Assembly (NCBI GenBank): GCA_002163135.1
Contig: MAAN01000035.1
Coordinates: 62,001-126,000, forward strand
Source: Alphaproteobacteria bacterium 46_93_T64
Lineage (GTDB): Bacteria; Pseudomonadota; Alphaproteobacteria; Sneathiellales; Sneathiellaceae
Length of the DNA: 64,000 nucleotides
Direction of reading: 5' to 3'
Shown: positions 1 to 64,000 of the stretch, piece by piece
How positions within the stretch are numbered: position 1 is the stretch's first letter
Layout: each line of letters begins with the position of its first letter
Translations under genes and position numbers: made by a program
Notes under the pieces: generated by a model
Databases searched by the model: none
What the model was told of the DNA's origin: nothing
What the model saw: the letters and a program-made list of their open reading frames with translations, nothing else

Positions 1-1
1 A

Positions 2-508
2 AACCCACGTGCGGGCCTCGCAGTTGCGCGCATGGCCGCCCATGTGACTTATTTGTCCGAATCGGCTTTGCACCGGAAATTCGGTCGCAATTTACAAGAT
101 CGGGACAATTTAACATATGGATTTGATGCCGATTTTCAGGTTGAAAGTTATCTACGGTATCAAGGAATAAATTTCGTCGATCGATTTGATGCAAATTCTT
201 ATCTGTATGTGACCCGTGCAATGGATTATTTTGATTTGGCGCGCGACCACGGCGGATCGTTACCCGCTGCCTTTGAAGGAACGCAAACACGTTTTTGCGT
301 TGTCTCCTTTTCCAGTGACTGGCTATTCCCTACGACTGAGAGTAAAGAGGTCGTTCGAGCCTTAATCGCAGCAGCAGCAAATGTCAGTTTTGTGGAAATA
401 GAAACCGACAAAGGTCACGACGCCTTTCTTCTAGACACACCTGAAATGCTTCAGACAATGGGCGGCTTCCTCGCATCGACGGCCAAAAGCCGAGGGTTAG
501 AGCAATGA
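2..508 (+). CDS. metX: Homoserine O-acetyltransferase, C-terminal part (5' end outside window)
   Basis: The reading frame is open from base 2, so the gene begins upstream of the window; the first ATG seen (position 32) is internal. MetX is an alpha/beta-hydrolase that acylates homoserine in methionine synthesis. The fragment holds the last part of the fold: an Asp in SSDWLFP and a His in DKGHDAFLL fit the Asp and His of the Ser-Asp-His triad. The nucleophilic Ser is off the window. The stop overlaps the start of metW by 4 bases (ATGA), which points to translational coupling. A succinyl-specific variant cannot be excluded. Confidence 0.93.
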
Positions 509-1137
509 TTGAAAACACGACACTCACACGCCCTCAAGACATTCGCGTTGATTTACAGCTTATTGCTGAAATGGTGAAACCGGGCAGCCGCGTTCTGGAT
601 GTAGGCTGCGCGGAAGGCACTCTTCTCTCTCATCTTGTGGCAACGAAAGAGGTCGATGGTCGCGGCATTGAGCTTAGCCAAGCAGGCGTAAATACGTGTG
701 TTTCCAAAGGCTTATCGGTAGTTCAAGGCGACGCTGATGCCGATCTAACGGATTACCCAGACAAGGGTTTTGATTACGCGATTTTAAGTCAGACACTTCA
801 GGCCACGCACCGGCCTATGCTCGTAATGGAACAACTCCTTCGTGTTGGCAAAAAGGCAGTAGTCTCCTTTCCGAACTTCGCTTATTGGCGCTGTCGCTCG
901 TACCTAGCTTTTAACGGCCGGATGCCCATGACAAGCTCGCTTGACTATGCATGGTACGAAACCCCCAACATTCACTTCTGCACACTTCGGGATTTCACGG
1001 TTCTTTGTAACGATCTTGGTATTCGTCTGGAAAAATCGATTATTGTCGGGGGGGATGGCAAAGTTTTGGAGTATGATATCAATAGCCGCCGCGCAAATTT
1101 CTTTGCAGCGCAATGTGTGTTTTTGCTCTCTGACTGA
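505..1137 (+). CDS. metW: Methionine biosynthesis protein MetW
   Basis: A 210-residue class I SAM-dependent methyltransferase-fold protein of the MetW family. The glycine-rich SAM motif LDVGCAEG is at residues 31-38. MetW is almost always found next to metX, and in several bacteria it is needed for full homoserine acyltransferase activity; its own chemistry is unsettled. It starts inside the metX stop codon (ATGA overlap), so the two are one operon. The stop abuts, base to base, the stop of the convergent methyltransferase gene that follows, leaving no space for a separate terminator. Confidence 0.93.
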
Positions 1138-1914
1138 CTATTTATCTATACGGGAGCGATTAAGTTTTTCGGCTCCCGTAGTATTCGCACCTATTGGTCG
1201 CGCAGCGGGTGCAATAACAGGTCGTAATCTTTTACGTTTTTGCGGTACTTCAGGAATTGCATAAATCTGCTTTTCAGCCTCAATAAATCGAACACCACTG
1301 AAAAGCGGCCACCATTTTTCACCCAGATTTTCTAAAAACTGTGCCAGTCGCAAATTTATGCGGGTGCCACTTGGCGGAAAGTAAAGCGCGCCGTGCACCT
1401 CTCCATAAGTAAACATATTCGTCTGCAAAACACGTCGAAGCTGTCTATCGGAATATGGATAACCATAGCCAAAAGGTGTATTTTCAAGGCGAGACCACAT
1501 CCCACGGCGCCCTGGCACAACCACCAGCAACTTACCACTCGACGTTAATATTCGCCAAATTTCCTGCAACATATCGTCGGCTACGCGGGTATTTTCCAAA
1601 CCGTGCACTAATATCACCCGATCAATGGAACTATCGGCTAATGGAAGACCCGCTTCGTCACACAAACCCACCAGCGAAGGACCTCCATGGGGCCAGTGAA
1701 TAACGCCTTGCTGCGCAGGCATCAAGGCAATGGCGCGTTCGGTTTCACTTCGAAACGGGTATAGATATGGCGTTGCATATCCAAGGCCCAACAAACGAAA
1801 ATTTGAAATATCAGGCCAAATGTGACGAATTTTACGAACAAGTGCTTTTCGCACAGCCACGCCAAGACGTGTGTGGTAAAATTTTCTTAAATCGATAACA
1901 TCGGGTCGCATCAT
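1138..1914 (-). CDS. SAM-dependent methyltransferase domain protein
   Basis: About 258 residues with a Rossmann-like methyltransferase core: a glycine-containing strand (LLGLGYATPYLY, residues about 41-52), an Asp-Arg-Val-Ile-Leu strand followed by a methyltransferase-11-like region, and a basic proline-rich C-terminus. Longer frames reach position 1974, but the paired ATG codons at 1914/1911 begin the part that looks like the family and leave space for the divergent gloB promoter. The divergent pairing with gloB recurs in alphaproteobacteria. The substrate is unknown; a role linked to glyoxal metabolism would be guesswork. Confidence 0.8.
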   Translation of the reverse strand: MMRPDVIDLRKFYHTRLGVAVRKALVRKIRHIWPDISNFRLLGLGYATPYLYPFRSETERAIALMPAQQGVIHWPHGGPSLVGLCDEAGLPLADSSIDRVILVHGLENTRVADDMLQEIWRILTSSGKLLVVVPGRRGMWSRLENTPFGYGYPYSDRQLRRVLQTNMFTYGEVHGALYFPPSGTRINLRLAQFLENLGEKWWPLFSGVRFIEAEKQIYAIPEVPQKRKRLRPVIAPAARPIGANTTGAEKLNRSRIDK

Positions 1915-1966
1915 GGTGGTATACTGCCTAGCAAGATATGGATCCCACAATAGAAGTATGGAACAT

Positions 1967-2743
1967 ATGAGCAAACTGGAAATTCATCAAATCCCTGTTC
2001 TAAATGATAATTATCTCTATCTGATTAAAGACCCAGATAGTGATGCAGTTGGAATTGTGGATCCCGCACAGGCGGATCCGGTCCTTGAGAAGCTCAATGA
2101 GCTAGGCTGGAAGCTAACGCACATCCTGAACACCCACCATCACTGGGATCACACTGGTGCCAATCTCGAACTGAAAGAGAAAACCGGCTGTACGATCGTT
2201 GGATCCGCTAGTGACGCTGCCAGAATTCCGGGAATTGACGTGGAAGTGCGCGAAGGCGAACACTACATATTCGGTACCCGGCAGGCGAAAGTGATAGAGG
2301 TTTCAGGTCATACCAATGGCCACATAGCCTATTGGTTTGAAGAGTCTGACGCCCTGTTTTGTGGTGACACCCTTTTTGCGCTTGGATGCGGCCGCCTGTT
2401 TGAAGGCACGCCCATGAAGATGTGGGAAAGTCTTTCAAAATTGAGTGCTTTGCCGGATCAAACGGAAATCTATTGCGCCCATGAATATACGGAAGCAAAT
2501 GCTCAATTTGCGCTTACCATTGAACCTCAAAATTCAAAATTAAAAGCGCGCTACGATCATATCCAAAAGTTACGTGCAGAAAACAAGCCAACGGTTCCTT
2601 CAACCATTGGCGTGGAGAAAGCGACTAATCCTTTCTTGCGGCCTGCGATCATCGACATACAAGACAATCTGAACATGCAAGGTGCTGATGTCGTTGATGT
2701 GTTTGCAGAAATTAGGGCGCGTAAAGATACATTTGTGAACTAA
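1967..2743 (+). CDS. gloB: Hydroxyacylglutathione hydrolase (glyoxalase II)
   Basis: A 258-residue metallo-beta-lactamase-fold hydrolase that splits S-lactoylglutathione into lactate and glutathione, the second step of methylglyoxal removal. The metal motif THHHWDH is at residues 56-62; SGHTNGHIAYW and FCGDTLFALGCGRLFEG supply the further metal and glutathione-binding residues; the C-terminal helical domain (AHEYTEANAQFAL) is complete. The chosen ATG (1967) begins SKLEIHQIPVLNDNY, the usual family start; an in-frame ATG at 1958 is possible. It is followed 28 bases later by a VOC gene that may encode the first step. Confidence 0.95.
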   Translation: MSKLEIHQIPVLNDNYLYLIKDPDSDAVGIVDPAQADPVLEKLNELGWKLTHILNTHHHWDHTGANLELKEKTGCTIVGSASDAARIPGIDVEVREGEHYIFGTRQAKVIEVSGHTNGHIAYWFEESDALFCGDTLFALGCGRLFEGTPMKMWESLSKLSALPDQTEIYCAHEYTEANAQFALTIEPQNSKLKARYDHIQKLRAENKPTVPSTIGVEKATNPFLRPAIIDIQDNLNMQGADVVDVFAEIRARKDTFVN

Positions 2744-2771
2744 ATTAAAAAGAATAAAACTGGAAGACTAG

Positions 2772-3191
2772 ATGAAATACTTACACACAATGGTGAGGGT
2801 TGCCGATTTGGAGGCAAGCCTCAATTTCTACTGCAACAATTTGGGCCTGAAAGAAATCAAGCGCAAAGATATAGAAGCGGGTCGCTTTACGTTAATATTT
2901 TTGGCGCCAGAAGGACAAGAAGAAGCTCAGGTTGAGCTGACCCACAATTGGGATCCTGAAGAGTATGATGAAGGTCGGAATTTTGGTCATCTGGCGTATG
3001 AAGTAGACGATATTTATGCCCTCTGTCAGCATATGATGGACAACGGTGTGATTATCAACCGTCCCCCACGTGACGGCCGTATGGCATTCATTCGCTCTCC
3101 AGATAATATCTCAGTTGAATTGCTCCAAAAAGGGGAAGCTCTTCCAGCGGCAGAACCTTGGGCAAGTATGGAAAATACTGGTAAATGGTGA
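2772..3191 (+). CDS. VOC-family protein, probable lactoylglutathione lyase (glyoxalase I-like)
   Basis: A 139-residue vicinal-oxygen-chelate protein with the paired beta-alpha-beta-beta-beta modules of glyoxalase I. It starts MKYLHTMVRVADLEASLNFY, with the metal His at residue 5; QVELTHNWD carries the likely metal Glu of the first half, and GHLAYEVDD and SVELLQKG the His and Glu of the second. A purine-rich GGAAG lies ahead of the ATG. Its place directly after gloB suggests a two-gene glyoxalase unit. VOC proteins are diverse, so the exact substrate is inferred from context. Confidence 0.85.
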   Translation: MKYLHTMVRVADLEASLNFYCNNLGLKEIKRKDIEAGRFTLIFLAPEGQEEAQVELTHNWDPEEYDEGRNFGHLAYEVDDIYALCQHMMDNGVIINRPPRDGRMAFIRSPDNISVELLQKGEALPAAEPWASMENTGKW

Positions 3192-3200
3192 GACGTGTTT

Positions 3201-3226
3201 GAGGAGCAAATTAAATTTTTCTCCTC
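3201..3226. terminator. Short hairpin between convergent genes
   Basis: GAGGAG and CTCCTC (6-base arms) enclose an AT-rich 14-base loop between the VOC gene and the convergent DMT exporter, overlapping the end of the latter. It is weak and could serve both directions. Confidence 0.3.
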
Positions 3227-4116
3227 GCCATCTCTTTGAAAATATTCAGAGAGCCAGTGATCGCACCAACAGTAATAAGGGCGCAACCGACGACAAGCGC
3301 CCAACTAAACGCCGTGGTTCCAAAGAACAGCAGCAGGATAGTCGACAGCAGCGGCGACACGTAGGATAGAACCCCCAGACCTTGAATATCTCCGCGTTTG
3401 ACACCTATATCCCATAAGAAAAAAGCAGCCCCCACGGGTCCTAAACCAAGCCCAACGACGGCAACCCACATACCCCATGTATCCGGTAACAAAGTTTCCT
3501 CAAAAAACAGATGACAGAGAAATGCCAGAACGGCAGTAACGCCACAAAAAATTCCCACAACATCGGTCGAAACATCCGCAAACTTTCGACTGAGAACAGA
3601 ATATCCGGACCAGATAAAGGCGCAGGCAAGCGCCGCTAAATACCCATTAGTATATTCAGAATTGATCGAGAAGGCTTCTCCTTTTGTGATCAACAATCCC
3701 GCCCCTATCAAGCTGACGACTGCCCCTAATATATGGAACCAAAAAAGCTTCTCTCCCGGTAATAGAGCAGAGAGAAGAACAATCAACAATGGCCATAGAT
3801 AGGCGATCAAACCGGCTTCTGCTGCCGGTGCCGATTTCAGGGCTAGAAAATAGAAAAAATGATATCCGAATAAACCCCCAACTCCGAGTAGCCATAGGGC
3901 CGGAGGAAGTTTCACGAACTTGCTGATTTTATCGCCAGCAATTATCCATTTTGCGAGTGCAATCGAAAAAGCGACGGTAAAACTCATGGCCGTCAGCTGA
4001 AACGGGGGAATATCACCTGTAAAGACGGTAAAAAGGGCAAGTAAGGCCCAAAGGAGAATTGCAGCAAATCCGCACAACGTCGCTTGCATTCTGGTCAATG
4101 GCATTCTTCTTTTCAT
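3211..4116 (-). CDS. DMT superfamily transporter (EamA domain)
   Basis: A 301-residue inner-membrane protein with about ten hydrophobic segments in two EamA repeats (residues about 10-140 and 160-290), the layout of drug/metabolite exporters. The last residues (EMARRKI) are basic. The start is supported by GAGGGATC just before the ATG. The substrate cannot be read from sequence; family members export amino acids, nucleosides or drugs. It lies downstream of, but separated by a terminator from, the convergently irrelevant pha genes, so it is probably its own unit. Confidence 0.85.
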   Translation of the reverse strand: MKRRMPLTRMQATLCGFAAILLWALLALFTVFTGDIPPFQLTAMSFTVAFSIALAKWIIAGDKISKFVKLPPALWLLGVGGLFGYHFFYFLALKSAPAAEAGLIAYLWPLLIVLLSALLPGEKLFWFHILGAVVSLIGAGLLITKGEAFSINSEYTNGYLAALACAFIWSGYSVLSRKFADVSTDVVGIFCGVTAVLAFLCHLFFEETLLPDTWGMWVAVVGLGLGPVGAAFFLWDIGVKRGDIQGLGVLSYVSPLLSTILLLFFGTTAFSWALVVGCALITVGAITGSLNIFKEMARRKI

Positions 4117-4185
4117 GATCCCTCGAGGTGATTACATGTGGCACATATGAGAGAACATATCTTGCCGCGGAGACACAGAAAAGCG

Positions 4186-4220
4186 AAAAGGCATGCGCCC
4201 AGGAAGGACGCATGCCTTTT
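4186..4220 (-). terminator. Terminator of the phaA-phaB unit
   Basis: A perfect 12-base stem, AAAAGGCATGCG paired with CGCATGCCTTTT, with an 11-base loop lies 27 bases past the phaB stop. Read on the minus strand, the stem ends in CCTTTTCGCTTTT, a U-rich tail typical of intrinsic termination. The A-run on the other arm also allows termination in the opposite direction. Confidence 0.75.
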
Positions 4221-4246
4221 CATAAACCGGTTTGACAGGAACCGAC

Positions 4247-4969
4247 TTAATACATGTGTTGGCCACCATTGATGGACAGTGTGGATCCGGTAACAAAACC
4301 CGCATCATCGGCTACTAGGAAACATACGCCGCGTGCAATTTCACTAGCTTGACCTAGTCGTCCAACCGGTATTTTCGCAACAATTTTTTCAAGAACAGCT
4401 TCAGGAACAGCTGCTACCATTTCAGTGTCAATGTAGCCCGGTGCAATCGCGTTGACAGTAATACCCTGCCCCGCACCTTCCTGCGCCATAGCTTTTGTAA
4501 ATCCGTGAATACCAGATTTTGCAGCGGCATAATTCACCTGACCATATTGGCCGGCCTGTCCATTGATAGATCCGATATTAACAACACGGCCAAATTTGGC
4601 CGCTCGCATATCTTCAATGGTTACCCGGCACATATTGAAGCAAGACCCAAGATTTGTATCAATAACCGACTGCCATTTTTTAGGATCCATGCGGTGCAAG
4701 GTCCCATCACGGGTAATACCGGCATTATTTACGACAATCTCAATAGGCCCTAAATCCTGCTTCACTTGCGCGACCCCAGCCATGCAAGCATCGTAATCAG
4801 AAACATCCCATTTATATGCACGAATACCTGTTTTTTCGGTGAATTCCTTCGCCTTGGCATCGTCGCCACCATATGCGGCTGCTACCGTATATCCTTTGTC
4901 ATTTAACATGATGGAAATGGCTTCACCAATTCCCCGTGTCCCGCCTGTAACAATAGCTACTCTTCCCAT
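4247..4969 (-). CDS. phaB: Acetoacetyl-CoA reductase
   Basis: A 240-residue short-chain dehydrogenase that reduces acetoacetyl-CoA to (R)-3-hydroxybutyryl-CoA with NADPH, the second step of polyhydroxybutyrate synthesis. GGTRGIG (residues 9-15) is the cofactor motif, NNAG follows the fourth strand, and Ser134, Tyr147 and Lys151 form the catalytic set. The C-terminus (TGSTLSINGGQHMY) is the usual PhaB ending. It begins 28 bases after phaA with AGGGAT upstream of the ATG, so the two are co-transcribed. Confidence 0.95.
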   Translation of the reverse strand: MGRVAIVTGGTRGIGEAISIMLNDKGYTVAAAYGGDDAKAKEFTEKTGIRAYKWDVSDYDACMAGVAQVKQDLGPIEIVVNNAGITRDGTLHRMDPKKWQSVIDTNLGSCFNMCRVTIEDMRAAKFGRVVNIGSINGQAGQYGQVNYAAAKSGIHGFTKAMAQEGAGQGITVNAIAPGYIDTEMVAAVPEAVLEKIVAKIPVGRLGQASEIARGVCFLVADDAGFVTGSTLSINGGQHMY

Positions 4970-4997
4970 GTTTTTTGATCCCTGATCTGAGGTTAGT

Positions 4998-6170
4998 TTA
5001 CCGCTCTACACACATCGCTATACCCATGCCACCACCGATACACAGAGTGGCAAGACCCTTCTTCGCGTCCCGTTTTTGCATCTCATGCAACAACGTTACA
5101 AGAATTCTTGCGCCTGACGCGCCAATAGGATGGCCAATGGCAATTGCGCCGCCATTGACATTCACTTTATCTGTGTCCCATCCAAGTTCTTTGTTCACCG
5201 CGCAAGCTTGCGCAGCGAATGCTTCGTTGGCTTCAACCAAATCCAGATCGTCTGTCGTCCAACCCGCTTTTTCTAGGGCAAGGCGACTGGCCGGAATTGG
5301 ACCAGAGCCCATGATGGAAGGGTCAACACCTACTTGCGCCCAAGAAACAACGCGCGCAAGTGGCTTAAGACCGCGTTTTTCAGCATCTTCTGCAGACATC
5401 ATGACAACCGCTGCGGCTCCGTCATTAATGCCAGAGGCATTACCAGCTGTTACGCTACCACCTTCTTTTTGAAACGCAGTACGCAGACCCGACAATTTTT
5501 CAAATGTGGATCCACCCCGGATATATTCATCGTCACTAACAACCGTCTCCCCTTTACGGGTTTTAATTGTTACCGGTACGATTTCGTCCTTAAACCGACC
5601 TTCTGCCTGTGCAGTTGCGGCTTTTGCTTGTGAAGCTGCTGCAAATTTATCCTGCTGCTCTCTTGTGATTTGCCATTTGGCCGCAACATTCTCGGCTGTG
5701 TTACCCATGTGGTAACCATAGAAAGCGTCAATCAAGCCGTCTTTGAGCATCGTGTCTGTAAACTCCAGACCGCCCATTTTTTGACCATCGCGTAAATGTG
5801 CGCAATGTGGGGCTTGGCTCATGCTTTCCTGACCGCCTGCGACAACCACGCTGCTGTCACCGTTCAAAACCGCTTGAAACCCAAGTGCGACGGCCCGAAG
5901 ACCTGATCCACAAAGCTGATTTACACCCCATGCAGGAACTTCCACCGGAAGGTCTGCGCCAATGGCTGCCTGACGTGCAGGATTCTGTCCCTCGCCTGCG
6001 GTCAGAATTTGCCCAAGGATCACTTCGGACACATCTGAACCTTCCATCTTGGAGCGGTTTAAAGCTTCCCGGATCACAATTTCACCCAATTTGTGGGCAG
6101 GAAGAGCAGACAGACCACCGTTAAACGAGCCAACCGGTGTGCGTACTGCACTTGTAATGACAACTTCCAT
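4998..6170 (-). CDS. phaA: Acetyl-CoA C-acetyltransferase (beta-ketothiolase)
   Basis: A 390-residue thiolase that condenses two acetyl-CoA into acetoacetyl-CoA, the entry step of polyhydroxybutyrate synthesis; it can also run in the breakdown direction. The nucleophilic Cys is at 87 (NQLCGSG), with His347 (GHPIGASG) and Cys377 (CIGGGMG) completing the active site; length matches biosynthetic thiolases. AGAGG stands 6 bases ahead of the ATG. A TGCA-rich region just upstream (6280-6308) may be a PhaR operator. Confidence 0.96.
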
Positions 6171-6279
6171 TTAAGACCTCTTTCTTGACGATAGCTAATT
6201 AAACTTCAATTTACACATAATTTGCGTAACATTAGGAAAATTTTGCATCTATTTACGAAATAACGTTAAAATTTCGCAG

Positions 6280-6308
6280 ATGCAACATGTTTTTGTGCAT
6301 ATGCAACA
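6280..6308. promoter_or_regulatory. TGCA-rich candidate PhaR operator upstream of phaA
   Basis: In the gap between the phaC stop and the phaA start there are two copies of ATGCAACA (6280-6287 and 6301-6308) and the palindrome TGCATATGCA (6296-6305), that is TGC-N4-GCA. Alphaproteobacterial PhaR proteins are reported to bind TGC-rich palindromes, and phaR is encoded 1.5 kb away. The position ahead of phaA fits a promoter or operator for phaA-phaB. The link to PhaR is inference. Confidence 0.5.
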
Positions 6309-6316
6309 AAAATATA

Positions 6317-7552
6317 CTACTGAGATGAAACCCATTGCAACATATTTGCCCACAAACCTTTGGAGGCACTGGACCCAACCACCATCCCTATATGTCCAGA
6401 AGGCGGCGTTACAAGGGACGCGTTCGGTATTTTCTGGGCCAACGCTCTGGCAGAGCCAGGCGGTACAATTCTGTCTGATCTTGGCACAACAATCATTGAG
6501 GGAATAGTAATATATTCAGGATTAATCACCTCCCCTCTTACCAGCCACTTGCAGAGGGCAGGGCGATTTTCCCCATACCACTCAATAAAGCACGAATATG
6601 CGACATTTTTTACAAGAGGTATCCCATCGTTGAGCCAATCTTCAAGCGCAACAAAAGTCTCAGCTCTTTTCTCTGTTTGCACCATTTGATCGAACAGGCT
6701 GAACTTATTCAGACATAAATTTGGATCAAGGTTCGCGAAAAGCGACTGAATTACATCAACGGGCAACTCCCCGTATGTCTGTAATATTGTCTCCCACGTA
6801 ACAGGATTACTGATGATAGCACGCGCACTCTGGCCCAATCCCTCATGGAAATCCCAAGGAGCGGCAATCGTAATGAGGCTTGCAATTTTGTCCTGCTTAA
6901 ACTGTGCTAAAGCTGTCGCAAGCGTGCCTCCCATACAATAACCCGCCAAGTGCAAAGGAGCCTTAGGGAACGATTCTGCTGCAAAATCAAGCGCTGGTGA
7001 CAATACATCCAACAGATAATTGTCCAGACCGTACTCTTTTTCATCTGGCCCTGGCGTTCCCCAATCCACAAGGAGCGGACGGATACCTGCGTCTGCAAGT
7101 GCAGCAACAAAACTGCGCCCCGGCATCAAATCCAGTATGTAAGATCGATTGATTAGCGAGGGAACCAAGAAAACCACGGGTGCCGTCTCAGAAAGTGCTC
7201 CCCCATAATCGAAAAGTGACATTGATCCTTTAGACCATACTGTCGGAGGGGTCGGCATATTTCGGAGATAAGGATGGGTTTGATATTTTTTAATGCCGGA
7301 CATCATTTGCGATAAAAGGCGTTGCCCCTCGTCCCCCAGAGCAAGGGCGAGCTCTGCCACCTCGAATTGGCCAAGTTGAGCCTGTATCTTCTCCGCCTCC
7401 TCTTGCAATTCAGGCAACCAGGCGAGAGTGCCATTTTTTGCCAAAGAAAGAGCGCCGAGAGAACTTCCAAAACTAAGCGTGGATAAAGATAGATGAAGCC
7501 CAAGTGGCCTTGGTCCCGCACGCAAAATGGAGGAAGGTTCTATTCCTGTCAT
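6317..7552 (-). CDS. phaC: Polyhydroxyalkanoate synthase-like alpha/beta hydrolase (short PhaC)
   Basis: A 411-residue alpha/beta-hydrolase of the PHA synthase family. The lipase-like box is GYCMGG with the polymerising Cys at 206; Asp360 (PRSDRIVPP) and His387 (SGHIGMVVG) complete the triad. It would join 3-hydroxybutyryl units into polymer on the granule surface. At 411 residues it is much shorter than class I PhaC (near 590) and longer than class III PhaC (near 355), lacking most of the class I N-terminal region. It overlaps the tiny gene upstream by 4 bases (ATGA). A depolymerase-like role is a weaker alternative. Confidence 0.8.
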   Translation of the reverse strand: MTGIEPSSILRAGPRPLGLHLSLSTLSFGSSLGALSLAKNGTLAWLPELQEEAEKIQAQLGQFEVAELALALGDEGQRLLSQMMSGIKKYQTHPYLRNMPTPPTVWSKGSMSLFDYGGALSETAPVVFLVPSLINRSYILDLMPGRSFVAALADAGIRPLLVDWGTPGPDEKEYGLDNYLLDVLSPALDFAAESFPKAPLHLAGYCMGGTLATALAQFKQDKIASLITIAAPWDFHEGLGQSARAIISNPVTWETILQTYGELPVDVIQSLFANLDPNLCLNKFSLFDQMVQTEKRAETFVALEDWLNDGIPLVKNVAYSCFIEWYGENRPALCKWLVRGEVINPEYITIPSMIVVPRSDRIVPPGSARALAQKIPNASLVTPPSGHIGMVVGSSASKGLWANMLQWVSSQ

Positions 7553-7740
7553 TGTGTGCCACCGGTGTCCGGATCAGAAACGCGATCTGATTCTGCTTTT
7601 AGATACTCGGCAATACGTTTGCTTTCTGACACTAATTCTTCCGCCCGTTGTTCCGGCGATTGCGCAAGAAGCGTCACTTGTCGCTGCCATAACTGAAAAA
7701 ACGCATTTACAGTGGCTTTTATGTCGGGCTTTTGTGACAT
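7549..7740 (-). CDS. Small protein translationally coupled to phaC
   Basis: A 63-residue, soluble, mostly helical protein (FFQLWQRQVTLLAQSPEQRA then a charged helix). Its TGA overlaps the phaC ATG (ATGA), the clearest sign that it is real, since such coupling is rare for random frames. The Trp/Gln-rich N-terminal stretch recalls the short helices at the start of class I PhaC or in PhaE-type subunits, so it may be a split-off N-terminal piece or an accessory subunit. I do not recognise a named family. The ribosome site is weak. Confidence 0.6.
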   Translation of the reverse strand: MSQKPDIKATVNAFFQLWQRQVTLLAQSPEQRAEELVSESKRIAEYLKAESDRVSDPDTGGTQ

Positions 7741-7804
7741 CTGAATAGTATAGCTCTTTCAATCACGTCAAACTAGCAATCCATTTTCGAACAAAAAAAG
7801 GATA

Positions 7805-7870
7805 ATGATTGCCAAATCAAAAACTGCATTGCAGAATAACTCTTTGCAGCGCAGCAATAACAGGGATTGT
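7805..7870 (+). promoter_or_regulatory. phaR leader with two CTGC/GCAG-type palindromes
   Basis: CTGCATTGCAG (7824-7834; CTGC-N3-GCAG) and TTGCAGCGCAGCAA (7844-7857) lie just ahead of the preferred phaR start. They match the CTGC-N3/4-GCAG pattern described for alphaproteobacterial PhaR, so autoregulation is likely. The stretch is also an open frame in phase with phaR from an ATG at 7805. Confidence 0.55.
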
Positions 7871-8479
7871 ATGAACTTGGCAAAAAATACTTCAGAAAAT
7901 AATGGCCCGATCGTTATCAAGAAATACGCGAATCGTCGTCTTTACAACACAGGGACGTCTTCTTATGTGACTCTAGATCATTTAAGCCAGATGGTGAAAC
8001 AAGGCATTGAATTCGTCGTTTACGATGCAAAATCCAATGACGATATTACACGGTCTGTGCTGACCCAGATTATTTTCGAAGAAGAAGCGAAAGGTCAAAA
8101 CCTTTTGCCAATAAATTTCCTACGCCAGTTAATCAGCTATTATGGCGATAGCTTACAATCCGTTGTCCCTGACTATCTTGATATGTCCATGCGGTCATTT
8201 TCAGACAATCAGGACAAGATGCGTGAAGCAATTCCTGAAAATGTAATGGGCAATCCACTCTTCATGCAGTTTGAAGAAATGGGGCGACAAAATATGGCTA
8301 TGTTCAGTCAGGCTATGCAGATGTTTAGCCCGCCAACCTTCGGTGAAGCGGATCCACAAAAGGAAGCCGCACCCAGTGCACCTGCAGAAGCGCCAAATGA
8401 GACGGCGGAAATGATGAAAGAGCTTAAAGATCAGCTTACTCAAATGCAGGAACGTATCGACAAGCTAAGTGATAAATAA
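7871..8479 (+). CDS. phaR: Polyhydroxyalkanoate synthesis repressor PhaR
   Basis: A 202-residue protein with the PhaR DNA-binding N-terminus (VIKKYANRRLYNTGTSSYVTLDHL) and the following PHB-accumulation regulatory domain that binds polymer. The C-terminal third is acidic and ends in a coiled coil (MMKELKDQLTQMQERIDKLSDK). PhaR represses pha and phasin genes until granules titrate it away. The frame could start at 7805, but the conserved part begins after the ATG at 7871 (AGGGA upstream), and the intervening bases carry likely PhaR sites. It is divergent from the phaC unit and followed by a terminator. Confidence 0.92.
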   Translation: MNLAKNTSENNGPIVIKKYANRRLYNTGTSSYVTLDHLSQMVKQGIEFVVYDAKSNDDITRSVLTQIIFEEEAKGQNLLPINFLRQLISYYGDSLQSVVPDYLDMSMRSFSDNQDKMREAIPENVMGNPLFMQFEEMGRQNMAMFSQAMQMFSPPTFGEADPQKEAAPSAPAEAPNETAEMMKELKDQLTQMQERIDKLSDK

Positions 8480-8569
8480 CCGAGCGTTGAACTTTTGGTG
8501 ATCCACTTTGCTAAAACGGCAGGAATAAGCGCTTTTTACAATTAAAGTTAATTTCAGAAGAGCCTTGAT

Positions 8570-8591
8570 AACCTTTTGTTAAGGTTTTTTT
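8570..8591 (+). terminator. Intrinsic terminator after phaR
   Basis: AACCTT, loop TTGTT, AAGGTT, followed directly by a run of T. It lies about 90 bases past the phaR stop. The stem is short but the T-tract is clean. Confidence 0.6.
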
Positions 8592-8704
8592 CTCACAGTT
8601 AAGATATAGTTGCGTCACACCCTCCAGAAAAACTGGAGTTCTGGTTTACGATTAACCGCGTTGAATTTCATTGTTCATCTAACAGATCAGGTTAATTTCA
8701 TCCA

Positions 8705-9172
8705 ATGGAGCTTGCTCGTTCCAATCCATACCCGGTACTGTCTCATAATCCTGGAGCCCTCCGTCAGGCGGAAGCCCAAGCGTATGTAGAGCAGAGATTA
8801 CTGGAGCTGCGGCAATCCACCAGCAGCAAAATTGAAGGCGGTGATCAACGCAGCATCACTGGACGCCGCCGTGCGCCAGCAACGTTGCTTGATGACGCTC
8901 AAAAATCTACAGTTCATATTGTTGTTCAACAAAGTAAGCCGCCAGCACCTAAAACGATTTCACGCCCTGAGCAACTCCCATTTGGCGAATCTTCCAGTGC
9001 TTTTCTCGCACAGCAATTGGCGCAAGACACGGGACAACAACTATCACTGGAAAATACTTTCCAGTCCGCCCATAGCAACGTATTTGAGCGGGCGAGTAGC
9101 GCCTATACGGATACTCGCAATCTAACTGTGAGCATATTGGGCCTGCAAGGTTTTCGAGAGCGCTTGATATAG
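8705..9172 (+). CDS. Conserved hypothetical protein, 155 residues
   Basis: A soluble, Gln/Ser/Ala-rich protein with no signal peptide, membrane segment or motif I recognise. The middle (STSSKIEGGDQRSITGRRRAPA) looks disordered; the C-terminus (TVSILGLQGFRERLI) is more ordered. Base use resembles neighbouring genes, the frame is uninterrupted and no longer frame competes, so I think it is real. It is followed by a convergent msrA and preceded by 110 bases of AT-rich sequence after the phaR terminator, so it has its own promoter. No function is proposed. Confidence 0.65.
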   Translation: MELARSNPYPVLSHNPGALRQAEAQAYVEQRLLELRQSTSSKIEGGDQRSITGRRRAPATLLDDAQKSTVHIVVQQSKPPAPKTISRPEQLPFGESSSAFLAQQLAQDTGQQLSLENTFQSAHSNVFERASSAYTDTRNLTVSILGLQGFRERLI

Positions 9173-9197
9173 CCCAAGCGTCTTCCAACCTGCGTTG

Positions 9198-9680
9198 TTA
9201 AATCCGGCAAGTGGCCAACCCACGCTTTTCCAAATATTGTTGATGGTAATCTTCCGCAAGATAAAAATCGGCAGCTGGACTAATCTCCGTCACGATAGGG
9301 CTCGAAAATTTACCGGCTTGATTCAAGTCCGCCTTAGATAATTCTGCTGCCAACTTTTGCGCACCTGTCTTATAGAAGATCGCAGATCTATATTGCGTTC
9401 CAACATCTGGCCCTTGCCTATTGAGGGTCGTTGGATTGTGAGATTTCCAGAAGACATCTAGCAATTGCTCATAACTTACTTCAGTTGGATCAAATTTAAC
9501 CGCAACCACCTCCGCATGCATCGTGTCGCCGTTACAGATTTTCTCGTACGTCGGATACATTGTCGTACCACCCTGATACCCAACTGCAGTAGAGACCACC
9601 CCCGAAGCCTCACGAAACGCAGCTTCAACACCCCAAAAACAACCTGCTGCGAAATATGCAACTTCAGTTTCTAATGCCAT
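9198..9680 (-). CDS. msrA: Peptide-methionine (S)-S-oxide reductase
   Basis: A 160-residue MsrA that repairs oxidised methionine (the S epimer). The signature GCFWG holds the catalytic Cys14; [16 protein letters not shown] and [12 protein letters not shown] are the other family blocks, and HQQYLEKRG closes the fold. The ATG at 9680 gives the normal family N-terminus; the frame runs back to 9770 but those residues are unlike MsrA. It is convergent with the preceding unknown gene and divergent from the MocR regulator. Confidence 0.94.
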
Positions 9681-9787
9681 CGTCTCTATTCCTATCCTAG
9701 TGCTTAAACCGTTCGGTATCTCTTTATGTATAGCAGATAGGTTGTTTCTAAACTCAAGCAATACAAACAATTACAACAATCTTGCTA

Positions 9788-9831
9788 TTGGCCCTAAATT
9801 TCTTCTATTATTCTTACTTTGTTGGTACCAA
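9788..9831. promoter_or_regulatory. Direct repeat, candidate MocR operator
   Basis: TTGGCCCTAA (9788-9797) and TTGGTACCAA (9822-9831; itself a palindrome) share 7 of 10 bases and start 34 bases apart, 20 bases ahead of the MocR gene. MocR regulators commonly bind spaced direct repeats near their own promoter (GabR is the model). This is inferred from pattern and place. Confidence 0.4.
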
Positions 9832-9851
9832 TATTATCTAATGGCTTCATT

Positions 9852-11327
9852 ATGAAAAACGCCTATCTCGCCAGCTTATCTTTGGATTCTAGTGAAACAT
9901 CGCCGTTGCACAGGCAACTGTTCTTGAAGTTACGCGATTCAATTTTGCAGGGAGTAATAAAACCTGGAACAAGGCTTCCCTCCAGCAGGCTTCTTGCAAA
10001 TGATTTGAGGGTCTCTCGTAACACGGTATTGACCGCTTTTGATCAATTGATGGCAGAGGGTTACATCACCAGCCGCGTCGGCGCAGGATCCTACATTTCT
10101 GATCACTTGCCAGACGAGTTACTTCAACGCAAGAAACATGACGCTAAGGCGCCCGCACCTGTGCGTAAAATCCGGCTTTCACGACAAGCTGAAGCCCTCC
10201 GCCATACAGGCAACATAAAACCCTATCATCAAGGGCCATTTTCTCCTGGAAAACCGGAACTGGATTTATTTCCTTTTGAAGATTGGGCCCGCTTACTCGG
10301 ACGCCACTGGAGAAAGCCCAAGAAAGAATATTTAAGCGGCAATCCAATTGGTGGCGCCACCGTGCTTCGCGAGGCATTAGCCGAACATCTGGGCCAGACA
10401 CGCGCTGTCAACTGCACGCCAGAACAGGTGATTGTTCTCTCGGGCTCACAACAAGCAATCCATCTCGTCATAAGGGCTTTTGCTGAGATCGGAGATCCAA
10501 TTTTGATGGAAGATCCGGGATATCCCGGAACTCGTAATTCCATTTTAGCCGCGGGCGCACACCCTATTCCCGTTCCCGTCGACGATGAGGGCTTTTCCCT
10601 TAAAGATGCAATCAGGCTCGCACCAGATGCCCGCCTTGCTTGCTTGTCCCCATCGCATCAATACCCTCTTGGCCCCACAATGTCTCTGCGCCGCCGACTG
10701 GATTTATTGGAATGGGCTAAAACAAAGGATCGTTTTCTTCTGGAAGATGACTATGACAGTGAATATCGCTATACGGGGCGACCTTTATCGTCACTCCAAG
10801 GGCTAGATACAGATAATCGGGTTCTCTATGTGGGATCAATGAGCAAGGTTATGTTTTCGGGTCTGCGCATTGGTTACCTTGTTGTTCCTCCTGAGCTTGT
10901 GGACGTGTTTCTGGCCCTTAGGCGGGATGTTGACGGGCATTCCCCAGCTGTTGCAGAGGCAGCCCTCGCCGAATTTATATCTGAGGGGTATCTCTCGGCA
11001 CATATTCGGCGCATGCGGCTTCTATACCAAAAGCGCCAAAGCTGCCTCATTGCTCTTTTACACGAGAAGTGTAGTGAGTTCCTTCAAGTGGAAGCGCAAG
11101 AATGCGGCATGCACTTGGTCGCTTTTTTAAATCCTGAAATTTCGGACAAACAAATTGAGCAGACTTGTCGCAAAGAGGGAATGATGCTCCGTGCACTTTC
11201 CAGTTTCTATGAAGGGGCGGACCTCCAAAATGCCCTGATCATTGGTTTTGCCGGAACACCAGAAAAAGAAATGCCGCAATTGGTAGATAAGCTTGCCCTG
11301 ATTCTAAATCAAACAAAGGCAGCCTAA
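9852..11327 (+). CDS. MocR-type transcription regulator (GntR winged helix plus aminotransferase domain)
   Basis: A 491-residue fusion of a GntR winged-helix domain (residues about 10-85, with RLPSSRLLANDLRVSRNTV) and a class I aminotransferase-like domain. The PLP lysine is Lys332 (SMSKVMFSGLRIGY) and Asp300-Tyr301 hold the cofactor. Such proteins sense PLP or an amine/amino-acid ligand and control nearby genes. The frame extends to 9819, but the ATG at 9852 starts the family-like sequence and lies after the candidate operator. Only one base separates its stop from the next gene, a peptide-type binding protein, which is therefore its likely target. Confidence 0.9.
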   Translation: MKNAYLASLSLDSSETSPLHRQLFLKLRDSILQGVIKPGTRLPSSRLLANDLRVSRNTVLTAFDQLMAEGYITSRVGAGSYISDHLPDELLQRKKHDAKAPAPVRKIRLSRQAEALRHTGNIKPYHQGPFSPGKPELDLFPFEDWARLLGRHWRKPKKEYLSGNPIGGATVLREALAEHLGQTRAVNCTPEQVIVLSGSQQAIHLVIRAFAEIGDPILMEDPGYPGTRNSILAAGAHPIPVPVDDEGFSLKDAIRLAPDARLACLSPSHQYPLGPTMSLRRRLDLLEWAKTKDRFLLEDDYDSEYRYTGRPLSSLQGLDTDNRVLYVGSMSKVMFSGLRIGYLVVPPELVDVFLALRRDVDGHSPAVAEAALAEFISEGYLSAHIRRMRLLYQKRQSCLIALLHEKCSEFLQVEAQECGMHLVAFLNPEISDKQIEQTCRKEGMMLRALSSFYEGADLQNALIIGFAGTPEKEMPQLVDKLALILNQTKAA

Positions 11328-11328
11328 A

Positions 11329-13128
11329 GTGATCAGAGTATTTCGAACGTCAATATTTCTGATATCAATTTATCTCACTGCAATTGGTTCTGCGGCCTCC
11401 GATACATCACTTGCCATGCACGGCGCCCCTAAATATCAGGGCTCTTTCACTCATTTCTCCTACGCTGATCCTGCTGCACTTCAGGGAGGGCATCTTCGAC
11501 TTCCTGCGATTGGAACGTTTAACAGCCTAAATCCTTTTCTGGTCCGCGGCTTACCTGCCAAAGGATTGGGGTTTATTTATCAGTCTCTTCTGAGCCGTGC
11601 ACGGGATGAGCCGTTTAGCCTTTACGCCAATCTGGCAAGCAATTTTGAAATTGCTTCCGATCGAAGCTGGATCACTTATGAAATCGACAAACGGGCGCAT
11701 TTTTCAGATGGGACAACCCTCACCGTAGAAGACGTTTTGTTTTCATACGAAACGCTGCGGAAAAGTGGGCGTCCCAATCACCGTCAATATTATTCTGAAG
11801 TTGAAAAAGTTGAGATCCCGAAGGCAAACACCATCCGCTTTACATTTAGGGAAGATGCTGGACGGGAAATGCCGCTTATTCTTAGCCTGATGCCAATTGT
11901 ATCGAAAAAATATTTCAGTAAAATACCATTTCAGACAACCAGTCTGCTGCCCCCTGTCGGTTCCGGTCCTTACCGTGTTACCTCGCTAGAAGCCGGTCGG
12001 CGGATCGTTTACGAAAAGGATCCAAATTTTTGGGGTGCTCCTCTTCCGCAATATAAAGGGCGCTACAATTTCAAGAAAATCACCTTCGATTATTTTCGCG
12101 ATCAAGATATAGCGTTTGAGGCTTTGCTTGCAGGTGATCTGGATGTTTTTTTTGAAAACAATCCTGCCAAGTGGGCAATTAATAATCGGATTTTGGACAG
12201 ACCCATCCACCGAGCAACCATAGATCTTAATCTGCCAGCCCCCATGACAGCCCTCGCATTCAACACCAGAAAGAAAATCTTTAAAGATCCCAATGTGCGC
12301 AAAGCACTAAGCCTTGTTTACGATCATAAATGGGTGAATAAGAACCTGTTACACGGCCTTTACACGCGCACTAGCAGTTACTTCCAAGACTCACAACTTG
12401 CATCGGATGGCCTTCCATCTGGACCCGAACTTGATCTCCTGAAGCAGTTTGAAGACGAGCTACCCAAATCACTATTCACCGAGCCCTTTAAGTTGTCAGA
12501 AACAGATGGAACGGGAAGAAACAGGCGTAATCTGAAAGCAGCAAAAAGCCTGTTGGAAGAGAGCGGCTGGATTGCATCTGGGTCTGGCCTGAATCATCAA
12601 GAAACGGGAGCTTCATTTTCTTTTGAAATTCTGCTGCGAGATCAGAGACATCTTAAATTACTATCGTCTTACAAAGACAGTCTTAGAAAACTAGGGATAG
12701 CTGCCAAGTTGCGTTTAGTAGACAGCGCCAATTATCAAAACCGCATCGGCAGTTATGACTTTGATATGATTGTTGCAAGATGGGGGCAAAGCCTCTCCCC
12801 CGGCAATGAGCAGGCGTTTTATTGGAGTAGCAAAGCGGGCAATCAACCCGGAAGCCGCAATTACCCGGGGATCAACTTAAAATCCGTAGATTTCCTTGTG
12901 GACCGAATTGCCAGATCTGAAACTCGAAATGACCTTGAGGCTTCAACACGGGCGCTTGATCGTGTCCTCTTATGGAAGCATTTTGTGATCCCACTCCAAC
13001 ATACCAATCAACAATGGTTGTATCATTGGCCACATATATTCCTACCCAAAGTCACATCATTATATGGTACTGGTTTGGATGTTTGGTGGGACGGAACAGT
13101 TGACGCCCCCGTCAAGAAAACGCAATAA
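11329..13128 (+). CDS. YejA-like extracellular solute-binding protein (family 5), no permease nearby
   Basis: A 599-residue periplasmic binding protein of the SBP_bac_5 family. It has a signal peptide (residues 1-23, ending near GSAASD) and a YejA-type start to the mature part (HGAPKYQGSFTHFSYADPAALQGGHLRL, shortened here by naming only its ends: HGAPKYQ...GGHLRL). YejA proteins bind oligopeptides for YejBEF importers, but no permease or ATPase gene follows. Translation starts at GTG one base after the MocR stop, so the two are coupled. Peptide or opine-like ligands are possible; none can be named. Confidence 0.87.
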   Translation: MIRVFRTSIFLISIYLTAIGSAASDTSLAMHGAPKYQGSFTHFSYADPAALQGGHLRLPAIGTFNSLNPFLVRGLPAKGLGFIYQSLLSRARDEPFSLYANLASNFEIASDRSWITYEIDKRAHFSDGTTLTVEDVLFSYETLRKSGRPNHRQYYSEVEKVEIPKANTIRFTFREDAGREMPLILSLMPIVSKKYFSKIPFQTTSLLPPVGSGPYRVTSLEAGRRIVYEKDPNFWGAPLPQYKGRYNFKKITFDYFRDQDIAFEALLAGDLDVFFENNPAKWAINNRILDRPIHRATIDLNLPAPMTALAFNTRKKIFKDPNVRKALSLVYDHKWVNKNLLHGLYTRTSSYFQDSQLASDGLPSGPELDLLKQFEDELPKSLFTEPFKLSETDGTGRNRRNLKAAKSLLEESGWIASGSGLNHQETGASFSFEILLRDQRHLKLLSSYKDSLRKLGIAAKLRLVDSANYQNRIGSYDFDMIVARWGQSLSPGNEQAFYWSSKAGNQPGSRNYPGINLKSVDFLVDRIARSETRNDLEASTRALDRVLLWKHFVIPLQHTNQQWLYHWPHIFLPKVTSLYGTGLDVWWDGTVDAPVKKTQ

Positions 13129-13164
13129 AAGAAAACACAAAATTTCCACAGTTGGATTATCTAT

Positions 13165-13938
13165 ATGCTTGCTTTGCTATCACCCGCCAAAAAAATGGAT
13201 TTTGAACGTGCAAACGTTCCAGATACTCACACCGATTTGAAATTTAAATCAGATACAGCTGAACTTTTGAAAACAGCACGCAAGCAAACTGCCAGTGATC
13301 TAAAGCGGCTGATGAAAATCAGTGATGATTTAGGCTCGCTTAATTATGAACGTTTTCAGGCAATGCAATTCCCATTCACGCCTGAGAATGCCAAACCAGC
13401 AGGTTTTGCCTTTACCGGCGATACCTATGCAGGCCTCGAAATTTCAACACTTAGTGAAGATGATTTGGCCTATGCACAAGATCATGTGCGCATTCTCTCC
13501 GGCCTGTACGGCCTTGTTAGACCGCTCGACCTGATCCAGCCATATCGCCTTGAAATGGGAACCCGTATGGCCAATTCACGGGGCACAAATCTGTATGAAT
13601 TCTGGGGAAGCACTTTGGCTGAAGGCCTTAATGAAGAGCTCGAAGGCCATAAGAACAAAACAATCATCAATGTCGCTTCAAACGAATATTTTAAAGCGGT
13701 GCAGAAAAAACACCTGAACCATTCCGTCATCACGCCCGTCTTCAAGGAAATTAAAGGTGATGTTGCGAAAATGATCGGATTTTCTGCCAAACGCGCTCGC
13801 GGCATGATGGCCCGCTACATTAGCCAAAATCGCATTGATCAGCCTGAAGGGATTAAAGATTTTGACGCGGCCGGATACAGCTTCCAACCCGCTTTTTCAA
13901 ATGAAAGCGAGTATCATTTCTATCGGACAGTTAGTTAA
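13165..13938 (+). CDS. yaaA: Peroxide stress protein YaaA (UPF0246)
   Basis: A 257-residue member of the DUF328/UPF0246 family. It starts with the typical MLALLSPAKKMDFE and has the block YRLEMGTRMANSRGTNLYEFW and later IINVASNEYFKAV. In E. coli YaaA binds DNA and limits damage from hydrogen peroxide by lowering free iron. It follows the binding-protein gene by 36 bases but is probably functionally independent. Its last 8 bases overlap the convergent ybiB-like gene. Confidence 0.93.
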   Translation: MLALLSPAKKMDFERANVPDTHTDLKFKSDTAELLKTARKQTASDLKRLMKISDDLGSLNYERFQAMQFPFTPENAKPAGFAFTGDTYAGLEISTLSEDDLAYAQDHVRILSGLYGLVRPLDLIQPYRLEMGTRMANSRGTNLYEFWGSTLAEGLNEELEGHKNKTIINVASNEYFKAVQKKHLNHSVITPVFKEIKGDVAKMIGFSAKRARGMMARYISQNRIDQPEGIKDFDAAGYSFQPAFSNESEYHFYRTVS

Positions 13939-14929
13939 ATCTGGACTTGTCGCGGCTGTTCCAAATTTCAGCCGCGCGATTGTCCAATTCCTCTGTTGAT
14001 AACTCAGGCATCTTCATTTTAAGTGCAACAGATAACGTTCCAATTATACCGAGTTCTGGTACGGGAAGTTCAATTGATCCACTCCACATTTTAAGAAGTT
14101 GATCAGGCGCCAAATTTTCTTCGCGCCATTTATATGTATTCACATCTGTTAGCGCTGGCCAAATCATCTCGTCAACTTCACCGTTCAACAAGATATCAAT
14201 ACGTGCGGGCTTCATGGGGTTGCGCATAACTTCACCCCCGCCGCCTTTAAAAATCATGGCATTTGGCTGGTTCAGAAGTTTGGCAGTTTGCAGATGACTG
14301 TCTTTATAGGGCGGATGGAAAACCCCTTGCATTTGGCACGGCGCATTCATCGGGTTTAGCGCACGCCCAAACGTATTAACGGCAGTACGCACCCCAAGCA
14401 AAGGGCGCAAATCAAATAACTGTTGAAGCGGATAACAAAAATTTTCAAGTCCAAGGTAAACTAGGTTCTGCGTTTTTAAAGCCTCGCCCGCGTCTTTAAG
14501 CGAGGTAGTTTGAGAAATCCCGAAAACCTCAAGCCCCGAACGCGTGGGCGCATACCCATCCGTATAACCCTCAATCCCGTGCATTAAAATTTTACACCCC
14601 TGATCTGCGAGCAATATGGCGGCGAGTATAAACCACGGCTGTTGGCGATGACGGTCTGCGTAGGATGGCCAATCGTAATCAGGTTTGATGTCTGGCAGTT
14701 GATCTTTGAACAGATCCTTCGCGGCGGCTGTCATGCCCGCAAATTCAGCGCCTGTCTCCCCTTTACGTCGAAGTAGAAGTAAGAAAGCCCCCAGTTGCAT
14801 GGGGTCGGCCTCCCCCGCTAAAATCATCCCCATAGCGTCTCGTGCCTCATCAAATGTAAGATCACGCCACATATTCGGCCCTTTACCCAAGGCTTTTACA
14901 TATTTCGCAAATGGATGATCTGTTGTCAT
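13931..14929 (-). CDS. TrpD2/YbiB-like glycosyltransferase-family protein
   Basis: A 332-residue relative of anthranilate phosphoribosyltransferase. The helical N-terminal domain (LTFDEARDAMGMILAGEADPMQLGAFLLLLR) and the alpha/beta domain are both present, with GIEGYTDGYAPTRSGLEVFG in the active-site region and KGGGGEVMRNPMKP near the end. Unlike TrpD, family members such as E. coli YbiB bind nucleic acid and lack the anthranilate reaction; they are linked to the SOS response there. No trp genes are nearby, which supports YbiB over TrpD. It overlaps yaaA by 8 bases, tail to tail. Confidence 0.85.
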   Translation of the reverse strand: MTTDHPFAKYVKALGKGPNMWRDLTFDEARDAMGMILAGEADPMQLGAFLLLLRRKGETGAEFAGMTAAAKDLFKDQLPDIKPDYDWPSYADRHRQQPWFILAAILLADQGCKILMHGIEGYTDGYAPTRSGLEVFGISQTTSLKDAGEALKTQNLVYLGLENFCYPLQQLFDLRPLLGVRTAVNTFGRALNPMNAPCQMQGVFHPPYKDSHLQTAKLLNQPNAMIFKGGGGEVMRNPMKPARIDILLNGEVDEMIWPALTDVNTYKWREENLAPDQLLKMWSGSIELPVPELGIIGTLSVALKMKMPELSTEELDNRAAEIWNSRDKSRFN

Positions 14930-14999
14930 GATTACCGGCCTGTTTCAAAGTTCTGCAACACAGGTTTAGGAAATATCGCCTTCCTCCGCAAGCATCCGC

Positions 15000-17417
15000 T
15001 TACTGAAAACGTTCCAACAATCTTTTAAGATACTGTTTTTCTAGGTCAGAACGGTTTGGATCTGATAGGCGCCGTCTTACTTCATCCATAATAAGTTTAG
15101 TTGTGGACAGGAAGTTTTTCTGGAACAGTTTATGATCAGTTTTCTCAAGTCCCCGACCATTTCGAGAAGGCATAGGACGTCCAAGCGGATCTCGCCCCAT
15201 GTTGGATCCGAATTGGCCGCCCCCTTGCGCGCCTTGTCCTTGCATCATCTGTTCTGCTAGGTCACTCGAGCCTTTGAGAAGTTGCTCCATCACCTGTTTT
15301 TGCAGATTTTCAGCAGCTTTTGGCTGTTGTAATTCAAGTGCCTGACGTGCTGAATTCATAGCGCGTTCTGCCTTACCAAGGGCATCCGGAATATCCCCAC
15401 CTAGACCAAGTTCGCCCATAATATTGCCGAGCATCTGCCGTAAAGCTTCTTGCTGATCCCCTAATTTCTTAAAGGCTTTAGCATCGCTTTTTTCTGTGGA
15501 GTTACTACTAGGCTCAGTACGCCTTGAAGATTTCAGGGTGTCGTCCATAAGACCTTGTTGATCCCCCATTAATTTGCCAAGGTCATCCAAAAGTTTCTGC
15601 CCCGCCATTTGTGAAGGGGTGAGCGAAGTTCCTGCCGCCTGCAAATTCTCCAACACGTCCTGAAGTTGGCGAAGCAGATCTCGGGCTTCATCGCGCGCGC
15701 CTGAGCGAGCAAACTGGTCAACTTTATCCAACAAATTGTTTAGATCTTGCGCCGCTAACCTTTGACCATCGGTATTTGAGGGCATCTCGCTCTGCATTTC
15801 TCCCTGATTTTTTGAAAGCTCTGTCAGGAATTTTTGCATAGCGTCTTTCAATTCTTCAACCAAACGCTTGATTTCAGCATCATTCGCGCCGTTGTTCAGC
15901 GCTTCCATCAAAGCGTTCTCTGCATCGCGCAAGGCCTGTTCCGCAACCGTCAAATTGCCATTTTCCAGCTTCAGGGCAGCATGCCACAACAATTCGGCAG
16001 CTTCTTCGATCCTTTGTTCATCCCGAACAATCAATAAGATGCCGCGCGCAACGGAAACCATTAAATGGGCAGCCAAATTCTCGTTCAATATATGAGGAAG
16101 AGATACGAGGGCATCCAATGTACCAATTACGCCAAACCTGCTCACCGACGGGTCAGCGATCAATTTCTTACGTTCTTCTATTAGAATTTTAGCAATTGGG
16201 TGCTGAAAATCACGCTCAGGTAGGATCATGCGGACGGATTTTGAGCGCCCCAACTGTCCTTTTTCATCTCTCACCACAATGCTAAGCTCAACCGGCAATC
16301 CCGACCAAACATGTTGTGTTAGGTCATGATAACTTCGGCTTTCGGCCTTCTTCGCCCCCTGTATAAAGGGCAGCTTGAGTTTAATTCCATCCCCTTTAGA
16401 CCCTCTACTAATCTGCCCGATAAGTTCAACTATTCCGTAATCATCACTGACTTCAGCGGTCAACTGCAGCGCTTTTCGATCGGTTATTGTCGGTAACGCA
16501 GGCATCCGTACAATAGGCGCAAGGTCAGGCATAATTTGCAAAGTCCAAGTTGCAAGCTCATCTCCGTCTTTGATCAATTGCCATTTTCCACCGGATATTT
16601 CTGTAACTTCAGCGTGGAAATTCATGCCCGCAATTTTTGAAAATGCATATTTGGTTTCACCATTTAGCAATATCGGGAGATCTTCATTTCCACCGCTAAC
16701 GCGTGCGATTATTCGGCTCCCTTCCGGCAGCTTTATAATTTCATTTCGCTCCCGTAACTGTTGAATCGGCTTTTTCACCAACAGTACTGGCGCAAGCGCC
16801 GTATAGTCTGGAGGTGATGCCCAGATATCGACTTGAACAATTGGGTCTGGCCCAAAAAATTGAGGTGTAAAAGCGAATGCAAACCGCTCACTCGCCTGCC
16901 CGTTGCTCATAATAAAGCCACTCAATGCGAATAACAAAACTGCTGATCGGAGAGAGTAAATATCGCCACGATCAAAAGAAAAATCTGGCCAGAAAGCGTT
17001 CAACTTAGCGAGGTTTTGGTTTTGCTGTTGTTGGTGGAGGTCCCAAAACAAACGTGATTTTTCACCATCTGCATTAGTCTTGGCTGCGACAGCATCAAAA
17101 GATCTAAACGGCCGATGGGGAATATGACTTTCCCGCTCCAATGCGCTGCGGACTTCGTCATCTTTGGGCCAGAAAAAACGCTGCCAGAAAGTGCGACCTA
17201 CTGCGACCAGACCGGCAGCGAACAGGATGAGCCCAACAACATGAAAAGCCGGCGCCACCACCCCCCAAAACCCGAAATGGGAAACCCCGAGAAATAGGAA
17301 GACTAGCCAAAACAAAGGCGCACTTGCCGCCCAGCCTCTTTCAAGTACAAGAGCGCACGCAGCCAACATGTATTGCCGTTTTATGCGTATCCCTAAACTA
17401 TGCCAGCGTTGCTCCAT
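15000..17417 (-). CDS. TIGR02302/DUF4175 family membrane protein
   Basis: An 805-residue protein of the alphaproteobacterial TIGR02302 family. Two hydrophobic segments occupy roughly residues 15-75, a third lies near 155-170, then a large periplasmic part with beta-rich sequence (about 200-400) and a long alpha-helical, Gln/Glu/Leu-rich coiled-coil region (about 490-800), Met/Gln/Gly-rich in places. The family has no established function. It lies just after lysA (about 40 bases), in the same direction, an order repeated across the class. An envelope role is suggested only by topology. Confidence 0.85.
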   Translation of the reverse strand: MEQRWHSLGIRIKRQYMLAACALVLERGWAASAPLFWLVFLFLGVSHFGFWGVVAPAFHVVGLILFAAGLVAVGRTFWQRFFWPKDDEVRSALERESHIPHRPFRSFDAVAAKTNADGEKSRLFWDLHQQQQNQNLAKLNAFWPDFSFDRGDIYSLRSAVLLFALSGFIMSNGQASERFAFAFTPQFFGPDPIVQVDIWASPPDYTALAPVLLVKKPIQQLRERNEIIKLPEGSRIIARVSGGNEDLPILLNGETKYAFSKIAGMNFHAEVTEISGGKWQLIKDGDELATWTLQIMPDLAPIVRMPALPTITDRKALQLTAEVSDDYGIVELIGQISRGSKGDGIKLKLPFIQGAKKAESRSYHDLTQHVWSGLPVELSIVVRDEKGQLGRSKSVRMILPERDFQHPIAKILIEERKKLIADPSVSRFGVIGTLDALVSLPHILNENLAAHLMVSVARGILLIVRDEQRIEEAAELLWHAALKLENGNLTVAEQALRDAENALMEALNNGANDAEIKRLVEELKDAMQKFLTELSKNQGEMQSEMPSNTDGQRLAAQDLNNLLDKVDQFARSGARDEARDLLRQLQDVLENLQAAGTSLTPSQMAGQKLLDDLGKLMGDQQGLMDDTLKSSRRTEPSSNSTEKSDAKAFKKLGDQQEALRQMLGNIMGELGLGGDIPDALGKAERAMNSARQALELQQPKAAENLQKQVMEQLLKGSSDLAEQMMQGQGAQGGGQFGSNMGRDPLGRPMPSRNGRGLEKTDHKLFQKNFLSTTKLIMDEVRRRLSDPNRSDLEKQYLKRLLERFQ

Positions 17418-17455
17418 ACTTCCTCAAAACTCAAGGCAGCCGGATAACACAGAAC

Positions 17456-18724
17456 TTATTCGTTATCCAACCAGGTTGGTACCGTATCCAGATCCAAAAT
17501 TTCTTCCAGACTTGGACGCTTGCGGATCACAGCGTATTGATCACCGTTCACCAAAACTTCCGGTACAAGTGGCCGTGTATTATACGTCGACGCCATCACC
17601 GCACCGTAGGCCCCGGCACTTCTAAATGCTACCAAATCGCTTGCTTCTAGCAAAGGGAGGTCCCGAGCTTTGGCAAATGTATCACCGGTCTCACATACAG
17701 GTCCGACAACATCCATCGGTTCAAAAACTGCATCAGCAGAAGGCTCTTTGATTGTGTCAATATGATGATATCCATCATACATTGCAGGACGAATGAGATC
17801 GTTCATCGCAGCATCCAGAATAACAAATTTCCGTTCTGCTCCTTGCTTCACATAAATAACTTCGGAGACCAAAACACCTGCATTACCAACAATTAGTCGG
17901 CCAGGCTCGAAAATTAACTGAACACCCAAATTCCCCATGGCATTTATAGCAACAGCACCATAGGAGGTTGGCGTTGGAGGCATTGTCCCATCATAGGGAA
18001 TACCAAGGCCGCCGCCCAGATCCACTTGAGTGATATTATGCCCTTCACTGCGAAGTAACATCACAAGTTCACGGACACGCAAAAACGCATTATTAAACGG
18101 ATCTAGATCCATCAACTGCGATCCGATATGAACATCGACACCTTGAATTTCAATGCCTGGCAATTTCGCTGCATCACCGTAAATACGAGAGACATCTTGC
18201 CAAGGAACCCCAAATTTATTTTCAGCTTTACCGGTTGAGATTTTGGCATGGGTTTTCGCATCTACATCAGGATTAACCCGAAACGCGATTTTCGCAATTT
18301 TGCCCATGCGGCTTGCCACATTGGACAGAACTTTAACTTCTGGTTCTGATTCCACATTAAATTGGTGAATACCGACTTCCAGCGCCAATTCCATTTCCCA
18401 AGGGCGTTTTCCGACACCAGAGAAAACAATTTTGGACGCAGGGATGCCCGCTTGAAGCGCCCGGCGCAGCTCGCCTTCAGAAACAACATCAGCGCCTGCA
18501 CCGAGGCGCGCAAGCGTTTTAATCACTGCAAGATTTGAGTTGGCTTTCACAGCGTAACAAACAAGTGCATTAACCCCGTCGAAGGCTTCAGAGAACACTT
18601 TGTAATGCCTCTCCAGCGTTGCGGTAGAATAGCAATAGAAAGGCGTACCTACCTCTGCCGCGATTTTGGCGATGGGCAAATCCTCGGCATAAAGTTCGCC
18701 GTCTTTATAATTAAAATGATCCAT
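17456..18724 (-). CDS. lysA: Diaminopimelate decarboxylase
   Basis: A 422-residue PLP enzyme (alanine racemase-like barrel plus C-terminal beta domain) that makes L-lysine from meso-diaminopimelate. Lys60 (CYAVKANSN) binds PLP; HIGSQ, the EPGR phosphate-binding loop and GPVCETGDTFA with the catalytic Cys are all present. It starts 13 bases after the small lipoprotein gene, so argH, the lipoprotein gene and lysA form one unit. The other lysine gene in the window, dapB, is 29 kb away. Confidence 0.96.
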   Translation of the reverse strand: MDHFNYKDGELYAEDLPIAKIAAEVGTPFYCYSTATLERHYKVFSEAFDGVNALVCYAVKANSNLAVIKTLARLGAGADVVSEGELRRALQAGIPASKIVFSGVGKRPWEMELALEVGIHQFNVESEPEVKVLSNVASRMGKIAKIAFRVNPDVDAKTHAKISTGKAENKFGVPWQDVSRIYGDAAKLPGIEIQGVDVHIGSQLMDLDPFNNAFLRVRELVMLLRSEGHNITQVDLGGGLGIPYDGTMPPTPTSYGAVAINAMGNLGVQLIFEPGRLIVGNAGVLVSEVIYVKQGAERKFVILDAAMNDLIRPAMYDGYHHIDTIKEPSADAVFEPMDVVGPVCETGDTFAKARDLPLLEASDLVAFRSAGAYGAVMASTYNTRPLVPEVLVNGDQYAVIRKRPSLEEILDLDTVPTWLDNE

Positions 18725-18737
18725 TGGTCAGGTCCGC

Positions 18738-18869
18738 TTATCCATTACTCTTCGATGTTTTACTTTGCTCGATGTTTTTGTTGTAAACCGGCGCGCCCTT
18801 TTTTCCGCACGCAGATAGTCCGCCTGCAAGAAGCGTGAATATTATTAAGGACAGCCCCAGTTTTCTCAT
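18738..18869 (-). CDS. lptM: LptM-like small lipoprotein, 43 residues
   Basis: A short gene between argH and lysA. The product begins MRKLGLSLIIFTLLAGGL and has a lipobox LSAC with the lipidated Cys at 21, then GKKGAPVYN, the basic-Gly-Pro-Val-Tyr pattern of YifL/LptM lipoproteins. LptM (YifL) helps assemble the LptDE lipopolysaccharide translocon in enterobacteria. A strong GGAG sits inside the end of argH, 3 bases between the argH stop and this ATG. The argH-lipoprotein-lysA order is common in proteobacteria. Function here is by family resemblance. Confidence 0.85.
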   Translation of the reverse strand: MRKLGLSLIIFTLLAGGLSACGKKGAPVYNKNIEQSKTSKSNG

Positions 18870-18872
18870 TTT

Positions 18873-20261
18873 TTACTCTCCAGCTAAGCGTTGCGTCCAG
18901 GCTGCAACCTGTTCGCGAACTTTTGACGGTGCCGTTCCGCCATAACTCACCCGGCTGGCGACCGAGTTATCAACACCCAAAACGTCAAACACATCTTTTG
19001 TAATCGTGCTTTCCACGGTCTGCATATCTTCAAGGCTTAAATCTTCAAGACCACAGTCCTTATTTTCAGCCATTTTTACAAGTGCACCCGTCACATGATG
19101 CGCATTTCTAAACGGCATATCCAATTTGCGAACAAGCCAGTCAGCTAGATCGGTTGCCGTCGTAAAGCCAGCACCAGACGCCCCCTTCATCACATCACGG
19201 TTTACCGTAATGTCACTGATCATGCCAGACATCGCGGCAAGGCAGAGTTGTAGATTGTCTGCTGCATCGAAAACAGGTTCTTTATCTTCCTGCATATCCT
19301 TGCCATATGTCATGGGAAGGCCCTTCATCATCATCAGAAGACAGGTGAACGCACCTGCACTTCGGCCAGCTTTACCCCGAATAAGTTCGGCAGCATCTGG
19401 GTTTTTCTTCTGAGGCATAATGGAAGAGCCTGTTGAGAAGCTATCTGAACAGGTAACAAACCGGAATTGCGCGCTTGACCAGATAACAATTTCTTCGGCA
19501 AGGCGTGACAAATGCATGGAGCAGATAGAGGCAAAGCTTAAGAACTCTAACGCAAAATCGCGATCTGATACGCCGTCCAGAGAATTTGCTGTTGGGCGAT
19601 CAAAGCCCAACTCTTTGGCTGTCATCTCCCGATCAATTGGGAAAGACGTCCCAGCGAGTGCCGCTGATCCCAACGGACATTCGTTTAAACGCGCCCGTGC
19701 GTCTTTTAGACGGTCACGATCACGGCTGAACATTTCAAGATAGGCCAACATATGATGACCAAATGTCACCGGCTGCGCCGCCTGCAAATGAGTAAATCCT
19801 GGCATGACGGTGCCAGCTTCTGCATCGGCCTGCCCCAACAATGCTTCTTGGAGAGCTTTCAATTCGCCGTCCAGATGGTCCATTGTATCACGAACCCACA
19901 GGCGCATATCCGTTGCGACCTGATCATTTCTTGAACGGCCCGTATGCAAACGACCAGCAGAATCGCCTATAATTTCCCGAAGGCGTGCTTCCACATGCAT
20001 GTGAATATCTTCAAGCGCTGGGTCGGTTTTAAAATTCCCAGCTTCGATCTCACGGAGAATTGTTTGCAATCCTTCCTGAATTTTCTCGCCATCTTCCCTA
20101 GATATAATACCCTGTTCCATTAACATGCTTGAATGGGCCATGGATCCAGTAATATCTTGCCTGTAAAGCCGACGATCGAAATCAATGGAGGCGTTGATCC
20201 GTTCCATAATCTCTGCGGGGCCTTTGGCAAATCTGCCACCCCAAAGCTCATTTGCGCTCAT
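18873..20261 (-). CDS. argH: Argininosuccinate lyase
   Basis: A 462-residue member of the aspartase/fumarase superfamily that splits argininosuccinate into arginine and fumarate. The N-terminus ([26 protein letters not shown]) is that of ArgH, here cited by its ends [11 protein letters not shown]; the signature [12 protein letters not shown] carries the catalytic Ser loop; the [13 protein letters not shown] block and TGHLQ-equivalent TFHLQ-type site [10 protein letters not shown] are present. It heads the argH-lptM-lysA unit and is divergent from tlpA with about 30 bases between starts. Confidence 0.96.
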
Positions 20262-20293
20262 GTCTTGGGCTCTCTTTATTACAATTGGACAAA

Positions 20294-20872
20294 ATGACGA
20301 TGAAAACCAAAAAGTTCCGTTCAGTTTTCTTAGGTTTAGTGCTTACATTTACAAGCCTTGGGGTAACAACTTCAACCGCTTTCTCTCAAAATCTCAATGA
20401 TCTTCGGGTTGGAGAGATGAAAAACGTCGTCATTCGGGAAAATCCAACTCCTTTGCCTGATTTTTCTTTCAAAGACAGTGAAGGTAAATCGCACAATATT
20501 TCCGATTTTCAAGGCAAAGTCGTCCTGATCAATTTCTGGGCAACTTGGTGCGCGCCCTGCCGCAAGGAAATGCCCTCAATTGACCGGCTTCAGGGAGAGA
20601 TGGCATCCGATGATTTTACGGTTTTAGCGATAGGCCAAGATTTGCAAGGGATCGAGAAGGTCTCAAAATTCCTAAAAGCGCTCAAAATAAAACATCTTGC
20701 GGCTTATAATGACAAAACAGTTAAATCCGGTCGCGCGGCCGGTGTGTTTGGATTACCTGCAACACTCCTCATCGACAGAAAAGGAAATGAACTGGCCAGA
20801 CTAGTTGGTCCCGCCGAATGGGATTCGGAAGAAGCCAAGACACTTATTAGGGCGGTCATTGATCAAAAGTGA
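20294..20872 (+). CDS. tlpA: TlpA/ResA-like thiol-disulfide oxidoreductase
   Basis: A 192-residue exported thioredoxin-fold protein. Residues 8-31 form a signal peptide or anchor (ending near STAFSQ); the redox motif is WCAPC with Cys86 and Cys89, followed by the AhpC/TSA-type fold and the cis-Pro in GLPATLLID. Such proteins reduce apocytochrome c or copper-chaperone thiols in the periplasm. The ATG at 20294 has GGA 6 bases upstream; an ATG at 20300 is an alternative. Divergence from argH is a common alphaproteobacterial order. Confidence 0.9.
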
Positions 20873-20880
20873 TTTAAAGT

Positions 20881-21270
20881 TCAAGAGTTTAGGAATTTCT
20901 CGTTGCGATCTTTCATCGCTTTCATTTCGCGCTCGAACTTTTCTTTGGCCGCTTTATCTTGGGCGCTTTCTGGTTTCTTATTGTTATGAAGGGTTGTCAC
21001 ATAGATTCTGACAACCCGCTCCACCAGCATGCTTGTAAAAAGAAAGAAAATCCCTTTTACCGCAGTGAGCATCATCAGATCAGCAGCCAGCCCGAAATCA
21101 TCGCTTTTATATCCAACAGCAAAATCGAAAGCCAGAAGAGCGAAAAGCCCGCCAAAGCCAATTATTCCAGTAATTTTCTTCCGTTTCTCAACAGCCCACG
21201 GAAAAATTATGAGGCTGATAAATATCGCCGCGTTGGCAACAGATGCCCATACTTCAGGATTAAAGCTCAT
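20881..21270 (-). CDS. Small inner-membrane protein of unknown function
   Basis: A 129-residue protein with three hydrophobic segments (about residues 8-25, 33-52 and 62-85) and a charged cytoplasmic tail rich in Lys and Glu that is probably helical (DKAAKEKFEREMKAMKDR). I recognise no family. It begins 17 bases after the TetR gene stop and the two are probably co-transcribed. It is convergent with tlpA and stops 8 bases from it, so no separate terminator fits between them. Confidence 0.7.
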   Translation of the reverse strand: MSFNPEVWASVANAAIFISLIIFPWAVEKRKKITGIIGFGGLFALLAFDFAVGYKSDDFGLAADLMMLTAVKGIFFLFTSMLVERVVRIYVTTLHNNKKPESAQDKAAKEKFEREMKAMKDRNEKFLNS

Positions 21271-21287
21271 CAGTTAGTTCTTTCCAC

Positions 21288-21869
21288 TCAAGCGTGAAGC
21301 GTGGCGAGGGCAACCTCGACCATGGGACGCAAGCTTGCTTCGTCCTGCCTAATTTTCCCAAGCACTCGAACGCCTTGCATAATCCCAACAAAAAAAGCAG
21401 CAAGGTCCATAGCACTTCGTTTGTTTTTGATCTCACCCGCTTCTTGACCACGAGTAATTAGGTTTTTGAGGTCATTTTCAATGACATCGTAATATTCCCG
21501 CAGTCGGGAGGCACATTTCTCATCATATGAGGAACGTTCAACTGTTGTATTCGTAATGAAACAACCACGATTCTCTGGATCACCCAAGACCCGGTACATA
21601 AAGCCGAAAAGAAAATCGTGTAAAATTTCCACCGAATTCCCGTCGACTTGCAAGCTAGACCCGCGCGTTAAAGAACGACTTGTATATTGATCAAGCGCCG
21701 CAAGAAACAGCTTATGCTTATCACCAAATGTATCATAAAGGCTGCCACGATTAATGCCCATGCAATCCACTAGATCCTGAATGGATGTCGCTTCATAGCC
21801 ACGTGACCAAAACGCGCCCATTGCTTTTTGGAGTGCATCTTCACGATCGAAACATTTCGTTCTTGGCAT
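21288..21869 (-). CDS. TetR/AcrR family regulator
   Basis: A 193-residue repressor with the TetR helix-turn-helix near the N-terminus (SIQDLVDCMGINRGSLYDTFGDK) and a ligand-binding helical C-terminal domain with several Cys (RGCFITNTTVERSSYDEKC). GINRGSLYDTFGDK is the NemR/YxaF-like variant, whose members often sense electrophiles through Cys. The ATG at 21869 starts the usual MPRTKCFDREDAL; an in-frame start at 21884 is possible. Targets are unknown; the adjacent epimerase-like gene upstream and membrane-protein gene downstream are candidates. Confidence 0.88.
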   Translation of the reverse strand: MPRTKCFDREDALQKAMGAFWSRGYEATSIQDLVDCMGINRGSLYDTFGDKHKLFLAALDQYTSRSLTRGSSLQVDGNSVEILHDFLFGFMYRVLGDPENRGCFITNTTVERSSYDEKCASRLREYYDVIENDLKNLITRGQEAGEIKNKRSAMDLAAFFVGIMQGVRVLGKIRQDEASLRPMVEVALATLHA

Positions 21870-21915
21870 TTCTTTTCCCAACAATCTGCAAACTGCAGAC
21901 TTGATACTTAACCGC

Positions 21916-22794
21916 TCACAGGCGCTCTGACAAGGCCTTCAGACCAATTTTATACGTAGGATACCTTAAGGTAATCCCAAGTTCTTTCTTGATTCTATCG
22001 TTGCTAATCCTTTTATTATCAGAATAGAAACTACGCGCCATTGGACTGAGTTCAGCTGCTTCGAATTCCTGAAGCGGTGGTGGGTCCATCGTCAGAAGTT
22101 CTGCGGCATAAGTTACAACATCTTCTGGTGGGGCCGAAAAATCATCTGATACATTATAAATTTGGCCTGGATTAGGCTTTTTCATTGAGGCCGATAATAT
22201 CATCGCTAAATCGTTCACGTGAATGCGTGAGAACACATGGTCCTTTTTAACAATCCGATGAGCTTTTCCGTTTTTCAGTGAAACCATTTGATTGCGACCC
22301 TGACCGTAAATGCCGGGAAGTCGAAAAATATGCAGCGGTAGGTCATATATTTGGGCGGCCGCTTGCCATTGACTTTCCGCATCGACCCGACGTTGTCCAC
22401 GTGCACCTGATGGATTAAGCGGAGTATCTTCTGTCGCTGTTCCTCCCTGCAAATCCCCATAAACTCCCGTTGTAGAGAGATATCCTACCCATTGAAGGCT
22501 TTTGATCTTTGCAAGCCGTGTCGCCATAAGACTACAGACACAATCTCCCGCTTCGGTTGGAGGAACAGATACAAGTATATGCGTAACAGTGTCTGCTATC
22601 CTGTCAAAATCAGCGGGTCCCGAAACACCGTCAAAAAGCACTTTTTGCACACCCGGGACGGCGACATCCAGGTCGGATTCGTGTCGTGTCGTCCCACTTA
22701 TCTGCCAATCTGAATTTTGGCGCGCCACTTCACTCGCGGTGAAGCCAAAACCAAAGCAAAAAAGATGAGGTTGGGTGGTCGTGTTTTGCGTCAT
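21916..22794 (-). CDS. NAD(P)-binding Rossmann protein, YeeZ-like epimerase family
   Basis: A 292-residue extended-SDR-like protein similar in layout to YeeZ. The N-terminus has FCFGFGFTASEVARQ (a relaxed glycine motif), followed by YLSTTGVYGDLQGG, with the catalytic-type Thr/Tyr, and FRLPGIYGQGRNQM, typical of sugar-nucleotide epimerase relatives. The reaction is unknown for this group. It stops just 46 bases before the TetR gene and begins 9 bases after the SIMPL gene on the same strand, so SIMPL, this gene, TetR and the small membrane protein may be one transcript. Confidence 0.82.
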   Translation of the reverse strand: MTQNTTTQPHLFCFGFGFTASEVARQNSDWQISGTTRHESDLDVAVPGVQKVLFDGVSGPADFDRIADTVTHILVSVPPTEAGDCVCSLMATRLAKIKSLQWVGYLSTTGVYGDLQGGTATEDTPLNPSGARGQRRVDAESQWQAAAQIYDLPLHIFRLPGIYGQGRNQMVSLKNGKAHRIVKKDHVFSRIHVNDLAMILSASMKKPNPGQIYNVSDDFSAPPEDVVTYAAELLTMDPPPLQEFEAAELSPMARSFYSDNKRISNDRIKKELGITLRYPTYKIGLKALSERL

Positions 22795-22802
22795 GGAAAG
22801 TC

Positions 22803-23516
22803 CTATTCAGAAACACGGCTAAGGATTACATTGGCCGACAATACATGTTTTTTTGAAACAGGCATTTGTGCCGAAGCTTGCTGTCTCCCCCCTGAATCTG
22901 ATGACATTTCCTGAACTGCCATATTTTTAGACCGCATCAGCATTTGCTGGTGACGTGGATTGTCAGTTGAAGTACTCAGAAAATCCACAGTCTGCACATG
23001 ATATTTCGCACCCGAAATGGCTTTACTCAGCCTCTCTGCCTCCTGCGCGGCTTCTGCATATATCTTACTCCGCAAATCAGCCTTAAGGGCATTTGTTTCT
23101 TGAAGCGTTGGTGAAAAATCAACATGTCCGATGCTTACTTTAAAGCCGCTGCGGCTAGCATCTTCAGCGCGATTATTTAACGCAGAAACAGCTTCTTCAG
23201 CTACACGCGCTGTTGCAGAAACATACCAGCGATTAAGTCCCGTATTATCTTTATTGACCCGGGTGGCGGTAATATACCAGTTGGCCTTCGGGGCCAGTTT
23301 TTCTAAGGAAGCCAGAATTTGAATCTTGAGTTCGGAAGCCGTTTCTCGTTGTTGCGTGATGTTAAAAAAGGCGTCAACGTTTGCTGAACTCGTTGTGACC
23401 CACCCTTCATGTTGTAGAGAAAGTACAACCCTATCCTGCGGGTTGGGCAATGAATCAGCGGATGCCACCGACACCAACGCGGCATAACTAATAGCAACAA
23501 ATGCGAGACTTTTCAT
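22803..23516 (-). CDS. SIMPL (DUF541)-domain periplasmic protein
   Basis: A 237-residue protein with a signal peptide (residues 1-20, cleavage near SVASA-DS). The body shows the SIMPL pattern: RWYVSATARV, then GFKVSIGHVDFSP, then a helix ending in AAQEAERLSKAISGAKYHVQTVDF. SIMPL proteins are poorly understood envelope proteins linked to oxidative stress. The C-terminal part has a Gln/Met/Ser-rich low-complexity piece before a last beta strand. An 8-base inverted repeat sits 35 bases upstream (23551-23575). Confidence 0.75.
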   Translation of the reverse strand: MKSLAFVAISYAALVSVASADSLPNPQDRVVLSLQHEGWVTTSSANVDAFFNITQQRETASELKIQILASLEKLAPKANWYITATRVNKDNTGLNRWYVSATARVAEEAVSALNNRAEDASRSGFKVSIGHVDFSPTLQETNALKADLRSKIYAEAAQEAERLSKAISGAKYHVQTVDFLSTSTDNPRHQQMLMRSKNMAVQEMSSDSGGRQQASAQMPVSKKHVLSANVILSRVSE

Positions 23517-23550
23517 GGGAGGCTCCTTTAAATGGTCTGATCCCTTTATA

Positions 23551-23575
23551 TTAAAACGAATTTAGACCGTTTTAA
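23551..23575. promoter_or_regulatory. 8-base inverted repeat upstream of the SIMPL gene
   Basis: TTAAAACG and CGTTTTAA are perfect arms with a 9-base spacer in the 248-base gap between the SIMPL gene and the divergent TPR gene. It looks like a repressor site, but no matching regulator can be named. The rest of this gap holds only AT-rich promoter-like sequence. Confidence 0.4.
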
Positions 23576-23767
23576 GGCGCGACAAAAACCTTTCTTTGTC
23601 AGAACGACCAAAGTACATAACGCGCATATATCATTTTGGCAGCCTAAATCTTGACGCAATCCATACAGAGAATGCCTTAAAGAACAGGTGATATTTCAAT
23701 ATTGGTGGTTGCTCGTATAAAGACAGGCTATAACACGCCTATTCAATAAAGCGGCGCGTAGAAAGTG

Positions 23768-24547
23768 ATGACTTGCATGGCAAAATTTGGCGTAAAACTA
23801 TGGGGGGCAACTCTCTTCCTGTCGTTGATTGCCTATGCTTTACCTGCTTCAACGAAGGCCTATGCGCGGGATGAAGCACGCGAATACAAAGCTTGCATCA
23901 AGTTGACCAAACGTGAGCCAGAATTTGCTTTTGAATCCGCCCTCACCTGGCGCGATCAAGGGGGCGGATTTCCTGCCCGTCATTGTGCAGCCCTTGCACT
24001 GATCGCTATGAAAAAATACCATATCGCTGCCCCACGCCTTGAAAAACTAGCAGAAGAAATGCAGACAGCAGGCCTTGATCTTGTTGTTCCGATCTTAAGC
24101 CAAGCCGCAAACACGTGGTTGCTTGCTCAAGATTTTAGCCGTGCAAATGCTGTCGCGAGTGCCGCCCTTGAGATGGAGCCGGGTAACATTGAACTACTCA
24201 TTGATCGCAGCCGAATTCTGGCTGCTGCCGAAAACTATCAAGAAGCATTTAACGATCTGGATCTCGTGCTACGTCTTGATCCTACCAGATCCGATGCCTT
24301 AGCTTTTCGTGCCGCAGCCTGGCGACAACTTGGGAACAACAAACGTGCCATGGAAGATGCAGACCTCTCGCTTTCTCTACAGCCTGACCTCATTGATGCT
24401 TTGATTGAACGTGGGATCCTGCATAGACTTGCTGGAAATCGAGAAAAAGCACAACAAGATTGGATGAAAGTGCTTGAGCTTTCACCTAATAGCCCCGCAG
24501 GTGAGATCGCACGTAAGAACATAGAAAAGCTGGAATTTAGCGACTAG
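23768..24547 (+). CDS. Exported TPR-repeat protein
   Basis: A 259-residue protein with a hydrophobic signal (residues about 10-32, ending near STKAYARD) and four helical repeats from about 120 on; the clearest TPRs are at NIELLIDRSRILAAAENYQEA, DALAFRAAAWRQLGNNKRAM and DALIERGILHRLAGNREKAQ. It probably works in the periplasm as a scaffold. The ATG at 23768 follows a GTG at 23765; the ATG at 23777 is also possible. Its last 11 bases overlap the convergent cyclase-TPR gene. A decayed relative lies at 26479-26596. Confidence 0.82.
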   Translation: MTCMAKFGVKLWGATLFLSLIAYALPASTKAYARDEAREYKACIKLTKREPEFAFESALTWRDQGGGFPARHCAALALIAMKKYHIAAPRLEKLAEEMQTAGLDLVVPILSQAANTWLLAQDFSRANAVASAALEMEPGNIELLIDRSRILAAAENYQEAFNDLDLVLRLDPTRSDALAFRAAAWRQLGNNKRAMEDADLSLSLQPDLIDALIERGILHRLAGNREKAQQDWMKVLELSPNSPAGEIARKNIEKLEFSD

Positions 24548-26306
24548 TTTGAGGCTCTAATTCAGGCAATCCTGCATTTATCAAACCTTGACGATGATGA
24601 TCCATATCGCTGCTATGTTTGTAATGCAAAGTCTCCATGTAATCTGTTACCGTAAATTCTGGAGATAGCTTCAAAACCGCAGCAACATGCCCTCCCGCAG
24701 CAACATTATCCCCTAGATAAGAATAGCCGGCAGCTAAAAAAGCGTGATGAGTGAAGTCAGGTGCTGATAGTTTCCTGAATGAAGCAACTGATTCTTCATA
24801 GCGATGGGCCACGAATTGAGCTCTTCCTAAATGGTTCCAAAAACGTTCTGGAAAATAGGGATTAAGACGCATGGCTTTAAGAATCCAGTTTATTCCGTCC
24901 TCCGCTTGGCCGAGCCAGGAAAGCAACTCCCCCTGTTGAACCACGATAAGATCGTCGTTCGGATTAAGTGCTAGTGCACGGTTCTGATGATAAAGACACT
25001 GATCAAAATCGCCATGTGCCAAACTTGTTGCTGCCAAAATTCTATGAACATCACTGTCGTCATCATCAAATCTGCGAGCCATCTCCAATTCCGCGAGCAC
25101 TTCGTCCCATGTGGCATCACGATCATCACACCAGTCATGCACCCAACTTTGCCCCAACACACATGCACGCCAAGCATGAGCATGGGCGTATGTCGGATCA
25201 ATTTTAATGGCGCGATCCAGCATTTCCATCGCTTGACGATTAGCTTCCCGATTAGATCTGTGATGAAGTGTTTTTCCGGTTAGCACGCATTCATATGCCG
25301 CCAAATTTTCTGGCCGTTTGCGGTGAGCCCGTTCCTGACTGACGGCTTCAACGCGAGACGGCAAGGTCGCGACAATGGCCGTAGTGACTTCATCCTGTAT
25401 AGCAAAGATATCTTCGAGATCCCGATCAAATTTTTCAGCCCAGATATGTTTGTCCGTTTCTGCATCGATTAATTGCACAGTGATGCGAACCCGATTTCCA
25501 ACCTTTCGAACACTGCCCTCCAACGCATAGCGGGCTCCAAGTTCACGGGCCACGGTGGGAACACTGACCGTTTTCCCCTTATAGGCAAATGAGGACGTGC
25601 GAGAGATCACTTCTAAACCGCGAAACCTAGATAACTGCGTTAAAATATCCTCTGTTAGGCCATCAGCGAAAAACTCCTGTTCAGGATCGCCACTCATATT
25701 AACCAGAGGGAGCACAGCAATTACCGGTTTCTCTGCATCGGGATCTTTTGGAGCCCCATAAGTTTCCGTTCGCCGATTTTCCAACGAAACACTATAGGCC
25801 TGAATAGGCCGATCTATGTTTTTCAGAGTTAATAGTCCAAGGTCGATAAATTCCAGATCAACCTTTCCTTCCAATTGATCATGCACGCTACGGGATATAC
25901 AAATGCCGCCGGTTTCAGCTTGGCTTTCAAGTCTGGCCGCTATGTTCACGCCATCCCCAAAAATATCATCCTCATCTATAATTATGTCCCCAAGATTTAT
26001 ACCGATACGAAACTCAATGCGCCTATCTGAAGGAACATCTGTGTTGCGTTTTGCCATTCGTTTCTGAATTTCTACTGCGGATGAGACAGCATCTGTAACG
26101 CTGTTAAATTCCACCAACAACCCGTCCCCGGTAGATTTTATAATGTGGCCGTTATTCTTAAGGATGCATGGGTCTATTAATTCTATGCGATGGGTTTTAA
26201 GTCGCGCTAACGTTCCCGTTTCATCCAGCCCCATCAAGCGGCTAAACCCAACCATATCTGTCGCGAAAACGGCAGCAAGTCTACGAACGGTCCCCAAATC
26301 TTCCAT
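24537..26306 (-). CDS. Class III adenylate cyclase with TolB-like and TPR domains
   Basis: A 589-residue protein. Residues about 8-175 are a class III cyclase catalytic domain with metal-binding Asp in FATDMVGFSR and KSTGDGLLVEF, a Lys before STGDG and GDGVNIAARLE for the transition state. Residues about 190-325 resemble the FlgO/TolB N-terminal fold (IAVLPLVNMSGDPEQEFFADGL), and the rest is TPR. This design is common in Rhizobiales and Rhodospirillales. It should make cAMP in the cytoplasm. The ATG at 26306 follows GGGA; the codon before it is TTG, also readable as a start. Confidence 0.9.
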   Translation of the reverse strand: MEDLGTVRRLAAVFATDMVGFSRLMGLDETGTLARLKTHRIELIDPCILKNNGHIIKSTGDGLLVEFNSVTDAVSSAVEIQKRMAKRNTDVPSDRRIEFRIGINLGDIIIDEDDIFGDGVNIAARLESQAETGGICISRSVHDQLEGKVDLEFIDLGLLTLKNIDRPIQAYSVSLENRRTETYGAPKDPDAEKPVIAVLPLVNMSGDPEQEFFADGLTEDILTQLSRFRGLEVISRTSSFAYKGKTVSVPTVARELGARYALEGSVRKVGNRVRITVQLIDAETDKHIWAEKFDRDLEDIFAIQDEVTTAIVATLPSRVEAVSQERAHRKRPENLAAYECVLTGKTLHHRSNREANRQAMEMLDRAIKIDPTYAHAHAWRACVLGQSWVHDWCDDRDATWDEVLAELEMARRFDDDDSDVHRILAATSLAHGDFDQCLYHQNRALALNPNDDLIVVQQGELLSWLGQAEDGINWILKAMRLNPYFPERFWNHLGRAQFVAHRYEESVASFRKLSAPDFTHHAFLAAGYSYLGDNVAAGGHVAAVLKLSPEFTVTDYMETLHYKHSSDMDHHRQGLINAGLPELEPQTSR

Positions 26307-26478
26307 CAATCATTTTCCCTGTATATGAAGGTGTAACCCCTCCTACAAAGCGTTTATCATCCGCTCACTCCATAAACATGTGGCACAGTTTACTAAAAAA
26401 CAGGGTCATCGGAATTTAACGCGTTGGGGAATGACAATTTCTTTAAAACTATTTAGGAAAATAAAGGAATTAGGGGAT

Positions 26479-26596
26479 CTCTCATCATTAATCGCCTATG
26501 CCTCACTATCTTCAACGGAGGCTTATGCACGCAATAGTGACTAAACAAGACTGGATGAAAGTGCTCGAGCTTTCACCTAATAGTCCGGCTGGTGAA
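26479..26596 (+). pseudogene. Relic of a second copy of the TPR-protein gene, middle deleted
   Basis: Two fragments match the TPR gene at 23768-24547 in the same orientation. Bases 26479-26541 encode LSSLIAYASLSSTEAYARNSD, like the end of its signal peptide (SLIAYALPASTKAYARDEA), and then a TAA. Bases 26546-26596 encode QDWMKVLELSPNSPAGE, identical to the end of its last repeat, one frame over. About 530 bases between are missing. In the second fragment all six base differences are silent, so this copy evolved as a working gene before it was cut down. It sits on the far side of the cyclase gene from the intact copy. Confidence 0.8.
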
Positions 26597-26702
26597 ACAA
26601 CAGCGTTGAGAAAATCGGTAACAACCCATCCAGCCGTCCCGAGTTAGTTCCCGAAAGCTAGCAGATCGAACTTCACGTATGTATTTATGAGGCTTGATTA
26701 GC

Positions 26703-26746
26703 AAAAAAAAGAAAATCGTTGCAACCCGTCAGTCGCAACGATTTTC
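26703..26746 (-). terminator. Strong intrinsic terminator downstream of the NCS1 permease gene
   Basis: GAAAATCGTTGC and GCAACGATTTTC form a perfect 12-base stem with a 12-base loop; on the minus strand it is followed by eight T. It lies about 70 bases past the permease stop. Confidence 0.85.
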
Positions 26747-26789
26747 GCCATTGAATAGGAATTTCAACGGAACACCTAATTGGGTGCAG

Positions 26790-26813
26790 ATCGAATGAGC
26801 AAGCTCATTCGAT
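26790..26813. repeat. 24-base near-perfect palindrome at the permease 3' end
   Basis: ATCGAATGAGC and GCTCATTCGAT are perfect 11-base arms around AA, immediately after the permease stop codon. With no T-run it is not a classical terminator; it may stabilise the 3' end of the transcript or bind a protein. Confidence 0.6.
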
Positions 26814-26815
26814 TT

Positions 26816-28272
26816 CTACTTTTTCATGATCATGTAATAAATTGCAGCACCAAGCGCAGCCCCTATAACCCAGGCAAAGCCTGAGAGAGCTTCAAGGGCT
26901 GGAACCCATACCGTCGCCACTGAAAAAATGCCGGTTAAAGCAAACGCGAACATTGCTTTTTTATTCCAGCCATTGTCATAGAAGTACTCACCAGAAGGAT
27001 CGGCCGAAAACAGGGCTTGTATATCCAGTTTTCCATTTTTAATCATGTAATAGTCAACAATCATGATGCCGTATACAGGAGCAAGAATGGCACCCAATGT
27101 GTTCACAAAGTTGAAAATACCGATTTGACTAATCGCTGATACCCAGAGGCCGCCAACAATCAAGGCAAATCCTGATGTAATTAGGCCCCCGATGCGGAAG
27201 TTGATTTTACTTGGCATGAGGTTAGCCAAGTCATATGCAGGCGGGATAAACTTTGCCACAAGATTGATCCCAACGGTTGCGGCAAAAAACATAAGGGCGG
27301 CTAAGATTGTCAACGGTAGCGAGTCAACACGTTCAATAATGTCAGTTGGGTTTGTCAGGGTTTCCCCCCATATTACAACGGTTCCCGCTGTAACAATCAA
27401 CGCAATTAGCGAGAAAAAGGCGATATTTAAAGGAAGGCCGACTAAATTGCCTTTCTTCATGTCATCTTGCGATTTTACAAAACGTGAAAAGTCACCGTAA
27501 TTGATAACGACAGCCGCAAAATATGCGATCATTGTTCCAACAATTGCAACAAATGCTGAGAAGGATCCACCTTCATAACTGCCTGTTCCTTTAAAGATAT
27601 TGCCGATCTCAGAAAACAGGCCACTTCCAGCTTTCATCCAGATCACGCCGGCAAGAATGATCATCACTATGTACACAAAAGGTCCCGCAAAATTCAAAAA
27701 TTTCGTGATCCATTCTATACCATTCCAAAAAAGCCAGATTTGAAAGGCCCATACGATCAAGAAGGAAACCCAGGAAATCGCATCCATTCCCAAGAATTCA
27801 GCACCTGAACCTGTACTTCCAATAAGAGAGTTCAAGAGAAGTGAAACCGCTGTTGATGCGAAATAAGTTTGCGCACCGTACCAGAAGATCGCAACGATCG
27901 CTCTGACAATTGCCGGGAAATTGGCTCCTCGAATTCCCATACTTGCACGAGCCATAACGGGAAACGGAATTCCATATTCAACACTGGGCTTGCCTATGAT
28001 ATTTACAAGCCACATAACAAAAAAAACCAGCAACTAAAATTGCGGCAAAAACAGTCCAGCCACTTAAGCCGTATGTAATAAATAATGAGGCCGCCAAAGT
28101 ATAACCAAACAGACTTTGAACATCATTTGCCCAAACGTTAAATATTTCAAACCATCCCCAGGTTCTATTTTTTTTTGAGAATTGGAGCGAGATCTTCGTT
28201 ATATAAACTCGGATCACGTTCCTTGATTACTAAATCAAGATCATTTGTTTCTATTTTTTTATTTTCATTCAT
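26816..28272 (-). pseudogene. NCS1-family nucleobase/hydantoin permease gene with two frameshifts
   Basis: Three adjoining frames together give one NCS1 permease of 484 residues: the N-terminus from the ATG at 28272 (ending DLAPILKK), a middle part (NRTWGWFEIFNVWANDVQ through LVAGFF), and the C-terminal 400 residues (VMWLVNIIGKPSVEYGIPFP onward) with the rest of about twelve membrane segments. The breaks fall in a run of nine T (28168-28176, plus strand) and a run of eight A (28019-28026); each run is one base too long. Removing one from each restores the frame exactly (1455 bases). NCS1 carriers take up cytosine, allantoin, hydantoins or similar with Na+ or H+. Either a recent pseudogene, slipped-strand switching, or sequencing error. 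Confidence 0.85.
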
Positions 28273-28335
28273 CCATTCGGTCCCCTGTACTTTGAACGAC
28301 GACATACTCACCGGCAATAACTAAAACTGCTTGAT

Positions 28336-28500
28336 CAAAAAAGCGTGCATATATCCAGAAACCTGCCCCAACAGAGCCTCCAAAATATTATACTTTGTTA
28401 TTGTGACTTTCCTTTTCCGTACATTTTTTTATATTTGATTGAAATTTTCGCGTGGTTAACAATAATCTCAATACACATAGCGTGCAAAAAAGCGTGCATA
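28336..28500. repeat. Repeated AGCGTGCA motifs upstream of the recombinase-like gene
   Basis: CAAAAAAGCGTGCATA occurs identically at 28336-28351 and 28485-28500. A third AGCGTGCA (28479-28486) abuts the second copy. The last copy ends 33 bases before the recombinase-like start. The 261-base gap between the permease and this gene is strongly AT-rich and holds nothing else that I can identify. Binding sites for the adjacent protein (res-like or operator) are a reasonable guess. Confidence 0.5.
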
Positions 28501-28533
28501 AGTCAATATTTTTTTGCAATAGAGGTTAGTAAA

Positions 28534-29088
28534 ATGAAAATTGGCTATGCTCGAGTATCCACGAAATGGTACCAAAGCGAGCTACAAATCACAGAATTGG
28601 AAAAGCAAGGCTGTGATAAGGTCTGGTGCGAAACACTAACCGATGATCAAAACTCAAACCATGGATTGAAGGACTTGCTCGACCAGATTTCGGCGGGTGA
28701 TACTGTGATTGCAACCAGACTTACCTCTATTGCTCATTCCTCAGCGGAATTTCTTTACTTACTTGAGAAAATTCAAGAAAAGGGAGCTTTCTTTCGGTCC
28801 CTCGCTGAACCATGGGTAAACACCAAAGAGCGTGGCGGCGATCAAATAATAGAATCCATTCGGGGTATGATTAATTTTGAAATGACACTTGCCTCGATGG
28901 AAAATAAACGTGAGTTCAATCGCCCTCAGATTTTTGGTGTTAGTCTTGGACGCCCACGCAAACTAACGGAACAGCAGAAAAATGAAGCAATGTCACTTTT
29001 GAGAGTTGGGAAATCTGCCGCAGAAATCGGAAGATTGCTTGGCGTCAGCCGCAGCACAATATCTCGTTTAAAAAACCTTCTACGCTAA
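28534..29088 (+). CDS. Serine recombinase (resolvase)-like protein with lost catalytic residues
   Basis: A 184-residue protein with the resolvase N-terminal fold and a C-terminal Hin-like helix-turn-helix (residues about 142-181: LTEQQKNEAMSLL...GVSRSTISRLK). GYARVST keeps Arg7 and the nucleophile Ser9. However, the block usually reading RLDRLARS is RLTSIAHS (62-69), losing two active-site Arg (at 65 and 68) and the Asp; the Arg usually near residue 42 is Asn-His; and the EFERxxIxER block is altered (NFEMTLASMENKREF). DNA binding looks intact, strand exchange doubtful. The ATG at 28534 has AGAGG 8 bases upstream; the frame is open back to 28345 but that part is not protein-like. A regulator or domesticated invertase is likely. 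Confidence 0.8.
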   Translation: MKIGYARVSTKWYQSELQITELEKQGCDKVWCETLTDDQNSNHGLKDLLDQISAGDTVIATRLTSIAHSSAEFLYLLEKIQEKGAFFRSLAEPWVNTKERGGDQIIESIRGMINFEMTLASMENKREFNRPQIFGVSLGRPRKLTEQQKNEAMSLLRVGKSAAEIGRLLGVSRSTISRLKNLLR

Positions 29089-29104
29089 TTTCATTGGAAA
29101 ACTA

Positions 29105-30631
29105 TCAGGCACGCGTTGTAGCTAGCAAGCGGCGGTAACCTAAAGCTTCGCCAATGTGGTTTTGGCTTATGGTTTCGCTTTCGGCAAGATCTGCAAGAGT
29201 ACGGGCAACTTTCAGAACTCGATGATACCCGCGAGCTGATAGCTTCATTTTCCCGATTGCATCGCTCATCAGCTTTTGTCCGCCGGTATCCAGTTGCGCA
29301 ATCTTCTCAAGCACAGCCCCTTCGGCATCTGCGTTGGTGCGAAGCGGTTTTGGATGATCTATCTCAGAGAATCTTTGTCGCTGTATCTCTCGCGCTTTTG
29401 CCACCCTCGCCGCAACAATTTCCGTAGTCTCGCTGGGGGGTGGTAATGTTAGATCAGCTGCACTAACTGCGGGAACGTCTACAAAAATGTCAAACCGGTC
29501 GAGCATGGGTCCAGATATTTTGGATCGGTAATCAAGGGCACATTTGGGCGCTCGGGCACACGCTTGCTCCGCATCATCAAGATGCCCACACCGGCACGGG
29601 TTCATCGCAGCAATCAACTGAAAACGTGCGGGATAGGTAATGTGGGCATTAGCGCGCGCAATAACCGCCTTCCCCATTTCCACAGGTTGACGCAAGGACT
29701 CTAGAACTTGTCGGCCAAACTCAGGCAACTCATCTAAAAATAACACGCCTTGATGCGCGAGCGAAACCTCGCCTGGTTTTGCGCGTCGACCGCCCCCAAC
29801 AATCGCAGCCACTGAAGTCGAATGATGCGGATCTCTGAACGGGCGCGTGCGGGACACTCGGCCATCGGCCAATTCGCCTGCAATACTGGAAATCATGCTT
29901 ACTTCCAGCGCTTCCGCCGCATCCAAGGGCGGCAATATTCCAGCAAGGCGTGCCGCCAACATGGATTTACCGGAACCTGGTGGGCCGCTCATAAGCAGAT
30001 TATGCCCCCCTGCGGCCGCCACTTCCAACGCCCGTTTCGCCGTTTCTTGCCCTTTGATGTCCTCCAATTTAAGGAAGGATTTTTGTTCGAACAGTTCGGG
30101 CTCTTGTGGGAGAGGTAGAACCTGACTTCCCTTAAAATGATTAATTAACGACAAAAGGCTGTCTGTCGCAAGAATTTCCAAATCCCCCGCCCAACTAGCT
30201 TCACTACCAGATGCCTTGGGGCAAATTATATTTTTGTCGCTCGCCATCGCATGTACTGCCGCGGGTAAAACACCCGACACAGAACTACAGGTTCCATCAA
30301 GAGACAATTCGCCAAGAGCTATATAACTCTCCATTTCGTCCGCGGGTAGAACACCCATTGCAGTTAGAACACCCAGTGCAATTGGAAGATCAAAATGCGC
30401 TCCTTCTTTTGGCAGATCCGCTGGAGCGAGATTAATAGTGATTCTTTTAGGAGGTAGCCCAATCCCTAACGATGTGAGAGCAGCGCGAACGCGCTCTCGG
30501 CTTTCAGCAACGGATTTATCGGGAAGCCCCACGACAGTAAAGGCTGGCAGTCCCGCCGCCATTAGAACTTGGACAGTGACCTTTCGAACATCCAACCCTT
30601 CAAATGCCACGGTTTCGATTTTTGCTTGCAT
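29105..30631 (-). CDS. comM: YifB/ComM-family Mg-chelatase-like AAA+ ATPase
   Basis: A 508-residue protein with an N-terminal Lon-protease-like ChlI domain (MQAKIETVAFEGLDV to about 170), an AAA+ module with Walker A GPPGSGKSM and Walker B VLFLDELPEF, and a C-terminal Mg-chelatase helical domain with four Cys (CRCGHLDDAEQACARAPKC). ComM is a hexameric helicase that helps branch migration during natural transformation; the gene is present in many species not known to be competent. It is separated from gshB by 177 AT-rich bases and is convergent with the recombinase-like gene. Confidence 0.92.
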   Translation of the reverse strand: MQAKIETVAFEGLDVRKVTVQVLMAAGLPAFTVVGLPDKSVAESRERVRAALTSLGIGLPPKRITINLAPADLPKEGAHFDLPIALGVLTAMGVLPADEMESYIALGELSLDGTCSSVSGVLPAAVHAMASDKNIICPKASGSEASWAGDLEILATDSLLSLINHFKGSQVLPLPQEPELFEQKSFLKLEDIKGQETAKRALEVAAAGGHNLLMSGPPGSGKSMLAARLAGILPPLDAAEALEVSMISSIAGELADGRVSRTRPFRDPHHSTSVAAIVGGGRRAKPGEVSLAHQGVLFLDELPEFGRQVLESLRQPVEMGKAVIARANAHITYPARFQLIAAMNPCRCGHLDDAEQACARAPKCALDYRSKISGPMLDRFDIFVDVPAVSAADLTLPPPSETTEIVAARVAKAREIQRQRFSEIDHPKPLRTNADAEGAVLEKIAQLDTGGQKLMSDAIGKMKLSARGYHRVLKVARTLADLAESETISQNHIGEALGYRRLLATTRA

Positions 30632-30808
30632 TCTTCCCCCAAAGAACAGCTATTTTTTCAACCATAACATGAATTATAATTTTATTTATTATCTTTTTTA
30701 ATAATAATGAAATACATGAGGAGAAGGGCGTGGAGGGAATTTTCTAGCTTGAGAAGTGATATTTCAGCTTAAACTAAGCCAAAACACCACCACACAAAGG
30801 TAGCCGAT

Positions 30809-31750
30809 TTAGGAGATTTTCTCTTCGATACAATCCCAAATGTCTGCTTCAAGTTTCACACCGTCATAGCGGTTTATTTCCTGCAAACCTGTTGGGGATG
30901 TAACATTAATTTCTGTCATGTAATCCCCGATCACATCAATACCAACAAAAATTAAGCCCTGCGCCTTCAAAGACGGGCCAATTATTTCGCAAATTTCCAG
31001 CTCCCGCGCTGTGAGGCCCGTTTTCAATGCTTGGCCGCCCACGTGCATGTTAGAACGGCTCTCCCCTTCTTGGGGTACCCGATTAATGGCACCAACTGGT
31101 TTTCCATCAATTAAGATAATACGTTTGTCGCCCTGCCGAACTTCAGGCAGATACTTTTGTACAATCATGGGTTCACGGTAGAATTCATTAAACAGTTCAT
31201 GAATAACGGTTAGATTTTCGTCTCCGGGTTTCAGATGAAACACACCGGCGCCGCCATTGCCGTAAAGTGGTTTGATGATGATGTTTTTATGTTCCGCGCG
31301 AAAGGCACGCATTTCTTCCAAATTGGAGGAAATCAACGTCGGCGGTAAAACACCTTCGAAATGTGTGACAAAAATCTTTTCAGGCGCGTTCCGAACACTA
31401 GCAGGATCATTCACCACCAACGTTTTTGGGTGAACCATCTCCAGTAAATGAGTTGCCGTAATATAGGACATATCAAACGGTGGATCTTGCCGCATCAAAA
31501 CGACATCTGTATCCGCCAAATTAATACGCACTTCGTCGCCTAATGTGAAGTGATTACCGAGTTCGCGGCGAACTTCCAAAGGACGGGCCCTCGCAACAAC
31601 TTCGCCGTCGAGAAACGACAAATCCTGCGGTCCATAATGATACAGGCTATGCCCCCGCTCCTGCGCTTCCAGCGCTAAAACAAACGTGCTGTCACCGTTA
31701 ATATCAACGGCTTCAATGGGATCCATCTGGATAGCAACGGCAAGACTCAT
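30809..31750 (-). CDS. gshB: Glutathione synthase
   Basis: A 313-residue ATP-grasp enzyme that adds glycine to gamma-glutamylcysteine. The N-terminal substrate domain ([20 protein letters not shown]) and the ATP-grasp part ([14 protein letters not shown], then [20 protein letters not shown], and [13 protein letters not shown] at the end) are typical; both longer strings are family blocks. The ATG at 31750 has AGGA 7 bases upstream; the frame extends slightly to 31768. It supplies the glutathione used by the glyoxalase genes at the start of the window. Confidence 0.95.
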
Positions 31751-31824
31751 TATTTTTTCCTGTCTCAATTTTTATAAAGTGCGCGTAACTATGATTTATA
31801 CAGATAGCAGGCACATACAAGCGA

Positions 31825-32421
31825 CTATTTTGTCTTGCGACTGTCTTTCATCACAACATGATGGATTATTTTGCGAACACCATCGACATCCCGTGCGTGA
31901 AGATACACTCGTTCGAGCTCCTCAGGGTTTTGGGCAATCCCGATCAAGTAAACAATCCGGTTCACTGTATCAACGGAGTAATTTACGTGTTTGATGCCAA
32001 TGTCTTGCAACAAACGCGATCTTAATTTTGCAGAAATCCAGCTATCTTCTGTTGCCGATGTGAGGCCCGATTTTTCGCTAATTTGAAGTTCATTCAAAAC
32101 CTCATTAACGCCCTCGACCTCCCATATAGTCGTCGCGACAGAATTTCTTGTCTCCGGGTTTTGAACCTGACCCGTTACCAAAACCCGTCCTTCTATCACC
32201 GACGTAGAGACGTCCACAAAAAGCGTTTCACTTTTTTCGAACAGATTATTCATGATGTTCAGTTTAATGCCCGCATCTTCAATCGCGTCACCGACTGAAC
32301 GTTCCTCTGCGACAACAACACCCGCTGCGGCAGCGCCGCCTACTACAACACCAATTGGCGTACATCCAGATAAAGTGACAGCTGCTATAACTGCCAGACA
32401 CAAACTAAGAACCAACTTCAT
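31825..32421 (-). CDS. BON-domain lipoprotein
   Basis: A 198-residue predicted outer-membrane or periplasmic lipoprotein. The signal ends in a lipobox (VTLSGC, Cys about residue 19), followed by a Gly/Ala-rich linker and two BON domains (about 45-110, with VEGVNEVLNEL, and about 120-190, with VDTVNRIVYLIGIAQNPEE). It resembles DolP/YraP, which helps keep the outer membrane intact, and is in the same gene group (next to yraN). The ATG at 32421 is preferred to 32436. Confidence 0.9.
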   Translation of the reverse strand: MKLVLSLCLAVIAAVTLSGCTPIGVVVGGAAAAGVVVAEERSVGDAIEDAGIKLNIMNNLFEKSETLFVDVSTSVIEGRVLVTGQVQNPETRNSVATTIWEVEGVNEVLNELQISEKSGLTSATEDSWISAKLRSRLLQDIGIKHVNYSVDTVNRIVYLIGIAQNPEELERVYLHARDVDGVRKIIHHVVMKDSRKTK

Positions 32422-32497
32422 AAACAACCGCCTCATTTTTTATTTCAAGCAACTATATCCTGATACGAAGGCAGGATAAAGGCTCACTCTATTTTTA

Positions 32498-32878
32498 CTA
32501 CCAGGCGTTTTCCATATGTAATGGTTTTTGAAGAAAAGAGGTAACCAACACCAGATCCAAACGCACGTCGCATTCAGAATATTGTGGGTTACTTGCTAGA
32601 AACACTTCCAGTGCGCGGCGTATTCGGCGCTGCTGTATATGGCCAACTGCATGCAATGCCTTATCCAGATCTTTCCGTAACTTTACCTCCACTGCGACAA
32701 TTGTGTTGTTTCGCAGCACAATAAGATCAATCTCGCCAACCGGTTTACGGTAACGCCTGACAATAATTCGATATCCCTTAAGGCGTAGCAGGAATTCAGC
32801 TACTTTTTCAGCAACAATTCCGCGCCGATGGGCACGTCTTCTTTTTTTGAGGATCTGTTTTTTGGTAGCTGATGACAA
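32498..32878 (-). CDS. YraN family (UPF0102) nuclease-like protein
   Basis: A 126-residue protein with a restriction-endonuclease-like fold. RGIVAEKVAEFLLRLKGYRI leads to PVGEIDLIV and VAVEVKLRK, the Glu-Asp-Glu-x-Lys metal/catalytic pattern of the family. Function is unknown; it is usually beside rsmI and a PBP-activator gene. Here the activator gene is divergent and present, but no rsmI gene stands between. Its start lies 115 bases from the divergent gene. Confidence 0.9.
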   Translation of the reverse strand: MSSATKKQILKKRRRAHRRGIVAEKVAEFLLRLKGYRIIVRRYRKPVGEIDLIVLRNNTIVAVEVKLRKDLDKALHAVGHIQQRRIRRALEVFLASNPQYSECDVRLDLVLVTSFLQKPLHMENAW

Positions 32879-32993
32879 AATATAGCCTCACTTACCTGTT
32901 TCTCTTACAGAAGAATGGCACTATTTTGTTGCTGGTCCAAGTAAAGACATTTTAAACTGCAATTAAATATATCTGAGATAGATCGGAAGAGCC

Positions 32994-34478
32994 TTGCGGA
33001 AGCTTGAAAATACATACAGAAATTCAGTCAGTTTTATCAGGCTGCGCCGCGCAAGACAATTGGTCGTTGCCATTGGGTGTGTCGCCCTTTTATCCGGCTG
33101 TCAGACCCTTGGTAATTTTACCAGCAGCCAACCTACGGCGGCTAAACCAACGCCAGTGGCCGTAAAAGAGCCGGAAAAGCCTGCCCCTGTTAGTGTAGCT
33201 CCCGTTATTGCACCAGAGAAACAAGCTGCAGAGAACCTTCTTGATAAGTCTCAAATCGAACCCAAAATAGTTGAACAGCCAACAGATCAAAGCCTGCACC
33301 TCAACCGGCCTATAACTGAAACTGAAAAAACACCTGTCAGGATTGCACTTTTGCTTCCTTTGACTGGTGCACATCAAAAAATCGGAAATGATTTACTAAA
33401 AGCGGCGAACATTGCCCTTTTCGACCACAACAATGTACAACTCAAATTGCAACCCTATGACACCCAAGGCACTGCAGCAGGTGCAGCCATAGCGGCGACC
33501 GCAGCAACGGGTGAGGGCGCGGAAATCATATTAGGCCCCTTGTTTTCGGCATCGGTAAAAGCCGTCCGTCCCATAGCAGCAGCAAATAACGTCAGCGTTC
33601 TCGCATTTTCAACGGACGTGACCGCGGCCGGTGGCGGTGTGTACTTAATGGGATTAACTGCCCATCAACAGATCAATCGAGTGCTCGAATTTTCTTACCG
33701 ACAGGGGTTATCACAGTTTGCAGTACTTGCGCCGCAAAACCCCTATGGCAATGCCGCTGTAATCAGCATTCAACAAGTTACCCAACGCCTTGGGCTTAAT
33801 CTCAGACAAGTTAGCAGATACCCCGCAAACCTTCCCTCCGGTTCAGAAGAATTGCAAGAAATTGCCAAAAGCGCTGCCAATTACAACGCTCGAAATTGGC
33901 AACTAAAGCAGGAGATCAAAAAGGTAAAAGGGAAAAAAGATCCTGAATCTAAAGCCCAATATAAACGATTATCTAAACTTGATACCTTGGGCGAGGTTTC
34001 ATTCGAAGCGCTTATTATACCAGAGGGTGGCCAAAAATTACGCGAGCTGGCTCCGCTTCTTTCGTACTATGATATCGACCCAACCAAGGTTCAGTTCATT
34101 GGAACAGGCTTGTGGGCAGATAATAGCCTAACAACGGAACCTTCCCTGGTTGGTGGCTGGTTCGCAGCCCCGGCGCCAGAGGCTTCCAATCAGTTTTTAG
34201 CACGCTTCAAATCCATTTATGGATATACGCCCCCGCACATCGCAAGCCTTGCATATGATGCGCTAGCACTTTCTGGACTGCTTGCCTTAGAAGAAGACGA
34301 AAACAAATTTTCAGATACGAACCTGCAAAACCCTGATGGTTTTTCGGGCTACAACGGGATTTTTCGGTTTACTGGCAATGGGCTAGCTGAACGCGGCTTG
34401 GCGGTCATGCAATTGGGACAACAGGAGCTGGAACTGCTAGAGCCAGCACCAACATCCTTCGCTCCGCTAATTAACTAA
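32994..34478 (+). CDS. Penicillin-binding protein activator-like lipoprotein (LppC/LpoA family)
   Basis: A 494-residue lipoprotein with a periplasmic-binding-protein fold. The lipobox is ALLSGC (Cys about residue 36), followed by a Pro/Ala-rich linker and the two-lobed domain (IALLLPLTGAHQKIGNDLL; then ILGPLFSASVKAVRPIA). LpoA activates the peptidoglycan synthase PBP1A in enterobacteria; in alphaproteobacteria the same family lacks the TPR-like N-terminal half, as here. The start is TTG at 32994, with GGAAGAG just ahead; no ATG gives the signal peptide. It ends 8 bases into the convergent hemW. Confidence 0.85.
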   Translation: MRKLENTYRNSVSFIRLRRARQLVVAIGCVALLSGCQTLGNFTSSQPTAAKPTPVAVKEPEKPAPVSVAPVIAPEKQAAENLLDKSQIEPKIVEQPTDQSLHLNRPITETEKTPVRIALLLPLTGAHQKIGNDLLKAANIALFDHNNVQLKLQPYDTQGTAAGAAIAATAATGEGAEIILGPLFSASVKAVRPIAAANNVSVLAFSTDVTAAGGGVYLMGLTAHQQINRVLEFSYRQGLSQFAVLAPQNPYGNAAVISIQQVTQRLGLNLRQVSRYPANLPSGSEELQEIAKSAANYNARNWQLKQEIKKVKGKKDPESKAQYKRLSKLDTLGEVSFEALIIPEGGQKLRELAPLLSYYDIDPTKVQFIGTGLWADNSLTTEPSLVGGWFAAPAPEASNQFLARFKSIYGYTPPHIASLAYDALALSGLLALEEDENKFSDTNLQNPDGFSGYNGIFRFTGNGLAERGLAVMQLGQQELELLEPAPTSFAPLIN

Positions 34479-35655
34479 GAAGTTCAGCGAGCAAACTGTT
34501 CAGGACAAACCGTCCCCTTTCAGTGGTCCAAAGATGTTCAGCGTCTTGTTCAAGAAAGCCCGCTTGAACAAGCTTCTCTATATTTTGCTCTGGGGCAAAA
34601 TCTGAAAACGAAAGCCCTACTGCGTCTTTGAAATTTTTGAACCAAACTCCTTCGCGCAACCGAAGCCCCATAAGCAGCAATTCTTCAGCAAGTTCGGTTT
34701 GGCTCTCAATGGAGAGCTCAAGTTCAGTTCCGTGACCGATATCTTGAGCCGATTTCAGCCATCTTTCCGGTTTTTTATGTTGTTGGCAAGCGTAACGAGC
34801 ACCATCCACCTTTACGCGCCCATGCGCCCCGGGGCCAATCCCCAAATACGTTCCATAACGCCAGTAGGTTAGATTATGACGGCATTCGAAACCGGGACGG
34901 GCATGATTGGAAATCTCATAGGCAGGCATTCCCGCCTCTTCGCAAATTGTTTGCGTCAAATCGAACATGGCTTCTGACAGCTCGTCGCCCAAAACCTTGA
35001 AATCACCCCGCTTCACAGATCCAGCAAATCCTGTATTAGGCTCGATTGTCAGTTGGTACAGTGATAAATGGTCTCCAGCGAGAAGCAGTGCTTCCCTCAA
35101 ATCTGCTTCCCACTCGCTCAATGTTTGTTTGGGAAGGGCATAAATCAAATCAAACGAAATATTTGGAAAAATACCGCGGGCGAGTTCAATTGTAGATCTC
35201 GCCTCTTGCACAGAATGCTCCCGACCCAAAAACTTCAAAGCATCGTCACGCAGTGATTGCACGCCCATAGATAGACGGTTCACACCGGCGCTGCGATACC
35301 CTTCAAACGATTTACCTTCGGCTGATGTGGGGTTGGCTTCTAGTGAAATCTCTATATCGTCTGCAATAGGGAAATGTTTGGCGACACCCTCAACTAAAGC
35401 CGCAACTGTCGCAGGCTTCATCAGCGACGGGGTGCCCCCACCAAAGAAAATACTGGTAACAGTTTTTTGCTCTGTCCGGTTTGCAAAATAGGCAAGCTCG
35501 CCTAATAGCGCTTCTGTCCATTCCGTCTGATCCACGCTTTCACGAACATGACTGTTAAAATCACAATATGGGCATTTCTTCCGGCAAAACGGCCAATGGA
35601 AGTAAATACCAAATCCCGGATCAGGCAGATTTTTATTTAGGGAAACAGGCATCAA
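34471..35655 (-). CDS. hemW: Radical SAM heme chaperone HemW
   Basis: A 394-residue protein with the radical-SAM cysteines C24-x3-C28-x2-C31 (CRKKCPYC) and a C-terminal HemN-like domain. The extra Cys just upstream that marks coproporphyrinogen dehydrogenase HemN is not present in the HemN arrangement. HemW delivers heme to respiratory enzymes. It follows rph and rdgB on the same strand and its start overlaps rdgB by 23 bases. That rph-rdgB-hemW order is standard in the class. Confidence 0.93.
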
Positions 35656-36241
35656 TCAATTGTCGGAACGCATCGGCGCGGTGGCTGATAGTGTGCTTTT
35701 CAGCAGGATCCATTTGCGCGAAAGTACGGTCCATTCCTTCAGGTGTAAAAACAGGGTCATAGCCAAAGCCTTTTTCCCCTTGGGCAGGCCATGTAAAATC
35801 GCCCCAAACGCGCCCCTCAAAACTTTCAGTGTGACCATCGGGCCACGCTAGACACAAGGCACAGATAAAAGAGGCTCGTCTGTTATCGCCAGCGCCAGCT
35901 TCTTCCAATTTATCTTGAATGGTTTTCATTGCGATACCGAAATCTTTGGACGGCCCGGCCCAGCGCGCCGAGTAAATACCCGGATCTCCGTTCAAGGCCT
36001 CAACCGCAAATCCAGAATCGTCGCTCAATGAAATTTCGCCAGAGCGCTCAGCAGCTGCCAACGCCTTGATTTTAGCGTTGGCAATAAAGGTATCACCGTC
36101 CTCCACAGGTTCCGGCAAACCAAGCTCGCCGGCAGATATAGGTTCCACCCCAAAATCAGCGAGCAACTCGCCAATTTCACGAACTTTACCTTGATTATGG
36201 CTGGCAACAACCAGCTTTTTACCTGTGAACGAACGATGCAT
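35633..36241 (-). CDS. rdgB: XTP/dITP diphosphatase (HAM1/RdgB)
   Basis: A 202-residue nucleoside triphosphatase that removes ITP and XTP from the nucleotide pool. [13 protein letters not shown] (near residue 10) is the substrate loop; SDDSGF and [12 protein letters not shown] hold the metal and base contacts; the ending ISHRADAF is typical. The ATG at 36241 gives the family N-terminus; it lies 2 bases after the rph stop, so the genes are coupled. Confidence 0.95.
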
Positions 36242-36243
36242 TT

Positions 36244-36960
36244 TTAGAGTCCCAGTGCTTCGCGCTGCAAACGGCAAAGTTCTTTTACGCCGCTTTTGGC
36301 CAAATCGAACATGCCTGTAAACTGAGCTTCAGTAAACGGATCTTCTTCCGCTGTTCCCTGAATTTCAATAATCCGGCCATCCGATGACAGAACAAAATTC
36401 GCATCAGCTTGGGCGTTACTATCTTCCGGATAATCCAAATCCAAAACTGGAATGCCCTTGTAGATACCGCAAGAAACTGCAGCCACTTGGCTTTTCATGG
36501 GGACTTCCAGAATTTTTCCTTGTTCAACCAATTTGTCGAACGCTTGATACAGTGCGACATAGGCACCTGTAATGGACGCTGTCCGTGTTCCGCCGTCTGC
36601 TTGTATAACGTCACAATCGACTGTAATCTGACGCTCACCAAAACCTTCCATGTCAACAACAGCACGGAGTGAACGTCCGATCAGGCGTTGAATTTCAACT
36701 GTACGGCCCTGCTGTTTTCCGCGGGCTGCTTCCCGGCCCATGCGTGATCCAGTTGAGCGTGGCAGCATGCCGTATTCAGCGGTTACCCAGCCTTTACCAG
36801 TATTACGCAGAAACGGTGGCACCCGCTCTTCAATACTCGCCGTACACAAAACGTGAGTATCGCCTGCTTTTATGAAGCATGAACCTTCAGCATTTTTTGC
36901 ATAGCCGGGTTCCATAACGATGTTGCGCAAATCGCCTGCTTGTCTACCTGATGGACGCAT
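36244..36960 (-). CDS. rph: Ribonuclease PH
   Basis: A 238-residue phosphorolytic 3' exoribonuclease that trims tRNA ends. It starts with [12 protein letters not shown], has [21 protein letters not shown] and the phosphate-binding part [10 protein letters not shown], and has full family length. It is first in the rph-rdgB-hemW unit and divergent from hrcA across 146 bases that carry stress-type promoter signals. Confidence 0.96.
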
Positions 36961-37015
36961 TATATTTCCTTAGATGTTCGTCTGTTTCGCATTTGACTTC
37001 CTTGTACTCTGTGCG

Positions 37016-37049
37016 CTTGATTGACGCAAGGCTCCCCCATCACTACATT
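37016..37049 (+). promoter_or_regulatory. Heat-shock-like promoter of hrcA-grpE
   Basis: CTTGATT (37016) with CCCCAT 12 bases later resembles the classical sigma-32 pattern; overlapping it is TTGACG (37021-37026), a 17-base spacer and TACATT (37044-37049), a vegetative-type match. Either or both could serve. No CIRCE element is visible here. Confidence 0.45.
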
Positions 37050-37106
37050 TCATATGAAATCAGCCCGCTTAAACTAGGGCCAGAGTTAGGGTAAGAGACA
37101 ACTGTT

Positions 37107-38135
37107 ATGAAAATACAGGAACTAAATGAACGCAGCCGTGAAATCTTCCGCAATGTTGTGGAAACTTTTATGGAAACAGGTGAACCTGTGGGCTCGCGCA
37201 CCTTATCAAAACTGAATAAAGTAGAATTGTCTCCGGCCTCCATCCGAAACATAATGGCGGACCTTACAGATGCAGGATTATTGTATTCGCCTCATGTCTC
37301 AGCCGGCCGATTACCCACACAAGCAGGCATGCAGTTATTTGTGGACGGCCTGCTTGAAGTTGGCAACCTGACAGAGGCCGAACGCGCAGATATCAAAGCA
37401 CGTTGTGCGGTTGAGGGTAAAAACATCGACGAAGTTTTGAATGAAGCCTCAACAATGCTGTCAGGCCTCTCAAACTGTGCAAGCCTTGTCCTTGCACCAA
37501 AAAGCGATAGCCCCGTCAAACAGATTGAATTTATACGTCTAGGGTTTGACAAAGCTCTCGTGATTATTGTGACGGCTGATGGGCTCGTTGAAAATCGAAC
37601 AATTGAACTTCCAGCGGGCCTTTCGGTCACCGCTTTGCAGGAAGCTAGCAACTATCTCACACATCGTCTTGCCGGTAGAACGCTCCTTGAAGCGAGATCC
37701 GAGATTCACCAGGATATTACCAGCCATCAAGCACAATTGGATGAATTGACCGCTAGTGTGGTCGAATCAGGTATTGCAAGTTGGGGCGGAAAAGAAACGC
37801 TGATCGTGAAAGGCCATGCGAATCTTTTGCAAGACGTTCAAGCCATAGAGGACCTAGATAAGATAAAAGAGCTGTTTGACACCCTTGAAGCTGGACGAGA
37901 ACGCATTAAATTACTGGAATTAGCCGAAGGGGGAGATGGTGTACGCATTTTTATTGGATCGGAGAACAATCTTTTCTCGCTTTCTGGTACATCAATGATT
38001 ATTTCTCCTTATCAGAATAGCCGCAATCAGGTGGTCGGTGTCGTTGGCGTAATCGGTCCAACCCGTTTAAATTACGCCCGCATCATTCCCATGGTGGATT
38101 ATACTGCCAAGATCATCGGACGATTGCTGGATTAA
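37107..38135 (+). CDS. hrcA: Heat-inducible transcription repressor HrcA
   Basis: A 342-residue repressor with an N-terminal winged helix (ETFMETGEPVGSRTLSKL and SPASIRNIMADL) followed by the GAF-like and insert domains. HrcA binds CIRCE elements and needs GroEL to fold. It is followed by grpE 27 bases later, a common order. I found no CIRCE sequence (TTAGCACTC-N9-GAGTGCTAA) in this window, so its target is probably a groESL operon elsewhere. Confidence 0.95.
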   Translation: MKIQELNERSREIFRNVVETFMETGEPVGSRTLSKLNKVELSPASIRNIMADLTDAGLLYSPHVSAGRLPTQAGMQLFVDGLLEVGNLTEAERADIKARCAVEGKNIDEVLNEASTMLSGLSNCASLVLAPKSDSPVKQIEFIRLGFDKALVIIVTADGLVENRTIELPAGLSVTALQEASNYLTHRLAGRTLLEARSEIHQDITSHQAQLDELTASVVESGIASWGGKETLIVKGHANLLQDVQAIEDLDKIKELFDTLEAGRERIKLLELAEGGDGVRIFIGSENNLFSLSGTSMIISPYQNSRNQVVGVVGVIGPTRLNYARIIPMVDYTAKIIGRLLD

Positions 38136-38162
38136 ACGAAGTCGAGTTAGAAAGAGACGAAA

Positions 38163-38822
38163 ATGAACGATACAAACCCAAATTCCCCAGAAGATCCGGA
38201 AATGGAAGAGGGTATGGAAAATTCAACGCCAGAAGCGGAGCCCTTAGAATTAGAAGACATTGACGCCGCGACGATGGATGCTCTTTCTGAAGCTGAGGCT
38301 GCGACTGACGAAGTTGAACTTACTGTTGAAGATCAGCTGATCGAAGAAATTGCCGATTTGAAAGAAAAACTGCTTCGGGCCATGGCGGAAACACAGAATA
38401 TCCGTCGCCGTGCTGAAAAAGAAAAAGAAGACGCGCACAACTATGCGGTCACCAAATTTGCACGCGATATGCTCAGCGTATCAGACAACCTTCGCCGTGC
38501 CGTTGACAGTGTTCCAAACGAAGACCGTGAAATTGAAGCCATCAAGACCTTCCTAACTGGTGTTGAGATGACAGAATCTGAACTCCTCAGCACGATGACC
38601 AAACATAAAATTGAGTTCATCGCCGCAGAAGGTGCAAAGTTTGATCCCAATTTCCATCAAGCTATGTTTGAAATCGAGAATCTCGACGTTGAACCCGGAA
38701 CTATTTTGCAAGTGGTTCAGGCAGGCTATGTCATTGCCGGCCGGCTGCTTCGCCCATCCCTTGTTGGAATTGCCAAGGGCGGCAAAAAAGCATCTAGCAT
38801 TCATATCGACGAAAAAGCCTAA
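38163..38822 (+). CDS. grpE: Nucleotide exchange factor GrpE
   Basis: A 219-residue cochaperone. The first 60 residues are acidic and disordered, a long dimerising helix follows (about 60-120, with ETQNIRRRAEKEKEDAHNYA), then the beta-wing (GTILQVVQAGYVIAGRLLRPSLVGIAKG). GrpE releases ADP from DnaK, which is encoded 6 kb away. AGAAAGAGAC precedes the ATG. A clear terminator ends the hrcA-grpE unit. Confidence 0.95.
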   Translation: MNDTNPNSPEDPEMEEGMENSTPEAEPLELEDIDAATMDALSEAEAATDEVELTVEDQLIEEIADLKEKLLRAMAETQNIRRRAEKEKEDAHNYAVTKFARDMLSVSDNLRRAVDSVPNEDREIEAIKTFLTGVEMTESELLSTMTKHKIEFIAAEGAKFDPNFHQAMFEIENLDVEPGTILQVVQAGYVIAGRLLRPSLVGIAKGGKKASSIHIDEKA

Positions 38823-38848
38823 ACTTTCTAAAGTGTGGCTCAAAATTA

Positions 38849-38877
38849 AAACCGCTGGATATTCCAGCGGTTTTTTT
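38849..38877 (+). terminator. Intrinsic terminator after grpE
   Basis: AACCGCTGGA and TCCAGCGGTT form a perfect 10-base stem with loop TAT, followed by a run of T. It lies 27 bases past the grpE stop and also bounds the convergent MarR gene. Confidence 0.92.
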
Positions 38878-38891
38878 ATGCCTTCCCCGAC

Positions 38892-39380
38892 CTAATTACC
38901 TTCAAAATCTACAAGCAATTTACTCAACAATCCGTTTAGAACAAGATGTTCCTCGTCCGTCAGGCTCGCCACTAGTCGCGCCTGAGTTTGAACATGCTCA
39001 TTCACGGCTACGTCAATTACAGCAAGTCCTTTCTGACTTAGCGATATGATCACGCTTCGGCCATCTTCGGGATTGTGTTTTCGCTCCACCAACCCAGTTT
39101 TTACAAGCTGATCTACCCGATTGGTCATCGTTCCCGACGTCACCATCATAGTTGCGAGCAAATCCCCTGGGGACAACGCGTAAGGTGCACCCGATCTTCT
39201 TAAAGTGGCCAATACATCAAAGCTCGCACTATTGAGATTGTGAGCTGCAAATGTTTTGTCCATACCATGAGCAAAATGCTGTGCAATTCGCTTCACACGA
39301 CCAATTAGGCTCATGGGGTTCACATCAAGATCAGGCCGTTCCCTGTTCCACTGCGATATTATTCGATCAATTTTATCCAT
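38892..39380 (-). CDS. MarR family transcription regulator
   Basis: A 162-residue winged-helix dimer regulator. SFDVLATLRRSGAPYALSPGDLLATMMVTSGTMTNRVDQL (here only its ends matter: SFDVLATL...TNRVDQL) is the recognition helix region and ERKHNPEDGRSVIISLSQKG the wing. It is divergent from a DMT exporter, with two perfect 18-base palindromes between the genes, so it very likely represses both itself and the exporter. The ligand is unknown, but exporter-linked MarR proteins usually respond to the exported compound. Confidence 0.93.
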   Translation of the reverse strand: MDKIDRIISQWNRERPDLDVNPMSLIGRVKRIAQHFAHGMDKTFAAHNLNSASFDVLATLRRSGAPYALSPGDLLATMMVTSGTMTNRVDQLVKTGLVERKHNPEDGRSVIISLSQKGLAVIDVAVNEHVQTQARLVASLTDEEHLVLNGLLSKLLVDFEGN

Positions 39381-39396
39381 AAAAAAACTTACGAAT

Positions 39397-39448
39397 AATT
39401 TATCTTGACGTCAAGATATATTGAAGTATCTTGACGTCAAGATAAATT
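39397..39448. promoter_or_regulatory. Two identical 18-base MarR operators
   Basis: TATCTTGACGTCAAGATA, a perfect palindrome, occurs at 39401-39418 and again at 39427-39444, centres 26 bases apart. The whole 52-base block is itself close to a palindrome, beginning AATTTATC and ending GATAAATT. It covers the gap between the MarR gene and the DMT exporter gene, so bound repressor would block both promoters. Confidence 0.9.
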
Positions 39449-39462
39449 GATGGAGACACATA

Positions 39463-40344
39463 ATGGCCCGAAAACTTGACGTGATACTAACTGCAATCGC
39501 CCCTGCGATCTGGGGCAGCTCTTATTTGATCACAACTGAAATGCTCCCTGCTGGATACCCACTAACAGTGGCTATGCTACGGGCATTGCCTGCTGGTCTC
39601 CTTCTACTTTTACTGGTTCGCCAACTTCCAAAAGGGGGCTGGTGGCTTAAGGTATTTATCCTGGGCGCCTTGAATTTTTCGGTTTTCTGGTGGTTACTCT
39701 TTGAAGCCGCTTACCGTCTTCCCGGCGGAGTCGCCGCAACTGTGGGCGCGATCCAACCTCTAATCGTCATATTTATAGCTCGAATGCTTTTGGGATCCGC
39801 TATTCGGGGCATTGCAGTCATTGCAGCCGTTACAGGGATTGGCGGTGTCGCGCTTTTAACTCTATCGCAGTCTGCCGCACTCGATCCTGTTGGAATTATT
39901 GCTGGTTTGGTTGGCGCACTCTCAATGGGGTGCGGCACAGTTTTAAGCCGCCATTGGCAACCCCCAGTATCGCTTCTAACATTCACAGCTTGGCAGCTAA
40001 CTGCCGGCGGCATTCTGTTACTTCCCGCGGCTTTTCTACTAGAACCCGCTCTACCGAGTTTAACCAATACCAATCTTCTAGGATTTGCCTATCTTGGTCT
40101 AATTGGTGCCGCGATCACTTACGTACTCTGGTTTAGAGGGATTTCGAAACTGGAGCCTTCAGTTGTCTCATCCTTGGGATTTTTAAGTCCGGTGATGGCA
40201 GTCACCTTGGGGTGGTTGGTCCTGAACCAAAGTCTTGGAGTGTCTCAAATTCTCGCAATCGCCATCGTCCTTACAAGTGTTTGGCTCAGTCAAAAAAAGA
40301 TCAAATTTTCACTGCATTCCCCCCTTGCAACCCTAATAAAATAA
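39463..40344 (+). CDS. DMT superfamily exporter (EamA domain)
   Basis: A 293-residue inner-membrane protein with about ten membrane segments in two EamA repeats. It starts MARKLDVILTAIAPAIWGSSY and has the typical EPALPSLT and GLIGAAITYVLWFRG motifs. It is driven from the shared MarR operator region and followed 26 bases later by an NAD(P)-binding protein, probably co-transcribed. The regulator, the exporter and the Rossmann protein suggest a small efflux-and-detoxification unit; the compound is not identifiable. Confidence 0.88.
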   Translation: MARKLDVILTAIAPAIWGSSYLITTEMLPAGYPLTVAMLRALPAGLLLLLLVRQLPKGGWWLKVFILGALNFSVFWWLLFEAAYRLPGGVAATVGAIQPLIVIFIARMLLGSAIRGIAVIAAVTGIGGVALLTLSQSAALDPVGIIAGLVGALSMGCGTVLSRHWQPPVSLLTFTAWQLTAGGILLLPAAFLLEPALPSLTNTNLLGFAYLGLIGAAITYVLWFRGISKLEPSVVSSLGFLSPVMAVTLGWLVLNQSLGVSQILAIAIVLTSVWLSQKKIKFSLHSPLATLIK

Positions 40345-40370
40345 CCCCCACAGAATAAAGGATTAAGGCT

Positions 40371-41012
40371 ATGCGTATTACAATATTTGGAGCCGCTGGA
40401 GATGTCGGAAGCCGTATCGCAACAGAAGCCGTATCTCGCGGACATGATGTAACTGCAGTAGTTAGAAGAGCCGAGCAAATCACAGAATTACCTAACACAC
40501 TTTCCGGCCAGTTAGCAGATGCCGCAAATTCGGCTTCTGTTGCAAAATTTGGCGAAGGACAGGACCTCATCATCTCTGCCATTAGGCCGCCAGAAGGAAG
40601 TGAGTATCTTCTACCAGAACTCACAAAATCCGTGCTCGACGGTGCGGCAAAAGCGAACACACGTGTCCTAATTGTAGGCGGAGCAGCTAGCCTGAAAGTA
40701 CCGGGTCTAAATGGTCATACAGTGTTATCTGCACCAGATTTTCTACCGCTCTCTGTTGTCAATATTGCCCGCGCCTGCCAAGAACAATTTGAGATTATCA
40801 AATCAGAAACGGAAGTTAACTGGTCCTACCTCTGCCCACCAGCAATGCTTACGCCAGGAATTCGAACTGGGAAATACAGGTTAGGGTCTGATGAACTGGT
40901 AGTCGATACAGATGGTTTATCTGCCATTTCCATGGAAGATTTCGCAGTCGCAATGCTGGATGAAGCTGAGCACCCTCTGCACACAAGAAAAAGGTTCACC
41001 GCGGCCTACTAG
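40371..41012 (+). CDS. NAD(P)-binding NmrA/YwnB-like oxidoreductase
   Basis: A 213-residue Rossmann-fold protein. The glycine motif GAAGDVGSR (about residues 7-15) starts the fold and VVRRAEQ is consistent with NADP preference. Members with this layout (YwnB, YhhX-type epimerase-like) are often flavin or quinone reductases or redox sensors. It follows the MarR-controlled exporter and probably shares its transcript. A weak hairpin with a GAAA loop (41030-41051) lies after it. Confidence 0.85.
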   Translation: MRITIFGAAGDVGSRIATEAVSRGHDVTAVVRRAEQITELPNTLSGQLADAANSASVAKFGEGQDLIISAIRPPEGSEYLLPELTKSVLDGAAKANTRVLIVGGAASLKVPGLNGHTVLSAPDFLPLSVVNIARACQEQFEIIKSETEVNWSYLCPPAMLTPGIRTGKYRLGSDELVVDTDGLSAISMEDFAVAMLDEAEHPLHTRKRFTAAY

Positions 41013-41029
41013 ATAAATTCACGTTCTGG

Positions 41030-41051
41030 GCTGCTGAGGAAACTCAACAGC
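41030..41051. terminator. Hairpin with GAAA tetraloop between convergent genes
   Basis: GCTGCTGAG, loop GAAA and CTCAACAGC pair with one mismatch between the Rossmann-protein stop and the convergent binding-protein stop. There is no T-run, so terminator function is uncertain. Confidence 0.3.
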
Positions 41052-41064
41052 TCAGATATCGTAA

Positions 41065-41835
41065 TTAGCGGTATCTCGCATGAATTTCAGCTACTTTTCC
41101 ATTTTTTTGCAACTCTCTAAATCCCTGATTAAATCGTTTCAGAAGCTCCTTGGTTCCAGGCCACTTTTTGCTGAAACACAAATGGTAAGGACGAGAAGCC
41201 AGATCTATGAGCGGAATAAAATCAAGCTGACTAATCATTCCCTCTTGAACTGCTAAAAACTGGCCTGTCTCCATTGTCAGGAACAGACCATCGATCCTGT
41301 CGTTGCGCAGCATTGGAAAGGCATTATCAAGCAATGGAATCTTGAAATATGGAATCTCGAGCTCTTCTAGATGTTTGTTCGATGCATATCCAGCAATTGA
41401 TCCTATGTTCATTTTCTTTAAATCTTCTCGCGTAGAGATCTGAAAATCGGAACGGTTTTTCTTTACGATCACGCCTTGCGTCGTGTAGCTAATGGGCGTC
41501 GAATAGCGAAAAAATTCTTCACGTTCAACTGAATGGCCGCATGAAAACATGCCTGTGGCATTTCCACTTTTTGCACTCTCAACGACCCGCTTCCAAGGCC
41601 GGAACTCGATACTGATCGGTATATTCAAGTGTTTAAATACGGCCTGAATAACCTCAACATCAAAGCCGTGCGCTTCTCCGCTCAGATTTACGAATTCGTA
41701 TGGCGGATAATTGTCTGCAAGAAAAACCAATTTTTGTGCATAAGAAAAACGTATTGATCCCATACATAAGGCAACGGCAATCGCCGCAATCGCAAATACA
41801 TGTTTCCATTGGCATCGGAAACGTTTCGATTTCAT
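41065..41835 (-). CDS. Amino-acid-type periplasmic substrate-binding protein (family 3)
   Basis: A 256-residue SBP_bac_3 protein with a hydrophobic leader (about residues 10-33, before QKLVFLADNYPPYEFV). The PPYEFVNLSGEAHGFDVEVI type of start and GMFSCGHSVEREEFF are typical of the polar amino-acid or lytic-type group. No permease gene is beside it. Many such stand-alone proteins in marine bacteria are of unknown role. The signal may be an uncleaved anchor. Confidence 0.82.
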   Translation of the reverse strand: MKSKRFRCQWKHVFAIAAIAVALCMGSIRFSYAQKLVFLADNYPPYEFVNLSGEAHGFDVEVIQAVFKHLNIPISIEFRPWKRVVESAKSGNATGMFSCGHSVEREEFFRYSTPISYTTQGVIVKKNRSDFQISTREDLKKMNIGSIAGYASNKHLEELEIPYFKIPLLDNAFPMLRNDRIDGLFLTMETGQFLAVQEGMISQLDFIPLIDLASRPYHLCFSKKWPGTKELLKRFNQGFRELQKNGKVAEIHARYR

Positions 41836-41935
41836 CTAAAACCCCGGGTCAGTCCAAGCACTATACTACTTATAAATTATATACGCCAAATGGGATAGTC
41901 TTTTACCGCCTACTTTAAGAAAGCTGGCTTTTCGC

Positions 41936-42532
41936 TTAAACCAAAATGCTATTCAAGGTCAAATCAATGAGACGACGAGAGTCTGTCCACGGATAATCCC
42001 CTATTGTATTGGAACAGAGCGCAGCACCAATCATTGTAACGATCAAGACATCCGCTTTTGATTTGATGTCGCTGCCATTGGGCGAGGCTGCTTCGACCAA
42101 GCCGTAGAAGTATTTAAAATGAGCTCGCGTTTTGTCATCTTGAATAAAAGTTCCGACATCTGTTCGCGTAATGTCATTGGATATGAATACCATACGAAAA
42201 TGATCCGGATGCTCCAACCAATAGTCAGTAAATTGGTAGGCTGCTGTTCTCAACCGTTCCGCCGGCGCGTCGATATGCTTAAGGTTCGCTTCAATTTCTT
42301 TAAACACCCCGCCAAGAACTGCTGCCCATAAGTGCTTCAATATTTCGATTTTTCCATCGAAATGAGCATAAATAGTCATTGGAGCACACCCAACCTCCCC
42401 CGCAAGACGGCGGATTGAAACAGCATCATAGCCTTCTTCTTGAAATAACTTCAAAGCCTGAGCTGAGATTTTTGATCGTGTTTGTTCAAATTGCTCCGCA
42501 CTACGAGGACGGCGTCCAGTTTTCCCTGACAT
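41936..42532 (-). CDS. TetR family transcription regulator
   Basis: A 198-residue repressor. The N-terminal helix-turn-helix is SIRRLAGEVGCAPMTIYAHFDGKIEIL, here identified by its ends SIRRLAGEVG and MTIYAHF; the C-terminal domain is the WHG-like type (DHFRMVFISNDITRTDV). It faces a DUF4345 gene across a 159-base gap with a pair of identical inverted operators, so it most likely represses itself and that gene. Confidence 0.92.
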   Translation of the reverse strand: MSGKTGRRPRSAEQFEQTRSKISAQALKLFQEEGYDAVSIRRLAGEVGCAPMTIYAHFDGKIEILKHLWAAVLGGVFKEIEANLKHIDAPAERLRTAAYQFTDYWLEHPDHFRMVFISNDITRTDVGTFIQDDKTRAHFKYFYGLVEAASPNGSDIKSKADVLIVTMIGAALCSNTIGDYPWTDSRRLIDLTLNSILV

Positions 42533-42582
42533 TCGTTAATCTCCACAATTAGCCATTACAAAGATCTGACAGATCCTATTTT

Positions 42583-42648
42583 ATTAGTACGCGTTATATT
42601 TAACTATTGACTTCTCTGCAATGCATGATTTATAGAACGCGTACTAAT
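42583..42648. promoter_or_regulatory. Paired inverted TetR operators with divergent promoters
   Basis: ATTAGTACGCGTT (42583-42595) and its exact reverse complement AACGCGTACTAAT (42636-42648) lie 53 bases apart centre to centre, about five helix turns. Between them are a rightward promoter, TTGACT (42607-42612) with a 17-base spacer to TTATAG (42630-42635), and, on the other strand, TTGCAG, 17 bases, TATAAC. Each -10 is next to or under one operator, so one regulator can control both. Confidence 0.8.
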
Positions 42649-42691
42649 TAATTAAATATCGAAGAGATTCATTGTCACAAGGGGCTTCAAA

Positions 42692-43102
42692 ATGAGAACC
42701 ACAATCGCACTCAAACTGGTTATTCTGCTGATCGGCATCGCCATCATGTTTTTGGGATTGAACATTGGCCTAGGCGGAATAAGAACCCTTGGTTGGCAAA
42801 TACCGCAGAATTTCCTTAACGTCACAGACGCCTTAACATTCCAGACACAGGACAATCACATTCGATTTATCGGTGGAGTCTGGTTCGGTATCGGGATGAT
42901 ATTTGCATTAAGTACATTAGCTCTCGCAAAGTTACGACCAACACTGATTTCCCTGTGTGCAATTATTGCAGTGGCAGGCCTGTTCAGGTTTAGCATTTTG
43001 GACACTGACGTAATATTCAGTGCCGCCATTCTTCCGTCACTTGTATTCGAACTGTTAGGATTTCCGTTGCTTGCAATATGGTTGTATCGCTCAAAATTAT
43101 GA
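42692..43102 (+). CDS. DUF4345 membrane protein
   Basis: A 136-residue protein with four hydrophobic segments (about 7-27, 60-80, 87-105 and 113-131) that fits the DUF4345 family. NHIRFIGGVWFGIGM and FRFSILDTDVIF are family-like blocks. The role is unknown. It is divergent from a TetR gene with shared operators and is the likely target. It overlaps the convergent rarD gene by 6 bases. Confidence 0.85.
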   Translation: MRTTIALKLVILLIGIAIMFLGLNIGLGGIRTLGWQIPQNFLNVTDALTFQTQDNHIRFIGGVWFGIGMIFALSTLALAKLRPTLISLCAIIAVAGLFRFSILDTDVIFSAAILPSLVFELLGFPLLAIWLYRSKL

Positions 43103-44047
43103 GGACTTACGGCCTCGAGAGCGAAGGCCGTCCCAAGTATAAATCAGCAATCCTGCCCATATCAGCGAAAACGCTGCGAACTGTGCTTGTGAGAAATCTT
43201 CCTTGAATATGAAAATCGCCCAGATTATATGCATTGTGGGCGCCACATATTGCAATATTCCAACAGTCGTTAGCCGTAGCCGCTGGGCACCAAATGAAAA
43301 TAGGATAAGAGGAACCGCTGTTACGAAGCCCGTGCCTGCGAGCAAAAGGAGGGTATCAATTTCGTAGAATTGACCGCTTAAACTACCGCCATGCAGAGTA
43401 CCGGACAAAGTAAGATACCCAATATATGCAAAAGATATAGGGAACAAAAGTCCAGTTTCGATCGTAAGACCGACAACAGATTCTGCTTGCACCTTCTTTC
43501 GAAGCAGCCCGTAAAAACCGAAGGAAAAGCCGAGAACCAAGGACACCCACGGCAAACTGCCCATAAGGACAGTCATAATTAAAACAGCCAGTGTTGCTAA
43601 TCCGATGGCAAGCCCTTGCCAACGATTAAGCCGTTCTCCTAGAAAGAGCATACCAAGGCCAACATTCACCAGCGGATTAATATAGTATCCAAGACTAGCC
43701 TCAAGTACCCGGTCATTGGTAATAGCCCAAACAAACGTTACCCAATTAAGAGCGATTACCGACGTGGATGCTAGAAAGATAAGCATGGTCTTGCGATCTT
43801 TTAAAGCTGCAAATACTCGGGAAAACCTGCCTGTAAAGGTAATGATAATCAACACTAACAACAGGGACCACACGATCCGATTAGCCAAAATTTCTAAGAC
43901 TGGGATATCGCCCAACAATTTGAAATATAGCGGAAAAACACCCCACAATAAAAAAGCAGACAATGCCGCGAGGAGGCCTTGCTGTCGATCTTTTTTGGCA
44001 GCAGCAATAGATGTGCTGGTTGCGTTATTTGCGGAAGAATCGGTCAC
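43097..44047 (-). CDS. rarD: RarD-type EamA transporter
   Basis: A 316-residue DMT protein of the RarD family, with about ten membrane segments. AALSAFLLWGVFPLYFKLL and LAGTGFVTAVPLILFSFGA are RarD-type blocks; the WGVFPLYFKLL motif is the best marker. The start is most likely GTG at 44047 with AGGA 7 bases upstream (then TDSSANNATS); a longer in-frame ATG at 44092 lacks such a site. RarD is linked to chloramphenicol-sensitivity phenotypes but its substrate is unknown. Confidence 0.9.
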   Translation of the reverse strand: MTDSSANNATSTSIAAAKKDRQQGLLAALSAFLLWGVFPLYFKLLGDIPVLEILANRIVWSLLLVLIIITFTGRFSRVFAALKDRKTMLIFLASTSVIALNWVTFVWAITNDRVLEASLGYYINPLVNVGLGMLFLGERLNRWQGLAIGLATLAVLIMTVLMGSLPWVSLVLGFSFGFYGLLRKKVQAESVVGLTIETGLLFPISFAYIGYLTLSGTLHGGSLSGQFYEIDTLLLLAGTGFVTAVPLILFSFGAQRLRLTTVGILQYVAPTMHIIWAIFIFKEDFSQAQFAAFSLIWAGLLIYTWDGLRSRGRKSS

Positions 44048-44223
44048 GGGGATATCCTGAAACTGGACATAAAAAAGGAATATCCATTCCAACTAACAGA
44101 AGGCCGATAAAGCGTAAAGCGAATAAACCTGTGTATCAGAACGCCGAAACAACTATTTTGAAACCTATTTTATCCAGAATCTGCCTGCCCACTGGAAAAG
44201 AAGTGTCGATTACACACAGGGCT

Positions 44224-44252
44224 CTTGCACAGTTTCTGCATCACACCTATAT
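44224..44252 (+). promoter_or_regulatory. RpoH-type promoter of dnaK
   Basis: CTTGCA (44224-44229), a 17-base spacer and CTATAT (44247-44252) fit the alphaproteobacterial RpoH consensus, 90 bases ahead of dnaK. No CIRCE element is nearby. Confidence 0.7.
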
Positions 44253-44341
44253 AAACGTCATAAAGTAACAAACTCCAATCCTGGGGATCTTTGCGGTGCA
44301 AAAAATGGCTGCAAGGATTTGCCAATATAATCGAGGATAAA

Positions 44342-46267
44342 ATGGCTAAAGTAATTGGTATTGATCTTGGTACCACAAACTCTTGTATTGCTGTCATGGA
44401 CGGTAAGGACCCTAAAGTTGTGGAAAATGCGGAAGGCGCCCGCACGACACCTTCAATCGTGGCCTTCACTGAAGATGGCGACAAGCTTGTCGGTCAAGCC
44501 GCAAAACGCCAAGCGGTCACAAACCCTGAAAACACACTGTTCGCTATCAAGCGTTTGATCGGTCGCCGTTTTGACGACAAGGCAACGCAAAAAGATATCA
44601 ATATGGTTCCCTTTAACATCATCAAAGCAGACAATGATGATGCGTGGGTGGAAAGCCGCGGAACCAACTATTCACCAAGTCAGGTCTCTGCTTTCATTTT
44701 GCAAAAAATGAAAGAAACAGCGGAAAACTTCCTTGGTGAAAACGTAACGCAGGCTGTTATTACTGTTCCAGCCTACTTCAACGATGCACAGCGCCAGGCA
44801 ACGAAAGATGCCGGTAAAATTGCTGGTCTTGAAGTATTGCGGATTATCAACGAGCCGACTGCAGCGGCCCTTGCTTATGGCATGGACAAAAAAGACCAGA
44901 AAATTGCTGTTTTCGATCTTGGCGGCGGTACATTCGACGTTTCCGTCCTTGAAATCGGCGACGGCGTTTTTGAAGTACATTCAACAAACGGTGACACTTT
45001 CCTTGGTGGTGAAGACTTCGACATGAAGTTGGTTGACTACCTTGCAAGTGAATTCCAAAAAGAAAATGGAATTGATCTTCGCGGCGACAAAATGGCGCTC
45101 CAACGCCTGAAAGAAGCTGCAGAGAAAGCTAAAATCGAGCTTTCATCCACGCAAGCCACAGAAATCAATCTGCCGTTTATTACTGCAGACGCTTCTGGTC
45201 CAAAGCATATGCAGCTTAAGCTGACACGTTCTCAGTTTGAGAATTTAGTGGAAGATCTGATCAAGCGCACATTGCCTCCTTGTGAGAAAGCATTGAAAGA
45301 TGCTGGCATGCAAAAAGGCGAAATCGACGAAGTTATTCTCGTTGGTGGTATGAGCCGTATGCCTAAGGTTCAGGAAATCGTTCAGAACTTCTTTGGATGT
45401 GAGCCTCATAAAGGTGTGAACCCTGATGAAGTTGTTGCCATGGGCGCGGCTATTCAGGCTGGTGTCTTGCAAGGCGATGTTAAAGACGTTCTTCTTTTGG
45501 ATGTGACACCTCTGTCACTTGGTATTGAAACATTGGGCGGAGTATTTACACGTCTAATCGACCGCAATACGACAATTCCTACAAAGAAAAGCCAGACTTT
45601 CTCAACTGCTGAAGATAACCAGTCGGCTGTAACCATCCGGGTCTTCCAGGGTGAACGTGAAATGGCTGCCGACAATAAGATCCTTGGAAACTTTGATCTG
45701 TCAGAAATTCCATCAGCACCACGCGGTGTTCCACAAATTGAAGTGACCTTCGATATCGATGCCAACGGCATTGTGAATGTGTCCGCGAAAGATAAAGGAA
45801 CTGGTAAAGAGCAGAAAGTTCAGATCCAGGCATCAAGCGGTCTAAGCGATGACGATATTGATCGCATGGTTAAGGAAGCCGAAGAATTTGCGGCTGACGA
45901 CAAAGTGAAAAAGGAACAGGTCGAAGTTCACAATCAGGCTGACAGCCTTATTCACACAACTGAAAAAACCATGTCCGATATGGCTGACAAACTTGATGAT
46001 GATGTAAAGGGCCCAGTTCAAACAGCCCTTGACGCGCTGAAAGAAGTCAAAGAATCTGCGGATATCGACGATGTAAAAGCCAAAATGGAAGCCTTGCAAG
46101 AAGCGTCCATGAAACTTGGCGAAGCAGTTTATGCACAAGCTCAAGCTGAAGGCGCTGCCGAAGGCGAAGGCACTGAGGCTTCCGGCGAAGAAGCACCTGC
46201 TGCTGACGACGATGATGTTGTTGATGCCGACTTCGAAGAAGTCGAAGATGACAAAAAAGATAAATAA
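44342..46267 (+). CDS. dnaK: Molecular chaperone DnaK (Hsp70)
   Basis: A 641-residue ATP-driven chaperone. The nucleotide-binding half starts [15 protein letters not shown] and has [12 protein letters not shown] and [10 protein letters not shown]; the substrate domain ([14 protein letters not shown]) and an acidic C-terminal end ([16 protein letters not shown]) follow. GAGG is 6 bases upstream of the ATG. dnaJ follows 100 bases later. Together with GrpE it forms the central folding machine. Confidence 0.98.
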
Positions 46268-46367
46268 GGCCGGACAGTCTGTTTACAGGCTGCACATCCT
46301 TTAAGGTAAACGACCGCTCCGGCTTGGGAAATCCAGTCCGGGGCGGCATTTAGTTGAGCAGAACCTT

Positions 46368-47489
46368 ATGGAAAAACGCGACTATTACGAAATATTGGGA
46401 GCGGCGCGCGACGCTGACGCTGCTGTTCTCAAAAAATCCTATCGTAAGATGGCGATGAAATACCATCCGGATCGGAATCCGGGTGATGATCAGGCAGAAG
46501 CAAACTTCAAAGAAATTAATGAAGCCTATGAAATTCTGAGTGACGAGCAAAAACGCGCAGCCTACGACCAGTACGGTCACGCAGCCTTTGAAAATGGCGG
46601 CATGGGCGGCGGCGGCGGAATGGGCGGCGGTTTCTCAGACATATTTGATGACCTTTTCGGCGACTTCATGGGTGGCAGACGCGGTGGCGGCGGTGGCCAA
46701 AGCCGTGGTTCAGATTTGCGCTACAACATGGAAATCTCGCTTGAAGAAGCCTATCACGGCAAAGAGACCGAGATTCAAATCCCAACCTCTGTCCAATGTG
46801 ATGGTTGCGAAGGAACAGGCGCTGCGGAAGGCTCAACACCTGTCAATTGCGGAACATGTCAGGGACATGGTAAAGTCCGTGCACAGCAAGGTTTCTTCAC
46901 CATTGAGAGAACCTGTCCAGCCTGTAATGGTCAAGGTCGAGTAATCCAAAATCCTTGTACAAAATGCCATGGCGAAGGCCGTGTGAATAAGGAAAAAACT
47001 CTTTCCCTTAACATCCCAGCAGGTGTTGACGATGGCAATCGCATTCGTCTCTCTGGCGAAGGGGAAATGGGCGGACGTGGCGGCATTCCCGGCGATTTGT
47101 ATATTTTCTTGAGTGTTTCTGATCATCGCATTTTCCAAAGAGATGGCCAGAACCTGCATTGCAGGGTCCCTATTCCAATGACAACAGCAACCCTTGGCGG
47201 CGACATTGAAGTGCCGACACTGGACGGCGCACGTGCGAAGGTCACTATTACGGCCGGCTCACAATCAGGACGAAAATTCCGCCTGCGCGGCAAAGGTATG
47301 CCCATTATGAGTTCGGCTGGACACGGGGATATGTATATCCACACGATTGTGGAAACGCCAGTGAACCTGACAAAGCGTCAGAAAGAACTTCTCCGCGAAT
47401 TTGAAGAAGAAGGTGGCGGATCCCATAACCCTGAATCTGAGGGCTTCTTCTCTCGCGTAAAAGACTTCCTTGCTGATTTAAAAGAATAA
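46368..47489 (+). CDS. dnaJ: Cochaperone DnaJ (Hsp40)
   Basis: A 373-residue class I J protein: J domain with KYHPDRNPG, a Gly-rich linker, four CxxCxGxG zinc repeats ([32 protein letters not shown]) and two substrate-binding beta domains. The 100 bases after dnaK hold no clear promoter, so both are probably one unit. A GC-rich hairpin (47496-47515) follows. Confidence 0.97.
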
Positions 47490-47495
47490 AAGCAC

Positions 47496-47515
47496 CCCCC
47501 CTCGCCAGAGGGGGG
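47496..47515 (+). terminator. GC-rich hairpin after dnaJ
   Basis: CCCCCCTC, loop GCCA, GAGGGGGG: a strong 8-base stem 6 bases after the dnaJ stop. The tail is only slightly T-rich (AGTTCT), so it may attenuate rather than end transcription before dapB. Confidence 0.6.
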
Positions 47516-47565
47516 AGTTCTATGCTACACCCAAAGCCAATTAAATGACTTCAAAGGTGATAAGC

Positions 47566-48378
47566 ATGAGCGATATGAAAATCGGTATAGTTGGGTGCGG
47601 TGGCCGCATGGGACGCATGCTGGTTAAGCAGGTTACTGGTACCGCTGGCTGCGTAGTTTGCGGCGGTACGGAGCCCGCAGGCTCGCCGTTTCTAGGACAA
47701 GACATCGGCACATTGGCTGGACTTGATCCGTTAAACATTCCTATCACTGACGATACTGCTGCCCTATTTGACGCTGTTGATGCCGTTGTTGATTTCACGT
47801 CTCCGGCCGCAACTGTTGCGCATTCGAAACTCGCAGCCAATGCGGGGAAAATTCATATCATCGGCACCACCGGGATCAGCAATGAAGAACAGGTGACAAT
47901 TCAAGACGCCGGCTCGACCGGCGTTATTCTTCAAGGCGCGAATATGAGCCTTGGCGTTAATCTACTTGCGCAATTGACCAAAAAAATTGCGGCAATTCTG
48001 GATGATGACTTTGATATTGAGGTCCTTGAAATGCACCATCACAACAAAGTAGACGCCCCTTCCGGAACAGCCTTGCTTCTGGGTAAAGCTGCTGCGGCGG
48101 GACGGGAAGTGGACCATGACAGCGTTGCCGACCGTGGCCGCGACGGCATCACAGGAGCCCGCAAAAAGGGCGATATTGGGTATGCAGTGCTTCGGGGCGG
48201 TAATGTCGTTGGTGATCACACTGTCTATTTTGCAGCAGAAAACGAAATTATTGAAATTACGCACCGCGCGGGCGACCGGGCTGTCTTTGCACGCGGCGCG
48301 GTTCGCGCTGCCCTTTGGGCACGGGACAAAACTGCGGGTAATTATGACATGATGGATGTCCTTGGTCTGGGTGACTAA
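47566..48378 (+). CDS. dapB: 4-hydroxy-tetrahydrodipicolinate reductase
   Basis: A 270-residue NAD(P)H enzyme of the diaminopimelate/lysine route. The cofactor motif GCGGRMGRM is at about residues 11-19 and the substrate motif EMHHHNKVDAPSGTA is intact. The ATG at 47566 follows AAAGGTG. The stop overlaps the convergent DUF2244 gene by 4 bases. dnaK-dnaJ-dapB is a familiar alphaproteobacterial order. Confidence 0.96.
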   Translation: MSDMKIGIVGCGGRMGRMLVKQVTGTAGCVVCGGTEPAGSPFLGQDIGTLAGLDPLNIPITDDTAALFDAVDAVVDFTSPAATVAHSKLAANAGKIHIIGTTGISNEEQVTIQDAGSTGVILQGANMSLGVNLLAQLTKKIAAILDDDFDIEVLEMHHHNKVDAPSGTALLLGKAAAAGREVDHDSVADRGRDGITGARKKGDIGYAVLRGGNVVGDHTVYFAAENEIIEITHRAGDRAVFARGAVRAALWARDKTAGNYDMMDVLGLGD

Positions 48379-48851
48379 CTGAACCGATAGCTGTTGCGCC
48401 AAGTTTGAAGGGCTGAGGTGATCTCTTTCATCACCTCCTCTTTTTCTTCCAATATCAAGAAACGACCAATTTCTATTGCCTCGTTTCGGTTTCGTATCAA
48501 TAATTTTTCCCCTTCGATAACGCTACGCGACCAATAGGCCTGAAATCTTCGTGTTCTTTCTTCGCCCCCGGGTGATATGGCGCGAACACACAGCTCTCCA
48601 TCAATGATTTCAATCACTTCACGATGGCGTCCATTGCGATAATTCATCTTGAACGCAACGTAAACCAGCAGCACATCAAGTCCAAAAAATCCGAGAATTG
48701 GCCACGCCCCCATCATTAGAAAGGCTGTGCCAGCTACAAAACTGACACCCCCGACAAATAGCATCAAAAACAGAAACCCTCGCGGGCTTAAACTGCGGTG
48801 CGGATACAGGGACAGCGCGTAATTTTCAGGAGTATTTTGCAATCTGGCCAT
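48375..48851 (-). CDS. DUF2244 membrane protein
   Basis: A 158-residue protein with two hydrophobic segments (about 25-65) then a soluble domain with ERTRRFQAYWSRSVIE, the DUF2244 pattern. Function is unknown. It is divergent from nth (starts 12 bases apart) and overlaps the dapB end; the dapB-DUF2244-nth trio is common in the class. Confidence 0.88.
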   Translation of the reverse strand: MARLQNTPENYALSLYPHRSLSPRGFLFLMLFVGGVSFVAGTAFLMMGAWPILGFFGLDVLLVYVAFKMNYRNGRHREVIEIIDGELCVRAISPGGEERTRRFQAYWSRSVIEGEKLLIRNRNEAIEIGRFLILEEKEEVMKEITSALQTWRNSYRFS

Positions 48852-48863
48852 AGGGTTCTAGCT

Positions 48864-49568
48864 ATGCCAAAAAGTTCAGGTGTCAAATGGGGATTGCACA
48901 AGGCATCCAGCTGTGCCAATAACTGTTCCATGAAAAAGGCAGATATCAACGAATTTTTCCGCCGGATGCGCGAAAACAACCCCGTGCCAGAAGGCGAACT
49001 GGACTATGTGAACCCGTTCACATTGCTTGTGGCGGTGGTGCTTTCCGCGCAAGCCACTGATGTTGGGGTAAACAAAGCGACCGGCCCGTTGTTTGCTATC
49101 GCCGACACGCCGGAGAAAATGTTCGCTCTTGGCGAAGATACTGTCCGCGATTACGTCAAATCCATTGGTCTTTATAAAACCAAAGCGAAGAACGTCATCA
49201 AACTATGTGAAGCACTTATCCGCGATCACGGAAGTGAAGTTCCACAAACCCGTGAGGAGTTGGAAATGCTTGCTGGTGTTGGACGGAAAACTGCAAACGT
49301 CGTCTTAAACATTGCTTTTGGCCAGCCAACAATTGCTGTTGATACGCATTTATTCCGGCTCGGAAATCGTACAGGCATTGCTCCGGGCAAGACGCCCCTC
49401 GAAGTCGAGAAGAAACTCGAAAAACGTATTCCCAAGGAATATATGCGAGATTCACATCATTGGATGATCCTACACGGCCGGTATGTGTGCAAAGCACGCA
49501 AACCAGAGTGCGCCAAATGCATTGTTGAGGATCTGTGTAAATTCAAAGGCAAAACCACGACGGCCTAA
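48864..49568 (+). CDS. nth: Endonuclease III
   Basis: A DNA glycosylase/AP lyase for oxidised pyrimidines, 234 residues from the ATG at 48864 or 212 from the ATG at 48930. The helix-hairpin-helix (LAGVGRKTANVVLN, with the catalytic Lys), the Asp in AVDTHLFRL and the [4Fe-4S] cysteines C-x6-C-x2-C-x5-C (CKARKPECAKCIVEDLC) are all present. I prefer 48864 for its upstream AGGG, but the family similarity starts near 48930 (KKADINEFFRRM). Confidence 0.94.
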   Translation: MPKSSGVKWGLHKASSCANNCSMKKADINEFFRRMRENNPVPEGELDYVNPFTLLVAVVLSAQATDVGVNKATGPLFAIADTPEKMFALGEDTVRDYVKSIGLYKTKAKNVIKLCEALIRDHGSEVPQTREELEMLAGVGRKTANVVLNIAFGQPTIAVDTHLFRLGNRTGIAPGKTPLEVEKKLEKRIPKEYMRDSHHWMILHGRYVCKARKPECAKCIVEDLCKFKGKTTTA

Positions 49569-49585
49569 GTAGTCTGAAGTGTGTG

Positions 49586-50089
49586 TTAGCTCAATGATTT
49601 GGCTCGGGCAACACCCACTCGGTGTAGCTGGCTTTTAAAGCAAGGTTTGCTATCAGCTGGGCGGGCAACATCCCGGTCATTCATAGAAAAATACTTTACC
49701 CGCATCGTCCCATTTCCTTCGTCTTCAGGATAGAAAACAAGATGCAATGCGCATTCACTGGTCAAATATTGCCAAACTTGCGCTGGCTTATCTTTTCGAA
49801 GCAAAACAGGCTTTCCAAAAACGGCTTCGATTTCAGCAATGGACTTGCCCCTCAAAACGCCAATGGGAGGTAGCGGAATAACCGGTTCAGTTTGTTTCAA
49901 CCGAGCCTTGGGTAATATTTCGGGCTTTTTTGACAAAGCCGCGAGAGAGATTTTCTTTTCTTTAGACAAGATCGGAGTTTTAACCGCAATGAGTTTTATC
50001 TCTGGAGTTGTCGCAGATTGGGTAGTTGCCCCGCAGGCACCCAAAACGAATGGCAGCAATAGCGCCGAAATACCAATTACTTTTTTCAT
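49586..50089 (-). CDS. Hypothetical lipoprotein (SmpA/BamE-like end region)
   Basis: A 167-residue lipoprotein: signal MKKVIGISALLLPFVLGAC with Cys19, a Lys/Pro-rich linker, then a domain (VLRGKSIAEIEAVFGKPVLLRKDKPAQVWQYL; key part IAEIEAVFGKP) that resembles the BamE/SmpA fold, and LHLVFYPEDEG. A Cys pair (ECALHL and KPCFKS) may form a disulfide. The ATG overlaps the stop of the EI24 gene upstream (4 bases), so they are coupled. The envelope role is inferred. Confidence 0.75.
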   Translation of the reverse strand: MKKVIGISALLLPFVLGACGATTQSATTPEIKLIAVKTPILSKEKKISLAALSKKPEILPKARLKQTEPVIPLPPIGVLRGKSIAEIEAVFGKPVLLRKDKPAQVWQYLTSECALHLVFYPEDEGNGTMRVKYFSMNDRDVARPADSKPCFKSQLHRVGVARAKSLS

Positions 50090-50775
50090 ACGACTTCTAC
50101 TGATGTTGAACCTGTCATCGCTTTTGCACGTTTTTTGTATAAATGAACCATCGTGGCTGTCGCGATGATTGGAATGATCAGGTTCAAAACCGGGATTGTC
50201 ATACAAAATGCTGTAGCTACACCTGTGAGGAATACATCCATTCCTCCGGCTTTGCGAAGCTTGTTGACCATTGTCATGTCATGATGACGCACGGCAACTT
50301 GCTGGAAAAACTCCCGGCTGAGCAAATATCCGTTTAAAACATAATACACAATCAGGTTCACGCCCGGAATAAGATAAAGCGGCAACACAAGCAGATTGCA
50401 CAAAATAATCACTGCAAAGAATTTTACTGCATCCCAGATGCTGGACCAAAGAGGGATCTCTCGCGCAGGAGCATCACCGGCATAGTGCTTTGCCTCCACA
50501 GCATTTGCAATGTCGTCAAGGAAAATTCCGATAACTGCTGCCATAGACAACGGGAAAACAAACAGGGCGATGAAAAACGCACCTACGCCACTTAACCAAC
50601 CAACAATAGTATTCACCCATTCCCAGTCAGATTGCGGGATCAAGCCCGCCAGCTGTAGAATAACGACGAACGTCAACACCAGCGCCAATAGTGAATATAA
50701 CAATGATTTCACAATTACAGACCTGAATGCAGGATCAGTCATCTGCGTAATGGCTTTGTTTATTGCCGCTATCAC
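50086..50775 (-). CDS. EI24/CysZ-like membrane protein
   Basis: A 229-residue inner-membrane protein with four to five hydrophobic segments and the EI24-domain block NLLVLPLYLIPGVNLIVYYVLNGYLLSREFF (key part YLLSREFF near residue 170). Relatives include CysZ sulfate transporters, but most alphaproteobacterial members are uncharacterised. It is coupled to the downstream lipoprotein gene by an ATGA overlap. Confidence 0.85.
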   Translation of the reverse strand: MIAAINKAITQMTDPAFRSVIVKSLLYSLLALVLTFVVILQLAGLIPQSDWEWVNTIVGWLSGVGAFFIALFVFPLSMAAVIGIFLDDIANAVEAKHYAGDAPAREIPLWSSIWDAVKFFAVIILCNLLVLPLYLIPGVNLIVYYVLNGYLLSREFFQQVAVRHHDMTMVNKLRKAGGMDVFLTGVATAFCMTIPVLNLIIPIIATATMVHLYKKRAKAMTGSTSVEVV

Positions 50776-50850
50776 TTTACGCCCCCGGTATACTTTTAAT
50801 TTGAACTTCGCATCATGTAAGTGTTTGTACGCTAATATGCAATATTTTTT

Positions 50851-52272
50851 CTACGCAAGCTTCCTTGGATCGACCGGAACCATCGCCGCATAGTCATGAT
50901 CTTGCTCAAACAAAGCTGCTGCTTTCAACACGAGATCTTCCCGGTGGGCTGGCGCCATAATTTGCAGACCAACAGGCAATCCAGATTTCGTAAAACCGCA
51001 AGGGATAGAAATCGCAGGACAACTTGTATTGGTTAGCAGATAGGTTTGGGCAAGCCACGCAATATAATTATCGAATTTGACCCCATTTACTTCACGTATG
51101 GATCTAATTTCATGATCGAAAGGCGGCACCATAACCGTTGGTGTCAGCAACAAATCATATATTCCGAAGAAATCTGCAACCCGACCATAAAGGGCACCCT
51201 GCTCTCGCTGCGCCCAACCGATATCTTTAGCAGTTAGCTTAAGACCAGATTCAATATTCCAAATCACATCATCTTTAAGCTGCTCGCGATGGGTATCAAG
51301 TTTCGGACCATGTCCGGCTGCGAATTGTGCGGCTCTCAAAATCTGAAAAATCTCATCGCCACCTGTCAGATCAAAACAGTCTTCTTCCATACCGCTGGTA
51401 TGTTGCATGAAGGATTGCGCAGCCTTAGCGCATATTTCTGCGACTTCCGTATCGATCGGGCATTGTCCTAGATCTGGACTGTAGGCAACGCGGCCAAATT
51501 TCTGCGGACTTTTGATAACTTCCGAATACAAATAATCTGGAGCGGGCAAGCTGATGGGATCAACAATATGTTCCCCCACCATCATATCGAGCATTAATGC
51601 CACATCCGCAACGGTACGTCCCATGGGACCTTCAACAGATCCCACACCAAACGGTAAACCGCTTGGGCCGTGCGCGACCCTACCCGGTGACGGACGAAGT
51701 CCCACAACTCCTGTAAAGCTTGCTGGTATACGCAGACTGCCACCCAAATCACTTCCTTGAGCCAACCAGACCTGACCGGCTGCCAAGGCAGCTGCAGACC
51801 CTCCAGACGATCCACCTGGTGTCTTTGATACATCCCAAGGGTTCGTCGTCGTACCCAAGACCTCATTAAAGGTTTGCGCGCCCGCCCCGAATTCAGGTGT
51901 GTTGGCCTTACCAACGACAATTGCGCCTCGTTTTTCCAGACGCTTGACCATAATGTCTGAATGCGCCGCAATTTGATCCGCGAAAATGGGCGATCCCATT
52001 GTGAAGCGAACATCTTTGACTGGTGTCAGATCTTTAATCGCTATGGGAAGGCCGTGAAGATACCTCGGGCCATGCTCCTCAGAACTTTCTTTCATGATAT
52101 GATGGGCATGCGTTCTGGCCCTCTCAAAACAGCGAATGGGAATGGCATTTACATCATCATCTGTCTCAAGAATGCGGGCTTCGGCCGCGTCGATAAGCTC
52201 AAGCGGGGACACCTCACCCGCCTTCAACTTTTCTACTGCTTCTATGGCAGTTAATTTTATTAAATCTTGCAT
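50851..52272 (-). CDS. Amidase signature-family amidase
   Basis: A 473-residue hydrolase of carboxylic amides. The amidase triad is visible: Lys in AIKDLTPVKDVRF, the cis-Ser in TPGGSSGGSAAALAAG, and the nucleophile Ser in GSDLGGSLRIPAS. Full family length. Substrates range from indole-acetamide to aryl amides and cannot be told here; the GatA role is unlikely without gatC/B nearby. It is divergent from the adenosine kinase gene. Confidence 0.92.
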   Translation of the reverse strand: MQDLIKLTAIEAVEKLKAGEVSPLELIDAAEARILETDDDVNAIPIRCFERARTHAHHIMKESSEEHGPRYLHGLPIAIKDLTPVKDVRFTMGSPIFADQIAAHSDIMVKRLEKRGAIVVGKANTPEFGAGAQTFNEVLGTTTNPWDVSKTPGGSSGGSAAALAAGQVWLAQGSDLGGSLRIPASFTGVVGLRPSPGRVAHGPSGLPFGVGSVEGPMGRTVADVALMLDMMVGEHIVDPISLPAPDYLYSEVIKSPQKFGRVAYSPDLGQCPIDTEVAEICAKAAQSFMQHTSGMEEDCFDLTGGDEIFQILRAAQFAAGHGPKLDTHREQLKDDVIWNIESGLKLTAKDIGWAQREQGALYGRVADFFGIYDLLLTPTVMVPPFDHEIRSIREVNGVKFDNYIAWLAQTYLLTNTSCPAISIPCGFTKSGLPVGLQIMAPAHREDLVLKAAALFEQDHDYAAMVPVDPRKLA

Positions 52273-52374
52273 AACTTATTGATGGCAAAATTTGACGCGG
52301 TTGTACAGCTCTGCCTTGCACCATCGCAAGGAAAGGGTATACTCCGCCGCGCTCATTTAACCGCTGGAGATATC

Positions 52375-53367
52375 ATGAACAACACCCGTTTTGACACCAC
52401 TTGCATCGGAAATGCCATTGTTGATGTGCTCAGCAGGATTGACGATGACTTTTTGACGCAAGAAAATCTTGTCAAAAACTCCATGAATTTAATCGATGAA
52501 GCCCGGGCGGAAGACCTCTATTCCAAAATGGGCAGCGCTGTTGAAATCTCTGGTGGATCTGCCGGCAATACGGCCGCGGGGGTCGCGTCTCTTGGCGCGC
52601 GCAGTAACTATATAGGTAAGGTCCGGAATGATCAGCTCGGCGCGATTTTCGCCCATGATATTCGGGCAACCGGTGTAAATTTTGAAACCAAAATGAGCGA
52701 ACAAGGTGCCGCGACTGCCCGAAGCTTTGTTTTGATAACACCGGACGCACACCGGACTATGAACACGTATCTCGGTGCCTGCATTGAACTGGGACCGGAT
52801 GATATTGATCCAGAAATTATTGCAGCGTCAGCTGTAACCTACATGGAAGGCTACCTGTGGGATCCCGATGGCGGGAAAGCAGCATTTAGAAAAGCCGCAA
52901 AGATTTCCCATGAAGCAGATCAGCGTGTTTCCCTAACTTTGTCCGATAGTTTTTGCGTGGATCGCTTCCGCGACGAGTTTATCGAATTTATTGACGGCGG
53001 CGTTGATATTCTGTTTGCGAATGAAGATGAGATTAAATCTCTCTACCAAACGGACAGTCTTGAAGTGGCTATCGACATAGTTCGCGATAAAGTCGAGATT
53101 GCCTGCGTTACCCGCAGCAGTGAAGGTTCAGTTATCCTGCAAGGAGATACAACGGTTGAAGTTACCGCGGATCGTTCTATAGACGTAGAAGATACAACCG
53201 GTGCCGGTGATTTATATGCCGCCGGTTTCCTGTATGGTTTCACAAAGGGTCGAAGCCTCGCAGAAAGCGGTGCAATTGCTTCTATTGCAGCAGCAGAAGT
53301 TATTAGCCACATAGGCGCACGCCCTGCTGAAAACTTGAAGGACCTGATTGCATCTCGGATGGGTTAA
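52375..53367 (+). CDS. Adenosine kinase (PfkB family)
   Basis: A 330-residue sugar-kinase-fold enzyme. GGSAGNTAAGVASLG is the N-terminal signature and DTTGAGDLYAAGFLYG the second signature with the catalytic Asp. Its closest pattern is the adenosine kinase-like subgroup common in alphaproteobacteria; ribokinase-like substrates cannot be ruled out. The ATG at 52375 has GGAG 7 bases upstream; the frame runs back to 52267 without family-like sequence. Confidence 0.9.
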   Translation: MNNTRFDTTCIGNAIVDVLSRIDDDFLTQENLVKNSMNLIDEARAEDLYSKMGSAVEISGGSAGNTAAGVASLGARSNYIGKVRNDQLGAIFAHDIRATGVNFETKMSEQGAATARSFVLITPDAHRTMNTYLGACIELGPDDIDPEIIAASAVTYMEGYLWDPDGGKAAFRKAAKISHEADQRVSLTLSDSFCVDRFRDEFIEFIDGGVDILFANEDEIKSLYQTDSLEVAIDIVRDKVEIACVTRSSEGSVILQGDTTVEVTADRSIDVEDTTGAGDLYAAGFLYGFTKGRSLAESGAIASIAAAEVISHIGARPAENLKDLIASRMG

Positions 53368-53444
53368 TCTTTTACTGATTGATGCAGCACTTGACAGAGG
53401 AGCAGTGAAGAATCACTGTTAGCCTGTAAAAACACAGGAAAAAC

Positions 53445-55151
53445 ATGACAGTTACTAGCGGCCCAAAAGTACAGGAAAAATCTGGCCGGGGTTGGTGGAA
53501 GACGGAAATCCTCCGACTATACAGTGGCCTTGTTCTTATGCTGTTTCTAACGCTTCATTTGATCAACCATAGTCTTGGTCTGATCTCACTGGAAGCGATG
53601 GAAGCTGGGCGACTTCTGTTTATTGGTATATGGCGCAGTCTTCCCGGAACAGTGATACTGCTGTTGGCAATGATAGTGCATATATTGCTAACGTCTGCAA
53701 AGTTGCTAACTCACCGTTCTTTCAGGCGCATTCCTCCAAAAGAAATCGTCCAAATTACCTTGGGGCTGGCAATTCCCCCCTTGATGATAGGGCATATTGT
53801 GGGCACACGTATTGCCCATGAAAATTTCGGGATAGATGACAGCTATACCTACGTCCTTTATGTGGTCTGGGTTGCAACCCCTATTCAAGCGCTTCTTCAA
53901 ACTGCTGGCCTGATAGTCGCGTGGTCCCACGGCTGCCTCGGACTACATTTTTGGCTTAGGCTGAAGCCATGGTATGAAAAAGCGTACCCATTTCTCTATA
54001 CCACTGCCCTCATTTTACCGATCCTTGCTCTAACCGGTTTTCTTGTAAGTGCAAATGAAGTCGAATTTCTTGCACGAGATACTGCGTGGCAGACACAACT
54101 CTTTCAAAACCTTAATCTAACTCAGGAAGATTTTGCTTGGGCTTATCGCGTTCGAGACAATGGGCTTTACGGCATGATCGCAGCATTGGGCCTACTCCTA
54201 TTGAGCCGTCTATTCTGGTTTATCCATTTTAGGAAAGAACGCTTGGTGACAGTTCATTACCCTGAAGGAAAAGACGTCTCCGCCCCGCCGGGGACAACGG
54301 TTCTGGATATCAGCAAGCAAGGCGGCATTCCTCACGCATCGGTTTGTGGTGGACGGGGACGGTGCTCCACGTGCCGAATACGCATAATTGAAGGCGCAGA
54401 CACCCTTGCACCGCCAAGTGATAAAGAACTTGCCGTTTTAAAACGGGTTGGCGCAATTGAAGGAACTCGTTTGGCCTGTCAGGTCCCCGTGATGGCAGAT
54501 ATGTCGGTCGTGCCATTGCTTCCCGATAAAGCATCGCACAAGCATTCTTTTGCAAAGCCTGCCTATCTTCAAGGACGTGAGAAAGATATTGCGATCCTTT
54601 TTGCAGATTTACGTGCCTTTACCAAATTCTCCGAAGATAAACTGCCCTATGACGTGGTTTTCGTTATCAATCAGTACTTCCGCCACATGGGTGAAGCCAT
54701 AGAGAGTACTGGCGGCCATCTAGATAAATTCATTGGCGATGGCGTCATGGCACTTTTTGGATTGGATGATGATCCTGCCGTAGCCGCCCAAAAAGCTCTG
54801 CAAGGCGCAAAAGCGATGGCAGATGCGTTGGAGGTAATGAATACCAATTTAAAGTCCGACTTAGGCGAACCGTTAAGGATCGGGATTGGCATTCACATGG
54901 GCCATGTGATCATTGGGGAAATGGGGTATGGGAAAGCAACATCTGTTACGGCTATCGGCGATGCCGTAAATACAGCAAGTAGACTTGAAGCTATGAACAA
55001 AGACTATAAAAGCCAGCTCATTTTCTCGGATCGTATTGCTGTGGAAGCTGGCTTTACTGGCCCTACTCAGAAAGAGGAAGTCCTGGTTCGTGGGCGGAAA
55101 TCACCGCTTAATATTCATGTTGTCCAGAGTGCAAGCGAGTTAAAACTTTAA
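53445..55151 (+). CDS. Membrane adenylate cyclase with N-terminal heme-anchor-like and [2Fe-2S] domains
   Basis: A 568-residue protein in three parts. Residues 20-265 hold about six membrane segments with many His (38, 42, 79, 117, 125, 162, 168), like the SdhC/diheme-b anchor of rhizobial CyaC. Residues 267-360 are a ferredoxin domain with Cys301, 307, 310 and 345 (C-x5-C-x2-C...C). Residues 375-565 are a class III cyclase with metal Asp388 and Asp432, Lys428 for adenine and GDAVNTASRLE. It should make cAMP in response to the redox state of the membrane. A variant of this family is known from rhizobia; heme binding here is predicted. Confidence 0.9.
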   Translation: MTVTSGPKVQEKSGRGWWKTEILRLYSGLVLMLFLTLHLINHSLGLISLEAMEAGRLLFIGIWRSLPGTVILLLAMIVHILLTSAKLLTHRSFRRIPPKEIVQITLGLAIPPLMIGHIVGTRIAHENFGIDDSYTYVLYVVWVATPIQALLQTAGLIVAWSHGCLGLHFWLRLKPWYEKAYPFLYTTALILPILALTGFLVSANEVEFLARDTAWQTQLFQNLNLTQEDFAWAYRVRDNGLYGMIAALGLLLLSRLFWFIHFRKERLVTVHYPEGKDVSAPPGTTVLDISKQGGIPHASVCGGRGRCSTCRIRIIEGADTLAPPSDKELAVLKRVGAIEGTRLACQVPVMADMSVVPLLPDKASHKHSFAKPAYLQGREKDIAILFADLRAFTKFSEDKLPYDVVFVINQYFRHMGEAIESTGGHLDKFIGDGVMALFGLDDDPAVAAQKALQGAKAMADALEVMNTNLKSDLGEPLRIGIGIHMGHVIIGEMGYGKATSVTAIGDAVNTASRLEAMNKDYKSQLIFSDRIAVEAGFTGPTQKEEVLVRGRKSPLNIHVVQSASELKL

Positions 55152-55161
55152 CTCGTTGTGC

Positions 55162-55536
55162 TTAGCTTTGCATCCCGCGCGCCATACTGCCTTCTTTGAT
55201 TTTTTGACCGCCCATTATATGCACATGAAAATGTGGCACGATCTGTCCTGCGTTCTCACCATTATTGGAAACCAATCGGTAGCCGCTTTCAGGCACACCA
55301 AGGTCTCGGGCAATCTGACCGACTTTTGAAAAGAAATTCCCAATTTCGATGGTACTTGCGTTGGCTGTAAAATCATCCAGATCGATGTAATTTCCTTTCG
55401 GGATCACAAGAACATGCACGGGTGTCTTCGGCGCAATATCATTGAAAGCCAAAATAGAATCGTCTTCATACACCGTGTTGTTGGGGATTTCATTCCGCAA
55501 GATTTTGGCAAAAATATTATCGTTATTATACGCCAT
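55162..55536 (-). CDS. hinT: HIT-family purine nucleoside phosphoramidase
   Basis: A 124-residue histidine-triad hydrolase. The triad block HFHVHIMGG is near the end and the N-terminus (DNIFAKILRNEIPNNTVYED) is typical of HinT. It hydrolyses adenylyl-phosphoramidates. It is the last gene of the his operon, 8 bases after hisE, a position shared with many alphaproteobacteria. Confidence 0.93.
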   Translation of the reverse strand: MAYNNDNIFAKILRNEIPNNTVYEDDSILAFNDIAPKTPVHVLVIPKGNYIDLDDFTANASTIEIGNFFSKVGQIARDLGVPESGYRLVSNNGENAGQIVPHFHVHIMGGQKIKEGSMARGMQS

Positions 55537-55544
55537 TTCGGTCC

Positions 55545-55874
55545 TTAGCTCTCTACTCTGGAAGCTTTTTCGACAAGACCGGAAAGACCTTCCCGTTCTG
55601 CCAGCTTGGCATAGATTTCTGAAGGTTCAAGTCCCGCATCTGCCCAAAGCACAAACATATGATAAATCAGATCCGCACTTTCCGAAATGATCTCGTCTTT
55701 GTCTTTCAGCACCGCAGCCAAAGCAAGTTCAACACCTTCTTCACCCACCTTTTGGGCAATTTTTTTTGTCCCTTTAGCGTAAAGACGCGCAGTATAAGAA
55801 CTATCTGCATCCGCCGTTTTACGGGCGGCAATAGTTTCAAAAAGGCGATCGAGAATTTCTGCCTGAGTTGTCAT
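55545..55874 (-). CDS. hisE: Phosphoribosyl-ATP pyrophosphatase
   Basis: A 109-residue all-alpha MazG-fold enzyme for step two of histidine synthesis. KVGEEGVELALAA and ESADLIYHMFVL carry the metal-binding Glu/Asp. The separate hisI (cyclohydrolase) is not in this window. It follows hisF by 9 bases. Confidence 0.94.
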   Translation of the reverse strand: MTTQAEILDRLFETIAARKTADADSSYTARLYAKGTKKIAQKVGEEGVELALAAVLKDKDEIISESADLIYHMFVLWADAGLEPSEIYAKLAEREGLSGLVEKASRVES

Positions 55875-55883
55875 GAGATCCCC

Positions 55884-56642
55884 TTACAATCTAACCGGAA
55901 TACCAGCGTCACGCATGGTTTCCTTGGCTTCACGAATTGTGTGTTCACCGAAATGGAAGATAGACGCCGCAAGTACAGCTGTTGCGTGGCCTTCCTGAAT
56001 ACCTTCAGCCAAATGGTCCAACGTGCCAACACCGCCGGACGCAATTACTGGAATGCTTACTGCATCGGCAATTGCACGGGTCAGCGGAAGGTTAAACCCT
56101 TCACGTGTACCGTCTCGGTCCATGGAGGTTAGTAAAATCTCTCCGGCGCCATAGTCGGCCATTTTTTTGGCCCATTCAATGGCATCAATTCCAGTTTCCT
56201 TGCGGCCACCATGGGTGAAGATTTCAAATTTTCCGGGAGCCGTCTGTTTGGCGTCTACCGCAACCACTATACACTGATTACCAAATTTCTGCGCAGCTTC
56301 GCGGACGAATTCGGGATTAAGCACCGCAGCAGTATTGATGGAAACCTTATCTGCGCCCGCTAACAATAATTTGCGAACATCTTCGACGGTTCGAACTCCT
56401 CCGCCCACAGTGAGCGGCATAAAGCATTGTTCGGCCGTTCGGCGGATAACATCATACATGGACTCACGATTATCAGAGCTCGCGGTAATATCCAAAAAGC
56501 AAAGCTCATCCGCACCCTGTTCATCATAAACACGGGCTTGCTCTACCGGATCACCAGCATCGATGAGGTCAACAAAATTTACCCCTTTGACGACGCGACC
56601 ATCCTTAACATCCAGACACGGGATTACTCTTGCTTTAAGCAT
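55884..56642 (-). CDS. hisF: Imidazole glycerol phosphate synthase subunit HisF
   Basis: A 252-residue TIM barrel cyclase. The catalytic Asp11 ([15 protein letters not shown]) and the Asp near 130 (VVAVDAKQ) are present, as are the phosphate loops. It uses ammonia from HisH, encoded two genes upstream. The ATG at 56642 overlaps the hisA stop by 8 bases. Confidence 0.96.
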
Positions 56643-57369
56643 TTGCCTGCTCCACCAACTTAAGGGCAGCAGCCGGGTCAATTCGCCCGTCATACAGCGC
56701 CCGACCAATGATCACGCCCTCAATACCACTGTCCTGAACCTTCAACAGCTCCTCAACATCTCGGATAGAAGCAACCCCACCAGAGGCGATTACAGGAATG
56801 GAAATTTGCGCTGCGAGATCGCGAGTGGCCTCTACGTTCACACCTTGCAGCGCGCCGTCTCTATCAATATCGGTATAGATAATTGCTTCAACACCGACAT
56901 CTTCAAATTTTCGAGCAAGGTCCAGTGCTGATGTCTCGCTTGTTTCAGCCCAACCTTCAACAGCAACCATACTATCGCGCGCATCTATGCCAACGGCCAC
57001 GTGTCCCGGGAAAGCTTTACAAGCTGCCTTTACAATTTCTGGATCGCGGAGCGCAATTGTTCCAAGAATTACACGGCTAATTCCCTTCTCCAACCACATT
57101 TCGATGGTTTTGAGATCACGAATGCCGCCCCCTAGTTGAGCGGGCACATCCGTTGCCGCCAATATCGCCTCAACAGCGGCGGCGTTTACGGGCTTGCCTT
57201 CAAAGGCACCGTTTAGATCAACAAGATGAATTCGTTTGAAGCCTGCCTCTTTAAAAGCTGCGGCTTGATCCCCCGGGTTCGTATTAAACACCGTGGCAGC
57301 ATCCATCTCCCCGCGGAGAAGGCGCACACAATTTCCATCTTTCAAATCGATTGCCGGATACAAATTCAT
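56635..57369 (-). CDS. hisA: ProFAR isomerase HisA
   Basis: A 244-residue TIM barrel, with Asp8 (YPAIDLKDG) as the catalytic base and a second Asp in [12 protein letters not shown]. It isomerises ProFAR to PRFAR. It overlaps the GNAT gene ahead by 4 bases and hisF behind by 8, a tightly packed operon. Confidence 0.96.
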
Positions 57370-57920
57370 AACTTCACGACCTCCTCGAGATCTTTGACAT
57401 AATAATAGCCATCCACATATTTTTCACCATTCCAGGCATATTTCTTTTTCGTGGCCCAGTGAAGGAAACCGCTGTTTTCAATAAGGGAGATGGCAGCTGT
57501 TTGTGTTTCACGAACGTCCACCTCAAGGCTTTTAAAGTCCTGATTTTTGGCTGATTGCACGAGAACGGCAACCAGTCCTAACGCAAGAGCGTGCCCGCGC
57601 GCATAAGGCGCAATAAAGAACGTGGATATGTTCGCAATATGTCCGCTTGCTTCGTTATTGGCAAAAGGCTTTACCAATTGCCCCGTCCCCACAATACGAC
57701 CTTCCAGCCTTGCGCAGTAAAGCTCGCGAACAGGCATTGCAATTACTCCGCGCCAAAAGGCCTCTTGAACCGAGCGTTCAGGCGGCGTTAGCCAGCCAAA
57801 ACCATTTCCATCCAGAATGGCTTCATCTGCAGCAACACACAGATCTTCCATATCGGCTGCTGAAATTTCCGTCATCAACTCGATTACCGGTTGCAGAATA
57901 TTTCTACTGTTATCAGACAT
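57366..57920 (-). CDS. GNAT acetyltransferase inside the his operon
   Basis: A 184-residue GNAT-fold protein. [21 protein letters not shown] is the acetyl-CoA binding stretch (a relaxed R/Q-x-x-G-x-G/A motif) and SLIENSGF the later conserved block. It sits between hisH and hisA, coupled to hisA by an ATGA overlap, so it is surely co-expressed with histidine synthesis, though its substrate is unknown. Such GNAT genes occur at this place in some alphaproteobacteria. Confidence 0.87.
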
Positions 57921-57930
57921 ACCTGTTCCT

Positions 57931-58569
57931 CTATGGCTTCCATTTCAAAAAGTTGGAAATCAGGCGCAAGCCCGTTTCCTGACTTTTCTCAGGATGAAAT
58001 TGCGTCCCGATCATATTATCCCGACCAATCATTGCTGTTACAGATCCGCCGTAATCAACAGTTCCCAGAACCTCTTCAGGTTTTTTGGAAACAACATGGT
58101 AGCTGTGAACAAAATAAATATGGTCCCCATCCTTGATGCCATCGAGCAAGACATGGTTGTTTTCAACTTTAAATTCATTCCATCCCATATGCGGGATTTT
58201 CATGCTGGTATCGTCAAGTTCCAGCGCGGACACATCACCCTCGATCCAGTTAAAACCTTCGGTTGTTCCGTATTCAAGGCCCCGCGTCGCCATAAGTTGC
58301 ATGCCAACGCAAATCCCGAAAAAAGGTACTGCGCGGTCTATAACCGCTTCCTGTAACGCATCACGCATTCCGTCCAGTGCATTGAGGCCATCCCGGCAAT
58401 CGCGAAAAGCACCCACGCCCGGCAACACAATTCGGTCGGCACGTGCAGCCACATCCGGATCACTGGTTACATGGACTGTATCACTCAGTCCTGCTTCACG
58501 CACACAGCGCTCAAACGCCTTAGCAGCAGAGCGTATATTTCCGGAACCATAATCAATTATCGTAATCAT
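57931..58569 (-). CDS. hisH: Imidazole glycerol phosphate synthase subunit HisH
   Basis: A 212-residue class I glutamine amidotransferase that feeds ammonia to HisF. The nucleophile Cys is in [11 protein letters not shown] and the His-Glu pair in TQFHPEKS. It overlaps the DUF2628 gene by 4 bases. Confidence 0.96.
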
Positions 58570-59000
58570 TCTTCTGATCCAATTGCCTGATCATTTACAG
58601 GCGTTTCATTTTGTATTTTACGAACAGAGTAATTTGTCAGGGCTGTTAAAGCCGCTTTCTCAGCGTCATCAATTGTCTTCGCCGATACAGGGCCTAGTTC
58701 GCCATATCCATCCTTACTCAATTTCAAATGCCTGAATTCAGGTGCAAAACTCGCATAAAGAAATGCAAAGGCGAAACTGCAAACTATTTGGATGCCAAAA
58801 CTCGCCCCAACAAAATCCAATCCCAATTGAAGTAAGACCGAACCAGCCACATAAACCCCAAGCGCTACCCACAACTGATGTCGAAGCGCCCAGATGGCAG
58901 GAAGGAGGAACGCAAACCAGCTAAAACGCTCACTTACCAGAACCAATCCATTCGCATCCAGCGGCCGTTCTTTGTGAAAATAGGCTGAATATGCTTGCAT
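58566..59000 (-). CDS. DUF2628 membrane protein
   Basis: A 144-residue protein starting [21 protein letters not shown], with about three hydrophobic segments (26-50, 52-72, and 75-90), fitting DUF2628. Unknown function. It lies between hisB and hisH, as in many alphaproteobacteria, and overlaps hisH (ATGA). Confidence 0.87.
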
Positions 59001-59026
59001 AACGTCCCCGCCGAACTTCAAATAGA

Positions 59027-59626
59027 TTAAAGGCTACCGCCCAAAACCCCTTTTGTTGACGGGACTGCGTCGGATTTGCGTGGATCAATTTCCACAGCAT
59101 CCCGAAGCGCGCGCGCCAATGCTTTGAAGCAGCTTTCAACAATATGGTGGTTATTTTCACCATAGAGATTTTCCACGTGCAGCGTAATTCCTGCGGCTTG
59201 AGCAAATGCCTGAAACCATTCTTTGAACAGCTCAGTATCCATATCGCCCAATTTGTCACGAGTGAAATTCACCTTCCAGATCAAATACGGACGATGAGAA
59301 ATATCCAATGATACGCGTGTGAGGGTCTCATCCATCGGAATATAGGAAGAGGCATATCGTTTAATACCCTTCATATCTCCCAGCGCTTGTGAAAACGCCT
59401 TGCCAATGGCAATACCGCTATCTTCGGTCGTATGATGGAAATCTATATGCAAATCACCTTTTGCCCGTACTTTCAGATCCATCAGACTGTGTCGTGACAA
59501 CTGTTCCAGCATGTGATCCAGAAAGCCTATTCCTGTCTCTACATCATATGTACCGGTACCGTCCAAATCGAGCCAAACATCGATTTCGGTTTCCTTAGTT
59601 GTCCGTTTTGTACGACCTTCACGCAT
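59027..59626 (-). CDS. hisB: Imidazoleglycerol-phosphate dehydratase
   Basis: A 199-residue single-domain enzyme (no phosphatase part, as usual outside enterobacteria). The metal motifs [15 protein letters not shown] and [13 protein letters not shown] are present, with a second set toward the C-terminus ([16 protein letters not shown]). It is the first gene of the his operon seen here. The ATG at 59626 is the family start. Confidence 0.96.
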
Positions 59627-59787
59627 GAAAATTCCTTCCGGGCGCAGATTATAAGCGTAATATACCCGCGTGCATATAGCAGGAGTTGCCCACAAATCCA
59701 AGAAAAGACGCAATATCTGTGACGGATCAACAAACTATCGTGTTGCCTCACCACATCCTTTGTTTCAGGAGCCGTAATTCATTAGGG

Positions 59788-60000
59788 CTAAATGGTGCTC
59801 ATGGGGGCTACCGTTTGGGGGTTTTTAAGATGACTTAACTGTCGCTCAGCATGGTTCATCGCAAATTCCAACCGGTCAGCCAGTTCACCATACCCATCCC
59901 GTTTGGCATCCACTTGCAGATAGGCAAGAATCTCGAATATCGCGCGCAGATTACTGGCTTTTTCGTCCGTATTACCTGATGGATTATTCGAATAGTTCAT
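59788..60000 (-). CDS. Small hypothetical protein, 70 residues
   Basis: A short soluble protein with a helical middle (ASNLRAIFEILAYLQVDAKRD and ELADRLEFAMNHAERQLSHL). AGGAG lies 7 bases before its ATG, the best reason to call it a gene. No family is recognised. It sits alone between the his operon and the divergent hslV; the 160 bases to hisB hold no obvious terminator. Confidence 0.65.
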   Translation of the reverse strand: MNYSNNPSGNTDEKASNLRAIFEILAYLQVDAKRDGYGELADRLEFAMNHAERQLSHLKNPQTVAPMSTI

Positions 60001-60125
60001 TAAAATCTCCTGCGCAGCATAAAGTTATTCATTGGGCAAAAGACGGCTGTATGCTTATTCTGTGAAAAACCGAAACGAAAGCAGGGTGTTTTCATACTTA
60101 TTTGGCGATCACTTTGCTCCAAAGC

Positions 60126-60154
60126 CTTGACCCTTGGCACAAAATGGTTACATC
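60126..60154 (+). promoter_or_regulatory. Possible heat-shock promoter of hslVU
   Basis: CTTGAC (60126-60131), a 17-base spacer and TACATC (60149-60154) stand about 45 bases before hslV. The -35 fits RpoH; the -10 is a weak match to CTATAT. Confidence 0.35.
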
Positions 60155-60197
60155 GTCTTTCAGGTTAGAAATTACAAAAGCTGGATATTGAAACTAC

Positions 60198-60746
60198 ATG
60201 TCTGAACAACTCAAAAGCTGGCGCGGCACCACAATCCTGTCGATCCGAAAAAATGGCAAAGTTGTCGTTGCAGGCGATGGACAGGTCTCGCTTGGCCAAA
60301 CTGTTATCAAAGGCAACGCCCGCAAAGTCCGGCGCATTGGTGCCGGCGGGAATGTAATTGTGGGCTTTGCCGGCGCAACTGCTGATGCCTTCACTTTGTT
60401 TGAACGTCTTGAAGGCAAATTGGAACAGCATCCGGGAAATCTTACACGTGCGTGTGTGGAACTTGCAAAAGACTGGCGAACAGACAAATACCTTCGCAGA
60501 CTGGAGGCTATGATGGCGGTTGCCGATAAGGATGTCTCCTTGATCCTGACCGGTAACGGCGATGTGCTTGAGCCTGAAGACGGTATTATTGCTATTGGCT
60601 CCGGGGGCAACTACGCCCTGTCAGCAGCGCGCGCGCTTATTGACCTGGATGATATGGATGCGGAAGCAGTTGCCCGTAAGGCTATGAAAATTGCTGCGGA
60701 TATCTGCGTTTATACGAACGAAAATGTTACACTTGAGAGTATTTAG
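60198..60746 (+). CDS. hslV: ATP-dependent protease subunit HslV (ClpQ)
   Basis: A 182-residue threonine peptidase, the bacterial proteasome relative. The propeptide [10 protein letters not shown] precedes the mature TTILS, whose first Thr (residue 11) is the nucleophile. [12 protein letters not shown] and [14 protein letters not shown] are family blocks. It forms the double hexamer capped by HslU, whose gene follows 3 bases later. Confidence 0.97.
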
Positions 60747-60749
60747 ACA

Positions 60750-62060
60750 ATGAAGAATTTGAGCCCGCGTGAAACCGTATATGAGCTGGATCGCCATATT
60801 GTTGGACAAAGCGAAGCCAAACGAGCCGTCTCTATCGCCTTTCGCAATCGTTGGCGCCGTCAGCAGTTGTCAGAAGAAATGCGCGAAGAAGTGCTGCCAA
60901 AAAATATCCTGATGATCGGCCCAACCGGAGTTGGTAAAACCGAGATTTCTCGCCGGCTGGCCAAACTGGCAAATGCACCATTCCTAAAGGTAGAAGCCAC
61001 AAAATTTACCGAAGTTGGATATGTAGGCCGCGATGTGGAACAAATCGTCCGCGACTTGATGGAGATTGCCATTGGCATGATCCGCGAGAAAAAACGCACA
61101 GAAGTCACCGCCAAAGCGGAAATGTCGGCTGAAGAGCGAGTTCTTGACGCACTGGTTGGTGAGGGCGCCACAGCTGATACACGACAAAAATTCAGAAAAA
61201 TGCTTCGGGAAGGTCAACTTGATGACAAGGAAATCGAGCTGAACATGGTCGACAGCAGTGCTGGTGGCCTGCCAACATTTGAAATTCCGGGAATGCCTGG
61301 TGCTCAAATGGGCATGATGAATCTCAACGATATTCTTGGCAAAATGGGGCCGGCACGCACTAAGCCTCGTAAGATGAAGGTCGCAGACAGCTACAAAGTT
61401 CTTATTGAAGAGGAGAGCGATAAGCTTCTGGATGAAGATAGTGTTGTGCGCGAAGCTATTTCACTTGTTGAAAATGACGCCATCGTCTTCCTAGATGAAA
61501 TCGATAAAATCTGCGCCCGTAGCGATCGTCAAGGCGCCGATGTAAGCCGCGAAGGTGTCCAACGCGATTTACTCCCGCTCATCGAAGGAACCATTGTTTC
61601 TACAAAATATGGAACGGTTCGTACCGATCATGTTTTGTTCATTGCCTCAGGCGCATTTCATATTGCCAAACCATCTGATCTTCTACCAGAACTACAGGGC
61701 CGTCTTCCAATCCGTGTCGAACTCTCTCCTCTCACAAAGGAAGATTTCAAACGCATTCTAACAGAACCAGAAGCAAGCCTGATAAAACAGTATATCGCGC
61801 TTTTGAAAACCGAAGAAGTAACACTCTCATTTACGGATGATGCAATTGATGAAATTGCCAGTATATCCGCTGAAGTAAATGCAACAGTGGAAAATATTGG
61901 TGCCCGTAGATTACACACGATCCTCGAAAAAGTACTAGAAGACATCAGTTTCAATGCCACTGACAGTTCGGGAATAGAACTGGTAATTGATGCAAAATAT
62001 GTTGAAGAGCATCTGGGCGCTCTGACAACCGATTCTGATTTGTCAAAATTCATCTTGTAA
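60750..62060 (+). CDS. hslU: HslU ATPase subunit (ClpY)
   Basis: A 436-residue AAA+ unfoldase. Walker [14 protein letters not shown], Walker [11 protein letters not shown], the I domain between (about 110-240) and the C-terminal tail (SDLSKFIL) that inserts into HslV are all present. A hairpin follows at 62068-62099. Confidence 0.97.
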
Positions 62061-62067
62061 CAGTGAG

Positions 62068-62099
62068 CGGCAAAGCGGGCTAAATAGCCTGTTTTGCCG
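62068..62099 (+). terminator. Hairpin after hslU
   Basis: CGGCAAA pairs with TTTGCCG and inner GGCT with AGCC, giving a long imperfect hairpin 8 bases past hslU. The tail is A/T-rich without a continuous T-run, so termination is probable but not certain. Confidence 0.55.
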
Positions 62100-62225
62100 A
62101 CTTTAAGGCTATTATTTTCTTAAATTGTCACGTTTCCGCAGCCAATTTCACGTCTTTAGAATTGTTTAACCTGAAAACTTTAATCTTTCCCGCTCAATTA
62201 TAAAAACGGGGAACTTGTTGTGTCC

Positions 62226-62996
62226 ATGAAGGTACTTACAGAAGCAGAGCTAGAAGCTCAATATGAAGGCGAAGCTTTGGACGAGGCACGGGATGTTGTT
62301 GCCAGCTTGGAGTTGCGTATGCAGCAAATTCGTGGCGGCACTTTGTCTCCAGAAGATGCAGCAATGCAATTGGCACAAGATGCCTCTAATTTACGCATAA
62401 AAGCAAAAGCTGTTAATCTGCCGGGCCTGACCCCTTTAAGCCATCGGCTTGATGAATATCTTGCACAGGCAACTCAAATCACCACCCAAAACCTGAAAGA
62501 TCTGCAACTCTTTAGCGATCGCATCAGCTCTATCCTCGATGGCGAAGTAATCCCAGAGGAGAACATTGCAGAGGTTATCAGAAGCCTGCCCCATAAAAGT
62601 ACGTTTGATGTTGCCGACGTCACCATAACTGATACTGAGGTCACGTTGGTATTACCGCAAAGAACGGCTGCACGAGTTGTGGAGCGGGAACTTGCAGCAT
62701 GCGGATATCGTGTATCCACCGTGCTTGACCCAATCGAGGCCTTTCAAATTGTTCTGGAAACCAAGCCGGATCTGGTCATAACAACAGCCGTTATGCCCCG
62801 ACTTTCAGGAATTGATTTCGCTTGCGCACTCGCCGCAATGCCGGCAACAAAACAAATTCCAGTTGCCGTCCTAACAAGCCTTGAGCCCAATCACCCAGAC
62901 TTGAAAGCGCTCCCGATGAATGTCGGTATTATTCGGCGGGGTCCACAGTTTGGATCTGATCTTGCGGACACTTTGCAGCGTTTCAATATTACCTGA
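62226..62996 (+). CDS. Response-regulator-like protein with degenerate receiver domain
   Basis: About 256 residues. The N-terminal half (about 1-120) is helical, with QQIRGGTLSPEDAAMQLAQD. The C-terminal half follows the CheY-like fold: VTLVLPQRTAARVVERELAACGYRV to VLTSLEPNHP, but the strand where the phosphoacceptor Asp belongs reads LVITTAVMP, with Thr in place of Asp, and the acidic pocket at the start is absent. So it probably cannot be phosphorylated normally. A GTG at 62220 could serve as an earlier start. Partners unknown. Confidence 0.78.
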   Translation: MKVLTEAELEAQYEGEALDEARDVVASLELRMQQIRGGTLSPEDAAMQLAQDASNLRIKAKAVNLPGLTPLSHRLDEYLAQATQITTQNLKDLQLFSDRISSILDGEVIPEENIAEVIRSLPHKSTFDVADVTITDTEVTLVLPQRTAARVVERELAACGYRVSTVLDPIEAFQIVLETKPDLVITTAVMPRLSGIDFACALAAMPATKQIPVAVLTSLEPNHPDLKALPMNVGIIRRGPQFGSDLADTLQRFNIT

Positions 62997-63752
62997 TTAG
63001 GATCCTTTAAAGACGGGCGGGCGCTTTTCGGCAAGCGCCGCTCGGCCTTCCTTGAAATCATCAGAATTCAAACAAAGCTGCTGTGCCGCACGCGCAGCAT
63101 TCATATCGATGGCTCCCCGAGCGATAGAATTAAACGTCGCCTTCATTCCGGAAAGGCTTAACGGTGCCAAACCAGCCATTGAAACAGCCAGCCCCTGCAC
63201 TTTATCGTCCAATTCATCTGCACCCACAATATAATCCAGAAAACCAATTGCTTTCAATTCGGTGCCATCCATAGTTTCAAGCGCAAGAAAAAGACGCTTC
63301 GCTGGGCCCAGACCCAATCTGGACACCGCACGCTCCATCCCAACGGCATGATAGTGAATTCCCAAACGCGCCGGCGGAATAAAACACTTCATATCAGGTG
63401 TACCGATCCTGAAGTCGCAAGCAAGAGCCAAATCTGTCCCGCCACCGTAAACACCGCCATTCAGTTTGCAAATGACTGGATAGGGCATTCCTTCAATTTG
63501 ATCGGTAAGTTGTTCCAGAGGATTTTTGGAAAAATCATAATCATCCAGTTCTCCAAGGTTGGCTCCGGCACAAAAACTCCGTCCCTCTCCCGTTAAGACG
63601 CCAACGCGAATACTACTATTCTGCGCTTTTTCTGCTAAACAGGCACGTAATTCATCCATTTCTTCGGGATTTAGGACATTATGTTGTTTTGGCTTATTTA
63701 ACGTGATGGTCAATACAGCATCATCAATATTGGCAGTAAAGAAAGAGCCCAT
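62997..63752 (-). CDS. Enoyl-CoA hydratase/isomerase-family protein
   Basis: A 251-residue crotonase-fold protein. FCAGANLGELDDYDF carries the oxyanion-hole Gly, but the two usual hydratase Glu are changed: GGGCEL becomes GGGTDL (Glu to Asp) and QPE becomes PPA (Glu to Ala). So plain hydration is doubtful; hydrolase, isomerase or other crotonase chemistry is possible. It is convergent with the pseudo-receiver gene, the stops touching. Confidence 0.85.
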   Translation of the reverse strand: MGSFFTANIDDAVLTITLNKPKQHNVLNPEEMDELRACLAEKAQNSSIRVGVLTGEGRSFCAGANLGELDDYDFSKNPLEQLTDQIEGMPYPVICKLNGGVYGGGTDLALACDFRIGTPDMKCFIPPARLGIHYHAVGMERAVSRLGLGPAKRLFLALETMDGTELKAIGFLDYIVGADELDDKVQGLAVSMAGLAPLSLSGMKATFNSIARGAIDMNAARAAQQLCLNSDDFKEGRAALAEKRPPVFKGS

Positions 63753-63869
63753 GGAATATACACCTGTTATTTCGTTTTATTTGACTTGTAGCATATCAGT
63801 AGGCAGCTTGACAAAAAGAGTATCAGTTTCTACCAAAGCCAAGCAACTTTATTGGAAGGCGAAAGCTAA

Positions 63870-64000
63870 ATGAATATGCGGCGTTTGCGGATGGGACTGA
63901 ACACCCTGCTGAACATTAAAAAACAGGGCTTTTTTATCCCTTATCGATACGCCGACACTTTTCCTGCTCCGGAAACGAGAGAGCTTTATCCCGCCGTTTT
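63870..64000 (+). CDS. Start of an unidentified gene (continues past window)
   Basis: An open frame from an ATG at 63870 (with GGAAGG 10 bases upstream) to the window edge, reading MNMRRLRMGLNTLLNIKKQG then FFIPYRYADTFPAPETRELY. The FFIPYRYAD stretch recalls the start of some alphaproteobacterial methyltransferase-like proteins, but 43 residues are too few to name it. An in-frame ATG at 63876 is an alternative start. Confidence 0.55.
   Translation, partial: MNMRRLRMGLNTLLNIKKQGFFIPYRYADTFPAPETRELYPAV

Follow-up and report, generated by a model that had tools for sequence, protein, structure and literature searches.

Probable recent inactivation of an NCS1 permease gene by two homopolymer expansions beside an intact resolvase-like gene

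Introduction

In the genome of Alphaproteobacteria bacterium 46_93_T64 (contig MAAN01000035.1), a gene for an NCS1-family nucleobase/allantoin-type permease is interrupted by two +1 frameshifts. The locus raises the question of whether the permease has been lost, can be switched on again, or has simply been misread. The original prediction left three readings side by side, namely a very young pseudogene, a slipped-strand on/off switch, or a sequence error. Here, the 64,000-nucleotide stretch that carries the gene (referred to as the window, to which all positions refer) was analysed together with relatives of the permease and of its neighbours. The results suggested that the locus is probably a horizontally acquired two-gene module, made up of the permease and a resolvase-derived regulator, in which the permease has been inactivated very recently.

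Results

The permease gene lies on the minus strand at 26816-28272, and its coding sequence is spread over three frames. By arithmetic, this span of 1457 nt equals 484 codons, a stop codon and two surplus bases. The first frame break is an A9 run (T9 on the plus strand) at 28168-28176, with a stop immediately following it, and the second is a T8 run (A8 on the plus strand) at 28019-28026; the predicted positions of both runs were exact. A 405-aa open reading frame at 26816-28033 matched the family profile PF02133 over profile positions 53-440 (5.3e-69, 233.6 bits), and a piece in a different frame, at 27981-28166, matched profile positions 7-58 (2.4e-6, 27.1 bits), so that both pieces were above the curated cut-off of 23.5 bits. 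Matches to the NCBIfam NCS1/allantoin permease models were under the curated cut-offs of those models. In the PDB, the 405-aa piece matched the Mhp1 hydantoin permease (2jln, 1.5e-17, residues 15-370 aligned). By profile the gene thus belongs to the NCS1 family, with its reading frame broken twice.

DNA alignment with five relatives showed that each run is one base longer here than in 5/5 of them, and that the codons at both positions consist of mixed bases in these relatives and are not homopolymeric. The breaks are therefore run-length changes against intact orthologues, as in a slippage pseudogene. That removal of one base per run would restore a single NCS1 permease of 484 residues was borne out by the PF02133 matches in two frames, by the lack of both bases in 5/5 relatives, and by the ten close relatives (L014-L023), in which the permease is open across 474-484 codons. 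The terminator and palindrome described after the gene were also present, as a terminator-like hairpin with a T tail at 26711-26746 (minus strand) and a perfect 11-bp inverted repeat just past the stop at 26790-26813, although the number of terminator-like sites around the permease 3' side was at shuffle level (3 found versus 3.0 expected).

A transporter gene that is pristine except for a pair of homopolymer runs close to its 5' end is what slipped-strand phase variation would look like, the runs acting as contingency tracts that toggle the permease. However, such tracts would be expected to be conserved among relatives, and neither was found in the five aligned ones, where mixed-base codons stand instead. 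The gene would also be on only if both tracts shortened together, and run lengths of this kind are ordinary for the genome, with 56 A/T runs of 8 and 7 runs of 9 in the sample scanned below. The predicted on/off switch was thus not upheld, and we regard phase variation as highly unlikely.

Permease relatives were found at 19 loci when one genome per species was searched, for 84,980 species. One of these loci (L032) is a contig-end fragment and was left out of the open-frame check; in the other 18, the frame was open in 17. The sole exception is L024, a Hyphomicrobiales metagenome-assembled genome, in which the pair (3496-5139) is decayed: the permease has a stop inside the gene and lacks stretches of it, and the resolvase homologue is split. 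This is a second, independent and clear decay of the same pair, showing that the permease/resolvase pair can be lost. Within the genus, the permease is present in 3/24 genomes, that is, this genome, G007 (91% identity) and G013 (84%).

Apart from the two breaks, the permease resembles its intact relatives in constraint. It is changed at 2/246 columns that are invariant among the ten relatives, whereas leave-one-out counts for the other permeases ranged from 0 to 8 changes. Against its nearest relative, pN was 0.062 and pS 0.743, with synonymous sites saturated. With three outgroups, this genome's branch and the sister branch each received 7 amino-acid changes; when seven outgroups were used, the counts became 4 versus 1, a slight lean towards this genome in small numbers. 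Selection thus acted on the permease up to very recent times, if it does not act still. On these counts a long-standing pseudogene was rejected, and they support the very young pseudogene of the original prediction.

A frame-broken gene still under selection could also be one that is rescued in expression, with RNA polymerase slipping at both runs and producing enough in-frame mRNA for the gene to remain functional. Slippage is documented for stretches of nine A or T in the available text of PMC1088944. According to the accessible part of PMC3017870, insect endosymbionts have genes whose frame is broken but which show no decay, and slippage may rescue such genes in Blochmannia. However, when polymerase slips at A/T runs in Escherichia coli and Buchnera, the usual outcome is one added base, as far as the text available for PMC5574713 goes. 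Both runs here are one base too long to begin with, so that a loss or a double gain would be needed at both runs in the same transcript, and the T run is just eight long. Rescue by transcriptional slippage is thus extremely unlikely.

Whether homopolymer runs are broken elsewhere was examined in a sample of 782,866 of the 4,002,346 assembly bases, the 64-kb window included. The sample holds 274 A/T runs of at least 7, of which 158 lie inside uninterrupted predicted genes, and the frame-change scan recovered 96/158 simulated insertions. It raised 24 flags, 15 inside predicted genes and nine outside, and the nine outside were the ones assessed. Two of these were the permease sites; the other seven were put down to gene starts, gene junctions or intergenic sequence, after a close look for L043 and L088 8223 and from translations alone for the rest. 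Flags L034 7376, L043 12392 and L088 8223, considered as further breaks, were rejected as gene junctions or intergenic sites. At A/T runs of at least 7, no second convincing break was found in the 782,866 bases at this sensitivity, and the only two clear breaks within the window were the permease sites, in agreement with the claim that no other gene there is broken likewise. A systematic homopolymer error across the assembly is thus unlikely.

The same scan bears on an assembly or sequencing error at the locus itself, by which each run would truly be one base shorter and the permease intact. Each break adds a single base to a homopolymer, the remaining permease sequence is constrained like that of intact relatives, and the regulator gene and candidate operator described below are intact, all of which would fit an error. 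Yet errors would then be expected at other runs of at least 7, and the 158 coding runs lie in uninterrupted predicted genes, with no second convincing case in the 782,866 bases at a sensitivity of 96/158; two errors in one gene are also improbable unless local coverage is poor. Taken together, we consider a local error unlikely, though with an appreciable chance.

Divergent from the permease lies a gene at 28534-29088 (plus strand) for a small serine-resolvase homologue of 184 aa with a C-terminal helix-turn-helix, recognised from domain profiles, alignment and predicted fold and presumed to be a regulator. Neither this neighbour nor the repeats in the region between the two genes had been part of the original prediction. 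A resolvase homologue adjoins the permease in 11/19 loci, which are all those with permease identity of at least 78% (L014-L024), and was not detected at the other 8/19, three of which have short flanks. With the exception of G007, the outer genes vary among the loci of the pair. PF00239 and HTH_38 were each found in 11/11 resolvase-like members, giving the serine-recombinase architecture of a resolvase domain followed by a C-terminal helix-turn-helix. The predicted fold of the neighbour had a mean pLDDT of 79.3, with Tn3 and gamma-delta resolvase as top Foldseek matches.

The catalytic residues of gamma-delta resolvase are S10, R8, D67, R68 and R71. Alignment to that protein showed that S10 is kept in 10/11 members and R8 in 11/11, whereas D67 is present in 0/11, R68 in 0/11 and R71 in 4/11, so the catalytic set is incomplete throughout. 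In 12/12 ordinary homologues compared, the L/I-D-R-L motif is intact and so is the second arginine. An active recombinase was rejected as the likelier reading of the neighbour, given that D67 and R68 are missing from 11/11 members; as the would-be nucleophile serine and R8 are largely kept, some residual chemistry is possible. In a profile search of 385 genomes of the class with E up to 1e-35, there were 6 matches, this genome at 322 bits and five others at 125-140 bits. Since these five are weaker and keep the catalytic motif, the degenerate resolvase clade looks narrow.

The two divergent genes have the intergenic region 28273-28533 in common. It contains a tandem direct repeat, TGCACG-N6-TGCACG, at about 28482-28499 (minus strand), which is presumed to be an operator, and a further repeat copy nearer the permease start at 28336-28351, 16 nt identical to 28485-28500 and 149 bp apart from it. 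With at most one mismatch and in a single orientation, the tandem was found in 11/11 intergenic regions (this genome and L014-L023), several of which have two to four TGCACG copies at 12-bp steps. It was absent upstream of unlinked permeases (0/7 controls), and 1/2000 shuffled regions had a match. A TTGAC stands a few bases ahead of the first repeat in most alphaproteobacterial loci. In this genome, the exact tandem occurs once, at the permease locus; the one-mismatch form has 22 further sites, which is about control level (23 in all versus 16 in the reversed control). Repeats between divergent genes are a feature of TnpR-type control, and by analogy the neighbour would have been co-opted from a resolvase into a TnpR-like repressor acting on the permease.

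As for the origin of the pair, a TPR gene lies directly beside comM, with the pair absent, in 15/22 comM loci of the genus (this genome being among the 22). In this genome and in G007, the pair stands between comM and the TPR gene, and at the other five loci there is a different gene, a contig end, or no TPR gene in the flank. The GC content of the permease is 42% versus 52% for comM, in a genome of about 47%. With the empty comM-TPR site in relatives, this difference fits a single insertion of the pair in the ancestor of this genome and G007. A mobile plasmid origin was rejected, as no close copy of either gene was among the plasmid matches listed: in tblastn searches of 72,556 plasmid records, the permease reached at most 66% among the matches listed (5 records at 60-80% and 222 below 60%), and the resolvase homologue stayed below 60% in all matches listed (up to 5000 records), with a best of about 39% among them.

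Other features of the comM flank were also seen. In this genome, the stretch from the permease to the TPR gene contains an adenylate/guanylate cyclase gene with TPRs (24537-26309), which G007 lacks at this place; in G005 (L070), the same side of comM has a distant relative of the cyclase (34%). Because of these two cyclases, the comM-side site may receive insertions repeatedly. In G015 (L071, L072), the comM matches are about 73 kb apart, with the first and second halves separate, so that the gene is split or rearranged.

Discussion

All these results suggested that the permease is very probably a recent loss-of-function pseudogene. In the mechanism we propose, two replication-slippage insertions, one in the A run and one in the T run 150 bp apart, would have broken the gene. 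What would be left is an N-terminal stub that stops immediately behind the A run, then a brief stretch in a second frame, and finally a 405-codon piece from which the profile's N-terminal part is missing. We infer that the breaks are real in the living genome and that the permease is non-functional, and the second break may have been a neutral hit after the first. For two hits to precede any other visible decay, slippage would have to be fast at both runs, or the sequence would have to be a local artefact. With two homopolymer expansions as the only breaks and the regulator still present, the loss would be placed in the present; for annotators, the locus calls for a check of the reads before the permease is called either intact or dead.

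On the side of the regulator, a resolvase homologue that has given up recombination would occupy the TGCACG repeats and keep the permease, and perhaps its own gene, repressed until relieved by a signal that could be the permease substrate. Once the permease is lost, the regulator would be left without a target. More broadly, a resolvase lineage without recombination may serve as an autogenously placed repressor dedicated to a single NCS1 permease, with the pair and its TGCACG operator array moving as a unit between alphaproteobacteria and Veronia, which we take to be a gammaproteobacterium; here the target would just have been lost and the regulator and operator left intact, making a newly orphaned regulator. 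For this wider proposal, we see the case for and against as evenly poised. A search of largely non-subscription literature on resolvase-like repressors or the NCS1-resolvase pair gave no paper that we recognised as describing the pair. If a resolvase has indeed turned repressor, the locus would offer a compact case, with about ten intact relatives and a short conserved operator, and the shift from DNA-cutting enzyme to transcription factor would be directly testable.

Compared with known systems, the gene resembles NCS1 permeases such as Mhp1 in that the family profile covers nearly its whole length in two pieces, and it differs in being frame-broken and in scoring under the cut-offs of the allantoin/NCS1 models. 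It shares with the homopolymer-frameshift genes of Blochmannia and Buchnera, as the available text of PMC3017870 describes them, breaks confined to A/T runs and an otherwise complete lack of decay; unlike those extremely AT-rich genomes, this one has about 47% GC, and its gene is broken twice.

For the neighbour, the nearest comparison is Tn3 TnpR, which in the accessible part of PMC7157771 binds sites between the divergent tnpR and tnpA and represses both. The resolvase fold, the divergent neighbour and the short repeats in a common promoter region are alike, whereas TnpR belongs to a transposon and has its catalytic residues intact; here, catalytic residues have been lost, and the divergent gene encodes a permease. 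A parallel from another family is MrpR, the repressor of prophage SPbeta, which the available text of PMC10516654 presents as a tyrosine-recombinase fold that represses transcription without recombination. Both proteins would thus combine a recombinase fold, lost recombination and repression of transcription, the last being presumed for the neighbour; MrpR, however, belongs to the tyrosine and not the serine family, and it controls a prophage rather than a transporter.

Follow-up and report, generated by a model that had tools for sequence, protein, structure and literature searches.

Redox control of a membrane-anchored adenylate cyclase has been described for CyaC (SMc01818) of Sinorhizobium meliloti. 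According to PMC10463352, which cites Wissig et al. 2019 (doi 10.1111/mmi.14251), CyaC is a diheme-B protein; ubiquinone can oxidise or reduce its two bound hemes B, and its cyclase activity is redox-dependent. The same source names K410, T484, N491 and R495 as catalytic residues. Among 6TM adenylate cyclases, a cluster of 30 ferredoxin-linked class IIIb enzymes from alpha- and beta-proteobacteria, for example Rhodopseudomonas palustris Q132R4, was described in eLife in 2016 (cluster 1; PMC4821796). Its members have a cytochrome-b-like anchor with four His, from whose spacing two hemes were predicted for the cluster.

Here, we analysed a 64,000-nucleotide stretch of contig MAAN01000035.1 from Alphaproteobacteria bacterium 46_93_T64 (the window), in which one gene encodes a protein composed of the same parts. 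By sequence comparison, this protein is a further member of the known CyaC family, and all of its parts have already been described or are present there.

Domain composition and kinship with CyaC

The reading frame proposed in the initial annotation at 53445-55151 is correctly placed and intact: it begins with ATG and runs unbroken on the forward strand, encoding 568 amino acids. Features of the locus are as follows.

52267-53367, forward strand: PfkB-family kinase gene, upstream neighbour (pfkB-cyaC order kept in Sneathiella loci and in some other families)
53445-55151, forward strand: cyaC-like gene, whole open reading frame, 568 aa (open reading frame listing and translation; full length kept in relatives)
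53487-54242, forward strand: predicted six-helix membrane anchor, residues 15-266, resembling the cytochrome b of diheme-B quinone oxidoreductases (AlphaFold2 anchor model, structural matches)
53556-53558, forward strand: His38 codon, probable distal heme ligand in TM1 (invariant in 26/26 anchors; weak profile alignment to a D. gigas QFR subunit C His)
53679-53681, forward strand: His79 codon, probable proximal heme ligand in TM2 (invariant in 26/26 anchors; weak profile alignment to a D. gigas QFR subunit C His)
53793-53795, forward strand: His117 codon, probable distal heme ligand in TM3 (invariant in 26/26 anchors)
53928-53930, forward strand: His162 codon, probable proximal heme ligand in TM4 (invariant in 26/26 anchors)
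54264-54491, forward strand: [2Fe-2S] ferredoxin domain, residues 274-349, ligands C301, C307, C310 and C345 (Pfam Fer2, NCBIfam, Cys in 48/48 sequences)
54576-55097, forward strand: class III (IIIb) nucleotide cyclase domain, residues 378-551 (Pfam Guanylate_cyc; residues correspond to CyaC)

The C-terminal domain matches Pfam Guanylate_cyc at residues 378-551 with an E-value of 3e-19, over the curated cut-off. Its class III catalytic set is complete, with D388 and D432 for metal, K428 and T502 for the base, and N509 and R513 for the transition state; the earlier description of an intact cyclase with the adenine-selecting Lys (K428) therefore stands.

The known rhizobial heme-anchored cyclase to which the annotation alluded is S. 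meliloti CyaC, described as a diheme protein. We located its gene on CP090106.1, where it is annotated 'adenylate cyclase CyaC'. The translation has Lys410, Thr484, Asn491 and Arg495 exactly at the positions given in PMC10463352, and because these four residues coincide, we take it to be the studied CyaC or a strain variant of it. Residues 23-568 of the window protein are 40.3% identical to it, and K428, T502, N509 and R513 align with its K410, T484, N491 and R495. Four His of CyaC (27, 68, 105 and 149) align with the four invariant His of the anchor. CyaC also carries Fer2 (Pfam E-value 7.2e-8), its Cys 283, 289, 292 and 327 match the four Cys of the window protein, and the ferredoxin motif CGGRGRCSTCR (SVCGGRGRCSTCR) is identical in both. 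The abstract of the Wissig study is said to report an iron-sulfur cluster in purified CyaC, too. The Fer2 domain and the four Cys of S. meliloti CyaC rule out the initial view of the iron-sulfur part as an addition to the rhizobial cyclase. The claimed novelty fails since the reference protein already has this part, and the architecture as such was published in 2016.

A conserved ferredoxin domain

The Fer2 match at residues 274-349 (Pfam E-value 1.2e-9) is over the curated cut-off, and the cysteine pattern is C301-x5-C307-x2-C310-x34-C345, in agreement with the C-x5-C-x2-C...C ferredoxin first noted. The label "plant-type" attached to it is imprecise: the spacing is not C-x4-C-x2-C, but C-x5-C-x2-C as in NqrF, adrenodoxin and ISC ferredoxins. 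The top NCBIfam matches are NqrF (7.9e-13; 48 of 295 bits, far under the NqrF cut-off) and ISC ferredoxin (1.8e-10). Judged by the spacing and these best matches, the domain belongs with the NqrF/adrenodoxin-like [2Fe-2S] ferredoxins. In a profile search against PDB, the match to NqrF takes in the helix that precedes the ferredoxin domain. The literature search found no paper discussing the role of the ferredoxin in such cyclases.

All four ferredoxin Cys are invariant in 48 of 48 sequences. This conservation, together with the persistence of the domain in anchor proteins lacking a cyclase (see below), argues against a [2Fe-2S] domain that relays no electrons and serves instead as a structural spacer or, through the stability of its cluster, as a sensor of iron or oxygen; we regard such a role as quite improbable.

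The anchor resembles quinone oxidoreductase subunits

The full-length model (pTM 0.42) gave structural matches chiefly to cyclases, and the anchor was therefore modelled separately with AlphaFold2 from 18 aligned anchors, with medium confidence (mean pLDDT 72). This model has six long helices. The initial description of a six-helix, His-rich anchor thus agrees with the model in the number of helices; the number of His between residues 38 and 168 is eight (38, 42, 79, 90, 117, 125, 162 and 168) and not seven. Only H38, H79, H117 and H162 are invariant among 26 diverse anchors, a set that includes S. meliloti CyaC and two anchors without a cyclase. The spacing between them (41, 38 and 45) resembles that in diheme quinone oxidoreductases. 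By analogy with Wolinella succinogenes FrdC, where the heme ligands are His44/His143 and His93/His182, one putative heme would be held by H38 and H117 towards the periplasm and the other by H79 and H162 towards the cytoplasm, closest to the ferredoxin. Both termini are probably cytoplasmic, to judge from the basic residues found N-terminally, behind TM6 and in the loops that join TM2 to TM3 and TM4 to TM5.

The top six structural matches of the anchor model are all membrane subunits of fumarate reductase (QFR) or of succinate dehydrogenase (SQR) (VIA-align Z 9.4-11.7; next unrelated chain 7.1), values that fall under the caution that applies to helical bundles in VIA-align (Z under ~13). The concentration of matches in QFR/SQR and the conserved His make a persuasive case for a diheme-type fold of the modelled anchor. 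In a Foldseek search with the anchor model alone no match fell under E 0.001, and W. succinogenes QFR was at rank 3. At the sequence level, the anchor profile had no significant match among solved structures, the best relevant one being D. gigas QFR subunit C (E 3.6, two His aligned), and Pfam Sdh_cyt reached E 0.0019 at best, in 2 of the 26 members. Given this weak sequence similarity to solved quinone oxidoreductases, the heme assignment rests on His conservation, the medium-confidence model and CyaC kinship.

Most 6TM cyclase anchors fall into other clusters, which lack the heme signature (PMC4821796), and for most of them regulation is unknown in the literature (PMC9552081), as would suit an anchor that binds no heme and is a mere membrane receptor for a ligand. 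The four invariant His, the QFR/SQR fold matches and the kinship with diheme CyaC speak against such a receptor, which we consider highly improbable here.

Phyletic distribution and genomic context

Eighteen contigs of the Sneathiella group contain relatives of the window protein, with identities of 53-85%. Among 385 evenly drawn alphaproteobacterial genomes, about 100 (a rough count) contain a relative that matches along most of its length. Given these relatives across the Sneathiella group and alphaproteobacteria, the architecture is not due to chance. In a maximum-likelihood tree, the window protein falls within the Sneathiella clade, adjoining an uncultured alphaproteobacterium.

The order amidase-pfkB-cyaC / HIT-hisE-hisF-hisA is kept in Sneathiella loci, and the pfkB-cyaC pair also occurs in several other families at ~50% identity. 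In the window, the PfkB-family kinase gene lies directly upstream on the same strand (52267-55151 for both genes), and the pair may share an operon. The cyaC frame appears broken in two genomes, truncated in Sneathiella glossodoripedis (L016) and with split matches and one TGA at G392:C12:700773-702298; each may be a pseudogene or a sequencing error. Two candidates for natural two-gene versions (G348 and G079) look like frame-broken fusions and were set aside.

Parts of the architecture in other combinations

Several relatives lack one of the parts. In L058 (3420-4580, forward strand) and L059 (2971-4095, reverse strand), a CyaC-like His anchor with Fer2 but without a cyclase is encoded next to an MscS-family channel gene (4577-6508 and 767-2974, respectively), with a 4 bp overlap in both cases; the channel genes match Pfam MS_channel_2nd with E-values of 6e-12 and 3.8e-16. 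The same pair is seen in a third genome at a contig edge (L073). The pairs are diverged (anchors 31%, channels 35%) and come from two families, and the pairing is therefore conserved; it is possible that it forms a redox-controlled channel. These cyclase-free proteins point to heme and cluster as a portable unit.

Other relatives are soluble. A 333-aa Fer2-cyclase without a membrane anchor is encoded in L061 (2008-3009, forward strand). In L062 (1711-3222, forward strand), a gene between guaB and guaA encodes a 503-aa protein with two CDGSH domains, Fer2, a class III cyclase, in which Asn apparently replaces the adenine-selecting Lys, and a Rieske domain. A second species has the same CDGSH2-ferredoxin-cyclase-Rieske protein at 87% identity (L085). 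Both this protein and the anchor-Fer2/MscS pairing look newer than the window protein.

The anchor-free proteins of L061 and L062 suggest that a cyclase can make do with ferredoxin alone, in the absence of hemes. Ferredoxins of the NqrF/adrenodoxin type exchange electrons with flavoprotein reductases. Both points would fit a ferredoxin that is the main redox input, with a cytosolic reductase or partner charging the cluster and the diheme anchor only draining or supplying quinone electrons. Against this, control by quinone and heme is what has been published for CyaC, and the window has no reductase gene next to the cyclase gene; on the whole we think this arrangement unlikely.

Discussion

We consider it very likely, by analogy, that the window protein is a redox-regulated adenylate cyclase of the CyaC family, in which a diheme anchor, a [2Fe-2S] domain and a homodimeric class IIIb cyclase would report the respiratory redox state. 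The gene, its domains, the conserved ligands, the fold match and CyaC kinship are the basis here, and the heme and redox behaviour we infer from S. meliloti CyaC. Two b hemes would be stacked across the membrane in the six-helix anchor, with H38 and H117 holding the one on the periplasmic side and H79 and H162 the one on the cytoplasmic side, and would exchange electrons with the ubiquinone pool, whose state would set theirs. The [2Fe-2S] domain would sit directly under the anchor, beside the cytoplasmic heme, and lead into the cyclase homodimer; its cluster may serve as a relay that links the heme to the cyclase or to a cytosolic partner. Depending on the redox state of the hemes and/or the cluster, the cyclase dimer would then be rearranged and the rate of cAMP formation altered, and cAMP would report the respiratory redox state to CRP-type regulators. 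The conversion of quinone or redox state to cAMP envisaged at the outset fits the CyaC family, given what is published for S. meliloti CyaC; the contrast with a rhizobial cyclase devoid of an iron-sulfur part does not hold.

The organism's own genome has five matches to cNMP-binding domains, and these proteins are possible receivers of cAMP. Approximately a dozen class III cyclase domains were seen in the same genome (G000 contigs C1, C13, C19, C21, C22, C24, C33, C34 and C41), and cAMP signalling there is consequently crowded, as it is in S. meliloti.

A wider reading is that of a true electron-transfer device, in which quinone, both hemes, the [2Fe-2S] cluster and a partner in the cytosol would exchange electrons, the cyclase would read the flow or the state of the cluster, and the portable heme/ferredoxin module would in some bacteria report to other effectors, e.g. 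MscS channels. We put it forward as tentative and, on balance, doubtful. The modularity itself (anchor-ferredoxin without cyclase, ferredoxin-cyclase without anchor) offers naturally occurring proteins in which the roles of heme and cluster could be told apart. With the window protein, the known redox-to-cAMP sensor family is extended to Sneathiella, with gene and neighbourhood kept across the genus.

Compared with known systems, the predicted anchor fold is like that of QFR/SQR membrane subunits such as W. succinogenes FrdC and Desulfovibrio gigas QFR subunit C, the latter aligning two of the four anchor His in a weak profile match (E 3.6). FrdC has five helices, and the anchor here thus has one extra C-terminal helix; it is fused to ferredoxin and cyclase, whereas FrdC-type subunits bind FrdAB instead. 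In NqrF, too, a [2Fe-2S] domain with C-x5-C-x2-C comes after a membrane helix, but the FAD/NADH reductase part of NqrF is absent from the window protein. Compared by description, cluster 1 (PMC4821796) shares the cytochrome-b-like anchor, the four His, the ferredoxin between membrane and catalytic domain and class IIIb, and no defining difference was found. The parts of S. meliloti CyaC follow one another as they do here: 6TM anchor, Fer2 and class III cyclase. S. meliloti belongs to a different order of bacteria from the Sneathiella group, and its cyaC adjoins the TetR regulator gene cycR, which is not a neighbour of the cyclase gene at the window locus, where pfkB lies upstream and a convergent HIT-hisE-hisF-hisA group adjoins.
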